Shown in pieces: positions 1 to 64,000 of a stretch of DNA of 64,000 nucleotides; position 1 is the stretch's first letter; every line of letters starts with the position of its first letter. Origin of the DNA: an uncultured Pelagibacteraceae bacterium (GTDB lineage Bacteria > Pseudomonadota > Alphaproteobacteria > Pelagibacterales > Pelagibacteraceae); the NCBI GenBank assembly GCA_902593285.1, contig CACJHW010000002.1, forward strand, positions 1 through 64,000. Reading direction: 5' to 3'. The notes beneath the pieces were generated by a model. It worked only from the letters and a program-made list of their open reading frames with translations, made no database searches and was not told where the DNA came from. A program made the position numbers and the translations under genes.

Positions 1-7
1 TAAATAC

Positions 8-1783
8 ATGAAAACATATAATATTATAGACCATGAGTACGATGTTGTTGTACTTGGTGCAGGTGGATCAGGTTTAAGAGCCGCAGTAGGGCTTAGCGAA
101 GCTGGCTTAAAAACAGCTTGTATCTCAAAAGTATTTCCTACCAGAAGTCATACATCAGCTGCACAAGGTGGAATATCAGCAGCACTAGGAAACATGGGAG
201 AAGATGATTGGAGATGGCACATGTATGACACTGTGAAAGGCGCAGATTGGTTAGGTGATCAAGATAGTATTGAATATCTTTGTAAAGAAGCACCTAAAGC
301 AGTTTTAGAATTAGAGAAATATGGAGTTCCATTTAGTAGAACTGAAGAGGGAAAAATTTATCAAAGACCATTTGGTGGAATGACAAAAAATTATGGAAAT
401 GGAATAGTTCAAAGAACTTGTGCAGCAGCTGATAGAACGGGACATGCTATTTTACACACATTATATGGACAGGCGTTAAAGCATAATACAGAATTTTTTA
501 TAGAATATTTTGCATTAGATTTGTTGATGAAGAATGGAGAATGCAAAGGTCTAATTGCTTGGAATTTGAATGATGGCACAATTCATAGATTTAGAGCGCA
601 CACAGTAATTATTGCTACTGGTGGTTATGGAAAAGTTTATTATTCAGCAACATCAGCACATACTTGCACTGGTGATGGCAATGCAATGGTTTTAAGAGCT
701 GGATTACCGCTTCAGGATATGGAGTTTGTTCAATTTCATCCAACAGGAATTTATGGCCACGGTACCTTAATAACGGAAGGTGCGCGAGGAGAGGGGGGTT
801 ATCTTACAAATTCTAAAGGTGAAAGATTTATGGAAAGGTATGCTCCAAATGCAAAAGATTTAGCATCAAGAGATGTTGTTAGTAGATCTATGTCTATTGA
901 GATTAATGAGGGAAGAGGTGTTGGAAAAGATCAAGATCATGTTCATTTGAACCTAAGTCACTTAGATAAAGATATTATTGAAAGCAGGCTTCCTGGAATT
1001 ACTGATGCAGCAAGATTATTTGCAAACGTAGATGTAACCAAAGAACCAATTCCTGTTGTACCAACAGTTCATTATAATATGGGTGGTATTCCAACAAACT
1101 ATAAAGCAGAAGTATTAACTGTAAATGGCTCAGAAAAAACTGTTCCAGGTTTAATGGCTATAGGAGAAGCGGCATGTGTCTCTGTTCACGGAGCAAATAG
1201 ACTTGGTTCTAATTCTTTAATTGATTTAGTAGTATTTGGAAGAGCAGCAGCAAAAAGAGCAGCTGAATTAGTTAAGCCAGGAACACCACATGAGGAAATT
1301 TCTGAGACAGAAACACAAAAATGTTTAGATAGATTTGATAAACTTAGAAATGCACAAGGAAATAATAGTACTGCAGAACTTAGACTTTCAATGCAAAAAA
1401 CCATGCAGTCGAAATGTGCAGTTTTTAGAACAGAAAAAAATCTTAAAGAAGGTGTTGATGAGATTAAAAAAACCTATGATGGTATGGACTCAATTTCAGT
1501 TAAAGATAGGTCTTTAGTATTTAATACTGATTTGGTTGAAACATTAGAATTTGATAATTTAATAAGACAAGCAGTGACTACTGTAGAATCTGCATATCAT
1601 AGAAAAGAGAGCAGAGGTGCTCACGCGAGAGATGACTATCCAAAAAGAGATGACGAAAAGTTTATGCAACATACTCTTGCTTGGTGTGATGGAAAAAATA
1701 CAAAGATTAGTTACAGAGCAGTACACAAATCAACTTTAACAAATGAAGTTCAATATTTTCCACCACAAGAGCGAGTATATTAA
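8..1783 (+). CDS. sdhA: Succinate dehydrogenase flavoprotein subunit
   Basis: This is the FAD-carrying catalytic subunit of complex II, which oxidises succinate to fumarate on the cytoplasmic face of the inner membrane. The 591-residue product has the usual family length. An N-terminal dinucleotide-binding GxGGSG motif lies at about residues 17-22. The segment [10 protein letters not shown] at 46-55 contains the histidine that normally binds FAD covalently (His48). The active-site region [21 protein letters not shown] follows mid-protein, and a C-terminal helical domain ends the chain. Its stop overlaps the sdhB start by one base. The membrane anchor genes sdhC/sdhD are presumably just left of the window; a TAA at positions 1-3 could be the end of one. 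Identification is secure. Confidence 0.98.
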
Positions 1784-2562
1784 TGGTTCAGCTAAGCTTA
1801 CCTAAAAATTCAGAGGTTAAAAAAGGCAAATATTTTAAAGACAAAACTGGATCTAAAAATTTAAGAAAAGTAAATATTTATAGATGGGATCCATCGACAG
1901 AAGAAAATCCTAGGATTGATACATACGAAGTTGATATGGATAATTGTCCATCTAAGGTGTTGGATATTTTAAATAAAATTAAAAACGAAATTGATCCTAC
2001 ATTGGCCTATAGAAGGTCTTGTGCTCATGGTGTTTGTGGCTCTTGTGCTATGAATATGGGAGGAAAAAACGGACTAGCTTGTACTACTCCTCATGCAGAG
2101 ATAGATGGTGACATTGATATTTATCCTCTACCTCATTTAAAAGTTAAAAGAGATTTGATTGGCGATTTAGATGGCTTATATAAACAATATCAATCTATTG
2201 AACCTTGGTTAAAAAATAACTCAACAAAACAGACAACAGAAATTTATCAGTCTAAAGAAGATAGAGCAAAACTTGATGGTGCTTACGAATGTATTATGTG
2301 TGCTTGCTGTTCTACATCTTGCCCAAGTTATTGGTGGAATGGAGATAAATATTTAGGTCCAGCAGTTCTGCTACAGGCTTATAGATGGATTATTGATAGT
2401 AGAGATGAAGAGAGAAAAGCTAGATTAAAAAAAGTTTCAGATGAATTAAAATTATATAGATGCCATACAATATTAAATTGTACAAATGCATGTCCTAAGG
2501 GCTTGAATCCAGCAAAAGCAATAGCTGAAATAAAAAAAATGTTAGCAACAGCTAATGTTTAA
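1783..2562 (+). CDS. sdhB: Succinate dehydrogenase iron-sulfur subunit
   Basis: This is the electron-transfer subunit of complex II, passing electrons from FAD to quinone through three Fe-S clusters. The 259-residue protein has the plant-type ferredoxin cysteines at 80, 85, 88 and 100 (2Fe-2S). The C-terminal cluster cysteines lie in [11 protein letters not shown] (170-180) and [14 protein letters not shown] (227-240), for the 4Fe-4S and 3Fe-4S clusters. It begins on the last base of the sdhA stop, so the two are very likely translationally coupled. All expected ligands are present. Confidence 0.98.
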
Positions 2563-2601
2563 ATAGACTATTCGATAATTTTGATCTAAAACACCGTATT
2601 C

Positions 2602-4095
2602 ATGAAATTAATAGAACACTTCGTAAACGGTAAGATAATTCCGGGATCTTCTGATAAAAAAGGAAAAGTTTTTAATCCAGCAACTGGCGAACAAGAGTCA
2701 GAAGTAAGACTTGCTTCAAAATCTGATTTAGACAGTGCTGTTGAGGTAGCAAAAAAAGCATTTGAAACTTGGTCTTTAAAACCTGCTCTACAACGAGCTA
2801 GAATAATATTCAAATTTAAAGAATTAATTGAAAAAAATTCTGATGAATTAACGAAGTTAATAGTTTCAGAACATGGAAAAGTTTATGAAGATGCAAGAGG
2901 TTCTTTAACCAGAGGACTTGAGGTAGTAGAATTTGCTTGTGGAATACCACATTTATTAAAAGGTGAGTTTTCAGAAAATGTTGGTACTAATGTTGATAGT
3001 TGGTCAATTAGACAACCATTAGGAGTTGTTGCGGGTATCACACCTTTTAATTTCCCTGCCATGGTGCCAATGTGGATGTTTCCAATAGCAATAGCTTGTG
3101 GAAACACTTTTATTCTTAAACCATCAGAAAAAGACCCTTCTTGTGCAATAAGATTGGCAGAACTACTAACTGAGGCTGGTCTTCCAGAGGGAGTATTTAA
3201 TGTAATAAATGGAGATAAAGAAGCTGTTGATGCAATTTTAGAAAACAAAGATATCAAAGCTGTTAGTTTTGTAGGATCTACTCCTATTGCAAAATATATT
3301 TATGAAAATTCAGCTAAAAATGAAAAAAGAGTTCAAGCTTTGGGTGGAGCAAAAAACCATTTAGTTGTTATGCCAGATTGTGATTTAGATGGTGCAGTTA
3401 ATGGTTTAATGGGTGCTGCTTATGGTTCAGCTGGAGAAAGATGTATGGCTCAATCAGTTGCAGTTGCAGTTGGAGACATCGGCGATGAACTTGTATCAAG
3501 ATTATCAAAAAAAGCTGAAGCTTTAAAAGTTGGTCCTGGAATGGACAAAGCATCAGAAATGGGACCTTTAGTTACAAAAGAACATTTAGAAAAAGTTACA
3601 AGCTACGTTGATTTAGGTGTCGAGGAAGGTGCAAAGCTAGTGGTAGACGGTAGAGGTTTAAAACTCCAAGGCTATGAAAATGGTTTCTATATAGGTGGAT
3701 GTCTATTTGATCATGTAAATAAAGATATGAGAATTTACAAAGAAGAAATATTTGGTCCAGTCTTATCAGTTGTTCGAGTAAAAACTTTTGAAGAAGCTGC
3801 TAAATTAATTAACGACCATGAGTACGGAAATGGAGTTAGTATTTATACAAGAGACGGTGATGCAGGCAGAACTTTTGCAAGTAAAATTCAAGTAGGTATG
3901 GTTGGTATTAACGTACCGATCCCAGTTCCAATGGCATTTCATAGTTTTGGTGGTTGGAAAAGATCATTATTTGGAGATAGTGGAATGCATGGTATGGAAG
4001 GAATAAAATTTTATACTAAACTTAAAACAGTAACATCCAGATGGCCTTCAGGTGTCCGATCAAATGCGGAATTTGTTATGCCTACAATGAAATAA
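2602..4095 (+). CDS. mmsA: CoA-acylating methylmalonate-semialdehyde dehydrogenase
   Basis: This is an aldehyde dehydrogenase-fold protein of 497 residues. The family converts (methyl)malonate semialdehyde to propionyl- or acetyl-CoA with NAD+ and CoA, in valine, beta-alanine and inositol catabolism. The catalytic cysteine is Cys281 in GSAGERCMAQ, and the C-terminal half has the EEIFGPVLSV segment common to aldehyde dehydrogenases. The replacement of the usual PFGG-like end by FHSFGGWKRSLFGD fits the MmsA subfamily. It sits between sdhB and mdh, so it is probably co-transcribed with TCA-cycle genes and may feed acyl-CoA into the cycle. The exact substrate is inferred from family resemblance. 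Confidence 0.93.
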   Translation: MKLIEHFVNGKIIPGSSDKKGKVFNPATGEQESEVRLASKSDLDSAVEVAKKAFETWSLKPALQRARIIFKFKELIEKNSDELTKLIVSEHGKVYEDARGSLTRGLEVVEFACGIPHLLKGEFSENVGTNVDSWSIRQPLGVVAGITPFNFPAMVPMWMFPIAIACGNTFILKPSEKDPSCAIRLAELLTEAGLPEGVFNVINGDKEAVDAILENKDIKAVSFVGSTPIAKYIYENSAKNEKRVQALGGAKNHLVVMPDCDLDGAVNGLMGAAYGSAGERCMAQSVAVAVGDIGDELVSRLSKKAEALKVGPGMDKASEMGPLVTKEHLEKVTSYVDLGVEEGAKLVVDGRGLKLQGYENGFYIGGCLFDHVNKDMRIYKEEIFGPVLSVVRVKTFEEAAKLINDHEYGNGVSIYTRDGDAGRTFASKIQVGMVGINVPIPVPMAFHSFGGWKRSLFGDSGMHGMEGIKFYTKLKTVTSRWPSGVRSNAEFVMPTMK

Positions 4096-4104
4096 AGGAA
4101 ATAA

Positions 4105-5067
4105 ATGACAAAAATATCTTTAATTGGTGCAGGCCAAATAGGTGGAACTCTTGCACATTTAATAGGAATAAAAGAATTAGTAAATGAAGTGGTTTTATTT
4201 GATGTAGCTAGTGGTATTGCAAAAGGAAAAGCATTAGATATTGCACAATCTTCATCTGTAGATGGTTTCAATGTTAGGTTTTCAGGAACTGATAACTATG
4301 AGGATATAAAAAATTCAGATGTTATTATAATTACAGCAGGTGTTCCAAGAAAACCCGGAATGAGCCGAGACGATCTTCTTGGAATTAATTTAAAAATTAT
4401 TAAACAAGTTGCTGAGGGGGTAAAGAAAAATGCTCCTAACGCTTTTGTGATCTGTATCACTAATCCTTTAGATGTTATGGTTATGGCATTTCAAAAATTT
4501 TCAGGTTTGCCATCAAATAAAGTTGTTGGTATGGCAGGTATTTTAGATAGTTCGAGATTTAAATTATTTTTATCATTAGAACTAAATGTGCCAGTAAGAG
4601 AGATTGAGGCAATGGTTATGGGTGGTCATGGTGACACTATGGTTCCTATGCCGAGATTTACAAAAATTTCAGGTAAACCATTGTTGGATCTTGTAAAGGA
4701 TGGAAAGATTTCTTTAGAAAGAGTTGAGGAAATTAATCAAAGAACGCGAGATGGTGGTGCGGAAATAGTTAAATATTTAGAAAAAGGATCAGCCTTTTAT
4801 GCACCAGCAGCTTCAGGTGTTCAAATGGCAGAAGCATATTTGAATGATCAGAAAAAATTATTACCCTGCGCTGTACAATTAAATGGAGAATATGGAGTGA
4901 AAAATGTTTATGCAGGTGTTCCCGTTGTCATTGGAAAAGATGGTGTAGAAAAAATTGAAGAGATTGATTTAGATGAAAAAGAAAAAAAAGAATTTATGCA
5001 TTCAATAGATGCTGTAAAAGCTTTATGGGAAGCTGCATCTAAAATAGATCCTGATTTATCTAAATAA
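4105..5067 (+). CDS. mdh: Malate dehydrogenase
   Basis: This 320-residue LDH-type malate dehydrogenase performs NAD-dependent interconversion of malate and oxaloacetate. The nucleotide-binding GAGQIGG motif is at residues 8-14. The substrate loop reads [14 protein letters not shown], and its arginines mark malate rather than lactate specificity. The catalytic histidine is His175 in [12 protein letters not shown]. Its start lies 9 bases after mmsA, with AAGGAAATAA as a plausible ribosome binding site. sucC begins two bases after its stop, so it belongs to the TCA operon. Close relatives such as lactate dehydrogenase are unlikely given the loop. Confidence 0.97.
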
Positions 5068-5069
5068 TA

Positions 5070-6230
5070 ATGAATATTCACGAGCATCAAGCTAAACAAA
5101 TATTAAAAAAATATGGAGCTGTAGTTCCCAAAGGAGTATTTGCGCTTAATGTTGATGAACTTATTCAAAAAGCAAAAGCACTCAAAACTGAGAAATATGT
5201 GCTTAAAGCACAAATCCATGCTGGAGGTAGAGGAAAAGCTGGTGGTGTAAAAATTTTAAACTCTATCGAGGAACTAACGGTAGCAGCTAAAGAATTATTA
5301 GGAAAAACACTAGTTACTCATCAAACTGGCCCTGAAGGTAGAGAGGTAAAAAGATTATACGTAGAAGAATCATCAAATATAGATAAAGAATTTTACTTAT
5401 CGTGCTTGGTTGATAGGGCAAGTTCTAAAATTGCATTTATATCAAGTGACCAAGGAGGGATGGACATTGAAGAAGTTGCAAGCAGTTCACCAGAAAAAAT
5501 TATAACTACAAAAGTTGATATAAGTGATGAAATTTCCGAGCCAGATTGTGAAAAAATAATTAATATTTTTAATTTAAATGAAGACGCAAAAAAACAAGCA
5601 ATAACATTAATTAAATCAATATATAAAATGTTTGTGAATACTGACGCAAACATGGTTGAAATAAATCCATTAATTTTGACAAAAGAGGAAAAAATTGTTT
5701 GTTTAGATGCAAAAGTTAATTTCGACTCTAACGCTTTATTCAGGCATCCAGAAATTGTTGAATTAAGAGATTTAAATGAGGAAGATCCTACCGAGATAGA
5801 AGCTAGCAAGCATGATCTTGCATATATCAAGCTAGAAGGAAGTATTGGCTGTATGGTAAATGGAGCAGGATTAGCGATGGCAACAATGGATATAATTAAA
5901 TTGTATGGTAAAGAGCCAGCAAATTTTTTAGATGTAGGCGGTGGCGCATCCAAAGAAAAAGTATCTGCTGCATTAAAGATAATTCTCTCAGATAAAAATG
6001 TTAAAGGTATTTTAATTAATATTTTTGGAGGAATAATGAGATGTGATGTCCTTGCCCAAGGAGTAGTTGATGCAGCTAAAGAAATTAATATTAGTGTGCC
6101 TTTAGTTGTAAGATTAGCAGGTACAAATTTCAAGGAAGGAAAAGAAATTCTTGATAATTCTGGATTAAAATTAATTTCTGCAGAAAATTTAGATGATGCT
6201 GCTAAGAAAATTGTTGAGGCGATAAATTAA
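5070..6230 (+). CDS. sucC: Succinyl-CoA synthetase beta subunit
   Basis: This is the ATP-grasp and CoA-ligase subunit of succinyl-CoA synthetase, which couples succinyl-CoA cleavage to nucleoside triphosphate formation in the cytoplasm. The 386-residue length is typical. The N-terminus [16 protein letters not shown] and the segment [15 protein letters not shown] (about 46-60) are family hallmarks of the nucleotide-binding domain. The C-terminal domain contains DVGGGA and [15 protein letters not shown]. It is followed one base later by sucD, the standard pairing. Confidence 0.98.
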
Positions 6231-6231
6231 A

Positions 6232-7107
6232 ATGTCGGTTTTGGTAAATAAAAATACTAAAGTAATTTGTCAGGGATTTACAGGCTCACACGGAACATTT
6301 CATTCAGAGCAGGCTATAAAATATGGAACCAATCTTGTTGGTGGAGTTACGCCAAAGAAAGGTGGACAAAAACATTTAGACAGACCAGTTTTTAATAGCG
6401 TTTTAGAGGCAAAAAATGAAGTAGGAGCAGATGCAACTATGATTTATGTACCTGCTAAATTTGCAGCAGCAGCAATCATTGAAGCTATTGATGCATCAGT
6501 TGAACTTATTGTTTGTATAACAGAGGGAATTCCAATTCAGGATATGCTTAAGGTCAGACAAAAATTAAGTGGATCTAGTAGCAGATTAATTGGACCTAAT
6601 TGTCCAGGAATAATCACACCAGATGAATGTAAAATTGGGATTATGCCGGGAAGTATTCACAAAAGAGGAAGTGTTGGAATTGTATCAAGGTCAGGAACAT
6701 TGACATATGAAGCAGTAGCCCAAACAACTGAAAATGGACTTGGTCAATCAACTTGTATTGGTATTGGTGGTGATCCTATTAATGGTACAAATTTTATAGA
6801 TTGTTTAGATTTATTTTTAAATGATAATGAAACAGAATCGATTTTAATGATCGGTGAAATTGGAGGAACAGCCGAAGAAGAAGCGGCTGACTTTATAAAA
6901 AATCATAAGATTAAAAAACCAATAGTTGGATTTATTGCTGGAATTACTGCTCCTCCAGGAAGGAGAATGGGGCATGCTGGTGCCATTATATCAGGTGGCA
7001 AGGGTGGAGCTGAAAATAAAATAAAAAAAATGGAAGAATGTGGTATTACAGTTGCCAAATCACCATCAATTATTGGAAAAACTTTATTTGATAAACTGTC
7101 TAATTGA
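6232..7107 (+). CDS. sucD: Succinyl-CoA synthetase alpha subunit
   Basis: The alpha subunit binds CoA and carries the transiently phosphorylated histidine. The 291-residue protein opens with a Rossmann-like CoA-binding domain ([17 protein letters not shown]). The phospho-histidine is His248 in [15 protein letters not shown]. The segment [10 protein letters not shown] and the glycine-rich [11 protein letters not shown] stretch are standard for the family. It lies one base downstream of sucC. A 35-base A/T-rich spacer separates it from sucA, without an evident promoter or terminator, so transcription probably continues. Confidence 0.98.
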
Positions 7108-7142
7108 AAAAAAATATTAGAGGGATATATTAAATAAATAAG

Positions 7143-10061
7143 ATGTCTTCATCAAAAAATCTTGATTTCGAAAAAACTTCATTTTTAAACAAATCTAATA
7201 GTGCATTTATAGAAGAAATGTATTTAAAGTTTGTAAATAAAGATGCTGATCTTCCAGAAAGTTGGGCAAATTATTTTGAGGGAATTGGTGAAGAATTAAA
7301 TGTTATAGCAAAAGAAATTAATGGTCCATCATGGGGACCTACTAAAAAAAAGATTGATATTGATGAATTACAAAAAAAAATAGAAGAACAAGATAAAAAT
7401 GATTTTAATAATGTCAAATTAGACACCTCAGAAAAATTTAATTTTCAATTACTTGCTGACTCAAATAAAGATTCTATTAGTGCTGTAGCATTAATTAGAG
7501 CATATAGACTAAGAGGACATTTATTAGCGGATCTTGATCCTTTAGAAATGAGAGAGTCGGAATATCTAGATGAGCTTCATCCAGATTTTTATGGTTTTAA
7601 AAAAGAAAATTACGATAAGAAAATTTTTCTAAACGGGGTAATCAATCGTAAATATGCAAATATAAGAGAAATACTTAAGTTTATGAAGAAAACCTACTGT
7701 GGAAAAATAGGTTATGAGTTCATGCATATTTCAAACCCAGATGAAAGAAAGTGGTTTAGGGATAGGATAGAGCAAGATGAAAATGCACTTCAATTTACAA
7801 AAAATGGTAAAGAGGCAATTTTAAATAAATTGGTACAGGCAGAAGGATTTGAAAAATTTTTAGCTACAAAGTATGTGGGAACAAAAAGATTTGGTTTAGA
7901 TGGTGGCGAAAGTTTAATACCTGCTCTTGAACAAATAATAAAAATTGGTGGTCAAAATAATATAAAAGAAGTTAAAATAGGTATGTCTCATAGAGGAAGG
8001 CTTAACGTTTTGGCAAACGTTTTACAAAAATCTTACAAAAAAATTTTTAATGAGTTTGCTGGTGAGTTTAGTGCTGATTCTGAAGATAGTGCTGGAGATG
8101 TAAAATATCATCTTGGAGCGTCGTCTGATAGAGAATTTGATGGAAATTCAGTACATGTCAGTTTAACAGATAATCCTTCTCATTTAGAAGCTGTTAACCC
8201 AGTTGTTTTAGGTCAAACAAGAGCCAAACAATTTTTTCATAAAGACCGTGAAAGAAATAAAGTTATACCTATTCTCATTCATGGGGATGCAGCCTTTGCT
8301 GGTCAAGGAGTTGTAGCAGAATGTTTTGCAATGTCTGGACTACCAGGACATAACACTGGAGGAACAATTCATATTATTGTTAATAACCAGATAGGATTTA
8401 CTACTAGTCCAAGATTTGCGAGGTCTTCACCTTATCCATCCGATGTTGCAAAAATGGTAGAGGCTCCAATTCTTCATGTTAATGGTGATGATCCAGAAGC
8501 AGTTGTTTATGCAACTAGAATAGCAACAGAATTTCGATTAAAATTTAATAGAGACGTTGTAGTAGATTTAATTTGTTATAGAAGATTTGGACATAATGAG
8601 GGAGATGAGCCTTCATTTACTCAACCTTTAATGTATAAAAAAATTAGATCTCATCCCAGTGTTTACAAAATTTATGGAAATAAATTAGTAAACGAAAAAT
8701 CTATAACTGAAGAATTATTAAATCAAAATGTTAAATCATTTAAAGATTTACTTGATGAACAATACAAAAGTGCAAAAGATTATAAACCTAAAATAGAATG
8801 GTTTGAGGGAACATGGTCAAGATATAAACCTGAAAGAGGTAAAGATAAGAGGGGTATAACAGGTTTCGATGAAAATAAATTAAAATTAATCTCAGGTAAA
8901 ATAAATGGTATTCCTGAGGAAAAAAATATTCACAAGACTATCTCTAAAATATTTAATTCCAGAAAAGAAAGTATCGAAAAAGGTACTGGAATCGATTGGT
9001 CTTCAGCTGAATCTTTAGCTTTTGGATCTTTGCTAGAAGAGGGATATCCAGTTAGACTTGTAGGACAAGACTCTGGAAGAGGAACATTCAGTCAACGACA
9101 TTCTGTTTTAAGAAATCAAATAGATAATTCTAGGTACATTCCTCTTAACAATATTTCTAAAAATCAAAAGCAATTTGAAGTAGTAGATAGTTTTTTATCT
9201 GAACTTGCGGTTTTAGGTTTTGAATATGGTTATAGTTTAGTAGAGCCAAACACACTTACTCTTTGGGAAGCACAATTCGGTGACTTTGCTAATGGAGCTC
9301 AAGTAGTAATTGATCAATTTATTGCATCTGGTGAGAGAAAATGGAATAGAGCATCTGGTATAGTAATGTTGTTACCTCACGGATATGAAGGACAAGGACC
9401 AGAACATTCTTCAGCAAGATTAGAAAGATTTTTACAACTATGCTCAAACGATAATATGCAAGTAATGAACTGTACAACTCCAGCAAATTATTTTCATGCT
9501 TTAAGAAGACAAATGCATAGGAGTTTCAGAAAGCCACTAATCATAATGACACCAAAATCACTATTAAGAAATAAATATTGTGTTTCAAGTTTAGAAGATT
9601 TTAACAAAAAAAATACTTTCCATAGAGTACTGTGGGATCATGCTATAGATCCTAAGTCTAAAGGATTTATTAAATTAAAAGAAAGTTCTAAAATAAGAAA
9701 AGTAATTCTTTGTTCTGGAAAAGTATATTTCGATTTATTAGACGCCAGAGAAAGGCTCAAAAGAGATGATGTTGTGATGTATAGAATTGAACAATTGTAT
9801 CCATTTCCAGCAAAAGCTTTAGTTAAGGAGCTAAAACCATATGTTAAAAATGCTGAATTCTTTTGGTGTCAAGAGGAACCAAAAAATATGGGTGCTTGGT
9901 TTTCAGTTAGAGATTATATCCAATGGACATTAGACACTTTAAAGGCTAATAATAATAAAATTTCTTATATAGGAAGAAGCCCAGACGCAACTCCTGCAAC
10001 AGGATATGCCAAAAGGCATAATTCTCAACAACAAGAAATAATTAACAATGTATTTGATTAA
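7143..10061 (+). CDS. sucA: 2-oxoglutarate dehydrogenase E1 component
   Basis: This is the thiamine-diphosphate E1 subunit of the 2-oxoglutarate dehydrogenase complex, decarboxylating 2-oxoglutarate and transferring the succinyl group to the E2 lipoyl arm. At 972 residues it has a usual length. The N-terminus [17 protein letters not shown] is the family's E2/E3-interaction region. The active-site segments [13 protein letters not shown] and the ThDP-binding [13 protein letters not shown] (near 380) are evident, followed by the transketolase-like domain with RHNSQQQEI at the C-terminus. sucB starts five bases after the stop. Confidence 0.98.
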
Positions 10062-10066
10062 TTTTA

Positions 10067-11365
10067 ATGAGTGAAAAAATAGTAGTACCAGTTCTTGGTG
10101 AAAGTATAACAGAAGCGACTGTTGCAAAATGGTTAAAAAACGCAGGTGATACAGTCGAAGCGGATGAACCTATTGTAGAACTTGAGACAGACAAAGTAAA
10201 CTTAGAAGTGCCATCTCCAATTTCTGGTGTGTTAACTGAGATAAATTCACAAGATGGATCAGTCGTTGAAGTAGGAGCGTTATTAGGTTCTGTATCAGCA
10301 GAAGGTGGAGCGGTTAAATCTGCGCCAAAAACCCAAAAAGAAATCAAGCAAGAGGAAATAGTTCCTGCAGAGAGCAATGTAATAAAATTAGATGCAAATA
10401 AAAAAGAACCAAAAGTATTTGAAGAAAAAGATATGGAAGAACCCAAAGAGAAACCATTGGTTTTAACTGAGGAAGTTAAACCAGATGTTGCTCCTAAAAG
10501 AAATGTTAATCCAATCTTGTCTCCAGCAGTGAGAAAAATAGTAACTGAAAATAATATCGATATTAATTCAATTCAAGGTTCAGGAAAAGATGGGAGAGTT
10601 TTAAAAGGAGATTTAATAAGTTTGATGGGTGCAAATCCAAAACCATCTGAAAGAAAAATTCAATATGGTGAAGAAGAACGAATTAAGATGACTAGGTTGA
10701 GACAGACTATTGCAAAAAGATTAAAACAAGCCCAAGAGAATGCTGCTCTTTTAACAACATTTAACGAAGTTGATATGAGCAGTGTGATGGAAATGAGGAA
10801 AGAAAATCAAAAGGATTTCCAAACTCGTTATGGAATAAAATTAGGATTTATGTCTTTCTTTGTAAAAGCATGTGTGGTTGCTTTAAAAAATTTCCCTGCG
10901 GTGAATGCTGAAATAGAAGGAGATGAGATTGTATATAAAAACTATTACAATATTAGCTTTGCTGTTGGAACAGATAAGGGTTTGGTTGTTCCAGTTTTGA
11001 GAAATGCAGATGAATTATCCTTTGCTGATATTGAAAAAAATATTAAAGAAATTTCAGAAAAAGCTCGAGATGGAAAGCTAACGATTGAAGATCTCCAGGG
11101 AGGAACATTTACAATAAGTAATGGAGGCGTGTATGGGTCTATGCTTTCAACTCCAATACTAAATTTACCTCAATCTGGAGTGTTGGGCATGCATAATATA
11201 GTGGAAAGACCTGTTGTTGTAGATGGTGAAATCAAAATAAGACCTATTATGTATTTAGCATTATCATATGATCACAGAATTATTGATGGAAAAGAATCTG
11301 TATCTTTCCTTAAAATGATTAAAGAAAACTTAGAAGACCCTAGAAGGTTGTTTTTAGATATTTAA
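10067..11365 (+). CDS. sucB: Dihydrolipoyllysine succinyltransferase, E2 of the 2-oxoglutarate complex
   Basis: The E2 core transfers the succinyl group from lipoate to CoA. Domains in order are: one lipoyl domain (about 1-78) with the lipoylated lysine Lys43 in ETDKVNLEV; a charged Glu/Lys/Pro linker; a peripheral subunit-binding domain around 145-180 ([20 protein letters not shown]); and the acyltransferase domain ending with the His403/Asp407 motif [12 protein letters not shown]. The 432-residue length fits a single-lipoyl SucB rather than the pyruvate complex E2. lpdA follows immediately. Confidence 0.98.
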
Positions 11366-12766
11366 ATGTCAGAAAAATTTCAAGCTGTAGTTATTGGAGG
11401 TGGACCGGGCGGTTATGTGTGCGCAATCAGACTTGCTCAATTAGGATTAAAAACTGCATGTATAGAGTCTCGAGGGTCTTTGGGAGGTACTTGTTTAAAT
11501 GTTGGTTGCATCCCATCAAAAAGCCTACTTAATCTGTCTGAAGAATTTCATAAAGTAAAAAGTTTAGCAAACAAAGGTATTGAAGTTGGTGAAGTAAAAT
11601 TAAATTTAGACAAAATGATGAAAAGCAAAGATAAAGCTGTAACCGTTCTTACAAAAGGTGTTGAGTTTCTTTTGAAAAAAAACAAAGTTACTTATTTTAA
11701 AGGACACGGAAGTTTTAAATCTAAAAATGAAATTTTAATAAAGGATGATAAAAATAAAGAAACCATCATCCAAACAGAAAAAACAGTTATTGCAACAGGA
11801 TCAGTTTCAGTTTCATTACCAGGAATAGAAATAGATGAGAAAACAATTGTCTCATCAACAGGTGCTTTAAAGTTAGAAAAGGTACCTAAGAAAATGGTTG
11901 TAGTAGGAGGAGGCTATATAGGATTGGAGATGGGATCTGTATGGTCAAGACTTGGAGCAGAGGTGCAAGTTGTTGAATTTTTAGATCATATTACACCTGG
12001 AATGGATAAAGAAATCTCATCAGAATTTATGAAAATATTAAAAAAACAGGGAATGAAATTTAATATGCAAAATAAAGTTGAAACAATTAAAAAAAATGCA
12101 GCTGGTGCAGTGGTTTCAACAGTAGATAAAGACGGTAATAAAAATAATTTTGAGTGTGATGTTGTTTTGATTTCTGTTGGTAGAAAACCTAATACAGATG
12201 GTTTGAACCTAGAGTCTGTAGGAGTAGATCTTGATGAAAGAAATAGAATTAAAACTGATAAAATTTTTAAGACTAACGTTGAAAATATTTATGCAATAGG
12301 CGATGTAATTGTTGGTCCAATGCTTGCACATAAAGCGGAGGACGAAGGTATAGCAGTTGCAGAAAACATAGTTGGTCAATCTGGACATGTAAATTACGAT
12401 ACAATCCCAGGAGTAGTTTATACAACACCAGAAGTAGCATCAATCGGTAAAACTGAGGAACAATTAAAAGAATTAAATAAAAAATATAAAGTAGGGAAAT
12501 TTTCGTTTATGGCTAATTCAAGAGCTAAGGCCATAGATGATGCGGAAGGTTTTGTTAAGATTTTAGCTGATGAGCAAACAGATAAAGTATTAGGTGCACA
12601 TATAATCGGACCTCATGCAGGAGAATTGATTGCAGAGATTGGTGTTGCAATGGAATTTGGAGCAAGTGCAGAAGATATCGCCCGAACTTGTCATGCTCAT
12701 CCAACATTTTCTGAAGCAGTTAAAGAAGCTGCTTTATCAGTAGATAAAAGAGCAATACACTCTTAA
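11366..12766 (+). CDS. lpdA: Dihydrolipoyl dehydrogenase (E3)
   Basis: This flavoprotein reoxidises dihydrolipoamide with NAD+ for the 2-oxoacid dehydrogenase complexes, and possibly for glycine cleavage. The 466 residues start with an FAD-binding GGGPGGY motif. The redox-active pair is Cys43/Cys48 in [14 protein letters not shown] second NAD-binding [10 protein letters not shown] lies near 185, and the C-terminal interface has the catalytic His in HAHPTFSEA. It abuts sucB (TAAATG junction), so it belongs to the same operon. Whether it is the only E3 in the genome cannot be seen here. Confidence 0.98.
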
Positions 12767-12788
12767 TTTTTTTTCATATTATAAAAAT

Positions 12789-14744
12789 ATGAAATATCCG
12801 ATTCTTGTACCAAATATTTTTAATCATCCATTCACTTATGAAAGTAGTTTAAAACTTAAAGTTGGTGATTATGTAATGGTGCCTTTTGGAAAATCAAAAA
12901 TTACTGGTGTTGTTTGGGACGAATTTGAAAAAAATAATAATAAAAATTTTAAGACTAAAAATATAATCAGGAAATTAGACGTTACTCCGTTAAAAAAAAA
13001 TACAATAAATTTTTTAAATTGGTTTGCAGAATATAATCTTATCCCTAAGGGTATGGCTTTAAAGTTAGTACTTTTAACTAGTAATGCGGTAGAGAACAAA
13101 GAAACTCAACTTTATCAAATATTTGATAGCAAAATTAAACAAAACTTAATCAAGCTATCTAGTGATCAAAATAAATCTCTAAAAAAAATGAACGCTTCAA
13201 ATAAAAAATTTAGAGTTCATGTTTTACAAGGTACGACTGGATCAGGAAAAACTTTAGTTTATTTTGAAGCGTTAAAACCACTGATAGCCAAGGGTTTTCA
13301 AGGATTAATTTTATTACCAGAAATAGGTCTCACCAGTCAGTTTGAACAAAAATTTTTAGAATATTTTGGTTTTAAATCTGCAGTTTGGCATTCAGGTATT
13401 TCAAAAAAAAAGAAAGAATTAATTTGGAGTGGTGTTTCTAACGGTAAAATAAAAATAATTATTGGAGCAAGGTCATCACTATTTTTACCATTTAAAAAAT
13501 TAGGAATGATAATTGTTGATGAAGAACATGATCAATCATTTAAACAAGACGAAGGTATAACCTACAATGCTCGTGATATGGCAATTTCCAGAGCATCTTT
13601 TGAAAATATTCCAATCAATTTGATTACCGCTGTCCCGTCCATAGAAACTTTTGAAAATATTAAAAAAGGGAAATACGAAGTTTCTAGATTAAATGAAAGA
13701 TATCAAAATGCAGCATTACCCAATTATGAAATTATTAATTTGAATAATACAAAACTTGAAAAACAATCATGGTTATCAAATAAAATTATTGAAAAAGTTA
13801 ATTTACATTTGGAAAAAAAAGATCAAGTTTTGTTTTTTTTAAACAGAAGAGGTTTTTCTCCAAATGCTTTATGTAATAAGTGTTTTATAAGTTTTACATG
13901 TCCAAATTGTAGTATCAATTTAGTTTATCATAAAAATAAAAATAACCTATTGTGCCATTATTGCGGATATAAATCTGATCTTAAAAGGAACTGTACAAAA
14001 GAAGGCAATTGTGAATTTATTTTTAGTGGTCCTGGTGTTGAGAGAATTTCAGAAGAAGTAAAAAGAAAATTTCCTGGTAAAAAAATAGAGATCTTTTCAA
14101 GTGATACAATGAATAAAAAAGATTCTAAAGAAAAAATAGATAAAATTATTAATAATGAAACGCATATTTTAGTTGGAACTCAATTAATTTCAAAAGGTTT
14201 TCATTTTCCAAGCTTAAATTGCATTGTAGTTGTTGATATTGATCTTTCATCTCATGGACATGATTTAAGAGGTGCAGAAAAAAATTTACAGCTTTATCAT
14301 CAACTTTCAGGACGTGCAGGAAGAACAGGAAAGCCAGCAACCGTATATTTTCAAACCTACGAAAATAATACTAAGATGATTTCAGAAATTACAAGTAAAA
14401 ATCCAGATATTTTTTTAGAAAGAGAACTGGAGATAAGGAAAAAAAACAAACTACCACCATTTCAAAGATTTATTTCTTTAATATTAACAGGAGACAATGA
14501 AATTAAATTAGAAAAAGAAGCTATTAATTTTAAAAATTTTATTGAAAACAAAATAGAAGGAAAAATATTAGGGCCAGTGGATGCTCCATTGTTTAGATTG
14601 AAGAGAAAATTTAGAATTAGATTTTTGATTAGAGGCTTAAAATCTATGAAACTACAAAGTTCTCTTGCAAAAATTATCCCAAAATATAAATTTTCTTCTG
14701 GAATAAAACTTTCAGTTGATGTTGACCCAATTAACTTTAATTAA
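12789..14744 (+). CDS. priA: Primosomal replication-restart helicase PriA
   Basis: PriA is a superfamily 2 3'-5' DNA helicase that recognises stalled forks and reloads the replisome. The 651-residue protein has an N-terminal DNA-binding domain (1-110). It has a Walker A GTTGSGKT ending near Lys154 and a DEEHD box at about 244-248. A zinc-binding insert with eight cysteines in CNKCFISFTCPNC and CHYCGYKSDL... follows (about 362-400), then helicase motifs GTQLISKGFHFP and HQLSGRAGRTG. The motif usually written TATPS reads TAVPS here. It sits between lpdA and atpH; PriA next to the ATP synthase genes is common in alphaproteobacteria. Confidence 0.96.
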   Translation: MKYPILVPNIFNHPFTYESSLKLKVGDYVMVPFGKSKITGVVWDEFEKNNNKNFKTKNIIRKLDVTPLKKNTINFLNWFAEYNLIPKGMALKLVLLTSNAVENKETQLYQIFDSKIKQNLIKLSSDQNKSLKKMNASNKKFRVHVLQGTTGSGKTLVYFEALKPLIAKGFQGLILLPEIGLTSQFEQKFLEYFGFKSAVWHSGISKKKKELIWSGVSNGKIKIIIGARSSLFLPFKKLGMIIVDEEHDQSFKQDEGITYNARDMAISRASFENIPINLITAVPSIETFENIKKGKYEVSRLNERYQNAALPNYEIINLNNTKLEKQSWLSNKIIEKVNLHLEKKDQVLFFLNRRGFSPNALCNKCFISFTCPNCSINLVYHKNKNNLLCHYCGYKSDLKRNCTKEGNCEFIFSGPGVERISEEVKRKFPGKKIEIFSSDTMNKKDSKEKIDKIINNETHILVGTQLISKGFHFPSLNCIVVVDIDLSSHGHDLRGAEKNLQLYHQLSGRAGRTGKPATVYFQTYENNTKMISEITSKNPDIFLERELEIRKKNKLPPFQRFISLILTGDNEIKLEKEAINFKNFIENKIEGKILGPVDAPLFRLKRKFRIRFLIRGLKSMKLQSSLAKIIPKYKFSSGIKLSVDVDPINFN

Positions 14745-14779
14745 CCGCAAAAAAGAGACCTTTTTTACGAATCCGCTAC

Positions 14780-14808
14780 TTGAAGACATAAGGGTCATAT
14801 GCTATTTA
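14780..14808 (+). promoter_or_regulatory. Possible sigma-70 promoter of the atpHAGDC operon
   Basis: TTGAAG at 14780-14785 and TATTTA at 14803-14808 are spaced by exactly 17 bases, in the 108-base gap between priA and atpH. Initiation would fall near 14815. The atpH ribosome binding site AGAGGA follows at 14841-14846. The -10 match is only moderate and the region is A/T-rich, so this is a tentative assignment. Confidence 0.35.
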
Positions 14809-14852
14809 GGGCGTGATTTTTAAATAATCTTCAACATTATAGAGGAACCAAG

Positions 14853-15410
14853 TTGAGTAAAGACACCGGATTTTCAATAACTTCAGCTGAAAGGTACTCT
14901 CTTGCGCTTTTTGAACTTTCAGAGGAAAACAATCTTTTAAGTCAGATCGAAGATCAGTCTTCATCTATTCTTAATTTAATTGATCAAAGTGAAGATTTTT
15001 CTAATTTGATTAAAAATCCAACTACAAGCCAAGAAGATTTACTGAAAGTAATAAATACAATCTCTGAAAATAATAAATTTGAGTCTTTATTTAAAAATTT
15101 TTTAAGTTTTTTAATCCAAAAAAGACGTTTCTTTTTTATCGAGCGTATCCTTAAAAGTTTTATTGAAATTTGTTCAAGAAAAAGAGGTGAACTTAAGGCA
15201 GAATTAAAATCAGCAAAAGAATTATCTAATGAAGAAATTGCAAAAATTACAGAGGAGTTAACAAAAAATTTTACCTCAAAAATAAAATTAAACTACAAAC
15301 ATGATGAAAGTTTAATAGGAGGTTTGGTAGTACAAGTTGGAAGTATTATGGTCGATACCTCAATTAAAAATAAATTACAACAAATCGAAAATAGAATGAT
15401 AGAGGCATAA
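14853..15410 (+). CDS. atpH: ATP synthase F1 delta subunit
   Basis: The delta subunit links F1 to the peripheral stalk of F0. The 185-residue, mostly helical protein has the family's N-terminal pattern (SAERYSLALFELSEE) and C-terminal conserved segment (DESLIGGLVVQVGSIMVDTSIKNKLQQ). The start is a TTG codon preceded by AGAGGA at a spacing of six bases. No better in-frame ATG exists before the conserved N-terminal residues, so TTG is preferred. It is the first gene of atpHAGDC, the alphaproteobacterial F1 cluster, with F0 genes elsewhere. Confidence 0.95.
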   Translation: MSKDTGFSITSAERYSLALFELSEENNLLSQIEDQSSSILNLIDQSEDFSNLIKNPTTSQEDLLKVINTISENNKFESLFKNFLSFLIQKRRFFFIERILKSFIEICSRKRGELKAELKSAKELSNEEIAKITEELTKNFTSKIKLNYKHDESLIGGLVVQVGSIMVDTSIKNKLQQIENRMIEA

Positions 15411-16946
15411 ATGGAAATAAATCCTTCAGAAGTTACAAAAATATTAAAAGAACAAATTAAAAATTTTGGTGATAAAGCAGAAGTCACAGAAGTTGGTCAA
15501 GTTTTATCAGTTGGAGATGGTATTGCTAGGATTTATGGTTTGGATAATGTTCAAGCTGGTGAAATGGTAGAGTTTGCAGATGGTTCAAAAGGTATGGCTC
15601 TTAACTTAGAAAGTGAAAACGTTGGTGTCGTAATTTTTGGTGATGACAGAAATGTTAAAGAAGGGGATGTAGTAAAAAGAACGGGTAATATTGTTGATAC
15701 TCCAGTTGGAAAAGAATTATTAGGAAGAGTAGTGGATGGGTTAGGAAATCCTATCGATGGAAAAGGACCATTAGATAAAGGAATTAAAAAAAGCAGGGTT
15801 GAAGTAAAAGCTCCTGGTATCATCCCACGTCAGTCAGTTAGCGAACCAATGCAAACTGGTCTTAAATCAATTGATAGTCTAGTACCGATTGGAAGAGGGC
15901 AAAGGGAATTAATTATTGGTGATAGACAAACTGGTAAAACAGCAGTTGCAGTAGATGCAATCATTAATCAAAAAAAAATCAATGAATCTGAAGATGAAAA
16001 ACAAAAACTCTATTGTATATACGTTGCAGTTGGACAAAAAAGATCAACAGTAAGACAAATTCAAAAAACATTAGAAGAAGCTGGAGCTATGGAGTACACA
16101 ACAATCGTTGCTGCTACTGCATCTGACTCTGCTCCTTTACAATTCTTAGCACCATACACAGGTTGTGCTATGGGTGAATATTTTAGAGATAATGGAATGC
16201 ATGCGTTAATAATTTATGATGATTTGTCTAAACAAGCAGTTGCTTATAGACAAATGTCATTGCTATTAAGAAGACCCCCAGGACGTGAGGCTTATCCTGG
16301 AGATGTATTTTATCTTCATAGTAGATTGCTTGAAAGAGCAGCAAAATTAAGTGATGAACATGGTGGAGGGTCACTTACTGCACTTCCAATTATTGAAACA
16401 CAAGGTGGAGACGTATCCGCGTTTATTCCAACTAACGTTATTTCAATTACAGATGGACAAATTTTCCTTGAAACAGAACTATTTAACCAAGGTATAAGAC
16501 CTGCAATTAACGTAGGATTATCAGTATCTAGGGTTGGTTCATCAGCTCAAACTAAAGCGATGAAAAAAGTTTCTGGTTCAATGAAACTAGAGTTAGCACA
16601 ATATAGAGAAATGGCAGCTTTTGCTCAATTTGGATCTGATTTAGATGCATCTACCCAGCAACTTTTGAATAGAGGCTCTAAGTTAACTGAACTTTTAAAA
16701 CAAAAACAATATTCACCCATGACTGTTGCAGAACAAGTTATTTCAGTATTTTGTGGAGTAAAAGGTTATCTGGATGATATTGATTTAAAAGACGTTGCTG
16801 AATTTGAGAGCAAGATTATTGAAAAATGTAAATCAGATAAGCCTGAAATTATCGAGTCAATTTTAACTTCAGGAAAACTTGAGGAAGATAAAGAAAAATT
16901 ACTTGTTGAGGTAATCACTCAATTAAAAGCAAATTTTAAATCTTAA
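15411..16946 (+). CDS. atpA: ATP synthase F1 alpha subunit
   Basis: This is the non-catalytic nucleotide-binding subunit of the F1 hexamer, 511 residues, a standard length. The Walker A motif GDRQTGKT is at about 170-177. The segments [22 protein letters not shown] and the signature [17 protein letters not shown] are strongly conserved. It directly abuts atpH (TAAATG) and precedes atpG by six bases, consistent with coupled translation of the operon. Confidence 0.99.
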
Positions 16947-16952
16947 TAATTT

Positions 16953-19245
<2,293 letters not shown>

Positions 19246-19246
<1 letters not shown>

Positions 19247-19638
19247 TGAGCGAAGAGTTTAAAGTTGAAATAGTAAATCCTGAAAAATCTTTTTTAGTAA
19301 AAGATGATGTTTCAGAAGTTGTAGTCCCTGCTTTTGAAGGAGAGATGGGGATATTGAAGGATCATATTTCTATTATTTCCTTTTTGAAACCTGGGATAAT
19401 TAAGATTTTATCAAAATCAGGTGATGAAAATTACTATGTTGAAGATGGGATTGTTGAGTTTAAAAATAACAATCTATCTATTTTAACAAGTACAATTTTT
19501 AATCTTGCTGATATGGATAAATCAAAGCAACAAGATTTACTTAAACAGGCAGAAGAAGAGGCTGATAAAACCGATATTAATGATCAATCTAAATATTTAG
19601 CAGATCAAAAAGTTGAAGTTTTAAAAACTCTAAATTAA
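19246..19638 (+). CDS. atpC: ATP synthase F1 epsilon subunit
   Basis: The epsilon subunit is the small central-stalk and regulatory component of F1. The 130-residue protein shows the N-terminal beta-sandwich pattern, including VVVPAFEGEMGILKDHISIISFLKPGII. A shorter helical C-terminus follows, rich in acidic residues. It starts on the last base of the atpD stop. Its 3' end overlaps the convergent rppH gene by nine bases, so no separate terminator fits between them. Confidence 0.95.
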
Positions 19639-20103
19639 TTTTTTTACTTTTTCTTTAAGTTCTTTGTAAACATGATGTTTAAAATCAACAACAACATCAG
19701 TAATTAAATCTAAGTCAATCCACTTCCAATCTAAAAATTCTGGATTAGATGTATTAATATTTATTTCATTATCATTTCCAATAAATCGCATTAAAAACCA
19801 TTTTTGCTTCTGACCTTTGTACTTACCTTTCCAAATAATACCTAGTAATCTATCAGGTAAATCATAGGTTAATGTACCATCTAATTCTTTTATAAGTTCT
19901 ACACTTTTGATACTTGTTTCTTCCTCTAGTTCTCTAAATGCAGCTTTTAAATTATCCTCTCCTTCATCAACACCACCCTGAGGCATTTGCCAAAAATTTT
20001 TAGGATTATCTATTCTTTTTGCTACGAATACTTTATTTTCTTTATTCAATAACACAATTCCGACCCCACTTCTCAGTGGTAAATCTTTAAAATTTTTATT
20101 CAT
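19630..20103 (-). CDS. rppH: RNA pyrophosphohydrolase, Nudix family
   Basis: RppH removes pyrophosphate from the 5' end of mRNAs and so starts RNase E-dependent decay; in other bacteria related enzymes hydrolyse dinucleoside polyphosphates. The 157-residue protein carries a full Nudix box at about residues 43-63 (GGVDEGEDNLKAAFRELEEE), and the preceding NFWQMPQGG is characteristic of the RppH/NudH group. It is the last gene of the leftward transcript, one base after ctpA, and overlaps atpC tail to tail. Confidence 0.92.
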   Translation of the reverse strand: MNKNFKDLPLRSGVGIVLLNKENKVFVAKRIDNPKNFWQMPQGGVDEGEDNLKAAFRELEEETSIKSVELIKELDGTLTYDLPDRLLGIIWKGKYKGQKQKWFLMRFIGNDNEININTSNPEFLDWKWIDLDLITDVVVDFKHHVYKELKEKVKKLI

Positions 20104-20104
20104 A

Positions 20105-21244
20105 TTATCCGTTAAGTAACTTAATAGCGTAGTTTAATTGATTATCAGTATCAGTTTTTATTCTAAAATCATCACCTTCTTCATTTACTTCAATATCTGG
20201 TCTAACACCTACTTCAGAAATAGATTTTCCAGAGGGAAGATAATATTTTGCGACAGTTAGTCTGATAGCTCCACGATTTTTTAAAGGAATAATTGATTGG
20301 ACAGAACCTTTACCAAAGCTATTTTCACCAACGATGATTGCTCTTTTGTGATCCTTTAAAGCTCCAGCAACAATTTCAGATGCAGATGCTGAACCATAGT
20401 TAATTAAAACCAATAGTGTTTTTCCATCAGTAATATCTCCTTTTTTTGCAAACCATTTTCTATTTTCAGATTTTTTTCTACTTTTTGTTGAAACTATCTC
20501 TCCATTTTCTAGAAAAAAATCTGATATCTTTATTGCTTGAGATAAAAGACCTCCAGGATTATTTCTTAAATCTAAAATAAATGAATTTAAGTTTTTATTT
20601 TTTTTAAGTTTTTTAATTTGTTTTTCTATTTGATCACTACTGTTATCGTTAAATGAAGTAAGCCTGATGTATCCAATATTTTGATCTATAATTTCAGATT
20701 TTACAGATTGAACCTGAATAACTTCTCTTATGATATTAAATGTAAGCGCTTTTCTTTCACCTCTTCGTCTTACTGTTAACTCTATTCCAGAACCTACAGG
20801 TCCTCTCATTAAATCAACAGCTTCACTTAATGATTTTCCTTGAACCTGGACATCATTTATTTTGACTATGTAATCACCAGCTTTTAATCCAGCCCTAGAT
20901 GCAGGTGTATCATCTATTGGTGAAATTACTTTTACCACACCAGCCTCCATGCTAACTTCAATTCCAAGTCCACCAAATTCACCACTGGTTTCTGTTTGCA
21001 TTTCATCAAAAATTTTAGGAGACATGTAGGATGAATAAGGATCTAAGGATTGCAAAAGTCCATTGATAGCAGAGTCCATACTCTCAGATTGATTGAACTC
21101 ATCAACATATTCTTTATTAATTTTTTCTAGAACCTCACCGAAGAGATCAATTTTTTTATAAATATCAATTTCAGCTGAAATAACTGTTTTATTTAAATAA
21201 AAAACGGAAAAAAAAATTAATAATAAAAATTTAATTTTTTTCAT
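20105..21244 (-). CDS. ctpA: C-terminal processing serine protease (S41)
   Basis: This is a periplasmic S41 peptidase that trims C-termini of exported proteins or cell-wall hydrolases. From the ATG at 21244 the protein has 379 residues and a clear signal peptide (MKKIKFLLLIFFSVFYLN...ISA). A PDZ domain follows (GGLGIEVSMEAGVVKVISPIDDTPASRAGLKAGD), then the protease domain with the Ser in GSASASEIVAGALKD and the Lys in GENSFGKGSVQ. I prefer the ATG at 21244 over an upstream in-frame codon: it leaves a proper signal peptide and forms an ATGA overlap with the rsfS stop. Confidence 0.94.
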   Translation of the reverse strand: MKKIKFLLLIFFSVFYLNKTVISAEIDIYKKIDLFGEVLEKINKEYVDEFNQSESMDSAINGLLQSLDPYSSYMSPKIFDEMQTETSGEFGGLGIEVSMEAGVVKVISPIDDTPASRAGLKAGDYIVKINDVQVQGKSLSEAVDLMRGPVGSGIELTVRRRGERKALTFNIIREVIQVQSVKSEIIDQNIGYIRLTSFNDNSSDQIEKQIKKLKKNKNLNSFILDLRNNPGGLLSQAIKISDFFLENGEIVSTKSRKKSENRKWFAKKGDITDGKTLLVLINYGSASASEIVAGALKDHKRAIIVGENSFGKGSVQSIIPLKNRGAIRLTVAKYYLPSGKSISEVGVRPDIEVNEEGDDFRIKTDTDNQLNYAIKLLNG

Positions 21245-21591
21245 ATCATCACTTTTTCTTTTGGAATTAGCTCTGACCAAATTTTTTCTAATTCATAAAA
21301 TTTTCTTTTTTCTGGATGAAAAATATGAACAATCAAATCAATCCCATCAACAAGTTTCCATTCTCCACTTTCTTTACCCTCAATTTTTGAGTCTTTTACA
21401 CCGTTATTTTTAAGTTTTTCTAAAACTTGTTCTGATAATGATTGAATATGTCTAGATGATGTTCCACTTGCTATGATCATGTAATCAGCCATAGAACTTT
21501 TGTCTTTAAGATCAATAGTTACAATGTTTTGAGCTTTATTTAGATCTAGTGTGTTGATTACAATTTCTTTTAAGTCTGAAATTTTGTCCAT
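21241..21591 (-). CDS. rsfS: Ribosomal silencing factor RsfS (Iojap)
   Basis: RsfS binds ribosomal protein L14 and blocks subunit joining during starvation. The 116-residue protein carries the family core ASGTSSRHIQSLSEQVLEKLKNNG and the typical C-terminal DLIVHIFHPEKRKFYELEKIW. It lies between nadD and ctpA, an arrangement common in alphaproteobacteria, and overlaps ctpA by an ATGA junction. Confidence 0.95.
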   Translation of the reverse strand: MDKISDLKEIVINTLDLNKAQNIVTIDLKDKSSMADYMIIASGTSSRHIQSLSEQVLEKLKNNGVKDSKIEGKESGEWKLVDGIDLIVHIFHPEKRKFYELEKIWSELIPKEKVMI

Positions 21592-21608
21592 TAATTGAAT
21601 TTAGATTA

Positions 21609-22130
21609 TCAAATTTTTCTTAATTGAGAAGATGAAATGTTGACTTTATTAAACTCAATAAACTCTAGATTGGTCTTACTAAGTTGCTTAAATGTCTTTG
21701 ATTTTAAAGAATTTTTTTTATACCCATGTCTATCAAAAACTAGGATGTTACATTTTTGTGAAATTAATTTAGATTTATGCCATTTATGAAAATTAATAAG
21801 ATTGTCGGCACCCATTAAAAAATAAATTTCAATGCTTTTATCTTTTTTTAAATGATTGATTAAATTTATAGTTTTATTTGATTTAATAATTTTTTCATAA
21901 AACTTAACCTTAATAAATGAATTTGTACTAATAATTTTTTTACAATATTGAATTCTGTTAGCAACAGATGTCTCGCTCTCTATTTTAAATGGATTTTTTT
22001 TTGTAATTGCCCAAATAACTTTTTTGAGTTTGAATCTTTTTTTTGCTTCCTTAGAAATCGCCAAATGTCCTTTATGAGCAGGATCAAACGATCCACCTAA
22101 TACACCAATTTTTATTTTTGTTTTATTCAA
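21609..22130 (-). CDS. nadD: Nicotinate-nucleotide adenylyltransferase
   Basis: NadD adenylates nicotinate mononucleotide in NAD biosynthesis. The 173-residue protein begins with the nucleotidyltransferase motif GGSFDPAHKGHL at about 10-21, and the ISSSQLRK segment near the C-terminus matches the family's ISST-x-IR motif. It is slightly shorter than many homologues (about 190-215). It lies one base after proA in the leftward operon. Confidence 0.94.
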   Translation of the reverse strand: MNKTKIKIGVLGGSFDPAHKGHLAISKEAKKRFKLKKVIWAITKKNPFKIESETSVANRIQYCKKIISTNSFIKVKFYEKIIKSNKTINLINHLKKDKSIEIYFLMGADNLINFHKWHKSKLISQKCNILVFDRHGYKKNSLKSKTFKQLSKTNLEFIEFNKVNISSSQLRKI

Positions 22131-22131
22131 T

Positions 22132-23382
22132 TTAATTTCTTATTTTACCATTACTAGTGATTTCATATTTATATGAAATCAATTGATTTAAACCTACAGG
22201 ACCTCTTGGCGGTAGCTTATTAGTAGAAATTCCAACTTCTCCACCAAATCCAAATTCACCGCCATCAGCAAATTGAGTTGAGGTATTATGCATTGCAATT
22301 GAGCTTTTAACATTTTTTAGGAAATATTTTGCTGTCTTTTTATTTTTTGTAATGATGGAGTCAGTGTGCATAGTTCCGTATTTGTTAATATGCTTAATTG
22401 CCTCTTCAGAATTTTTAACAACTTTAACAGATACAATTGATGATAAATATTCAGTTGACCAATCTTTTTTTTTTGCAGGATATACTTGACCATTGTAATA
22501 ACCTTTCAAAATCTTATCGCCAATTATTTTACAACCATTATTTTCAAGTTCCTGCAAAATAGGATTACTAAATTTTTTGACTATATTTTTATGAATAAGA
22601 ATAGTTTCAGTCGCACCACAAATACTTGTATTTCTTAATTTAGCGTTATAGACAATTTCTTTAGCCATTTTTAATTCTGCATCTTTATCTATATAAGTAT
22701 GACAAAGCCCCTCTAAGTGCCCAATTATAGGTACTTTGGATAATTCTAAAACTTTTTTAACTAAATTTTTTCCACCACGAGGTATGATGACATCGATATA
22801 TTTTTTCATCTTAGAAAGCATAATATCAACAAGCTTCCTTTGTTTTGAATCAATAAATTGTATAAAGTTTTCATTAACTTTATTTTTTTTAAGTGCTTTT
22901 CTAAACAGCTTAGCTAAAGCTTTATTTGAATTTATGGCCTCAGAGCCTCCTTTCAAAATCACTACATTTCCGGATTTAAAACAAAGACTAGCAACATCTG
23001 AAGTTACATTTGGTCTACTTTCATAAATAACCCCAATAACTCCAATTGGTATTGAAACTCTTTTAATATTCAAACCATTTGGTCTTTTCCATTTTTCTAA
23101 AGTGCTATCTATAGGATCCCTTAATTTAGCTATTTTTAAAATAGAATTTATAATTCCATCTAATTTATCTTCATTTAATTGAAGTCTTTTGATTAAGTTT
23201 TCTTTTAAACCTTTTTTTCTTGCGTAATTAATATCTTTTGAATTTTGATTAATAATGAATTTTTTTTCATTCTTAATTAATTTCGCGTAATCATTTAAGA
23301 CTTTATTTTTTACTTCAGTTGTAACTTTATACTCACTAGCTTTTCGAGCTTTTATTCCAATTAAATTCATATATTTAATCAT
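22132..23382 (-). CDS. proA: Gamma-glutamyl phosphate reductase
   Basis: ProA reduces gamma-glutamyl phosphate to glutamate semialdehyde, the second step of proline synthesis. The 416-residue protein is an aldehyde dehydrogenase-fold enzyme with the catalytic Cys in LRNTSICGATET. It also has conserved IPIGVIGVIYESRPNVTSDVASLCFKSGN and the C-terminal FGFGGEVGISTNKLPPRGPVG segment. The ATG at 23382 abuts the proB stop; an in-frame ATG four codons later is an alternative. Pairing with proB supports the call. Confidence 0.97.
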   Translation of the reverse strand: MIKYMNLIGIKARKASEYKVTTEVKNKVLNDYAKLIKNEKKFIINQNSKDINYARKKGLKENLIKRLQLNEDKLDGIINSILKIAKLRDPIDSTLEKWKRPNGLNIKRVSIPIGVIGVIYESRPNVTSDVASLCFKSGNVVILKGGSEAINSNKALAKLFRKALKKNKVNENFIQFIDSKQRKLVDIMLSKMKKYIDVIIPRGGKNLVKKVLELSKVPIIGHLEGLCHTYIDKDAELKMAKEIVYNAKLRNTSICGATETILIHKNIVKKFSNPILQELENNGCKIIGDKILKGYYNGQVYPAKKKDWSTEYLSSIVSVKVVKNSEEAIKHINKYGTMHTDSIITKNKKTAKYFLKNVKSSIAMHNTSTQFADGGEFGFGGEVGISTNKLPPRGPVGLNQLISYKYEITSNGKIRN

Positions 23383-25477
<2,095 letters not shown>

Positions 25478-25493
25478 TTAATTGGTTGTACTA

Positions 25494-25748
25494 TTAATTG
25501 GGCTTTACAGAAACGAAAGTTCTATCTGATTTAGATTTTTTGAAAACAACTTTCCCCTTAACAACTGAAAATATTGAATGATCTTTACCCATTCCAACAT
25601 TTTCACCTGGAAAAATCTTAGTTCCTCTTTGTCTAACAATTATATTTCCAGGAATTACTGTTTCACCACCATACTTTTTTACACCAAGTCTTCTACCGGC
25701 ACTATCTCGTCCGTTTCGCGATGATCCACCTGCTTTTTTTGTTGCCAT
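25494..25748 (-). CDS. rpmA: 50S ribosomal protein L27
   Basis: L27 is a small basic protein near the peptidyl-transferase centre. The 84-residue protein begins [20 protein letters not shown], the highly conserved N-terminal extension, followed by the [21 protein letters not shown] core. It lies 14 bases downstream of rplU, the universal bacterial arrangement. Confidence 0.98.
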
Positions 25749-25762
25749 AAATTACCTAATAA

Positions 25763-26161
25763 CTATTTGCTTACTGTTTCCTTAACTTCTTCTTTTTTTG
25801 AAGTTTTAGAAATTTTTTCAGCTTCTGATAACATCTTACCATCTTTTGAAAAAATTTTGTTAATTCTTATCATAGAATATTCTTGTCTATGCCCATTTTT
25901 TCTTCTTGAATTTTGTCTTCTTCTTTTTTTAAAAATTAAAATAGTCCTATTTTTGCTATTTTTAATTAAATCAGCTTCTACTTTTGCACCCTCAATATTT
26001 GGAGTCCCAATTTCAATTGATTTGTCATCACCGTATGCCAAAATTTCATTAAACTCTATCTTAGTCTCAGTTTTTGAGTCTGGTAATTTTTCAATCTTTA
26101 GAATTTCTCCAGATTTTACTTTATACTGTTTTCCACCTGTTTTAATTACTGCGTATGACAT
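25763..26161 (-). CDS. rplU: 50S ribosomal protein L21
   Basis: L21 binds 23S rRNA. The 132-residue protein begins MSYAVIKTGGKQYKV, diagnostic of L21, and contains the basic segment FKKRRRQNSRRKNGHRQ. A Lys/Glu-rich tail beyond residue 105 extends past the usual ~103-residue length; such tails occur in alphaproteobacterial L21. It is the first gene of a long leftward transcript, with a good promoter immediately upstream and no obvious Shine-Dalgarno in the short leader. Confidence 0.97.
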   Translation of the reverse strand: MSYAVIKTGGKQYKVKSGEILKIEKLPDSKTETKIEFNEILAYGDDKSIEIGTPNIEGAKVEADLIKNSKNRTILIFKKRRRQNSRRKNGHRQEYSMIRINKIFSKDGKMLSEAEKISKTSKKEEVKETVSK

Positions 26162-26187
26162 AGTATGATTTAATTTAAAGTTATCGC

Positions 26188-26215
26188 AATATAGTTGTAG
26201 TCAGCTTTTAGTCAA
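26188..26215 (-). promoter_or_regulatory. Sigma-70 promoter of the rplU operon
   Basis: On the minus strand TTGACT (26215-26210) is followed after 16 bases by TATATT (26193-26188), both close to the sigma-70 consensus. It lies in the 64-base gap between gloB and rplU. Initiation near 26181 would give a leader of about 20 bases with no clear Shine-Dalgarno. The position makes it the promoter of the rplU-rpmA-obgE-proBA-nadD-rsfS-ctpA-rppH run. Confidence 0.7.
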
Positions 26216-26225
26216 GCCGAATTAA

Positions 26226-26945
26226 TTAGAAATTATCCTTAAAATCTCTTAATTTTGAAAAGGTTTTAAGATCTTTTGCTCTTAAAAATATATTACTCTC
26301 CAATTCCTCTTTTAAAGTTGAGGGAATGGTAGGAATTCCATTTTCTCTTAATTTTTCCAGTTTTACTATCTTTTTTTGTAAATCTTTGTTTTCGGAATCA
26401 TATTTTTTGCAAAATTTTGCATTGTTAAGAGTGTATTCATGACCACAATAAATTTTTGTATCTCTTGGTAATAATTTAATTTTGTTTAAAGATTCAAACA
26501 TTTCCTCATAAGAGCCTTCAAATATTCTTCCACAACCAAGTGAGAAAAGTGTATCTCCAGTAAAAACTAATTTTTCTTTAAAAAAATTAAAACAAATATG
26601 TCCTGAAGTATGTCCAGGTATATGCATAATTTTTGCTTCAAAGTTTTCAGCTTTCCATATTTGATTATCTTCTAACAATATGTCCATCCCCGGTATTCGT
26701 TTCGAGTCTCCTTTAAAACCTGCAACAATTGATCCATATTTTTTTTTTAATTCTTGATTTCCTCCTATGTGATCATAATGATGATGAGTATTAAGAATAT
26801 ATTTTAATTTTATATTTTTATTTTCTAGGAAACTTATTATTGGTTGAGACTCACTAGGATCTACAACACACGCAGAATTGTTACTTTCATCTATTATTAA
26901 ATAGCTATAGTTGTCTTGAAGACAAGGTATAATTTCAATACGCAT
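26226..26945 (-). CDS. gloB: Hydroxyacylglutathione hydrolase (glyoxalase II)
   Basis: Glyoxalase II hydrolyses S-lactoylglutathione to lactate and glutathione in methylglyoxal detoxification. The 239-residue metallo-beta-lactamase-fold protein has the metal-binding motif THHHYDHIGG at 53-62, a further histidine in HIPGHTSGH, and the family's GDTLFSLGCGRIFEG and CGHEYTLNNAKF segments. It sits one base after metW, a placement seen in other alphaproteobacteria. Confidence 0.94.
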   Translation of the reverse strand: MRIEIIPCLQDNYSYLIIDESNNSACVVDPSESQPIISFLENKNIKLKYILNTHHHYDHIGGNQELKKKYGSIVAGFKGDSKRIPGMDILLEDNQIWKAENFEAKIMHIPGHTSGHICFNFFKEKLVFTGDTLFSLGCGRIFEGSYEEMFESLNKIKLLPRDTKIYCGHEYTLNNAKFCKKYDSENKDLQKKIVKLEKLRENGIPTIPSTLKEELESNIFLRAKDLKTFSKLRDFKDNF

Positions 26946-26946
26946 T

Positions 26947-27543
26947 TTATTGTTCTATCAAAAATATACCAAGATCTGCAAATAAATTTTTAACCCCTAA
27001 ATTACTATCGTTTATTATTGATGTATTAATATCGTTTAATGCGAGTGATTTAAAAATCTTTATATCTTTTGATTTTACAAAATGAAAAAAATCTTTAATT
27101 GTGCACATGTGTAAATTTGGAGTGTTATACCATTCATCTGGTAATGTTTTTGTAATTGGCATTGTACCTTTAAATAACAAATGAAATCTTACTTTCCAAT
27201 ATCCAAAATTAGGAATAGTAACTATTGCTTTTTTTCCAACTCTTAAAAGTTCATCTAAAACTAATTCAGGATTAAGAAAAGCTTGAAGTGTTTGACTTAA
27301 AATAACATAATCAAACGATTTGTCTGGAAATTGTTTTAAATCTTTCTCAGCATTTCCCTCAATTACAGTTAAACCTTTTGCGATACATTCTTGTACTTTT
27401 TCTTTAGAAATTTCTAATCCTCTTATATTTATGTTTTTATTCTCTTTTAAAAATTTCATTAAAGTTCCATCAGCACAACCTACATCTAAGACTTTCTTAT
27501 CTTTTTCAATTAAATCTGCTATTACTTGAAATTCATTTTTCAT
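26947..27543 (-). CDS. metW: MetW, methyltransferase-fold partner of MetX
   Basis: MetW is a class I SAM-methyltransferase-like protein encoded next to metX. Work on other bacteria indicates that it can act as a partner needed by some MetX enzymes. The 198 residues show the SAM-binding motif VLDVGCADGTLMKFL (about 17-32), DYVILSQTLQAF, and the typical NFGYWKVRFHLLFKGTMP and WYNTPNLHMCTIKDF segments. It lies between metX and gloB with two-base and one-base gaps. Its catalytic role, if any, is not evident from sequence. Confidence 0.95.
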   Translation of the reverse strand: MKNEFQVIADLIEKDKKVLDVGCADGTLMKFLKENKNINIRGLEISKEKVQECIAKGLTVIEGNAEKDLKQFPDKSFDYVILSQTLQAFLNPELVLDELLRVGKKAIVTIPNFGYWKVRFHLLFKGTMPITKTLPDEWYNTPNLHMCTIKDFFHFVKSKDIKIFKSLALNDINTSIINDSNLGVKNLFADLGIFLIEQ

Positions 27544-27545
27544 AA

Positions 27546-28661
27546 TTAGTTTTCCTCGTAAGATTTATCTAAAAAGTTTTTAAGTGCACTTAAGAAATCA
27601 GGAACGTCTAGTAAAAAGGAGTCGTGACCTTTATCTGACTCAATTTCTACAAATCCAACATCAGCTCCTATTGAGTTTAACGCAATCACAATATCTTTGT
27701 TTTCTTGTGTTGGATAAAGCCAATCTGAAGTAAATGAAATTATAAAAAATTTTGCTTTTGTATTTATAAATGCTTCAGAAAGATTACCATTGAATTGCTT
27801 AGCTAAATCAAAATAATCCATTGCTCTAGTGATATAAAGATAACTATTTGCATCAAATCTATCTACGAATACTGAGCCCTGATATCTCAAATAACTTTCT
27901 ATTTGAAAATCAGCATCAAATCCAAATTTAAGATCTTCTCTTTCTTGTAACTTTCTTCCAAATTTTTCCTGCAAACCTTTTTTAGATAAATAAGTTATAT
28001 GAGCTGCCATTCTCGCTACAGCCAATCCCTTTCCAGGATTAGTATCGTTTGATGTATAGTTTCCCTCTTTCCAGTTACTATCAGCTGTAATAGCTTGTCT
28101 ACCTAGTTCGTTAAAAGCAATATTTTGTGCTGAATGACTGGATGTGGTTGCTATTGGTATCACTGTTTTAGATTTATCAGGAAAGTTGCTGATAAACTGA
28201 AGGACCTGCATACCTCCCATTGAACCTCCAGTTATAGAAAATAATTTATCTATACCAAAATGATCAAGTAAATTATATTGAGCATTCACCATATCATTAA
28301 TTGTAATAACTGGAAAATTTGTTCCAAAAATTTTTTGATCAGGACCTTTATGACTTGGTCCGTATGATCCCAGACATCCACCAATTACGTTAGAGCAAAT
28401 AACAAAATATTTATTCGTATCGATAGCCTTATTAGGACCTACTGCATAACTCCACCAACCCTCTTTGTTAGTTACAGGGTTTATTCCGGTTACAAATTGA
28501 TCTCCTGTTAGAGCATGAAAAACTAATATTGCATTATCTTTTTTTGAATTAAGTGAACCGTAAGTTTCATAGGCTATAGGAAAATCTTTTATGGTCTTAC
28601 CACAGTCTAATTTAAGTGGTTTCTTTACAATTAAAGTTTTTATGTTTTTCTCAGTATTCAT
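27546..28661 (-). CDS. metX: Homoserine O-acyltransferase MetX
   Basis: MetX acylates homoserine (acetyl- or succinyl-CoA as donor) in the first dedicated step of methionine synthesis. The 371-residue alpha/beta-hydrolase protein has HALTGDQF and the nucleophile Ser147 in GGSMGGMQ. The acid lies in FTSDWLYP and the His in SDKGHDSFLLD. The donor cannot be decided by eye; a metW partner is often associated with succinyl-CoA use. The gene is preceded by a SAM-II riboswitch, which is direct evidence for repression by S-adenosylmethionine. Confidence 0.96.
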   Translation of the reverse strand: MNTEKNIKTLIVKKPLKLDCGKTIKDFPIAYETYGSLNSKKDNAILVFHALTGDQFVTGINPVTNKEGWWSYAVGPNKAIDTNKYFVICSNVIGGCLGSYGPSHKGPDQKIFGTNFPVITINDMVNAQYNLLDHFGIDKLFSITGGSMGGMQVLQFISNFPDKSKTVIPIATTSSHSAQNIAFNELGRQAITADSNWKEGNYTSNDTNPGKGLAVARMAAHITYLSKKGLQEKFGRKLQEREDLKFGFDADFQIESYLRYQGSVFVDRFDANSYLYITRAMDYFDLAKQFNGNLSEAFINTKAKFFIISFTSDWLYPTQENKDIVIALNSIGADVGFVEIESDKGHDSFLLDVPDFLSALKNFLDKSYEEN

Positions 28662-28695
28662 AGTGTTTGACTGTTTCGAATTGTGAGAAAAAAAA

Positions 28696-28746
28696 CTATT
28701 TTAGCGGTTTTTTTTAAGCGCTCGCAATTCAGTTAAATCAGCGCAT
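28696..28746 (-). promoter_or_regulatory. SAM-II riboswitch controlling metX
   Basis: On the minus strand the metX leader reads GCGCTGATTTAAC, a nine-base loop, AGCGC, a 12-base A-rich linker and GCTAAA. Stem P1 (GCGCT with AGCGC), the GATTTAAC loop and the GCTAAA pseudoknot strand, and the spacing between them, match the SAM-II (metA-type) aptamer as I recall it from marine alphaproteobacteria. Binding of S-adenosylmethionine should lock the pseudoknot and lower metX expression. The 3' A-run and the following T-run could alternatively pair (AAAAAAAC with GTTTTTTT), giving a competing hairpin. About 35 bases separate it from the metX ATG. Confidence 0.9.
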
Positions 28747-28750
28747 AATT

Positions 28751-28779
28751 TTTTTACTAGAACTTATTTATTATGTCAA
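28751..28779 (-). promoter_or_regulatory. Promoter of metX-metW-gloB
   Basis: A perfect -35 box TTGACA (28779-28774, minus strand) is followed after 17 bases by TAAAAA (28756-28751). Transcription would begin near 28745, exactly where the SAM-II aptamer begins. The riboswitch would therefore sit at the very 5' end of the message. The -10 match is only moderate; the perfect -35 and the placement raise confidence. Confidence 0.6.
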
Positions 28780-28853
28780 TTTTTTTAAAAAATCCTCTTA
28801 TTCTCTATAAAATTTTGTAATTTTATCTATAAAGAGCACATAAATTAAAAAAA

Positions 28854-29939
28854 ATGATAACTCCAAATTTCAAAAAATTTAAAATTGAGGCTTATAAGCC
28901 TGGTAAATCAAAATTTAAGAAACTTAAGAACGTAATTAAGCTTTCAGCAAATGAGTCTGCTTTAGGTATGAGTCCTAAAGCAAAGAAAATAATATCAAAT
29001 AAAAATCTGAATTTAGATAAATATCCAGATGGAAAATCTCAAAATTTAAGAAAAGCAATATCTAAAGCTTATAAATGTAATTCTGAGAAAATTATTTGTG
29101 GAGCTGGTTCAGATGAAGTTATTCAAATGATCTGTCAGTTGTTTTTAAACCCAAAAGATGAGGTTGTGGTACCAGAGTACAGTTTTTTAATGTACAGAAT
29201 TTACTCAAAAATAGTAGGTGCAAAAGTTGTATTTGCAAAAGAAATTAATTTTAAAGTTTCAGTAAATGAAATTTTAAAAAAAATAACAAAAAAAACTAAA
29301 ATTGTGTTTATAGCTAACCCAAACAATCCTACAGGAACTTACTTAACGAAAAAAGAAGTTTTAGAATTAAGAAAAAGATTAAATAAAAAAATTTTACTAG
29401 TTATAGATGATGCCTATGCAGAATATATGAAAAACAAAGATTATTCATCTGGGTTAGATTTGTTTAAAAATAAAGACAATGTTTTCATCCTTAGAACTTT
29501 TTCAAAAATGTTTGGATTAGCTTCTCTGAGAGTAGGTTGGGGATATGGATCAAAAAAAATAGTAGATGCGCTAAATGTTATAAAACCACCATTTAATGTA
29601 AATGGTATTGCTCAATTAGCTGCCACTGAGTCACTGAAGGATAAATCTTTCATAAATAAATCGATTAGACATAATTTATTATATTCTGAAAAAATTAAGA
29701 AATTTCTTGAGACATATAATATTTTTTCAAATTCTGTTTCAGCAAATTTTTTGTTACTTAATTTTGAAAAATGCAGATATTCAGCAAAATTTCTGTATGA
29801 AAAACTTAAAAATAAGGGAATTATTTTAAGATCAACAGAAGATGGTTATCATATAAAGAATAAATTAAGGTTAACTATTGGATCTAAAAAAGAAAACTTA
29901 AAATTTATGAGTGTTATTAAACAAGTATTGAAAAAATGA
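28854..29939 (+). CDS. hisC: Histidinol-phosphate / aromatic aminotransferase
   Basis: This is a fold-type I PLP aminotransferase of the HisC family, 361 residues. The family transaminates imidazole acetol phosphate in histidine synthesis and often also aromatic amino acids. Visible motifs are the PLP-contacting ANPNNPTGT and DDAYAEY, and the PLP lysine Lys218 in RTFSKMFGLASLRVGWG. It overlaps the next gene, a TyrA-like dehydrogenase, by ATGA. That suggests a role in tyrosine/phenylalanine synthesis, perhaps alongside histidine. No promoter was clear in the A/T-rich upstream spacer. Confidence 0.92.
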   Translation: MITPNFKKFKIEAYKPGKSKFKKLKNVIKLSANESALGMSPKAKKIISNKNLNLDKYPDGKSQNLRKAISKAYKCNSEKIICGAGSDEVIQMICQLFLNPKDEVVVPEYSFLMYRIYSKIVGAKVVFAKEINFKVSVNEILKKITKKTKIVFIANPNNPTGTYLTKKEVLELRKRLNKKILLVIDDAYAEYMKNKDYSSGLDLFKNKDNVFILRTFSKMFGLASLRVGWGYGSKKIVDALNVIKPPFNVNGIAQLAATESLKDKSFINKSIRHNLLYSEKIKKFLETYNIFSNSVSANFLLLNFEKCRYSAKFLYEKLKNKGIILRSTEDGYHIKNKLRLTIGSKKENLKFMSVIKQVLKK

Positions 29940-30832
29940 AAAATATTTTAATTATTGGCTGTGGATTATTAGGTTCATCTTTATTAAGGCGTATTAGCAA
30001 AAAAAAAATAGCAAAAAAAATATTTATCTATGAAAAATCAAAATCAAATCTTGCTAAGATTAAAAGATTAAAATTACCTGGAAAAATTGTTAAATCATTA
30101 AAAGAAGGTACAAGTAATTCCGATTTAATCATCTTTTGTACACCAATGAGTGAATACAAAAATATTATTTTAAAAATTAATAAATTTATACCATCGAAAA
30201 CATTGATTACAGATATTGGTTCTTCAAAAATTGAAACTTCTAAAATTATAAATAAATTTTTAAAGAAAGGTATTCATTGGATTCAAAGTCACCCGATAGC
30301 TGGATCAGAGGTTAGTGGACCAGAGCATGGTAAAGAAAATATGTTTACTGATAGATGGTGCATAATAATTAAAGAAAAAAATATTAAAAAAAATAATATA
30401 AATATTCTAACTAAGTTTTGGAAAAAAATTGGAGCAAAAGTAGTTGTTATGAGCGCTGAAAAACATGACAAAATTTTTTCTATTACTAGTCATTTACCAC
30501 ACTTAATTGCATATAATCTGGTGAAATCTGCACAAGATTTTGAGAAAAAACAAAATTATGAGCTAATCAAATATAGCGCTGGTGGATTACGAGATTTTTC
30601 TAGGATCGCAGCATCAAATGAAATCATGTGGAGAGATATTTTTTTTAACAATAAAAATAATATTTCAAAAGCGATTGATTTATTTATTAAAAATTTAAAT
30701 CAATTTAAAAAAGATATTAATTCAAAAAATAATAAGTCTATCGTAAAGAAACTTATTCAGACTAAAAAAGTAAGGTCAAAAATCATCAAATTGAAACAAG
30801 ATATAGACAAGCCTGACTTTGGAAGAAATTAA
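29936..30832 (+). CDS. tyrA: Prephenate/arogenate (cyclohexadienyl) dehydrogenase
   Basis: TyrA oxidatively decarboxylates prephenate or arogenate in tyrosine synthesis. The 298-residue protein has an N-terminal NAD(P)-binding GCGLLGSSLLRRI (8-20). The conserved SHPIAGSEVSGPEHG substrate segment and SITSHLPHLIAYNLV follow in the helical domain. It has no chorismate mutase or ACT domain. It is coupled to hisC by an ATGA overlap. Its 3' end overlaps the convergent NlpC/P60 gene by four bases. Substrate and cofactor preference are not resolved by eye. Confidence 0.92.
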   Translation: MKNILIIGCGLLGSSLLRRISKKKIAKKIFIYEKSKSNLAKIKRLKLPGKIVKSLKEGTSNSDLIIFCTPMSEYKNIILKINKFIPSKTLITDIGSSKIETSKIINKFLKKGIHWIQSHPIAGSEVSGPEHGKENMFTDRWCIIIKEKNIKKNNINILTKFWKKIGAKVVVMSAEKHDKIFSITSHLPHLIAYNLVKSAQDFEKKQNYELIKYSAGGLRDFSRIAASNEIMWRDIFFNNKNNISKAIDLFIKNLNQFKKDINSKNNKSIVKKLIQTKKVRSKIIKLKQDIDKPDFGRN

Positions 30833-31578
30833 TATTTTATTTTAGATACTTTTTTTACCTTTAGCTTGGCAGTTTTTTCAATTCTATTAATTGTTTCTAT
30901 AATTGGCATAATAATTACTTTTCTTTCTGGACCATAAGCATGAATCAGTTGTTTAGAATTTAAACACATAGCAACATGACCTTTCCAAAAAATAATATCT
31001 CCTTTTTTAAATAGTCTTTTCTTTGAATTCTTTTTTGTATATTTGATCTGATCTTTTGTATCTCTTGGATAAAACGAATTATTATAAAAATAAAATATTT
31101 GCAATAAGGCTGAACAATCAATACCTTTAAATGTTTTTCCACCCCAAACATATTTTACATTTAAAAATTTTTTAAATATTTTTGTAAAATTGTTTTCTTT
31201 ATGTTTTAATTTTCTAATATCTGCTTTTTTAATCCATTTATTTTTTTCAATTTTTACATAATTTTTATTTTGCTTAAATACAGATAGTTTGGATGCAAGT
31301 GGAAGCCAACTATTGGTTCCAATTCCAGGCTTTTTAAAAATCCTTGCTTTTAATGAACTGACTTTATAGTTAGGGTTAAATTTTTCTACATATTTTGAAT
31401 TTTTTATAAACCCCTTATAGTTATCAAACAAAGTTTTAATTTTTATCCAATTTTTATTTTTTGCTAATATTTTGAATTTTTCACCATGTATAATTTGTGA
31501 GGTTACCTCAGATTGTCTCGAAGGATTTTTGTAAATGTTCGAAAAATTACCTATGAAATAAAAATTATTTTGCACCAA
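30829..31578 (-). CDS. SH3-containing NlpC/P60 peptidoglycan hydrolase
   Basis: This 249-residue protein resembles gamma-D-glutamyl-diamino-acid endopeptidases that cut cell-wall peptides. Two SH3-like beta segments cover about 1-120 (YKNPSRQSEVTSQIIHGEKFKIL). The NlpC/P60 domain follows, with the catalytic Cys in FKGIDCSALLQ, the His in GHVAMCLNS and a third polar residue in HAYGPE. No signal peptide or lipobox is evident, so it may act in the cytoplasm on imported muropeptides. It overlaps the upstream AmpG-like permease gene by 14 bases. Many lysines reflect the local A/T richness. Confidence 0.85.
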   Translation of the reverse strand: MVQNNFYFIGNFSNIYKNPSRQSEVTSQIIHGEKFKILAKNKNWIKIKTLFDNYKGFIKNSKYVEKFNPNYKVSSLKARIFKKPGIGTNSWLPLASKLSVFKQNKNYVKIEKNKWIKKADIRKLKHKENNFTKIFKKFLNVKYVWGGKTFKGIDCSALLQIFYFYNNSFYPRDTKDQIKYTKKNSKKRLFKKGDIIFWKGHVAMCLNSKQLIHAYGPERKVIIMPIIETINRIEKTAKLKVKKVSKIKY

Positions 31579-32941
31579 TTTTAATATTGTTTTTTATTAA
31601 CCATAAACAAATTAACGATGGTATCACCATTATAGTCGTTAAAACAAAAAATGTTCCCCAATCTCCGTTTAACCAGTCAACTAGAGCTCCTGATGATGAA
31701 GCCAGTGTGGTACGACCAGCAGTACCAATTGAAGCAAGCAATGCATATTGTGTGGCTGTATAAGTTCTATCAACTAGTAATGAAATAAATGCAACAAATG
31801 CTACAGTTGCAAAAGCTGCTGTGATATCATCAGCTATAACAGCAATTGCAAATAAAATTTCAGATTTTCCAGTCCATGCCAAAACTGCAAATAAAAGATT
31901 GGTTATAGCCATTAACCCACCAGCAAAGAACATAGTTTTAATTGTTCCAGCTCTCATGGCCATTACTCCACCCAACAAAGTAAATACAACTGTTGTTATC
32001 CAGCCAAGACCTTTTGAATAAATTGCAATTTGACCTTTGGAGAAACCAATTTCTTTATAAAAAACAATAGACATTCTTCCCATAAATGCCTCACCTATTT
32101 TAAATAAAAAAACAAATCCTAAAATTCCAGCTGCAATGGCAAAACCATTTTTTTTAAAAAAACTAATAATAGGTCCACCAATAGTTCCTGTTATATATGC
32201 AATAAAATTTGTAATTATATTGCTAGATCCAAGTTTTCCTTCAATTAATTTGTCCGTTTCTCTTTGTTTTGCTTCTCTATTTGTTTCGATAGGCTCATGA
32301 ACAAACATTAATCCAATATTCATTAAAATTATCAAAACACCTAAAATTAAAAAAGTAGCTTGCCAGTAATCAGATACCCCAAGGTTTTCGAAAAATTCTG
32401 CTGTAAATAAAGCAACAACTCCACCTAATTTATAACCTGTCCACCAACCAACAACAGCCATGGCTGCACCAGCAGCCATTGATTTTCCTTCATTTTCATT
32501 TATCTGCTCAATTCTTAATGCATCTACGGTTATATCTTGGGTCGCAGACGCAATAGCAATAATTAAACCAACAGTAATTAATAATGCTAAATTTTCTGTA
32601 GGATTAATTACACTCCAAACAACAAGACTTAACAAAATAATTAATTGCATCAAAACTATCCAGCCTCTTCTATGACCTAGTTTTTTTGTTAGTATTGGAA
32701 TTTGAATTCTATCTATAATGGGAGCCCATAAATAATTTAAAGCGTATACTCCAAAAATTAAACCTGCCCATCCAATTGTTGATCTACTAAGACCTTCTTC
32801 TTTAAGCCAAAGACTCAAGCTACTAGCAATTAATACCCAAGGGAAACCACTTATTGCACCTAATAAAAGAATTCTTACCATTCGAATATCTTTATAAACT
32901 GCAAGAGAATCAAGCCATGTTTGTTTCTTTGTTTCGGACAT
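31565..32941 (-). CDS. ampG: AmpG-like major facilitator permease
   Basis: This is a 12-helix MFS permease of 458 residues related to AmpG, which imports anhydro-muropeptides from the periplasm. Conserved early segments include LLLGAISGFPWVLIASSLSLWLKEEG and LNYLWAPIIDRIQIP, and QDITVDALRIE is typical of the AmpG group. I use the ATG at 32941, preceded by GGAG nine bases upstream. An in-frame TTG at 32956 overlaps that GGAG and is probably not used. Its gene touches trkH upstream and an NlpC/P60 hydrolase downstream, supporting a wall-recycling role. The exact substrate is inferred. Confidence 0.82.
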   Translation of the reverse strand: MSETKKQTWLDSLAVYKDIRMVRILLLGAISGFPWVLIASSLSLWLKEEGLSRSTIGWAGLIFGVYALNYLWAPIIDRIQIPILTKKLGHRRGWIVLMQLIILLSLVVWSVINPTENLALLITVGLIIAIASATQDITVDALRIEQINENEGKSMAAGAAMAVVGWWTGYKLGGVVALFTAEFFENLGVSDYWQATFLILGVLIILMNIGLMFVHEPIETNREAKQRETDKLIEGKLGSSNIITNFIAYITGTIGGPIISFFKKNGFAIAAGILGFVFLFKIGEAFMGRMSIVFYKEIGFSKGQIAIYSKGLGWITTVVFTLLGGVMAMRAGTIKTMFFAGGLMAITNLLFAVLAWTGKSEILFAIAVIADDITAAFATVAFVAFISLLVDRTYTATQYALLASIGTAGRTTLASSSGALVDWLNGDWGTFFVLTTIMVIPSLICLWLIKNNIKIGAK

Positions 32942-32943
32942 AA

Positions 32944-34383
32944 TTAATTTCTCCAAAAAGATGGTAAGAACAATACTAATATTGCAAACAACTCAAGTCT
33001 ACCTAAAATCATACCTACAGTTAATATCCATTTAGAAATATCGGGCAAAGCTGAAAAGTCTCCATTAGGCCCTATTATAGGACCTAAACCTGGACCAACA
33101 TTAGATATTGATGTTGCTGCTCCAGAGATAGCAGTTATAAAATCAAGACCTGTTAATGATAACAATGCAGTTAAAATAAAAAAAATAACAAAGTAAAAAT
33201 AAATAAATGAAATTATTGATGCAATAAATTTATCATCAACAGATCCTTGATCGTATTTAATTACAAATATTCCCTTGGGATATATAATTTTTTTTAATTG
33301 ATTTAATATAAATAAATATAAAATTTGAATTCTAAAAATTTTAATACCACAAGTAGTAGATCCAGCACACCCTCCAATAAACATTAGTGCAAGAAATATT
33401 GTTATAGGAAAACTTCCCCAACCATCAAATTCAGCATTAACATAACCTGTTCCGGTCAATATTGAAATTGTATTAAAAAAAATAGTTCTAAAACTAAAGT
33501 TTCCATTATTATTAAAAAATAAATATATTGACAAAATAATAATGCTTATAATTATTACTTTAATAAATGTTTTTATTTGAATATCGTTTAAAAAAATTCT
33601 TTTATTACCACTAATAAATTTAATGTACGCAATAAATGGAATACTTCCTAAAATTATAAAAATCATTGATGATATTTCTATAGGAACACTGTCAAAATAT
33701 CCTATAGATTGATTATAATTAGAAAATCCACCTGTAGCTATGGTAGTCATGGAATGAGTTAAACTATCAAATTTTCCCATTCCAAATATCCAATATGATA
33801 ATGCACAAAGAGCAGTTAGGCCTGAATAAATATAAATTAGTCTCAAAGCTATTTCTTTAGATTTAGGAAGAATTTTTTCAGATGAGTCGTTGCTTGAAAT
33901 TTTAAATAATTGCATGCCACCAACATTCATTATAGGCATTAGAGTAATTGCCATAACAATTATACCAATACCACCTAACCACTGAAGTATTGCTCTCCAT
34001 AATAGAATGCTTTTTGGTGTATTCTCTAAGTCAGAAATAATCGTAGATCCAGTTGTTGTAATACCAGACATACTCTCAAAAAAAGCATCAGTAACTGAAA
34101 GCTCCATAGCCGAAAATATAAATGGTAAAGACCCAAAAATAGCAATACTTAACCAAGATAAAGCAGTTAATAAAAATGCCTGTTGTAAATTTAACTTCTT
34201 GTCGTGGTCTAAATTTGATAGAAAAAATAACGATCCAAAAATTATAGTAACAATAGATGCACCAAAAAACGATGAATCTATTTCGAAATAAATAAATTGA
34301 GCAATTATAGGGATGAACATTGAGACCCCTAAAATTATTTGCAAAATTCCTAGTGTAAAAAAAACAGTTTTATAATTAGACAT
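32944..34383 (-). CDS. trkH: TrkH-family potassium uptake membrane subunit
   Basis: TrkH is the pore-forming subunit of low-affinity potassium uptake. The 479-residue, strongly hydrophobic protein has the four pore-loop filters spaced along the chain: ITTTGSTI, IATGGFSN, LTGTGYVNAEF and ISNVGPGLG. The regulatory TrkA partner is not in the window. It is transcribed with the AmpG-like permease downstream. Substrate is inferred from the family. Confidence 0.93.
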   Translation of the reverse strand: MSNYKTVFFTLGILQIILGVSMFIPIIAQFIYFEIDSSFFGASIVTIIFGSLFFLSNLDHDKKLNLQQAFLLTALSWLSIAIFGSLPFIFSAMELSVTDAFFESMSGITTTGSTIISDLENTPKSILLWRAILQWLGGIGIIVMAITLMPIMNVGGMQLFKISSNDSSEKILPKSKEIALRLIYIYSGLTALCALSYWIFGMGKFDSLTHSMTTIATGGFSNYNQSIGYFDSVPIEISSMIFIILGSIPFIAYIKFISGNKRIFLNDIQIKTFIKVIIISIIILSIYLFFNNNGNFSFRTIFFNTISILTGTGYVNAEFDGWGSFPITIFLALMFIGGCAGSTTCGIKIFRIQILYLFILNQLKKIIYPKGIFVIKYDQGSVDDKFIASIISFIYFYFVIFFILTALLSLTGLDFITAISGAATSISNVGPGLGPIIGPNGDFSALPDISKWILTVGMILGRLELFAILVLFLPSFWRN

Positions 34384-34474
34384 TTTGAAAGAACATTATT
34401 TTATGGTAAATAAATTTCAACTCTATAAGAATTAATAAAATCGCCAATTTACGATTTTTATAAAAAATATATTC

Positions 34475-36037
34475 GTGATTAAAAAAGAAATTTTAGACAA
34501 AACAAGTGCTTGGCCTTTCGTTGAAGCAAAAAAAATGCTTCGTGAAAGAAAATCATTTATTGATAAAAAAGGGAAAATTACCCTTCAAACAGGATATGGC
34601 CCAAGTGGCCTTCCTCACATTGGAACATTTGGTGAAGTTGCAAGGACTTCAATGATGGTGAATGCTTTAAAGCAACTTACAGATTTACCAACAGAGATAA
34701 TTACTTTTTCTGATGATATGGATGGTTTAAGAAAAGTTCCTGATAATGTTCCTAATCAGGAATTACTAAATGAAAACTTACATAAACCATTAACACAAGT
34801 TCCAGATCCATTTGAAAAATTCAAAAGTTTTGGAGAGCATAATAATGAAATGTTAAAAGACTTTTTAAATAGTTTTAATTTTAAATACAGTTTTAAAAGT
34901 TCAACATCTTTATACAAAGGTGGCTTTTTCAATCCAACTTTAAAAACTATTTTAGAAAATTATGATGGTATAATGAATATTATACTTCCAACTTTAGGCA
35001 AAGAACGTCAAAAAACTTACTGTCCTTTTTTACCTATTTGTCCAGATACAGGTCATGTTCTCGAAATTCCAGTTATAGAAATTGATAAAAAAAATTCTAA
35101 AATAATTTTTGATAATAAGGGTAAAAAATTAGAATCTAGTATTTTGGATGGAAATTGTAAATTACAATGGAAAGTTGATTGGGCAATGAGATGGTACGCT
35201 CTAGATATAGATTTTGAAATGTATGGAAAAGACCTTATTGAGAGTGCAATTTTATCAACTAAAATTATAAATTTAATCGGTAAAAAACAACCATCTGGAT
35301 TTGCTTATGAATTATTTCTTGATGAAAATGGTGAAAAAATTTCAAAATCTAAAGGAAATGGAATTACCATCGACCAGTGGTTAAAATATGCCTCACCTGA
35401 AAGTTTATCTTTATACATGTATCAAAATCCAAAAAGAGCTAAAAAACTTTATAATGAAATAGTGCCAAAAGCTGTAGATGAGTACCTTGATAATATTGAA
35501 AAATCAAAAAAACAAACAGAACAACAATTAGTAATGAATCCTGTTTGGCATGTTCATAATGGCAATATTCCAAAAGAAGAAATGATTATGTCTTTTTCTA
35601 TGTTGTTGAATTTAGTTGAGACAAGCAATGCTGATAACAAAGATTTATTATGGAAGTTTGTTAAAAAATACAAATCTAACATTCACGAAAAAAATTTTTT
35701 AATTTTTGATGGACTAGTTGGTTATGCAATCAAGTATTTTAATGACGTTATTAAGGCTCAAAAAAAATATAAAAATCCATCTGAAAATGAAAAATTAGCT
35801 CTACAAGCTTTAGTTAAAACTTTAGAACAATGTAATGATCAGATGTCTCCTGAGGATATACAAACATTAATATATTCAACAGGTAAAGAGAATGGGTATG
35901 CAGAAAACTTAAGAGATTGGTTTAAATTAATTTATGAAGTGGTATTTGGAGATGAAAATGGACCTAGAATGGGTTTTTTCATAAGTTTTTTTGGTGTTAA
36001 CGAAACAAAAGAGTTGATAATTAGTAAATTGAAATAA
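34475..36037 (+). CDS. lysK: Lysyl-tRNA synthetase, class I
   Basis: This is a class I lysyl-tRNA synthetase, the form used by most alphaproteobacteria and archaea in place of the class II LysS. The 520-residue protein has a HIGH-type motif (GLPHIGTFGE, about 45-54) and a KMSKS-type motif KISKSKGNG near 288. A GTG codon starts the frame and gives a full-length N-terminus with no ATG upstream. It is followed by pyrD with a one-base overlap. The 91-base spacer to divergent trkH holds no promoter I can defend. Confidence 0.95.
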   Translation: MIKKEILDKTSAWPFVEAKKMLRERKSFIDKKGKITLQTGYGPSGLPHIGTFGEVARTSMMVNALKQLTDLPTEIITFSDDMDGLRKVPDNVPNQELLNENLHKPLTQVPDPFEKFKSFGEHNNEMLKDFLNSFNFKYSFKSSTSLYKGGFFNPTLKTILENYDGIMNIILPTLGKERQKTYCPFLPICPDTGHVLEIPVIEIDKKNSKIIFDNKGKKLESSILDGNCKLQWKVDWAMRWYALDIDFEMYGKDLIESAILSTKIINLIGKKQPSGFAYELFLDENGEKISKSKGNGITIDQWLKYASPESLSLYMYQNPKRAKKLYNEIVPKAVDEYLDNIEKSKKQTEQQLVMNPVWHVHNGNIPKEEMIMSFSMLLNLVETSNADNKDLLWKFVKKYKSNIHEKNFLIFDGLVGYAIKYFNDVIKAQKKYKNPSENEKLALQALVKTLEQCNDQMSPEDIQTLIYSTGKENGYAENLRDWFKLIYEVVFGDENGPRMGFFISFFGVNETKELIISKLK

Positions 36038-37089
36038 TGTATTCTAATTTAAGATCATTAATATTTAAAATAGATCCTGAAAGAGCACATTTTTTAGCAA
36101 TTCAATCACTCAAACTTAATTTAGTTTCAAATATATTTGATGAAAACAAAAATGATCCTATTTTAAAAACAAAACTATTTAATCAAAATCTTGATAATCC
36201 CATAGGTATTGCAGCAGGTTTCGATAAGAATGCCGAGGTATACAACCCTTTATTTAAGTTGGGTTTTGGATTTGTTGAAGTAGGTACGGTTACACCATTA
36301 AAACAATATGGGAATGAAAAACCAAGAGTGTTTAGATTGGTAGAAGATCAAGCATTAATTAATAGGTTAGGTTTTAACAACCACGGGTCAGACACAATAT
36401 TAAATAGAATAAAATCTAATAAAAAACTAGGTGTACTAGGTGTAAATGTAGGACCGAACAAAAATTCTAATGATAGATTAAATGATTATTTAATTGGATT
36501 AGAAAAATTTTCTGAAGTTGCAGATTATATTACAATCAATATTTCTTCACCAAATACTGAAAATTTAAGAAACTTTCATGATGAGAATAAATTAAAAGAT
36601 TTATTAAAATCTGTTTCAGAGAAAAAAAAACAACTAAAAACTGAAATTCCTGTGGCTGTAAAAATTTCACCAGACATTAATGAAAATCAAATTGACTTAA
36701 TTTCAGAAATACTTTTAGAAAATGATATAAGTGCAATAATAATTTCAAATACATCCGAAGCTTCTAGAGAAACACTTCAAAATATACAGAGACATCAAAA
36801 AGGTGGTTTATCTGGAAAACCTATTGAAAAAAAATCTAATTTTTTAATAAGTAAATTCTACAATTTAATTAAAGGTAAAATCAAAATAATTGGAGTAGGT
36901 GGTGTTGATTCTGGTAAAGCAGCTTATGATAAGTTTTTATTGGGAGCAGATTTTGTTCAACTTTATACTGGCATGGTATTTCAAGGACCCAATATTGCTG
37001 GCATGATTAAAAAAGACCTAAAAGAATTACTAATAAGAGATGGCGTCAAAAATTTCTCAGAAATTGTTGGAAATAAAACTGTTTCTTAA
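36037..37089 (+). CDS. pyrD: Dihydroorotate dehydrogenase (quinone), class 2
   Basis: PyrD oxidises dihydroorotate to orotate in pyrimidine synthesis, donating electrons to quinone at the membrane. The 350-residue protein has the N-terminal class 2 helix extension ([18 protein letters not shown]) and FMN-binding [29 protein letters not shown]. The catalytic serine region is [11 protein letters not shown] near 168-178. The C-terminal [27 protein letters not shown] is also typical. It overlaps lysK by one base (TAATG). Confidence 0.97.
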
Positions 37090-37100
37090 ATGTATTAAAC

Positions 37101-37129
37101 TTGACGCCTTCAATATCTCCCCTTATATA
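37101..37129 (+). promoter_or_regulatory. Strong sigma-70 promoter of rpmB
   Basis: TTGACG (37101-37106) and TATATA (37124-37129) are separated by exactly 17 bases, just after the pyrD stop. Initiation would fall around 37135, only about 5-10 bases before the rpmB ATG at 37142. The message would therefore have almost no leader and no room for a Shine-Dalgarno. The promoter position also argues against any rpmB start upstream of 37142. Confidence 0.72.
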
Positions 37130-37141
37130 GGCACTGTTATT

Positions 37142-37453
37142 ATGTCAAAAAAATGTGAACTTACCGGTAAAATTCCTATGAAAGGTCATAATGTTAGTCA
37201 TGCTAACAACAAGACTAAAAGAAGATTTTTACCTAACCTAAAGAAAGTAAAATTTACAAGTGAGCTTACTGGAAGAAGTTTAAAACTTACTGTAAGTAAC
37301 TCAGGTGTGAGGTCAGTTGACAAAAAAGGTAGTTTTGATGAATTTTTAAAAACTGTAAAAAATAAAAATTTATCTCCTAGATTAAAAAAGTTAAAAAAAG
37401 TAGTTTTAATTAAATCCCCTTTTAAAAAGAAACCTGTAGCTAAATCAGCTTAA
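37142..37453 (+). CDS. rpmB: 50S ribosomal protein L28
   Basis: L28 is a small basic large-subunit protein. From the ATG at 37142 the product has 103 residues: [32 protein letters not shown] and [14 protein letters not shown] are L28 hallmarks. The length matches alphaproteobacterial L28, which has a C-terminal extension beyond the ~78-residue E. coli form. An upstream in-frame start at 37040 is rejected because it would run through the pyrD end and through a strong promoter. The stop overlaps the next gene's start by one base. Confidence 0.97.
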
Positions 37454-38007
37454 TGAACAAATTATTTATCACCCTGTCAATAATGATGGGGATTGTTGTA
37501 CTATCTTCTAATTATTTAGTTCAGTTCCCAATTAATTATTTTGGATTAAATGAGATTTTAACTTATGGAGCTTTTAGTTACCCAATTGCTTTTTTAATAA
37601 CAGATTTAGCAAATAGGTCGTATGGAAAATTATTAGCAAGGCAAATTGTATATTTGGGGTTTTTAATAGGAATTATATTTACATTGTTATTCTCAACTGA
37701 TTTTGCAGATTTAATCTCAGTTAGAATTGCAATTGGATCAGGGGTTGCTTTTATCACTGCTCAATTGTTGGACATTCAAATTTTTGATCGATTAAGAAAA
37801 AAAGAGTGGTTTGTTGCACCACTTACTTCATCTTTGATTGGATCAACAGTCGACACATTTTTATTTTTCTCAATATCATTTTATGCAACAGGGGTGCCTT
37901 GGGTTACTTTATCTCTTGGAGATTTAGCGGTAAAAATTTTAGTTGCTATAATAATGTTGATACCATTCAGAATGTTACTGAAAACTATTAAACCAATTAA
38001 AGTTTAA
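37453..38007 (+). CDS. yhhQ: Queuosine precursor transporter (VUT family)
   Basis: This 184-residue membrane protein with about six hydrophobic helices belongs to the VUT/YhhQ family, whose E. coli member imports queuosine precursors. Visible support: FGLNEILTYGAFSYPIAFLITDLANRSYGK near residues 30-60 and the characteristic SSLIGSTVDTFLFFSISFYAT near 125-145. It is coupled to rpmB by a TAATG junction, and its end overlaps convergent speB by four bases. Substrate is inferred from the family. Confidence 0.85.
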   Translation: MNKLFITLSIMMGIVVLSSNYLVQFPINYFGLNEILTYGAFSYPIAFLITDLANRSYGKLLARQIVYLGFLIGIIFTLLFSTDFADLISVRIAIGSGVAFITAQLLDIQIFDRLRKKEWFVAPLTSSLIGSTVDTFLFFSISFYATGVPWVTLSLGDLAVKILVAIIMLIPFRMLLKTIKPIKV

Positions 38008-38879
38008 TATAAAAATTTATAAGACAAAATTTTATAAGCTAATTTTGCAACAAGAAAATTATAAGAATTAAATCCTTTAATTGGAGATAGTTCACTAATA
38101 TCTGCACCAACAATTTTGGAGTTTTTAGCTGCAATTCTTATTATATCTAATGTTTCGTCCCACAAAAGTCCTCCTGGTTCAGGTGTACCAGTTGCAGGCA
38201 TAATACTTGAATCTAGTCCGTCTACATCAAATGTAAGATAAACAGTTTTGTTTTTAATCAGTTTTTTAAATTTAGATAAATTCCATTTTTTTTTATCTTT
38301 TGCCCAAAAAATATTTATTCTTGAAGAATTCTTTTTTAAAAATGGGATTTCACTTTCTGAGATGTTTCTTATCCCAAATGAAATTAAAGAAACATTTTTA
38401 TAATCTAGACACCTTCTAATTGCTGAGGCATGGGAAAATTTTTCTCCATTATAACTTTGACGTAAATCTGCATGAGCATCAAAATGTAAGAGACAAATGT
38501 TTTTATATTTTTTAGTAAAAGGAACAATACATCCAGGAGTTATTGAATGCTCTCCACCTAAAGTCATTGGGAAAAGCTTTTCATCTAAAATTTCTTTATT
38601 AATATTTGAGATTTTATTAAGTGCTTTTTTAATATTTTTATCAATTTTAAATGGTTTTAAAGTTTTAATACCTATTTTTTTATAAGGTTCACAATTAAGT
38701 TCTTCATCATATAGCTCAACTTGATGTGATGCTTTTATGATTTCTTTAGGCCCATTTCTTGTTCCTCCCCCATAACTGACAGTTTTTTCTAATCCAAATG
38801 GAACAATCACAGCTTTTTCTTTAAAGCTAAATTTATTATCAATTCCTAAAAACCCGTTTTTATTTGATAGATATTTCAA
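38004..38879 (-). CDS. speB: Agmatinase / ureohydrolase
   Basis: This Mn-dependent ureohydrolase family enzyme has 291 residues. Metal-binding motifs are GGEHS (108-112), LHFDAHADLR (132-140) and FDVDGLDSSIMPATGTPEPGG in the C-terminal half. The family includes agmatinase (agmatine to putrescine and urea), arginase and guanidinobutyrase. Placement behind a deoxyhypusine-synthase-like gene and a PLP decarboxylase points to polyamine metabolism. The in vivo substrate could be agmatine or a longer guanidino-polyamine. Two bases separate it from the DHS-like gene. Confidence 0.88.
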   Translation of the reverse strand: MKYLSNKNGFLGIDNKFSFKEKAVIVPFGLEKTVSYGGGTRNGPKEIIKASHQVELYDEELNCEPYKKIGIKTLKPFKIDKNIKKALNKISNINKEILDEKLFPMTLGGEHSITPGCIVPFTKKYKNICLLHFDAHADLRQSYNGEKFSHASAIRRCLDYKNVSLISFGIRNISESEIPFLKKNSSRINIFWAKDKKKWNLSKFKKLIKNKTVYLTFDVDGLDSSIMPATGTPEPGGLLWDETLDIIRIAAKNSKIVGADISELSPIKGFNSYNFLVAKLAYKILSYKFLY

Positions 38880-38881
38880 TT

Positions 38882-39925
38882 TTATTCAAAAATTTTTGTA
38901 AAGTTTTTTCTTTCTCTGTTTTTCCACTCACCCTTATGATAAGCATCACTCGCTATCAATGGTAAAACACTAGTTGCCTCTGCAAACACCATCTGTTCTT
39001 TTGTAATATCTACTTTTCCCCATGAACTTGCTTCTTTTAATGTGGAGCTGCTACATGCTCCGTCTCTACTATCAGCAACAGTAATTTGAACAGCATATTT
39101 ATGCATGTCTACATCTTTTCCTAATAGTTCAGCACAAATAACAGTATCTTGAATAAAGTTTTTAGGCACACCACCACCAATCATAAATAATCCAGAACCT
39201 TTAGATTTGATTTTAATTTCTGTTAGTTCTCTAAATTCTCTAACTGAGTCTATTGTTATATGTTTTTTTGGATTTTGTTCTTGATGCATAACTAATCCGA
39301 ATCCTGCACTCGAGTCAGTAAAAGCAGGGCAGAAAATAGGAACATTATTGTCAAAAGCGGTTTCAATTAAAGAGTCTTTTTTCTTTGAGTTATTTTTTAA
39401 ATATTTGCCCATTTCATAAATGAACTCTCTTGAAGTATAGCTTCTCGCTTCTAGGTTATTAGCGATTTCACATATAATTTTATCACACATTTGAAGCTCT
39501 TCTTCATCTATGTAGGTATCGTAAATTCTATCTATATAGTTGTCTCTCAGTTCAGTATCATCTTGAAATTGTGAACCTTGATAATGTTTAAAACCAAGAG
39601 CTTCAAAAAAATCCATATCTACTATAGAGGCTCCTGTTGCAACAATTGCATCGACCATATTATATTTAACTAAATCTTTATAAATATTCATACATCCAGC
39701 TGCCGAAGTAGAGCCTGCTAAGGTAAGGAAAATTGTACAATCTTTATCTTTAAGCATCTCGTTATAAATATTAGCAGCATTAGCTGTTTCTCTAGAAACA
39801 AATGACATTTTTTCCATTGAGGAAATAATTTTTCTACTATCAAAAGAAGTTATATCGATGTGTTCAACAGGATTTTTTAAGAAATCTCTTTTACTGTTAT
39901 GACCTGGATTTTTTTGACTCGACAT
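38882..39925 (-). CDS. Deoxyhypusine synthase-like aminobutyltransferase
   Basis: This 347-residue protein is in the deoxyhypusine synthase family, with NAD-binding LTLAGSTSAAG (68-78), DAIVATGASIVDMDFFEALG (92-111) and DSSAGFG. The catalytic-type lysine is Lys304 in EASSWGKVDI. Bacteria have no eIF5A, the substrate of true deoxyhypusine synthase. Characterised bacterial relatives transfer aminobutyl groups between diamines: homospermidine from putrescine, or a bis-guanidino analogue from agmatine. Neighbouring decarboxylase and agmatinase genes fit either route. It overlaps the decarboxylase gene by one base. Confidence 0.85.
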   Translation of the reverse strand: MSSQKNPGHNSKRDFLKNPVEHIDITSFDSRKIISSMEKMSFVSRETANAANIYNEMLKDKDCTIFLTLAGSTSAAGCMNIYKDLVKYNMVDAIVATGASIVDMDFFEALGFKHYQGSQFQDDTELRDNYIDRIYDTYIDEEELQMCDKIICEIANNLEARSYTSREFIYEMGKYLKNNSKKKDSLIETAFDNNVPIFCPAFTDSSAGFGLVMHQEQNPKKHITIDSVREFRELTEIKIKSKGSGLFMIGGGVPKNFIQDTVICAELLGKDVDMHKYAVQITVADSRDGACSSSTLKEASSWGKVDITKEQMVFAEATSVLPLIASDAYHKGEWKNRERKNFTKIFE

Positions 39926-41109
39926 TAAGCTACCATGTTAGCTTTATTAACGTCTTTATCATACATTGTCATTATTGGATTATCTTCAACTTCGTAAATT
40001 TCATTTGAGTAATAACCATTAAATTGAGTTCTAAATGTCAATCCGTATGCACCAAGTTGACCAAGTTCGATATAATCATTTTCTTTAATATTATTTGGAA
40101 GCAAAAAAGGACCTTTCATATAATCCATGCTATCACATGTAGGTCCAAAGAAATCAAAAGCAGTTAATTTTTTTGAAATTATTTTGTTAGAATTTTCTTT
40201 AATCATTCTAGATGGGAATACAATGTTAGGTGTACCTGCATCAAAAAGAGTACCATAAGTACCATCATTAATATAAAGCTTTTGTTTTTTTCTTAAATTA
40301 ACTCTTACAACTGTTGAGCCACTTTCTGCAACTATAGCTCTACCAGGCTCACAAATAATTTCAGGAAGTTTTTCAAGTTTTAAATTTTCTAAACTCTTAT
40401 TTATTTCATTAAAATAACTAATTAAAGATTGTGGAATTAAGTCAGGATAGATTGTAGGGAAACCTCCACCTATATTAATATAATCTGGAATTATCTTAGT
40501 TTTTTTAATTATATTTCCAATTTCACTAATTCCTTTCGCATAAGAAATTGGATGCATACATTGTGAACCAACATGAAAACTTAAGCCAACCTTTTTACCA
40601 TGTTGTTTTACAAGTCTTAACAAACCTATTGCTTCTGATGTTAAAGCACCAAATTTTTTAGATAAATCAATTTCTGCATGTTCATTGGAAACAGCAACTC
40701 TTACAAATAATTCTAAATCTTCAGCATTATTTGTACTTTCAATTATTTTAATCAGTTCATCTTTAGTATCTAATGAAAAAGTTTTTACACCATAATTAAA
40801 ATATGCTTCTTTTATACTTTCTCTACTTTTTACAGTATGCATATAAGAGCATTTAGCAGTTTTGCTAAAAGTTCTAATATTTTTAATTTCCTCGATTGAT
40901 GCTACATCAAATTGTTCAACTCCACTTTCTATGATTGTTTTGATTACTTCAGGGTGTGGATTAGTCTTAACCGCATATAAAATTTTACCTTGAAATTTCT
41001 TTAGGAAAAATTTAACAGCAGATTTTATGGAATTTTTTCTTATACAGTATACTGGTTTTTCAGGTTTCAGTTGATTTACTAATTCTTCAACTGATTTAAA
41101 TTTTTGCAT
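39925..41109 (-). CDS. PLP-dependent ornithine/arginine-type decarboxylase (fold type III)
   Basis: This is an alanine-racemase-fold decarboxylase of the eukaryotic-ODC-like group, 394 residues from the ATG at 41109. The PLP lysine is Lys48 in LYAVKTNPHP. GGGFPTIYP and CEPGRAIVAESG bind PLP phosphate, and Cys325 lies in FGPTCDSMD. The substrate-side loop reads INDGTYGTLFDAG, unlike the GKFGGL-type loop I expect in alphaproteobacterial ODC, so arginine or lysine as substrate is possible. The start is chosen because GGAGG lies eight bases upstream; an in-frame TTG at 41124 overlaps that sequence. Confidence 0.85.
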   Translation of the reverse strand: MQKFKSVEELVNQLKPEKPVYCIRKNSIKSAVKFFLKKFQGKILYAVKTNPHPEVIKTIIESGVEQFDVASIEEIKNIRTFSKTAKCSYMHTVKSRESIKEAYFNYGVKTFSLDTKDELIKIIESTNNAEDLELFVRVAVSNEHAEIDLSKKFGALTSEAIGLLRLVKQHGKKVGLSFHVGSQCMHPISYAKGISEIGNIIKKTKIIPDYINIGGGFPTIYPDLIPQSLISYFNEINKSLENLKLEKLPEIICEPGRAIVAESGSTVVRVNLRKKQKLYINDGTYGTLFDAGTPNIVFPSRMIKENSNKIISKKLTAFDFFGPTCDSMDYMKGPFLLPNNIKENDYIELGQLGAYGLTFRTQFNGYYSNEIYEVEDNPIMTMYDKDVNKANMVA

Positions 41110-41176
41110 TTTTAATGCCTCCAAAAAAAATTTAATAAAAAAAAAGTCTTTTTTACAAAAACTTTAATATTTTTCG

Positions 41177-41205
41177 CATATAAAAGTAAGCAGCACTAAT
41201 GTAAA
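41177..41205 (-). promoter_or_regulatory. Possible promoter of the polyamine operon
   Basis: On the minus strand TTTACA (41205-41200) and TATATG (41182-41177) are 17 bases apart, upstream of the decarboxylase gene. Initiation near 41170 gives a leader of about 60 bases ending in a strong GGAGG ribosome binding site. The rest of the 41110-41277 spacer is A/T-rich with no other structure I can defend. Confidence 0.4.
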
Positions 41206-41277
41206 GCAAATAATTCAAGCCAGAAATGCGTAAAATTCATATATTGTAATATTTTGCAGAGACCCCATATAAGGGAC

Positions 41278-41841
41278 ATGAAAGAAGAAGCAAAACTACA
41301 GAATCTTAGCGATTTTGAGAATAAATCATTATTAATTGTGGATGATGATAATCCTTTCCGTGAGCGTTTAGCAAGAGCGATGGAAAAAAAAGGATTTGAA
41401 GTTTTTCAAGCTGAGAGTGTACAAAAGGGAGTTGAATCTGTAAAAACTAAAAAACTTGGTTTTGCGGTTGTAGACTTAAGGCTTGCAGATGGAAATGGAC
41501 TTGAGGTTGTAAAAGAAATTCAGTCTTCAAATAGTGATAGTAGGATTATCATGTTAACTGGTTATGGAAATATTCCAACAGCAGTAGCTGCGATCAAAGA
41601 AGGTGCTATAGATTATTTAGCTAAACCTGCTGATGCAGAAGATGTAGAGAAAGCATTATTGGCAGATCCTTCAAAAAAAGCAGCTCCTCCAGAAAATCCT
41701 ATGTCTGCAGACAGAGTAAAATGGGAACATATACATAGAGTCTTTGAGTTATGTAACAGGAATGTTTCAGAAACAGCCAGAAGACTTAAAATGCACAGAA
41801 GAACTCTTCAAAGAATTCTTTCCAAGAGATCACCTAGATAA
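41278..41841 (+). CDS. regA: Response regulator ActR/RegA
   Basis: RegA/ActR is the global redox response regulator of alphaproteobacteria. The 187-residue protein has a receiver domain with the acidic pocket VDDD (21-24) and phospho-acceptor Asp66 in AVVDLRLADG. A proline-containing linker follows (APPENPMSADRV), then a Fis-type helix-turn-helix at the C-terminus (NVSETARRLKMHRRTLQRIL). Linker and DNA-binding end are diagnostic. I use the ATG at 41278; an in-frame TTG eight codons upstream is possible. Its kinase RegB/ActS is not in the window. Its end overlaps convergent bioY by eight bases. Confidence 0.92.
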   Translation: MKEEAKLQNLSDFENKSLLIVDDDNPFRERLARAMEKKGFEVFQAESVQKGVESVKTKKLGFAVVDLRLADGNGLEVVKEIQSSNSDSRIIMLTGYGNIPTAVAAIKEGAIDYLAKPADAEDVEKALLADPSKKAAPPENPMSADRVKWEHIHRVFELCNRNVSETARRLKMHRRTLQRILSKRSPR

Positions 41842-42385
41842 ATTTTTTAATTTTAATTATTTGCTTTGTCAAAAGAGCTAAAAGCATAATTTTACAAATC
41901 TCGGCTAATAAAAATGGTTTTGCACCTAAAGCAAAAATTGGCTTATCCCATCCAATCAGTGTTCCAAGCCAAATTAGACCCAAAATATAAATTGTTGAAG
42001 TTGCGATAATTAATTTAAATAAAACTATGAAAAAGTTATCATCAATCTTTATTTTAGAAGCTAAGTAACCAGCTGTTAAAAAACCAATTAAGTAACCCAT
42101 AGTTGGTCCGGTAAAGTAAACTAATCCAACACCTTTTTCAGGAGAATTTGAAAATACAGGAAGCCCTGCAATTCCTTCAATTAGATATAGACCAATTGTA
42201 ACTAATGCAATTTTATGCCCTAAACTTATTCCTAAAAATAATACAACAAATGTTTGCATAGTCATAGGAACTGGATAGAAAGGAATTTTGATTTTTGCTG
42301 ATAAAGTTAGTGCTATTGAACCAAGAACAATAACAACCAGAGATTTAAATAGTTTAGCTTGCGTGAGATTTTTTGTTAATTCCAT
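41834..42385 (-). CDS. bioY: Biotin transporter substrate-binding component BioY
   Basis: BioY is the membrane S-component for biotin uptake, working alone or with an ECF ATPase module. The 183-residue, six-helix protein has KIPFYPVPMTMQTFVVLFLG (about 31-50) and LPVFSNSPEKGVGLVYFTGPTMGYLIGFLTAGYLASK, both signatures of the family. No bioM/bioN (ATPase and T component) genes lie nearby. It overlaps regA tail to tail. Biotin uptake fits the reduced vitamin synthesis of SAR11-like bacteria. Confidence 0.95.
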   Translation of the reverse strand: MELTKNLTQAKLFKSLVVIVLGSIALTLSAKIKIPFYPVPMTMQTFVVLFLGISLGHKIALVTIGLYLIEGIAGLPVFSNSPEKGVGLVYFTGPTMGYLIGFLTAGYLASKIKIDDNFFIVLFKLIIATSTIYILGLIWLGTLIGWDKPIFALGAKPFLLAEICKIMLLALLTKQIIKIKKFI

Positions 42386-42499
42386 TGTTAAATAATACTC
42401 AAAATATAAAAAATAATCTACTTATAATTGTTATAATAATTTAAAGTAAATTTTTATATATACAGAATATGTTATCATTATAATATTTAATAATACTTC

Positions 42500-45274
42500 A
42501 TGAATAAAATTCAAAAAACAGATCATTTTTATTTGATTGATGGTTCTGGTTATATATTTAGAGCTTATTATGCTTTGCCTCCATTGAGTAGAAAAAGCGA
42601 TGGACTTCCAACAGGTGCTGTAAGTGGTTTTTGCAGTATGTTATTTAAATTATTAGAAGATTCAAAATCCAATGAAAACTTGCAAAAACCAACACATTTT
42701 GCAGTAATATTCGACTCAGCAAGAAAAACTTTCAGAAATGAAATTTATAGTGATTATAAAGCTAATAGATCTGAGGCGCCTGACGATTTAGCTCCACAAT
42801 TTGAATATATAAGAAAATCAGTCCTGGCATTTAATTTGCCATCTGTGGATCTTCCTAATTATGAAGCAGATGATTTAATAGCTACATATGTTGATCAAAT
42901 TCTTAAAAAGGGTGCAAAGGTTACAATTGTTTCATCAGATAAAGATTTAATGCAGCTTTACAAAAAAGGGGTTCGAATTTTTGACCCTATGAAAAATAAA
43001 TTTATAACTGATGATGATGTCGTAAAAAAATTTGGAGTAGATGCTTCAAAAGTTATTGATGTGCAATCTTTAGCAGGAGATAGTAGTGATAATGTTCCTG
43101 GTGTTCCGGGGATAGGTATTAAGACCGCTGCAGAGCTTATTAATAAATATGGCACTTTAGAAAACTTGCTAAAATCTGCGCATGAGATTAAGCAAAATAA
43201 AAGAAGAGAAACATTAATTGAGAACAAAGATAAAGCATTAATAAGTAAAAAACTTGTAACACTAGATCACAACTCTCCTGTTGATAGAGAGTTAAGTGAA
43301 TTTAAATTGCAAAATATAGATAAAGATAAATTATATAAATTTTTAAGAGAAATGGAATTTAACAGGTTGTTAAGCTCTGCAATTTCTGCTTATGGAGAAC
43401 CTGAACTAGAAAGTAACAAGATTGAAACTCAAAATCTAGAAAAACAACAATCGATAAATAATAAAAATTATTTTTTAATTAATAGTTTAGATGAAATTGA
43501 TAAATGGATTGAGGAGGCGGAAGAAGTTGGTGAAATTGCTATAGATACAGAAACAACCTCATTAGATCCTCACCAAGCAGATTTAGTGGGTATTTCTCTC
43601 TGTTCTAAAATTGGAAAAGCATGTTATATACCAGTTGGTCACAAGTCACCCAAGTGTCTTAAAAAAGATGCAGTAATTAAAAAATTAAAAAAAGTATTAG
43701 AAGATCCTAGTATAAAAAAAATAGGTCAAAATATAAAATTTGATTTTATCGTATTTTATAAATGTGGAATAACGCTTTCATCAATGGAAGATACAATGCT
43801 GATGTCTTATGTCTTAGATGCAGGAAAAAATAGACATAATATGGATACTTTATCAGAAATTCATTTAGGACATAAAACTATTTCTTTTAAAGACATGGTA
43901 GGAACAGGCAAGAAAGAAATTAATTTTAGTGAAGTAGAATTAGATAAAGCAAAAGATTACGCTGCTGAAGATGCCGATGTTACTTTTAGATTATATAAGA
44001 AATTTATCAAAAATTTAAAATCAGAAAAATTGATAAATATCTATGAAATTTTTGAAAAGCCGTTAATTAAAATTCTCGCATTTATGGAAATAGAGGGAGT
44101 TGAAATTGATAGTAAGTTTTTAAAATCTCTTTCATCTAAATTTGAAAAAAAAATTCAAAAACTTGAAAAAAATGTATTTAAAATTTCTAAAAAAGAGTTC
44201 AATATCGCATCCCCAAAGCAATTAGGTGAAATAATTTATAATGACTTGAAAATAGCTGGTTTAAAGAAAACTAAAAAAGGAAGTTTTGCAACAAGTGCAA
44301 GTGTTTTAGAGGATTTAGCTTTTAAAGGCCATGAGTTTCCAAAATTAATTTTAGACTGGAGACAAGTTTCAAAATTAAAAAATACTTATTCAGATGCTTT
44401 ACCTGAACATTTAAACCCAAATACAAAAAGAGTTCATACTTCGTTTTTGCTGGCTGCTACAACTACTGGAAGGCTAGCATCTAGTGATCCCAACTTACAA
44501 AACATACCAATTAAATCAGAAGATGGAAAAGATATAAGAAAAGCTTTTAAAGCAAAAAAAGATCACTTATTTATTTCTGCAGATTATAATCAAATTGAGA
44601 TGAGAATTCTGGCAGACCTGGCAGATGTAAAAGAACTAAAAAAAGCTTTTAAAAATAAAGAGGATATTCACTCTTTAACAGCTAGCCAAATATTTAATAT
44701 CGATATAAAAAAAGTTAATCAAGATCACAGACGAAAGGCTAAAGCTATTAATTTTGGAATTATTTATGGAATTTCACAATATGGATTGGCTAAGCAAATA
44801 AATGTTTCTAATTATGAAGCTGAGGAATTTTTAAATTCATATTTTGCAAAGTTTCCAGAAATTAAGGTTTATATGGATAATACAATAAAATTTTGTAGGA
44901 AAAGCGGATATGTTAATAATATTTTTGGAAGAAGATCTCATTTTAATGGAATTAATGACAAAAACTTTAATGTAAGAAATTTTCAAGAGCGTGCTGCAAT
45001 AAATGCACCCATTCAAGGTTCTGCTTCTGAAGTAATGAGATTAGCCATGATAAGATTAGATAAGAAATTATCAGAACAAAAAAACTCTAATTCAAAAATG
45101 CTTTTACAAATTCACGATGAACTAATTTTTGAAATTCCAAAAAAAGATGAAAAAACAATGATTAAATTAATTGAGAAAGAAATGACTAGTGTAGCTCAAA
45201 GTGATTATCATTCTTTTTCCACCCCTTTAACGGTTGATATTAATGTTGGAGATAATTGGGGGATGCTACACTAA
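42500..45274 (+). CDS. polA: DNA polymerase I
   Basis: PolA fills gaps and removes RNA primers. The 924-residue protein contains all three domains. The 5'-3' exonuclease (1-300) has FYLIDGSGYIFRAYYALPPL and GVPGIGIKTA. The 3'-5' exonuclease (about 325-510) has its metal-binding IAIDTETTSLDPH intact. The polymerase has SADYNQIEMRILA, RRKAKAINFGIIYGIS and LQIHDELIFE. It is preceded by a 114-base A/T-rich spacer shared with divergent bioY, where I see several TATAAT-like boxes but no convincing -35. Confidence 0.97.
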   Translation: MNKIQKTDHFYLIDGSGYIFRAYYALPPLSRKSDGLPTGAVSGFCSMLFKLLEDSKSNENLQKPTHFAVIFDSARKTFRNEIYSDYKANRSEAPDDLAPQFEYIRKSVLAFNLPSVDLPNYEADDLIATYVDQILKKGAKVTIVSSDKDLMQLYKKGVRIFDPMKNKFITDDDVVKKFGVDASKVIDVQSLAGDSSDNVPGVPGIGIKTAAELINKYGTLENLLKSAHEIKQNKRRETLIENKDKALISKKLVTLDHNSPVDRELSEFKLQNIDKDKLYKFLREMEFNRLLSSAISAYGEPELESNKIETQNLEKQQSINNKNYFLINSLDEIDKWIEEAEEVGEIAIDTETTSLDPHQADLVGISLCSKIGKACYIPVGHKSPKCLKKDAVIKKLKKVLEDPSIKKIGQNIKFDFIVFYKCGITLSSMEDTMLMSYVLDAGKNRHNMDTLSEIHLGHKTISFKDMVGTGKKEINFSEVELDKAKDYAAEDADVTFRLYKKFIKNLKSEKLINIYEIFEKPLIKILAFMEIEGVEIDSKFLKSLSSKFEKKIQKLEKNVFKISKKEFNIASPKQLGEIIYNDLKIAGLKKTKKGSFATSASVLEDLAFKGHEFPKLILDWRQVSKLKNTYSDALPEHLNPNTKRVHTSFLLAATTTGRLASSDPNLQNIPIKSEDGKDIRKAFKAKKDHLFISADYNQIEMRILADLADVKELKKAFKNKEDIHSLTASQIFNIDIKKVNQDHRRKAKAINFGIIYGISQYGLAKQINVSNYEAEEFLNSYFAKFPEIKVYMDNTIKFCRKSGYVNNIFGRRSHFNGINDKNFNVRNFQERAAINAPIQGSASEVMRLAMIRLDKKLSEQKNSNSKMLLQIHDELIFEIPKKDEKTMIKLIEKEMTSVAQSDYHSFSTPLTVDINVGDNWGMLH

Positions 45275-45324
45275 ATTTATAACATTGCCCAAATTAGAAC
45301 AATTTAGTATTTTTAGATTACTTT

Positions 45325-46032
45325 ATGCAAAAACAGACAATAGCTTTAATAGATGACGATAGAAATATTTTAACAAGTTTAAGTATCGCATTAGAAAAAG
45401 AGGGTTTTAAAGTTCAAACATACATTGATGGTGAAAGCGCATTAATTGGTTTAACCAGAATGCCACCTGATTTAGCAGTTATAGATATAAAAATGCCAAA
45501 AATGGATGGAGAAGAATTACTAAAAAAACTTCGAAAAAAAACTTCTTTACCAGTAATTTTTTTAACATCTAAAGATGATGAAATTGATGAGTTGTTAGGC
45601 TTAAAGTTGGGCGCAGATGATTTTGTAAAAAAATCAGGAGGATTTTCTATAAAAGTTTTAATTGAAAGAATTAGATTGCAGTTAAGAAAAAAAGATTCAA
45701 ATAATATTCTAGAGGAAAATAAAAGCCTGATATCTCATGGACGATTAAAATTAGATCCATCACAACTCGAGTGTGAATGGAATGGAAAACAGTTGCCTGA
45801 TAAATTGACGACAACTGAGTTTTTAATTGTTAAAGAATTAGCAAAGAGGCCCGGTATAATTAAAGAAAGAGCTCAATTGATGGATATAGCTTACCGAGAG
45901 GATACAGATATTGAGGATAGAACTATTGATAGTCACGTAAAACGAATTAGAAAAAAATTTAAAAAAGTAGATCCTGATTTTTCAGCTATTGAAACTAGGT
46001 ATGGTAGTGGATATAGATGGAATGTTAGCTAA
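45325..46032 (+). CDS. chvI: Response regulator ChvI (OmpR family)
   Basis: ChvI is the response regulator of the ChvG/ChvI envelope and acid-sensing system in alphaproteobacteria. The 235-residue protein has a receiver domain (IALIDDDRNIL near 6-16, phospho-acceptor Asp54 in LAVIDIKMPKMDGEE). A winged-helix DNA-binding domain follows (DRTIDSHVKRIRKKFKK and ETRYGSGYRWN). The sensor kinase gene overlaps its stop by one base, indicating coupled expression. Confidence 0.93.
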   Translation: MQKQTIALIDDDRNILTSLSIALEKEGFKVQTYIDGESALIGLTRMPPDLAVIDIKMPKMDGEELLKKLRKKTSLPVIFLTSKDDEIDELLGLKLGADDFVKKSGGFSIKVLIERIRLQLRKKDSNNILEENKSLISHGRLKLDPSQLECEWNGKQLPDKLTTTEFLIVKELAKRPGIIKERAQLMDIAYREDTDIEDRTIDSHVKRIRKKFKKVDPDFSAIETRYGSGYRWNVS

Positions 46033-47573
46033 TGTTTAGTAAATACTTAAAAACTCTCTCTATATTAAAAAAATTTTTATTTATAAATTTTGTAATTTTT
46101 ACAATTATTGGACTATTTACATTCATATATCTAAATAATATTCAGCCAAGTTTAATAAAAAAAAAATCTCAAAATCACACAAACATTATTAACAACACTA
46201 TTGATAATATTTTAAGGCTAGATGTAAAATTCCAATCTGACGATATTAGAAGATTTTTATTTTCTACGAGGTTTATTTTTCAAAATTTAGATAGAGTAAT
46301 ATTTTTTGATGATCAACTTAACCTTATTGGAGACACCGATACTTTAGATCTTGATCCTAGGTCATTCTCTTCAAGACTTGATAAAATTGAATTTGAAAGT
46401 TTAGATAATGAGGAAATAGAAAAAACTATTGAGGAAAAAAATATAAAAATTAATGAAAAAAAACCTTTTTCATTCAAAGATATATTAAAAAATTATTCTA
46501 GTTCTGAAAATTTAGGAGCTCCTTACACATTTACTCAAGAAGATTTTAATCAATTTAATGTAACAACAATTAAGAATGTTACAAAGAATGAAATTAATCT
46601 TGGTTATGTAGCTATTACAGAAAATGCTAATGAAATAAAGACCGCGATAGATGAGAGAAAAGCATTTGTAATAAGAACAGCTATATCTGTAGGATTTGTA
46701 ATATTAATTTTTTCTTTTGTTTTAAGCAGATATTTTATTAAACCAATACAAAATCTCGTTGGATATACAATTCGTGTCAAAGAAAAAAGTCAAATTAAAC
46801 CAGGTATTGAAAATTTAAAAAAAAGAAATGACGAATTAGGACTTTTATCTAATTCTTTAGAGGATATGACAAATGAGCTTCAAAATAGAGTTGCACATGC
46901 TGAAAATTTTTCGACAGATTTAGTTCATGAAATTAGAAATCCATTAGCATCTTTAAAAAGTGCATCAGAAATTTTACAAGACACAAATGATAGCGAACAA
47001 AGAAACAGATTATTAAATATACTTAGTCATGACGTTCAAAGAATAGAAAGATTAATTACTGATTATTCGCAAATGTTAAAGGATGAAGTTGCTTTAAGTA
47101 AAGAAAAAATGAAAAAAATTAATATTGAACCTATCATTCAATCTGTTGTTGATGATTACAATAATATTCATCAAGTGAAAAAAGGAATTAAAATTGAATA
47201 TAAAAATGACGGAAAAGATAAATATTTAATAAATGGTATAGAAAACAGAATCGAACAAATCATTGCAAATTTATTAGATAATTCAATATCATTTAGTAAA
47301 GACTGTACTAATGTTTTTGTTGATGTTTCTGTTAATGAGAAAAATCAAATATCAATCAAAATTATTGATGAAGGACAAGGATTTAAAGAAAAAGACACGT
47401 CAAGAATATTTAAAAGATTTTATAGTAATAGACCTGAAAAATTTGGAGAACATTCAGGCTTAGGTTTAAATATTGTAAAAAACTTGGTTGAACTCCACGA
47501 TGGTGAAATTGTAGCATCTAATCGTATTGATAAAGAAGGAGCAATGATAGAGATAAGATTTCCCAATGTTTAA
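46032..47573 (+). CDS. chvG: Sensor histidine kinase ChvG
   Basis: This is a membrane histidine kinase partner of ChvI, 513 residues. There are two transmembrane helices (about 13-38 and 213-235), flanking a periplasmic region of roughly 175 residues. A HAMP linker follows, then a dimerisation helix with the phospho-acceptor His299 in DLVHEIRNPLASLKSA. The ATP-binding domain has the N box (NLLDNSISFS) and G boxes (DEGQGFKEKD, GLGLNIVKNL). The next gene is ahcY rather than the hprK/PTS genes usual in rhizobia. Confidence 0.92.
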   Translation: MFSKYLKTLSILKKFLFINFVIFTIIGLFTFIYLNNIQPSLIKKKSQNHTNIINNTIDNILRLDVKFQSDDIRRFLFSTRFIFQNLDRVIFFDDQLNLIGDTDTLDLDPRSFSSRLDKIEFESLDNEEIEKTIEEKNIKINEKKPFSFKDILKNYSSSENLGAPYTFTQEDFNQFNVTTIKNVTKNEINLGYVAITENANEIKTAIDERKAFVIRTAISVGFVILIFSFVLSRYFIKPIQNLVGYTIRVKEKSQIKPGIENLKKRNDELGLLSNSLEDMTNELQNRVAHAENFSTDLVHEIRNPLASLKSASEILQDTNDSEQRNRLLNILSHDVQRIERLITDYSQMLKDEVALSKEKMKKINIEPIIQSVVDDYNNIHQVKKGIKIEYKNDGKDKYLINGIENRIEQIIANLLDNSISFSKDCTNVFVDVSVNEKNQISIKIIDEGQGFKEKDTSRIFKRFYSNRPEKFGEHSGLGLNIVKNLVELHDGEIVASNRIDKEGAMIEIRFPNV

Positions 47574-47615
47574 TCATATCTTGATAAATAAATACTTAGC
47601 TGTATAAAGCTTGCC

Positions 47616-48902
47616 ATGGAAGATTATAAAGTAAAAGACATTGCCCAAGCTGAATTTGGTAGAAAAGAAATATCAATAGCTGAAAGTGAAATGCCTGGTT
47701 TAATGGCATTACGAGAAGAGTATTCTAAAGAAAAACCATTAAAAGGTGCAAGAATAATTGGATGTCTACATATGACAATTCAAACAGCTGTATTAATTGA
47801 AACTTTAGTTGAATTGGGCGCTGAAGTGAGATGGTCTTCTTGTAATATTTTTTCAACTCAAGATCATGCGGCTGCGGCCATTGCTAAAGCTGGGATTCCT
47901 GTTTACGCTTGGAAAGGTGAAACAGAAGAGGAATATTTATGGTGTATTAAACAAACTATAATTGGAAAACCTGACTGGAAGCCTAACATGTTATTAGATG
48001 ATGGTGGAGATTTAACAGCTATTATGCACAATGAATATCAGGATTTAATGAAAGATATAAAGGGTGTTTCAGAAGAGACTACCACTGGAATTAAAGCACT
48101 AAATAAAATGGAAAAAGATAAATCCCTTTTAGTTCCAGCAATAAACGTGAATGACTCTGTTACAAAATCAAAATTTGATAATTTATATGGATGCAGAGAA
48201 AGCTTAGTTGACGGAATAAGAAGAGCTACTGATGTAATGATGTCTGGAAAAATTGCAATTGTTGCTGGTTTTGGAGACGTTGGAAAAGGAAGTGCTGCAT
48301 CTTTAAGACAAAGTGGTGCTAGAGTTTTAGTTACTGAGGCAGATCCAATCTGTGCTCTCCAAGCTGCAATGGAGGGTTATGAAGTGGTATTAATGGAGGA
48401 GGCTATAAGTAGAGCGGATATAGTTGTAACAGCCACAGGTAACAAAGATATTGTTACCGCAGACCATATGAGAGATATGAAGGATAGAGCCATCTTATGT
48501 AATATTGGTCACTTTGATAATGAAATACAAGTTGAGGCTCTTAAGAATTATAAATGGACTGAAGTAAAACCTCAAGTGCATGAAATAGAGTTGCCTAGTG
48601 GTAAAAGAATTATTCTTTTAGCTGAAGGAAGATTAGTTAATCTTGGTTGTGCAACTGGACATCCAAGTTTTGTAATGAGTGCATCATTTACCAATCAAGT
48701 TATTGCTCAAATAGAACTTTGGCATAATCATAAAAATTATGAAAATAAAGTTTATGTACTTCCAAAACATTTAGATGAAAAAGTAGCAACTTTGCATTTA
48801 AAAAAAGTTGGGGCAAAACTAACAAAATTATCAAAAGAGCAAGCAGATTATATAAGCGTTGGAACAGAAGGTCCTTTCAAACCAGATGCCTATCGCTATT
48901 AA
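47616..48902 (+). CDS. ahcY: Adenosylhomocysteinase (SAH hydrolase)
   Basis: AhcY reversibly cleaves S-adenosylhomocysteine to adenosine and homocysteine, closing the methylation cycle. The 428-residue protein has the substrate region [19 protein letters not shown] (about 46-64) and NAD-binding [15 protein letters not shown] near 220. The C-terminal [20 protein letters not shown] and the final KPDAYRY are characteristic. No SAH riboswitch is apparent in the 42-base leader. Its end overlaps tsaE by 17 bases. Confidence 0.98.
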
Positions 48903-49335
48903 AGATAGCACAATCGATATCACTTCAGAGAAGTTAACTAAAGAATTAGCTAAAGAATTTACAAAATATCTTAAAGGCGGCGAGTTTGTTTTTTTATATG
49001 GAGAGATGGGCGTAGGTAAAACAACCTTTGTTAAATATTTTATAAATGAGTATCAAAAAATAAATAATTTAACACAATCAGAAATTACAAGCCCTACTTT
49101 TAGTTTATTAAATGAGTATCAGGTGAAAGATATAAGAATAAAACATTATGATTTATTTAGAATTAATAGGAAAGAAGACATTAATAATTTAGATATTTTT
49201 GAAAAAGATAATAAATTAATAACACTTATAGAATGGCCACAATTGATTGCTGACAAACAAGATATAAAATTTATAACTTTAACATTTAATTATTTAAATC
49301 AATTAAATGATAGAACTGTAGATATAAAAGTTTAA
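48886..49335 (+). CDS. tsaE: tRNA threonylcarbamoyladenosine biosynthesis ATPase TsaE
   Basis: TsaE is the ATPase that resets the TsaB-TsaD complex during t6A37 tRNA modification. The product is 149 residues from the ATG at 48886. The Walker A motif GEMGVGKTT is near 39-47, followed by [11 protein letters not shown] and the conserved HYDLFRI and LITLIEWPQ segments. I prefer this ATG to an in-frame TTG at 48859, which would lengthen the overlap with ahcY and add a non-conserved extension. It begins the tsaE-amgK-murU run. Confidence 0.93.
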
Positions 49336-49351
49336 ATTATAAGATATATTA

Positions 49352-50296
49352 ATGAAAAGCCTAGCAAAATTGGAAAAAATAAAAGGTGATGCATCTTTTA
49401 GAGAATTTTACAGAAACAAAGAAAATAAATCAATTGTAGTAATATCTAAGAAAGAAAAGTTAAAAAATCTTTTAATTTATGATGCAATAAATAAAATTTT
49501 ATTAAAAAATAAAATTTTAGCACCAAATCTAATAAGTGAAAATTACATTAATAATTATATAGAAATAAATGACTTTGGAGATCAAACTTTGTTTCAAATT
49601 TTAAAAAACAAAAAGAATAATAAATATGTCATTTTTAAAAAGATAATAAAAATTTTAAATAAAATACAATTAATAAAAGGTAAAAAAGTAAAAAATTTTA
49701 AAAACAAATTATATAAAGTTCAAAAATATAAAAACAAAATTTTGTTTGATGAAACTAAACTTTTTTGTGACTGGTATGCACCAAAGATATTGTCTAAAAC
49801 CAAAAGCATTCAATTTAAAAAAAAATTTAGATTAGAGATAAAAAAATTATTATCAAAATTAAATTATAAAAATGTTACATTTGTTCATAGAGATTTTCAT
49901 GTTTCAAATTTGATGTATCACAATAAAAAAATTGCAGTAATAGATAGTCAGGATGCATTAATTGGCAATAGAGCTTATGATTTAGCATCCTTAATTGACG
50001 ACGTGAGATTAAAAACAACTAGTAAATTAAAGGAGAAAATATTTAAGTTTTACATCAAAACAAATAAAAAAATTGATTTGGAAAAATTTAAAAAAGATTT
50101 TGAAATATTATCTGTTTTAAGGAATTTAAAAATAATTGGTATATTTATGCGTTTAGCTGTTAGAGATGATAAAAAAAAATATCTTAAATTAATTCCCTAC
50201 GCTTGGGAAATGATTAATCATAGAATTAAAGAGCAAAATGAATTCAATAATTTGAAGTTGCTATTAAAAAATAATTTTCCAAAATATATAAGGTAA
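49352..50296 (+). CDS. amgK: Aminoglycoside phosphotransferase-fold sugar kinase (AmgK-like)
   Basis: This 314-residue APH-fold kinase resembles AmgK, which phosphorylates the anomeric carbon of N-acetylmuramate and N-acetylglucosamine in wall recycling. The catalytic loop is FVHRDFHVSNLMYH with Asp near 181, followed by the metal-binding IDSQDALIGNRAYDLASLIDDVR. Lysine and asparagine content is very high. Its position between tsaE and a MurU-like nucleotidyltransferase gene is the conserved arrangement and the main support for this function over other APH kinases. Confidence 0.85.
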   Translation: MKSLAKLEKIKGDASFREFYRNKENKSIVVISKKEKLKNLLIYDAINKILLKNKILAPNLISENYINNYIEINDFGDQTLFQILKNKKNNKYVIFKKIIKILNKIQLIKGKKVKNFKNKLYKVQKYKNKILFDETKLFCDWYAPKILSKTKSIQFKKKFRLEIKKLLSKLNYKNVTFVHRDFHVSNLMYHNKKIAVIDSQDALIGNRAYDLASLIDDVRLKTTSKLKEKIFKFYIKTNKKIDLEKFKKDFEILSVLRNLKIIGIFMRLAVRDDKKKYLKLIPYAWEMINHRIKEQNEFNNLKLLLKNNFPKYIR

Positions 50297-50300
50297 AGTT

Positions 50301-50990
50301 GTGAAAATAAATACAGCTTTAATTTTATGTGCAGGTTTTGGTAAAAGATTAAATCCAATTACTTTAAATACTCCTAAGCCCTTATTAGAGATTAAAGATG
50401 TAAGTATGCTGGAGAGATGCATTAGTTTAATCAAAAAACTAGGTATTCAAAAAATCTTAATAAATACTTTTTATTTAAAGGATCAATTTTCAGTGTTTTT
50501 AAACAGTAAAAATTTCAAAATTGATATCAAAATAATTGAGGATGGTGAGCATATTTTAGATACAGGGGGAGGCATTCAAAATATGATTAAAGACTCTCAT
50601 GAAAAGGATTTTATAATTTTTAACCCAGATACAATCTGGAGTAATGACTATAAAGACGAGATAATTAAAATGGAAAAAAAGTATTTTTCTGAAAAAATAG
50701 AAAACATTCTTCTTTTAGTAAATAAAAAATTGAGTTTTGATAAAAAGTTAAAAGGAGATTTCAATTTAAAAAATAATTTAATTAACAAAGAGGCTGAAAA
50801 GGAATTTATTTACATTGGATGTCAAATAATTAATAAAAAATTATTTATTAAAGATAAAATAGAAAATTACTCAATTTTGGAAATTTGGAATAATTTATTA
50901 GATCAAAAAAAGTTATTTGGTTATGAAAGCCAAAAAGACTTTTATCATTTAACTGATCTGGATATTTTTAAAAAACTAAAAGATCTTTAG
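50301..50990 (+). CDS. murU: MurNAc-1-phosphate uridylyltransferase (MurU-like)
   Basis: This sugar-nucleotide pyrophosphorylase-fold protein of 229 residues starts at a GTG codon. The family's MurU makes UDP-MurNAc from MurNAc-1-P, bypassing de novo synthesis. The nucleotide-binding signature LILCAGFGKRLNPIT near residues 7-21 is followed by TPKPLLEI, and DTGGGIQNM and FNPDTIW are also typical. It directly follows amgK. Its end overlaps convergent gpmA by 23 bases. Another sugar-1-phosphate substrate is possible; context favours MurU. Confidence 0.84.
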   Translation: MKINTALILCAGFGKRLNPITLNTPKPLLEIKDVSMLERCISLIKKLGIQKILINTFYLKDQFSVFLNSKNFKIDIKIIEDGEHILDTGGGIQNMIKDSHEKDFIIFNPDTIWSNDYKDEIIKMEKKYFSEKIENILLLVNKKLSFDKKLKGDFNLKNNLINKEAEKEFIYIGCQIINKKLFIKDKIENYSILEIWNNLLDQKKLFGYESQKDFYHLTDLDIFKKLKDL

Positions 50991-51675
50991 CTCTTTCTTG
51001 ATCAAGATATCTACAATTAGAAATTTTGCTGTTTTCTAATTCAATTAAAAGGGGGTTCCCTGTAGGAATTTCAAGTTTAGAGATTTCATTGTTATCTAAA
51101 TTAAATAAATATTTACATAAAGATCTAATAGAGTTTCCATGAGCAGAAATGAGAATATTTGCACTTGTTTTGTTTTCTATCTCATTGATATAAAATTTTA
51201 TTACTCTTTTATATGTATCTTTAAGTGACTCAGTATCTGGAATTTTTTCTAAAGGAATTTCTTTGTAAGTTTCAATATTTAGAGGATGATATGGGTTTTT
51301 TTTATCTAAAGGGTCGGGTCTAAGGTCCCAAGAACGTCTAAATTGATGAACTTTTTCTTCTCCAAGTTTTTTTTTCATTTCATCTTTATTTAACCCTGTC
51401 AGAGCTCCATAATGTCTCTCGTTTAATTCCCATGCACTCTTTACTTCTTTAAAATCTTGTAATTCCTCCTGTATAATTTTTAAAGTATTTTTAGCCCTTA
51501 ATTGAAAGGAGGAGTAATATAAATTAATTTCAATTTTTTCTTGTTTTATTAATTCACCAGCTTTTTTTGCCTCTGATTTCCCATTTTCTGTCAGATCTAC
51601 ATCAACCCATCCAGTAAATTTCTTTTCTAGATTCCACACACTTTGACCGTGTCTTACTAAAATTAAATAACTCAT
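50968..51675 (-). CDS. gpmA: 2,3-bisphosphoglycerate-dependent phosphoglycerate mutase
   Basis: GpmA interconverts 3- and 2-phosphoglycerate in glycolysis and gluconeogenesis. The 235-residue histidine-phosphatase protein has LVRHGQSVWN with the phospho-acceptor His9. RHYGALTGLNKDEMKKKLGEEKV contains the acid catalyst, and the second histidine is in ISAHGNSIRSL. The length and the Tyr-Gly-Ala-Leu-x-Gly motif mark a true mutase rather than a broad phosphatase. Confidence 0.95.
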   Translation of the reverse strand: MSYLILVRHGQSVWNLEKKFTGWVDVDLTENGKSEAKKAGELIKQEKIEINLYYSSFQLRAKNTLKIIQEELQDFKEVKSAWELNERHYGALTGLNKDEMKKKLGEEKVHQFRRSWDLRPDPLDKKNPYHPLNIETYKEIPLEKIPDTESLKDTYKRVIKFYINEIENKTSANILISAHGNSIRSLCKYLFNLDNNEISKLEIPTGNPLLIELENSKISNCRYLDQERAKDLLVF

Positions 51676-51720
51676 TTGTTTATCTTTTAAATCAATTTGA
51701 TAAATAAAACTATATTATTA

Positions 51721-52116
51721 ATGATTAATTATTTTTCAAAATATAAATTTATTTTTTACTTATGCAATTTCGTTCTAATTATTTTGTATTTGTTCCCAGG
51801 TAGTTTACTTGGCTGCTATATTTACAATGATTGTAAAATCCAACCTCAAATAACTGAGGATTATATTGTTTCAACAAATCATTTATATGCATATATAGTT
51901 CTCTCAATTATTGGTTTTCTAACTTATCGAAAAAATAATCAATTTAATATTTTAAGTATTTATTTAATATTTTTATCTATTGTACTTGAGGTATTACAAT
52001 ACTTTGTGCCTAATAGAAGTTTCGAATTTTCAGATTTGTTTGGAAATCTAGCAGGTGTAGTTATAGCCATAATTATATTTTACTTTTTTAAAAAAAATGA
52101 AAATTTTAAAAGTTAA
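51721..52116 (+). CDS. VanZ-like membrane protein
   Basis: This small integral membrane protein has 131 residues with about four hydrophobic helices (starting near 10, 57, 80 and 108). The arrangement YLIFLSIVLEVLQYFVPNRSFEFSDLFGNLAGVVIAI matches the conserved second half of VanZ-like proteins. Their function is largely unknown outside glycopeptide resistance. I use the ATG at 51721; a TTG eight codons upstream is possible. Its end overlaps the lipoprotein gene by 20 bases, suggesting coupled expression and a joint envelope role. Confidence 0.75.
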   Translation: MINYFSKYKFIFYLCNFVLIILYLFPGSLLGCYIYNDCKIQPQITEDYIVSTNHLYAYIVLSIIGFLTYRKNNQFNILSIYLIFLSIVLEVLQYFVPNRSFEFSDLFGNLAGVVIAIIIFYFFKKNENFKS

Positions 52117-52696
52117 TTATTTATTTATTTTAATAATTTTTATATCAGGTTGTTCGTCTGTTCCAAAAAATACAGCAGATGGTTGTTCAATATTTAATGA
52201 AAGATACATGTGGTATAAACATGCAAAAAAAGCTGAGAAAAAATGGGGAACCCCAGTCTATTTACAGCTTGCAATTATAAAAATGGAATCCAGTTTTGAC
52301 TGGTTAGCAAAACCTCCTAGACAGAAATTATTTAAAGTAGTGCCTTATAAGAGACCATCAAGTTCTTTTGGGTATTCACAGGCTGTAAAAGGAACGTGGA
52401 AACAATATAAACAAGAAACTGGGAATAAGCTTGCTGCTAGGACAAGATTTAAAGACAGTGTAGATTTTATTGGTTGGTATACTAATAAAACTGAAAAAAT
52501 TTTAAAAGTTTCAAAAAAAGACGCTTTCAAGCAGTATATTGCATATCATGAAGGCTGGGGTAACTATAAAAATTATAAAAAAAATAAAAAAGTAATAAAT
52601 CTAGCCAAAAGAGTGGAGAAACAATCAAATATTTATAAGCAACAATTATCAGAATGTAAAAATTCTTTATCAACTTCAAAATATATTATTTTTTAA
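52097..52696 (+). CDS. SLT-like lytic transglycosylase lipoprotein
   Basis: This 199-residue predicted lipoprotein has a short hydrophobic signal ending in the lipobox ISGC at about residues 16-19, so it is probably anchored in the outer membrane. The mature part resembles the SLT transglycosylase domain. A likely catalytic glutamate lies in LAIIKMESSFD, followed by SSSFGYSQAVKGTWKQY and AYHEGWGNY, which mirror the usual ESG...GLMQ...NY pattern loosely. Function as a murein lyase is inferred. It ends four bases into the convergent RND pump gene. Confidence 0.7.
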   Translation: MKILKVNYLFILIIFISGCSSVPKNTADGCSIFNERYMWYKHAKKAEKKWGTPVYLQLAIIKMESSFDWLAKPPRQKLFKVVPYKRPSSSFGYSQAVKGTWKQYKQETGNKLAARTRFKDSVDFIGWYTNKTEKILKVSKKDAFKQYIAYHEGWGNYKNYKKNKKVINLAKRVEKQSNIYKQQLSECKNSLSTSKYIIF

Positions 52697-55600
52697 TTTA
52701 GCTGTTTTTTTAATTCAATATCAACTGCATCAATTCGCTTGGTATTTTTTGCAAGAGCTAAATACATTGTTGGAGTTACATATAAAGTAAAGAAGGTTGA
52801 AATAATCATTCCTCCTAAAATTGTAGAACCCACAGCTAATCTAGAGCCTTCACCAGCACCTGGGCCAATATTTCCAATAACCAATGGAAGCATTGCTATC
52901 ATTGTACTAAGTGAGGTCATTATGATTGGTCGAATTCTAAGTTGGCAAGCTTTAATTATAGCGTCCTGAATTTTAACACCGGTTGTTCTTATCTGGTTTG
53001 TGTAGTCTACAATCAAAATACTATTTTTTGTGGATATACCAATCAGTATTATTAAAGCGATTTGAGAGAAAATATTTACTGAACTATTTAAAAATAAAAT
53101 AAATACTAATCCACCAAATACAGCTAGTGGAACTGTTAAAATAATAATAAATGGATGAACAAAAGAGTTAAATGTTGCTGCCATTACTAAATAGGCAGTT
53201 AACAAAGCAAGAGCAAAAATTAAGTATATTTCATTTGTTGTTTCTTTTAACTCTTCAGATTTTCCTTTCCAAGTGATTTGATTTTGAGGAGCAACTCTAA
53301 TCACGACATCTTCCAGGTATTTTATAGCCTCTGTTAGAGTATAATCTTCTGCAAGCGCAGCAGAAATTGTAACTGCTCTTTGACGATTGTATCTTGGAAG
53401 CGCTTCAGCAGTGCCTTTCTCTTTAAACTCAACTAAACTTGCAACAGATACAAGTTTACCAGTTGTTTCAGATCTAACAAAAATTTTTGACAACCCATCT
53501 TTATCTCTTCTGTCTGCTAAATATTGTTGTAAAATAATTGGGTATTCTCTTCCTTCTTTACTAAAAGTTGTTACTCTTTTTCCTCCATAAAGAGTTTCTA
53601 GAGTTCTACCTATATTTTCAGTAGAAACTCCTAAATCATTTGCTCTGTTTTTATTAGTGATTAATTTAACCTCAGGTTTATTTTTTGTATAATCACTTTC
53701 AATTCTAGACATATTTCTATTTTTTCTTAATTCTCTTAAGACACTATTTTGAATTTCTTCTAATTCTTCGTAGCTAGATCCATATATCACCATTTGAACA
53801 GGCTTATTGTAACTAGATACTCTTATTGATTGTGGAGAAATTGGAAAAGCAAAAGTTTCAGGCACAGAAACCACTTGTCCAATTGCTTCTCTTAATATTG
53901 TTTGACTACCTTTTTCTCTATTTTTCCATTCATCAAGTAATGCAATAATTATAAAACTGTTATAAGAAGTTGCAGATCTTCCGAAACCAGGAACTCTCAT
54001 GATTAGTCTTGCATATGGACTGTCTTCTGCCTGCAATAATCTCAATATTCTTCCTTCAATTATTTGCGCTTTTTCTTGGGTATATTCAAATGAACTTCCT
54101 TCATCAGTTGACCCAATAATTAAATAAGCACCCCTATCTTCAATTGGTATCAATTCTTTTTTGGAAAAACTAAACAAATAAGCTGAAGCAGCTATAATTA
54201 AAATTATAAATATTGAAATAGTTTTTTGTTTATTCACCCAATATTTAAGAGAGTTCACATAAAATCCTGTAAAAGATTTAAATCCATTATTGAATTTTTT
54301 TACGAAGAAATTAATTTTTTCTTTTTTGTTTAAAAATTTACTTCCTAGCATTGGAGACAATGTTAATGCCACAAAAGAAGATACAACAATTGAAAAAGAT
54401 AAGGCTATTGCTGTTTCTTTAAACAAAGTTCCTGATATTCCTTTAATAAAAATTAAAGGTAAAAATACTGCTACAAGAATTAAAGTCGTTGCAATAATTG
54501 CAAATGTAATTTGTTTGGAACCTTTGTAAGCAGCCACTAAAGGTGTCTCTCCATTTTCAATTCTTGTATAGATCGCATCAGTCATGATTACCGAGTCATC
54601 AGTGATTATACCAATTGCTAGAATAAAACTTAGTAATACAAAAATATTAATTGATAGATCAAATATATATAACCCAAGAAATGATCCAATAAGACTAACT
54701 GGTAAAGCAACCGCCGGAACTATTACAGCTTTTAGGTTACCTAAAAATAGATAAATAATTAAAACAACTAGTACGAATGCAATTACTAAACTCTTATATA
54801 CTTCTTCAATTGCTGCACCAATGTAGGTCGCTCTGTTAAATGCTATCTCTAACTTTAATCCATCAGGTAAGGATTTGTTAAGTTCTTCAATTTTAGTTTT
54901 TATTTGTTTAGAAAGCTCTACCGTTGATGCACCACTTTTTGCATAAATTCCAATTCCTACAGTTTTTAAATTTACTGCATTTTTTCTTTGTGCTTTAAAT
55001 AAAGTTTTTTCTGAAACAGGTCCAAACTCTATGTTTGCCACATCAGATAAAATAATAACTTTTTCTTTATTTTTCTTAAGTGGCAGTTGTTTAATAGTAT
55101 CAATATTAGAATAGGATTTATCAATGTTTAAAGTTAAGTCTTTGTTATTAGCTTCCAAGGTTCCAGCTGGAAGATTTATATTCTCATTTCTAAGAGCTCT
55201 TTCAACTTCTTGAATTGTAAGATCGTTTGCAGCTAATTTTATTGGATCTATCCAAACTCTAACACTAAGCTCTCTTAATCCACCAACTAAAATTCGACCT
55301 ACGTTTGGTACGCTTGAAAATGCATCTATTAAATATCTTTCAGCATAATCACCAAGATCTAGATCATTCCAGGTTGGGGATGATAAAGCTACCCACATTG
55401 TAGTTGTAAAACCTGCTGCCTGTTTTAAAATTTGTGGAGGGTTTGACTCACTTGGTAAATTATCTACAACTCTTGCAACTCTTTCCCTAATATCATTAGC
55501 TGCATCATCTAAATCAATGTCTGTGTTGAATTGAATATTAATCCTACTTCTTCCATTGAGAGAACTTGAGTCAATATTTTTGATACCTTCAGCGCCTCCA

Positions 55601-55815
55601 ATTACATCCTCTAATTTTTGAGTTATTTCTTCATCAACGATTTCAGCAGAGGCAGATTTATAATCGGTTTGAACTTGAACTACAGGAGGCTGTATACCAT
55701 CAGGAAGTTCTCTTACTGGCAATTCTAAAAAGACAAAAATACCAAAAATTATCAATATCAAAGACATAACCCAAGCTACCACAGGTCGTTTAATGCTAAC
55801 TTCAGTTATATACAT
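52693..55815 (-). CDS. RND efflux transporter, HAE1-type inner membrane pump
   Basis: This 1040-residue RND transporter is of usual length, with 12 expected transmembrane helices and two large periplasmic loops. It starts MYITEVSIKRPVVAWVMSLI, typical of the family. The proton-relay aspartates are in the TM4 segment IGIITDDSVIMTDAIYTRIENGE, and a second family segment in TM10 reads IGISTKNSILIVDYTNQ. It pairs with the fusion protein gene upstream (four-base gap). No TolC-like outer membrane factor is adjacent. Substrates are unknown. Confidence 0.93.
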   Translation of the reverse strand: MYITEVSIKRPVVAWVMSLILIIFGIFVFLELPVRELPDGIQPPVVQVQTDYKSASAEIVDEEITQKLEDVIGGAEGIKNIDSSSLNGRSRINIQFNTDIDLDDAANDIRERVARVVDNLPSESNPPQILKQAAGFTTTMWVALSSPTWNDLDLGDYAERYLIDAFSSVPNVGRILVGGLRELSVRVWIDPIKLAANDLTIQEVERALRNENINLPAGTLEANNKDLTLNIDKSYSNIDTIKQLPLKKNKEKVIILSDVANIEFGPVSEKTLFKAQRKNAVNLKTVGIGIYAKSGASTVELSKQIKTKIEELNKSLPDGLKLEIAFNRATYIGAAIEEVYKSLVIAFVLVVLIIYLFLGNLKAVIVPAVALPVSLIGSFLGLYIFDLSINIFVLLSFILAIGIITDDSVIMTDAIYTRIENGETPLVAAYKGSKQITFAIIATTLILVAVFLPLIFIKGISGTLFKETAIALSFSIVVSSFVALTLSPMLGSKFLNKKEKINFFVKKFNNGFKSFTGFYVNSLKYWVNKQKTISIFIILIIAASAYLFSFSKKELIPIEDRGAYLIIGSTDEGSSFEYTQEKAQIIEGRILRLLQAEDSPYARLIMRVPGFGRSATSYNSFIIIALLDEWKNREKGSQTILREAIGQVVSVPETFAFPISPQSIRVSSYNKPVQMVIYGSSYEELEEIQNSVLRELRKNRNMSRIESDYTKNKPEVKLITNKNRANDLGVSTENIGRTLETLYGGKRVTTFSKEGREYPIILQQYLADRRDKDGLSKIFVRSETTGKLVSVASLVEFKEKGTAEALPRYNRQRAVTISAALAEDYTLTEAIKYLEDVVIRVAPQNQITWKGKSEELKETTNEIYLIFALALLTAYLVMAATFNSFVHPFIIILTVPLAVFGGLVFILFLNSSVNIFSQIALIILIGISTKNSILIVDYTNQIRTTGVKIQDAIIKACQLRIRPIIMTSLSTMIAMLPLVIGNIGPGAGEGSRLAVGSTILGGMIISTFFTLYVTPTMYLALAKNTKRIDAVDIELKKQLN

Positions 55816-55819
55816 TTAA

Positions 55820-56815
55820 TTATTTTTTCTCTTTATCTGATTTTTTAAAAATATTTTTCAACCAATCAAATCTACCTTTTTTTTCTTCAGCTTTTTTTGA
55901 TTTATTTTTTTTACCCCAGCTAGAATTTCCTTGTTTTTTTTTAGCACCTTTCTCTATAGGTCTGATTGTTAAATTTGGTCTTACTTTTTTTGTTCCTTCT
56001 GCAACAATTTTATCTCCATTATTTAATCCATCTAATATTTCTACAAAACCTAAGTATCTATCACCAATGGTTACTTTTGTTTTCATTACTTTATTTTTTT
56101 CACCTACTTTATAAATAAACACATTTTCACCTTCGACAATTGTACTAGTGTCAGGAGCACTTAAGCCATTTCTTACATCATATTTAATTGAAATTTCTAA
56201 AAATGAGCCAGGTAATATTTCACCTGATGAATTATCCATCTTAATTCTTGTTGCTAAAGCTCTTGTGTCTTCACTTATCCTGCTAGCAAAAGAGTCTACT
56301 TCACCTTTATAAATTTTGTTTTTATATCCAGAAAATTTAATATCAACTGGCAGTCCAACCTTAATAAATGGTACAAAAATTTCAGGTATGTCTACATCAC
56401 AATATATTGAGCTAGTATCTTCAAGATTAATTAATATTGAAGATTTTGAAACCTCTATATCTTCTGAAAATTCTCTTTTTCCAATAACACCGTCAAATTG
56501 AGCAATTACTTTTCGATTTTTAAGCTCAGCAATTACGTCACCCTTTTTAACTTTTTGATTAAATTTTATAGGTTTTAATATTTCATATTTTTCAATTTTA
56601 AATGATTGTGTTTGAATTGGAGTTGCAGTCCCATAGGTACTAACAATATTTTCAAAAACTCTTTCTTGAGTAGTAGTTATTATTATTCCAGGAGGCGGTC
56701 TTTTACTAAATTTTTTTTTAAAATGATTTCCTATCATTGTTCTTCCAATGATCACTGTTGCAATGATTAAGAAAAATATTATTACTATACTTGTTATTTT
56801 TGTAGATGTTTTCAT
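55820..56815 (-). CDS. RND efflux membrane fusion protein
   Basis: This is the periplasmic adaptor partner of the RND pump, 331 residues. One N-terminal membrane anchor (about 9-30) is followed by a split lipoyl/barrel-sandwich domain (KPIKFNQKVKKGDVIAELKNRKVIAQFDGVIGKREF). A beta-barrel comes next (FVPFIKVGLPVDIKFSGYKNKIYKGEVDSFASRIS), then a membrane-proximal domain. The C-terminus is a long Lys/Glu-rich tail (about 290-331) that looks disordered and is not typical of the family. It is co-transcribed with the pump. Confidence 0.92.
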   Translation of the reverse strand: MKTSTKITSIVIIFFLIIATVIIGRTMIGNHFKKKFSKRPPPGIIITTTQERVFENIVSTYGTATPIQTQSFKIEKYEILKPIKFNQKVKKGDVIAELKNRKVIAQFDGVIGKREFSEDIEVSKSSILINLEDTSSIYCDVDIPEIFVPFIKVGLPVDIKFSGYKNKIYKGEVDSFASRISEDTRALATRIKMDNSSGEILPGSFLEISIKYDVRNGLSAPDTSTIVEGENVFIYKVGEKNKVMKTKVTIGDRYLGFVEILDGLNNGDKIVAEGTKKVRPNLTIRPIEKGAKKKQGNSSWGKKNKSKKAEEKKGRFDWLKNIFKKSDKEKK

Positions 56816-56818
56816 AAG

Positions 56819-57631
56819 TTAATTTTTACCGTATTCAGCCCAAGAGCCATCGTAAATTGTCGGCTTATATTTAGCATTTATTAAAGAATAAGCTAGTGCC
56901 AATACACTTGCAGTCACTCCAGAACCACATGAAAATACTAGATTTTTATCATGGTCAAATTTAAAGGACTTAAATTTTTCCATTATTTTATCTTTACTAA
57001 CGAAAGAATGGTCTTCGTTTACTAATTCAGAAAAGGGTAGGCAAAAAGAATTTTTTATTGAACCACTTCTAAGACCTTTTCTTGGTTCAGCAACTTTGCC
57101 TTCAAATCTTTCTCTACTTCTTGCATCAACAACATTAAATTTACCTGTATCAATATTTTCATCTATTTGTTTTTTATTTTTAACAAGTTCTTTATTTTCT
57201 TTACATTTATACTTTGATGTTTGAGTGATCACTTTTTTGTTATCTGTAGATTTATTTTCTTTTTTCCATTTTTTTAATCCACCATCTAGAACATGAACTA
57301 GCTTAGCGTCATGTCCATAATAAATTAAATTATACCAACATCTACAAGAACTAATAACATCAGAGTTATCGTAAACTACTATTCGATCATTATTTTCTAT
57401 ACCCATATTGCTCATTATTTTTTCCCAAGATTTAGTATCGGTAAGCATATGTGGTAAATCAGTATCTAATTTGGAATTTTTATCTAAATCAAAAAAAATA
57501 GCATTTGGAATATGTTCCTCTTCATATTCCCTAAAACCGTTTCTTTGAGTTTGAGGCATATGCCATGAGCAATCAATAATTTTTACTTTATCAATATTAT
57601 TTTCTAACCAACTTGTATCAACTAAAGACAT
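56819..57631 (-). CDS. sseA: 3-mercaptopyruvate/thiosulfate sulfurtransferase
   Basis: This two-domain rhodanese protein of 270 residues transfers sulfane sulfur to acceptors such as cyanide or thiols. The C-terminal active-site loop is CGSGVT with Cys235; this CG[ST]GVT form marks 3-mercaptopyruvate sulfurtransferase rather than thiosulfate-specific rhodanese (CRxGxT). The N-terminal domain starts VDTSWLENNIDKVKIIDCSW and lacks an active cysteine loop, as usual. msrA follows one base later, so both may act in sulfur repair or redox metabolism. Confidence 0.92.
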   Translation of the reverse strand: MSLVDTSWLENNIDKVKIIDCSWHMPQTQRNGFREYEEEHIPNAIFFDLDKNSKLDTDLPHMLTDTKSWEKIMSNMGIENNDRIVVYDNSDVISSCRCWYNLIYYGHDAKLVHVLDGGLKKWKKENKSTDNKKVITQTSKYKCKENKELVKNKKQIDENIDTGKFNVVDARSRERFEGKVAEPRKGLRSGSIKNSFCLPFSELVNEDHSFVSKDKIMEKFKSFKFDHDKNLVFSCGSGVTASVLALAYSLINAKYKPTIYDGSWAEYGKN

Positions 57632-57632
57632 T

Positions 57633-58076
57633 TTATCTTTTTTCTAAATATCTTTGATGATACTCTTCAGCTGGGCAATAATTTTTAACTAAAGAAGTTT
57701 TTGTTACTACTTTTCCTGATAATTTGATGTTTTCTTTTTCTATTATTTTTTCAGCAGTAATTTTTTGCTGATCATTTAAATAAAATATTTCACTTCTATA
57801 TTGGGTTCCAAAATCTGGTCCTTGAGAATTTAGAGTTGTTGGATCATGAATTTCAAAAAAATATTCAAGAATTTTCTCGTAAGATATTACTTTAGGATCA
57901 AAATCTAATTTTACTACTTCTGCATGATTTGTTGTGCCTGTGCATACTTCTTTGTAATTGGTTTCAGCATTATGACCTCCACAATAACCTACTTCTGTTT
58001 TTATAATTCCATCAAGTTTACTAAACTTAATTTCTGGTCCCCAAAAACATCCTAATCCTAAAATTGCTATTTCCAT
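57633..58076 (-). CDS. msrA: Peptide methionine-S-sulfoxide reductase
   Basis: MsrA repairs oxidised methionine using thioredoxin. The 147-residue protein has the active-site motif GCFWG with Cys10, followed by VGYCGGHNAETNYKEVCTGTTNHAEVVKLDFDP. The C-terminus is PAEEYHQRYLEK. It is somewhat shorter than E. coli MsrA (about 212) but matches the minimal family core. It lies one base after the sulfurtransferase gene, and divergently from a DMT permease. Confidence 0.95.
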   Translation of the reverse strand: MEIAILGLGCFWGPEIKFSKLDGIIKTEVGYCGGHNAETNYKEVCTGTTNHAEVVKLDFDPKVISYEKILEYFFEIHDPTTLNSQGPDFGTQYRSEIFYLNDQQKITAEKIIEKENIKLSGKVVTKTSLVKNYCPAEEYHQRYLEKR

Positions 58077-58110
58077 TGATAATTAACTTAATTAATTTAA
58101 AGTTAATCAT

Positions 58111-58992
58111 ATGCTATCAAAAAATCAATTAGGCTTTTTTTACATGTTCATATCAGTATGTGCATTTTCGCTTATGGATGTGATTGTTAAATGGTCTGAG
58201 GATTATCCCGTTGGACAAGTTTTGTTTTTTAGAGGATTTTGTGGAATAATTCCTATTTTATTTCTTATTCCTAAAGATAGATATTTAGATTTTTATAAAA
58301 CAACTAGGCCATTTCTTCATTTTAAAAGATGTTTAGCAGGATTGATTGCGTTGGTATCTATATTTATCGCTTTAAGAAATTTACCTTTGGCAACAGTTGT
58401 TAGTATAACTTTTGCAGCACCAATATTCACAACTATATTTTCAATTTTTTTGTTAAATGAAAAAGTTGGTTTATATAGGTGGTTAGCGGTTTTAGTTGGT
58501 TTCGTTGGTATAATTATTATATCGGAACCTGGGTTTAGCTCACTTAACTTATATTATATTTATCCAATAATATTTTGTTTAGGATTATCATATGTTGCAA
58601 TAGCTATAAGAAAATTGTCTTCAACAGAACCAGTATGGTTAATTAGTTTCTTTTTTTCATTTTCTATAATGCTTTTAAGTTTTTTATCTTTTTATCAAAA
58701 CTGGATTCTTCCAAGTTTAATTGATTTATTTTTGTTATCTTTGATTGGTATATTGGGTGGTCTTGCAAATTTATGGTTATCCCAATCTTATAAATTATCA
58801 GAAGTAAGTTTAGTAACACCTCTGAAATATCTAGCACTAGTATTTGCAATAATTTTTGGTTATTTTATTTGGGATGAAGTACCATCATTTAAAACATTGT
58901 TAGGTGCTGGATTAGTAATTTTATCCTCATTTATTATTTTTAGACGTGAGCTGGTATTAAAAAAACGTTTATCGGTATCTAGACATGAGTAA
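58111..58992 (+). CDS. EamA-family (DMT) metabolite permease
   Basis: This 293-residue protein has about ten hydrophobic helices arranged as two EamA repeats: FISVCAFSLMDVIVKWSEDYPVGQVLFFRGFCG in the first, and SEVSLVTPLKYLALVFAIIFGYFIWDEVPS in the second. Members export or import amino acids, nucleotides or other small metabolites; the substrate cannot be read from sequence. Its end overlaps the DNA glycosylase start by eight bases. Confidence 0.88.
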   Translation: MLSKNQLGFFYMFISVCAFSLMDVIVKWSEDYPVGQVLFFRGFCGIIPILFLIPKDRYLDFYKTTRPFLHFKRCLAGLIALVSIFIALRNLPLATVVSITFAAPIFTTIFSIFLLNEKVGLYRWLAVLVGFVGIIIISEPGFSSLNLYYIYPIIFCLGLSYVAIAIRKLSSTEPVWLISFFFSFSIMLLSFLSFYQNWILPSLIDLFLLSLIGILGGLANLWLSQSYKLSEVSLVTPLKYLALVFAIIFGYFIWDEVPSFKTLLGAGLVILSSFIIFRRELVLKKRLSVSRHE

Positions 58993-59620
58993 AGCCCCAT
59001 CATATTGGATCAAAGCAAAAAAATATTTATCTAAAAAAGATAAGGTAATGTCATCATTAATTAAAAAATACAAATCTCCTTCAGAGACAGTGCTTACCTC
59101 AAGAAGAGATGTTTTTTTTTCACTTTGTAAAAGTATAATTGGACAACAAATTAGTGTTGCAGCTGCAAATTCAGTTTTTTTAAAATTTAAGAAAAAATGT
59201 AAAAATAAAATTAATGCAAAAACAGTTAATAAGTTATCTTCATCTCAGCTAAAAAGTTGTGGCTTAAGCAGGCAGAAAGTAAAAGGAATTAAAAGTTTAG
59301 CTAAAAAAGTACTGAACAAAGAATTTAATCCAAAAATTATTTCAAAATTGTCTGATGAAGAAGCGATTATTTATCTCTCTCAGTTAAGACAAATAGGAAG
59401 ATGGTCAGCAGAAATGATCTTATTGTTTACATATAATCGTCCTAATATTTGGCCAATTCAGGATATTGGCTTGTTAAGAGCTATTTCAAAAAATTTTAAT
59501 AAAAAATACTTACCACCAGAAAGTTATATAACATATTTAAACAAAAAGTTTTCACCTTACTGTTCTGTCGCCACTTGGTATTTATGGAGAAGTATAGATC
59601 CCGAACCTATTCAATATTAA
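58985..59620 (+). CDS. DNA-3-methyladenine glycosylase II-like (HhH-GPD)
   Basis: This base-excision repair glycosylase has 211 residues. The HhH-GPD domain includes CKSIIGQQISVAAANSVFLKF, the hairpin-helix-hairpin LRQIGRWSAEMILLF and the catalytic aspartate in IWPIQDIGLLRAI. It lacks a C-terminal iron-sulfur cluster, which fits the AlkA/MAG group that removes alkylated purines rather than Nth/MutY. A nine-base T run (59112-59120) falls inside the gene with the frame intact. It overlaps the permease gene by eight bases. Confidence 0.88.
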   Translation: MSKAPSYWIKAKKYLSKKDKVMSSLIKKYKSPSETVLTSRRDVFFSLCKSIIGQQISVAAANSVFLKFKKKCKNKINAKTVNKLSSSQLKSCGLSRQKVKGIKSLAKKVLNKEFNPKIISKLSDEEAIIYLSQLRQIGRWSAEMILLFTYNRPNIWPIQDIGLLRAISKNFNKKYLPPESYITYLNKKFSPYCSVATWYLWRSIDPEPIQY

Positions 59621-59632
59621 ATCTTTATTATC

Positions 59633-59920
59633 TTACATTCCCTCAAAAATTATATGTTCTCTTGTAACATTGTTTTCTAGATGTTTCCTAGCCTCAACAT
59701 ACTCTTCAGAATTGTAACAATTTTTTGCAGCTTCTATATCTGGAAATTCTGCAAGAGCCACTCTGACCATTTCCCTACCATCTAAAGTTATATTATTTGC
59801 ACTTCTTGCCAATATTCTTCCAGAATATTTTTCAACCGCTTCTTTTGCTTTAACAGCATATTTTTTAAGTCTTTCGTCATCCTTTATTTCAGTGTAATTT
59901 GCAACCCAATAAGCTTTCAT
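59633..59920 (-). CDS. DUF1330 small protein
   Basis: This 95-residue protein is of the DUF1330 family, a ferredoxin-like alpha/beta-barrel fold. Recognisable segments are AYWVANYTEIKDDERLKKYAVKA near the start and ALAEFPDIEAAKNCYNSEEYVEARKHL towards the end. No function is established for the family. It is transcribed alone on the minus strand, between the glycosylase gene and the cytochrome c gene, with AGGAG upstream of its ATG. Confidence 0.82.
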   Translation of the reverse strand: MKAYWVANYTEIKDDERLKKYAVKAKEAVEKYSGRILARSANNITLDGREMVRVALAEFPDIEAAKNCYNSEEYVEARKHLENNVTREHIIFEGM

Positions 59921-59963
59921 AATTCTCCTTTTTAAATTTTTTTAATTATGATACCAAATTTAA

Positions 59964-60287
59964 GTGAAAAAATTATTTTTAAATTTCTGTTGCAACTTGT
60001 TTTTTTTAATATTTGTATCAATTATACAAGCTAATGCTGATGAATTATTTAGTAAGGGAAAAGAAGTTTTTCTAGGAGCTGGAAATTGTGCAGCGTGCCA
60101 TATGCTCTCGGATGCTGGATCAAACTCAATGGTTGGTCCAAATTTAAATGAAATCAGACCTGATATTCAAAGAATTATAATGGCAGTTAGAAACGGTATA
60201 GGAGTAATGCCTGCGATGGAGGGTATACTAACTGATGATGAAATAGAAGCAGTTGCTCATTATACTTCTATAGCTGCGGAACAATAA
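59964..60287 (+). CDS. Small periplasmic class I cytochrome c
   Basis: This 107-residue monohaem cytochrome starts at GTG. A signal peptide (about 1-26, ending near ANA) precedes the mature domain. Haem attachment is at Cys42/Cys45/His46 in CAACH, and Met82 or Met85 in NGIGVMPAMEG is the likely sixth ligand. TDDEIEAVAHYT is the conserved C-terminal helix. No oxidase or dehydrogenase subunit sits immediately beside it. The nearest partners are the purine-catabolism genes, where a periplasmic electron acceptor could be relevant, but this is conjecture. Confidence 0.88.
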   Translation: MKKLFLNFCCNLFFLIFVSIIQANADELFSKGKEVFLGAGNCAACHMLSDAGSNSMVGPNLNEIRPDIQRIIMAVRNGIGVMPAMEGILTDDEIEAVAHYTSIAAEQ

Positions 60288-60295
60288 TAAAAATT

Positions 60296-61195
60296 TTAAC
60301 TATAATTTTTTATCCAATGTTTAGCTATGTCTACTCTTTTGCAGATCCAAATATCCTTAAATTTTGTAATGTAATTTAAAAATTTTTTAAGAGACTGTAT
60401 TCTACCAGGTCTTCCAATTAATCTACAATGTAAGCCAACCGACATCATCTTTGGTGAAGTTTTTCCTTCCTCATAAAGGGCATCGAAACTATCTTTTAAA
60501 TAATTATAAAATTGTTCACCCGAATTAAATCCTTGATTAGTTGCAAATCTCATATCATTGTTATCGAGTGTATAAGGAACCATGAGTTGTTTTTTACTAC
60601 CTTTTTTTATCCAATAAGGAAGATCATCGCTATATGTGTCGCTACAGTATAAAAAATCACCATTTTCGATTACTAAATCTAAAGTATTTGTGCTACACCT
60701 ACCAGTGTACCAACCAGCAGGTTGATAGCCAAAAATCTTTTTTATAGATTTGACTGCAAGTTTCATATCATTCTTTTCTTTTTTCTTTGATACATTTTGA
60801 TAATCAATCCATCTCCACCCATGACAAGCCACTTCATACTTTGCTTTTTTTATAGCAGAACAAACTTCTTTATTTCTCTCTAATGCCATACCAACTCCAA
60901 AAATAGTAAGTGGAATTTTTTTTTTGTTAAAGAGGTCGTGAATTCTCCAAAATCCTCTTCTTGATCCATATTCATAAATTGACTCCATATTTAAGTGTCG
61001 ACCTTTAATTGCTTTTGCTCCTATAATTTCTGATAAAAATACTTCTGAAGTTTTGTCACCGTGGAGAGTACAATTCTCTGCTCCTTCTTCATAATTTAGT
61101 ACAAATTGTAAAGCTAACTTTGCATTACCAGGCCACTTTACCTTAACTTGTTTGGAACCATATCCCACTAAATCTCTTGGATATTTTCTTTTCAT
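60296..61195 (-). CDS. puuE: Allantoinase PuuE (deacetylase-like)
   Basis: This is a polysaccharide-deacetylase-fold allantoinase, unrelated to the metal amidohydrolase type, opening allantoin to allantoate. The 299-residue protein begins with PRDLVGYGSKQVKVKWPGNAKLALQFVLNYEEGAENC, a hallmark of PuuE, and has CHGWRWIDYQ and GWYTGRCSTNT. It overlaps allA by four bases in a row of purine-catabolism genes, which supports the assignment. The gene contains a ten-base A run (60916-60925) with the reading frame intact. Confidence 0.93.
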   Translation of the reverse strand: MKRKYPRDLVGYGSKQVKVKWPGNAKLALQFVLNYEEGAENCTLHGDKTSEVFLSEIIGAKAIKGRHLNMESIYEYGSRRGFWRIHDLFNKKKIPLTIFGVGMALERNKEVCSAIKKAKYEVACHGWRWIDYQNVSKKKEKNDMKLAVKSIKKIFGYQPAGWYTGRCSTNTLDLVIENGDFLYCSDTYSDDLPYWIKKGSKKQLMVPYTLDNNDMRFATNQGFNSGEQFYNYLKDSFDALYEEGKTSPKMMSVGLHCRLIGRPGRIQSLKKFLNYITKFKDIWICKRVDIAKHWIKNYS

Positions 61196-61683
61196 TTCTT
61201 TAAAATAATTTTATCTTTTTTAAATTTATAAATAACAAGATTGTTTCCTTTTCCTTTTCTATCAACAATTAGAAAATTCATATCTTTCATAGAAATCAAC
61301 GGAAAGTGCCAAATACCAGCATTGTAATTAACCCCAGTTTGTTTTGGTACTAAAAAGGATTGGATTTTATTTACATCTGGTTTATCTCCTTTTGGTGCTA
61401 CAAATACTAAAAATTTTGTATCTTCCATTGGTATAAAAGCTTGGCTTCCTAAAGGATGTTTTTCCATCATATCAATTTTCATAGGAAACTTTCTTTTTTT
61501 TGCTTTAAAAATACTAACAATTGCTTTCCCTTTGTTTTTAGATGCATCTAGGTTTATCAAATTATCAAATCTTTTTGCATACCCATCATTAATATTTATA
61601 GGATTTTTTTTTGACGTATTTATTAATTGACCAAATTTAGAAAAATTTTTTTTATTAATTTTTTTTGCTTTTATTATTTTCAT
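61192..61683 (-). CDS. allA: Ureidoglycolate lyase
   Basis: AllA cleaves ureidoglycolate to glyoxylate and urea, the last step of allantoate breakdown. The 163-residue cupin-like protein shows KNPININDGYAKRFDNLINLD near 26-46, MMEKHPLGSQAFIPM and PDVNKIQSFLVP. GVNYNAGIWHFPLISM is also characteristic of the family. It overlaps puuE and the allantoicase gene by four bases each, so all are likely one transcript. Confidence 0.92.
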   Translation of the reverse strand: MKIIKAKKINKKNFSKFGQLINTSKKNPININDGYAKRFDNLINLDASKNKGKAIVSIFKAKKRKFPMKIDMMEKHPLGSQAFIPMEDTKFLVFVAPKGDKPDVNKIQSFLVPKQTGVNYNAGIWHFPLISMKDMNFLIVDRKGKGNNLVIYKFKKDKIILKK

Positions 61684-62667
61684 TTCACAAAATTTCCGAA
61701 TGCCCTTATTCTTGAAATTCCACCGTCTGGATAGATATTAATTCTAAGATAATTTTCTTTACTTCTCTTAATTAAAAATTTTTTAAAAATATGTTTCTTG
61801 TGAGCTGACAGTTTTGACTTATTTAAAATAAACTTCCAATTTTTTGAATTGTTGACAATTGATTTATTGGAAAGATCTTTTGAAATGCTTGCAGTTTGAA
61901 TTGAACAACTATCGGGATAGTTTCCTTTAAAATGATGGGTATCTATCTCTAGCTTTTTTATTAATCCTGGTTTTCCAAATTTTATTATAAGCCAATCAAA
62001 GTTTTTTCCTCTACTTCTTCTTGTTTCCCAACCATCTCCCATATTTTTCCCTTTACCAGGTGCTATGATATTTTCAGCTTTGCCGAAATGTTCATTATTA
62101 CAACCAATAATTGAAGCGCCATTTAAAACAGATGTAAGGTTAATAGTTTTGTTATTTAAAAAGTTTTTCTCCATTTCAATTTTTCCATAAAGCCTTAGTC
62201 TTGCAACTCCACCATCTGGAAAAATGTTTAGTCTTATATAATTAAAAACAGATTTTTTGTTTGATTTGAAGCTATGGTTTTGGCTTGGCCCAAGTTTTTT
62301 TTTTGCTCAGTAAGGAAATCCATTTTGTCTTCTTATTAGGCTTTGTTTTACTTAAGCAACCCTCTAAAGAAGCATATGTGGGTTGGTTTCCATTGAAGTG
62401 TGTCGTGTCAATGTCTATATCAAATATCTTCCCAGGTTTACCAAGTTTTAAAATTAAATAATCAAAACCTTTTGATCTTCTTCTCCTTGTTTCCCATCCA
62501 TCCATCCATTTACCATGTTTGTCAAATAGTCCGTCTTTAAAAACTGGAGTTTCGATGTTTAATATTCTATGAGCAGCTGCAAAAAAATCGTCAGTCTTAA
62601 ATATAACTTTAGATCCAATTCTTGGGTCCGCTAAGTTAATCATTTTTGCACTTATAAATTTTTTCAT
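61680..62667 (-). pseudogene. alc: Allantoicase, split by a frameshift at a ten-A run
   Basis: Allantoicase hydrolyses allantoate to ureidoglycolate and urea. The family is two tandem homologous domains of about 160 residues, and both are present. The first frame (62667-62272) contains DGWETRRRRSKGFDYLILKLG. The second (upstream of 62174 through 61680) contains DGWETRRSRGKNFDWLIIKFG. The first runs to a TAG at 62272-62274 after ten A residues (plus-strand T run 62295-62304). In the second frame, coding continues from that run without a stop: LGPSQNHSFKSNKK, then RLNIFPDGGVARLRLYGKIE, matching YLRINIYPDGGISRIRAFG in the other domain. Nine A residues would restore one ~328-residue protein. It may be a real mutation, a sequencing error, or a frame rescued by slippage. 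Confidence 0.85.
62295..62304 (-). other. Ten-A homopolymer at the allantoicase frame break
   Basis: On the coding (minus) strand AGC is followed by ten A residues and then CTTGGG. Reading frame one gives Ser-Lys-Lys-Lys-Thr-Trp; loss of one A gives Ser-Lys-Lys-Lys-Leu-Gly-Pro and joins the downstream frame. Runs of nine or more A are known sites of RNA polymerase slippage in A/T-rich bacteria, and are also common sequencing-error sites. Confidence 0.85.
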
Positions 62668-63161
62668 TTTTTATTTATTTCATTCAAACGAAAGGTTGCA
62701 ATTTTTTTTACTTGTTTTTTTGCTTCAAGGAATTCACTTTCTACATCACTTTGTATTCTTTGTCTAAAATTATTCAAAATTTCATTTTTATCTTTACCTT
62801 TTACGGCAATTATAAAAGGAAAATTAAACTTTTTTTTATATTCTGAATTTAATTTTTTAAATTCTTCATATTCATCATTAGAACATTGGTTTAATTTTGC
62901 AGAGGCTTGTTCTGATATAGATTCAGAGGTCATTTTTTTTGCTACAGCAAGCTCAGGATGAGCATTTAAAATCTCTAAAATTTTATTCTTTTCGTAATTT
63001 TCATAAATATCAAGCATTCTAAACATAATATCTTCGAAGTTTTTAAATGGTTTTGACTCAAATGCTTCCACTGCAACTGACTCAGTTTTTTCAAAAACAT
63101 TACCAAATAAAGACAAAAAATCAGACTTGTTAAGATCGTTAATGTTATCTATTGTTCTCAT
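62664..63161 (-). CDS. uraD: 2-oxo-4-hydroxy-4-carboxy-5-ureidoimidazoline (OHCU) decarboxylase
   Basis: UraD decarboxylates OHCU to S-allantoin, downstream of urate oxidation. The 165-residue helical protein has the catalytic histidine His68 in NAHPELA and Glu84 in SEQASAKL. The segment NFPFIIAVKGKDKNEIL is also conserved. Its stop overlaps the allantoicase gene start by four bases. It is transcribed divergently from uraH across a 46-base gap. Confidence 0.93.
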   Translation of the reverse strand: MRTIDNINDLNKSDFLSLFGNVFEKTESVAVEAFESKPFKNFEDIMFRMLDIYENYEKNKILEILNAHPELAVAKKMTSESISEQASAKLNQCSNDEYEEFKKLNSEYKKKFNFPFIIAVKGKDKNEILNNFRQRIQSDVESEFLEAKKQVKKIATFRLNEINKK

Positions 63162-63207
63162 AACTTTAAAATAATTTAAGTTTAAAATTAAATGATATTA
63201 TAATTTT

Positions 63208-63558
63208 ATGACAAAGCTCACAACTCATGTTTTAGATGTGTATTCTGGTAAACCTGGCAAAGGTATCCTAGTTGAGTTGTTTTATATTAATAATTCAGAA
63301 CGAAAAAAATTAACGTCAACAAAACTCAATGACGATGGTAGAGCTAATTCACCATTAGCTGAGGGAGATATTTTTATTAAGGGTAAATATGAATTAGTTT
63401 TTCATATTGGTGATTATTTTAAAAATACATCTGCAGCTAGCGATGTTCCATTCCTGGATGATGTTATTATCAGATTTGGTATTTCAGATCCCTCACAGCA
63501 TTATCATGTTCCTTTACTTGTTTCACCTTGGAGTTATTCTACTTATAGAGGTAGTTAA
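63208..63558 (+). CDS. uraH: 5-hydroxyisourate hydrolase (transthyretin-like)
   Basis: UraH hydrolyses 5-hydroxyisourate, the immediate product of urate oxidation, to OHCU. The 116-residue protein begins LTTHVLDVYSGKPGKG with the active-site His7. It has a central HYHVPLLVSPWSYSTYRGS and ends in the diagnostic YRGS tetrapeptide. It has no signal peptide, so it is cytoplasmic. The start of xdhA follows directly after its stop, and divergent uraD lies upstream. Confidence 0.96.
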   Translation: MTKLTTHVLDVYSGKPGKGILVELFYINNSERKKLTSTKLNDDGRANSPLAEGDIFIKGKYELVFHIGDYFKNTSAASDVPFLDDVIIRFGISDPSQHYHVPLLVSPWSYSTYRGS

Positions 63559-64000
63559 GTGATATCGAGCTCTGTTAAATTTTTATTAAATGATAAACTT
63601 ATAGTAATCAATAATCCTGATCCAAATCAAACCATACTTAATTATATTAGAACCGAATTAAATAAGACTGGAACCAAAGAAGGATGTTCAGAGGGTGGTT
63701 GTGGCGCGTGTACAATTGTTTTAGGTGAATTAGTCGATAATAAGATTATATATAAAGCAATTAATTCCTGTATTTCATTTGTTCCATCATTAAATGGTAA
63801 ACAACTTTTAATTGTAGAAGATTTGGTTTCCAAAGATGGAAAACTTCACCCTGTACAAGATGCGATGGTAAAATTTCATGGTTCCCAATGCGGTTTCTGT
63901 ACACCAGGATTTGTCATGGCTTTATTTTCAATGTTTAAAAATAACAAAAATCTTAATAATGAATTAATAACAGATTCTATATCAGGTAATTTATGTCGTT
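63559..64000 (+). CDS. xdhA: Xanthine dehydrogenase small subunit, 5' part (cut by window end)
   Basis: This frame opens with GTG at 63559, directly after the uraH stop, and runs to the end of the window (147 codons). It encodes the N-terminal 2Fe-2S domain of xanthine dehydrogenase, with cysteines in CSEGGCGAC and an inner cluster beginning SQCGFCTPG and GNLCR. In XdhA an FAD domain follows, outside the window. The enzyme oxidises hypoxanthine and xanthine to urate, the entry to the pathway encoded alongside. Other molybdenum hydroxylases share this domain, but context favours XdhA. Confidence 0.9.
   Translation, partial: MISSSVKFLLNDKLIVINNPDPNQTILNYIRTELNKTGTKEGCSEGGCGACTIVLGELVDNKIIYKAINSCISFVPSLNGKQLLIVEDLVSKDGKLHPVQDAMVKFHGSQCGFCTPGFVMALFSMFKNNKNLNNELITDSISGNLCR

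Follow-up and report, generated by a model that had tools for sequence, protein, structure and literature searches.

An allantoicase gene split at a run of ten adenines in a Pelagibacteraceae draft genome: probably an artefact, with a recent mutation confined to one genome as the rival

The allantoicase gene (alc) of an uncultured Pelagibacteraceae bacterium is found, in the 64,000-nucleotide stretch of DNA analysed here (the window), as two open reading frames that meet at a run of ten adenines. The question raised by this locus is whether the run marks a gene that still yields some full-length enzyme through slippage of RNA polymerase, a gene that has been lost very recently, or a base that was added on the way from the cell to the assembly. 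The draft genome from which the window derives comprises 1,041,777 bases in 37 contigs, is 79% complete, and is probably a single-cell genome, to judge from naming habits; the window opens a contig (C2) of 270,809 bases with 28.7% G+C.

The gene sits in a purine-catabolism cluster in which uraD, alc, allA and puuE follow one another on the minus strand with a 4-base overlap at every junction. The open uraD gene (OHCU decarboxylase, PF09349; 62664..63161) shares 4 bases, at its stop codon, with the start of alc, the whole split alc gene spans 61680-62667, the start of allA (ureidoglycolate lyase, PF04115; 61192..61683) overlaps the alc stop by 4 bases, and the series is closed by an open gene for a puuE-type allantoinase of the polysaccharide deacetylase family (PF01522; 60296..61195). 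A divergent pair on the plus strand begins at 63208 and consists of hiuH (5-hydroxyisourate hydrolase, PF00576; 63208..63558) and a 2Fe-2S subunit or domain, probably of xanthine dehydrogenase (PF00111 and PF01799; 63559..64000), that runs off the window. The SAR11 purine-catabolism operon described in the available part of PMC11698098 has the same gene set as this cluster; the name puuE is taken from that operon, and the xanthine dehydrogenase label from the same source together with the gene neighbourhood. Within the genus, alc was found in 108 of 399 genomes, many of the 399 being incomplete.

Both allantoicase repeats (PF03561) are present in the window, and a single reading frame for the two is lost in this assembly at 62295..62304, where the minus strand carries the ten adenines (T10 on the plus strand) and domain 1 is shared out between two frames. 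The first ORF (62272..62667, minus strand) encodes 131 aa from its start to a premature stop codon 20 bases beyond the run and matches positions 1-113 of the 155 of PF03561 (E 1e-31), that is, domain 1 without its last quarter. The second open frame (61680..62306, minus strand) has 208 codons and holds the end of domain 1 (PF03561 107-154, E 1.8e-12) and all of domain 2 (PF03561 1-154). The description of the gene in the original prediction was therefore accurate on both counts, the halves lying in different frames that meet at ten adenines and the second frame staying open up to the run, just upstream of which it opens. Judged by the strength of the domain matches (E 1e-31 for the first ORF and 3e-47 for the part of the second that follows an internal ATG) and by the open gene in all 48 distinct relatives of more than 93% identity, a frameshifted alc is more than a product of chance.

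That internal ATG, at 62174, would give an ORF of 164 aa covering PF03561 1-154, and one could accordingly see in the two ORFs a split allantoicase made of separate subunits, of which the second has a whole domain of its own. The first ORF would then be a subunit whose domain lacks its last quarter and with it the PDGGVARLRLYG stretch, which can be aligned with the solved allantoicase 1SG3; no split at this place is seen in any of the 48 distinct close relatives, so that this arrangement is scarcely credible.

Comparison of the locus with close relatives, proposed together with the original prediction, drew on the best 80 of 533 relatives found, these 80 being draft genomes that by name belong to SAR11, and on the sample of 399 genomes of the genus, with which the 80 loci have genomes in common. 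When alc was compared by blastn with all matching loci, and the window's own copies (L001-L003) and identical rows were removed, 97 distinct sequences were left, 93 of which cover the site. The longest run of adenines at the site was nine in 67 of these, shorter in 24 and ten in two distant sequences (L103 and L012), both of which are open across the run. Among the 48 distinct sequences more than 93% identical to the window gene, 47 have nine adenines, one has an interrupted run and all 48 are open. The A10 motif itself occurs in a single one of the 399 genus genomes, the window's own, and the matching A9 motif in 40, in 38 of which it lies inside the allantoicase places listed; of the other two genomes, the motif of G451 is left unplaced by that listing, and in the second (G003) the motif lies elsewhere, on contig C1, with the allantoicase on contig C7. 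The 48 distinct relatives of more than 93% identity thus all lack the A10 frameshifted state. Conserved or programmed recoding was rejected, since every one of them is open and one of them, like several distant sequences, has an interrupted run.

The same picture holds for whole genes: in the best 80 relatives, all 77 uncut copies of alc keep a single frame, which argues that the site is not a frequent place of error. Six odd or partial copies were inspected among the matches listed for the 108 genomes with alc, the window's own included, and five of them are cut by contig ends. In the sixth, that of G270, the first 69 alc codons run, as judged by eye, into the end of a xanthine dehydrogenase-like subunit (L145, on contig C20), the rest of alc up to its end being found on a different contig (L148, on contig C38), as a chimeric join or an inversion would leave it.

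Little can be read from the gene itself that would suggest an old loss. The nearest intact relative (L057) is 99.0% identical in DNA, with one gap and nine substitutions, of which six change an amino acid, and a search for a second lesion along its codon columns returned neither an internal stop nor a second indel, in agreement with the earlier remark that the gene carries no further damage. Within the set of 48 distinct sequences, two substitutions (H98Y and N137K) are private to the window, and both change an amino acid, with none silent, as the relaxed selection that follows a real inactivating mutation would allow; set against the private changes of the other 47 sequences (80 amino-acid and 98 silent), however, this ratio of 2:0 is not significant (Fisher P = 0.21), and tyrosine at position 98 occurs in relatives too. 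A decayed pseudogene was rejected on the same grounds, there being no further stops or indels and no significant excess of amino-acid changes. As clear signs of decay are missing from alc, the extra adenine would be either very recent or not real.

How often such a change appears in drafts of this kind was estimated in three ways. In a gene-by-gene comparison with one contig of the relative G460, which replaced a looser list of 20 frame-change candidates on the contig, 171 of the 213 G460 proteins were placed on the window contig and 42 had no match; 170 of those placed were whole and one, alc, was split. The reverse comparison placed 172 of the 264 window contig proteins, 171 of them whole, none split and one partial, with 92 lacking a match; when the far-end stretch of the contig was searched in three relatives, only short weak pieces were found, in two of them. 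Further differences from G460 were noted along the way. One lies within the window, where a single-base difference at 56828, near a stop codon, alters the end of the gene at 56819-57631 (270 codons, as against 272 in G460); another lies about 3 kb past the window, where C2:67279-67301, late in a 771-codon ORF, holds 18 extra bases, in a region with a run of 12 adenines just ahead of the next ORF.

The second estimate was taken from five genes of the cluster in the best 80 relatives, which makes 400 possible copies, of which 23 without a match in the stretch covered and eight cut by an end were left out. Three of the 369 uncut copies are split, in two of the 80 loci, namely allA and puuE of one genome (L087) and uraD of another locus (L051), and all three owe this to single-base changes at runs of adenines.

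The third estimate used ligA, which encodes NAD-dependent DNA ligase and is essential in bacteria, cells with a broken copy being expected to be inviable. A match was present in 304 of the 399 genomes; the 19 copies with two matches or a weak one were looked into, and the other 285 were judged from a single strong match and taken as whole. Of the 19, fifteen run off a contig end, one is whole and the remaining three have a broken frame in the middle of a contig, at or beside a homopolymer: in an adenine-rich stretch in G042 (L166), twice at long runs of adenines in G065 (L159), where the far end returns to the first frame, and at a run of guanines in G166 (L165). This makes three broken copies among at most 289 uncut ones, a count that may be low, as several of the full-length matches listed have one or two stops in the matched stretch.

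Split rates in the three comparisons are therefore 0.6%, 0.8% and 1.0%, or about 1% per gene copy, with wide and overlapping intervals that rest on few events and on sets that share genomes (the coordinates show G166 and G460 to be one genome). A homopolymer error of draft assembly would be expected to strike essential genes as well, and singletons of this kind are indeed seen there. Because ligA is essential and yet appears broken at a similar rate, most of these singletons would be technical, and a background of about 1% is more likely technical than biological in origin. Indels are mentioned for amplified single-cell assemblies in the accessible part of PMC5519541, which gives no rate for them.

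Against this background, the explanation that we favour, and hold to be probable though well short of certain, is that alc is an ordinary SAR11 allantoicase gene and that the extra adenine would have entered the draft as an error of amplification, sequencing or assembly; the singleton in the window is probably technical for the reason that most singletons like it appear to be. If so, the cell probably carries an intact alc. The original prediction had named error as the main rival to a very recent loss, and both fit a change that is private to one genome in a gene otherwise undecayed, with the background now tipping the choice towards error. A generally error-ridden assembly was rejected, as 170 of the 171 compared genes are whole, and elsewhere the assembly is clean at its homopolymers too: the ORFs of the contig contain 119 A/T runs of at least nine, of which only the run in alc is known to be disrupted, and genes of the same contig with in-frame runs of ten (dnaG and ligA) or 13 adenines (murE-murF) match their families across the runs. 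The last of these is a murE-murF fusion of 947 codons that lies outside the window (L136:15895-18738, equal to C2:195894-198737). It is this otherwise clean assembly that makes a real slip in one cell a serious rival. Such a private, recent replication-slippage mutation from A9 to A10, inactivating alc in one cell, is a possibility to be kept in mind although we consider it rather unlikely. Runs of adenines are described as hotspots of slips in the available text of PMC3017870, alc is accessory to judge from its presence in 108 of 399 genus genomes, and the other compared genes of the contig are whole; what stands against it, apart from the private substitutions discussed above, is that like singletons occur at a similar rate in the essential ligA.

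A real frameshift might also be tolerated, if RNA polymerase slipped on the run and produced some full-length messenger, as has been proposed for Buchnera and Blochmannia. The setting is one in which this could happen, with ten adenines, a frame that is otherwise intact and an AT-rich genome; in many bacterial genomes, according to the part of PMC1088944 available, selection against slippage becomes visible at runs of nine, which are treated there as prone to it, about 30% full-length transcripts from frameshifted genes are reported in earlier work cited in the text seen of PMC3017870, and deletions in Buchnera runs increase with run length in the corresponding part of PMC5574713. The direction of the slip is less favourable. 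Where close relatives with nine adenines have AAA AAA AAA CTT, the window has AAA AAA AAA ACT, so that the full frame would be regained only if the RNA lost one adenine or gained two, or if the ribosome made a +1 step. In the available text of PMC5574713, transcription errors in A/T runs are mostly gains of a single base and losses, the direction needed here, are rarer, homopolymers accounting for 151 of 157 transcription insertions in Buchnera as against 16 of 57 deletions. The parallel with Buchnera drawn in the original prediction is moreover contested by that genome-wide RNA error study, the part seen of which reports zero transcription errors that restored a reading frame. Nor do the genes of the contig avoid such runs: sense runs of nine, ten and 11 adenines number 64, 27 and 11 in its ORFs, against 69.7, 29.2 and 9.6 expected from synonymous-codon shuffling. 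As these counts lie near expectation and only runs of at least 12 are scarce (3 against 11.2 expected, with none of 200 shuffles as low), one reading of them is that a run of ten carries little cost on this contig and would not be strongly prone to slippage. Runs of eight are in excess there (219 against 175.6). With the A10 state not conserved, the required direction the rarer one and runs of A9 to A11 not avoided, rescue by slippage has gained no positive support and appears very improbable for alc. Still more doubtful is the idea of a reversible switch set by the length of the run, on at A9 and off or leaky at A10, with which SAR11 cells would control the end of purine breakdown that concerns carbon and urea, with some full-length enzyme made by slippage.

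Taken together, the most likely account of the extra adenine is an artefact, and the next a recent mutation private to this genome; the gene affected is an ordinary one, and its frameshift gives no pointer to a new mechanism. The original prediction holds in its observation on the sequence and in its caution about error, and its rescue by slippage is the part that appears improbable. If the adenine is an error, homopolymer frameshifts at about 1% per gene copy in AT-rich drafts can mimic gene loss or recoding, and claims of metabolic loss in SAR11 that rest on a single genome therefore need relatives or reads. If the adenine is real, one cell would have recently lost the last part of purine catabolism, the breakdown ending at allantoate with the earlier energy-yielding steps still possible. 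Among the titles and abstract openings of the literature found, none deals with homopolymer frameshifts in SAR11, and a search for work pairing Pelagibacter with transcriptional slippage returned none.

The system closest to the window gene is the alc of the SAR11 purine operon, which, in the available text of PMC11698098, likewise stands together with uraD, ureidoglycolate lyase, puuE, hiuH and xanthine dehydrogenase. Two PF03561 domains are common to both, and the difference is that alc occupies a single frame in the close relatives examined, whereas in the window assembly the frame is split by one extra adenine. Genes frameshifted at poly(A) runs in Buchnera and Blochmannia (one Blochmannia genome has eight frameshifted genes), possibly rescued by slippage according to the part of PMC3017870 available, resemble the window gene in having a single indel in a long run of adenines, in a gene otherwise intact and an AT-rich genome. 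Some of those cases are common to different lineages and have transcript support cited in the same text, whereas the window change is private, belongs to a free-living bacterium and is known here from DNA alone. The 'pseudo pseudogenes' with runs of 9A or 9T share with it a frameshift in such a run that slippage could in principle correct; there, in the portion of PMC1088944 consulted, a non-slippery A8 becomes a slippery A9, and here a run that is A9 in open relatives stands at A10.
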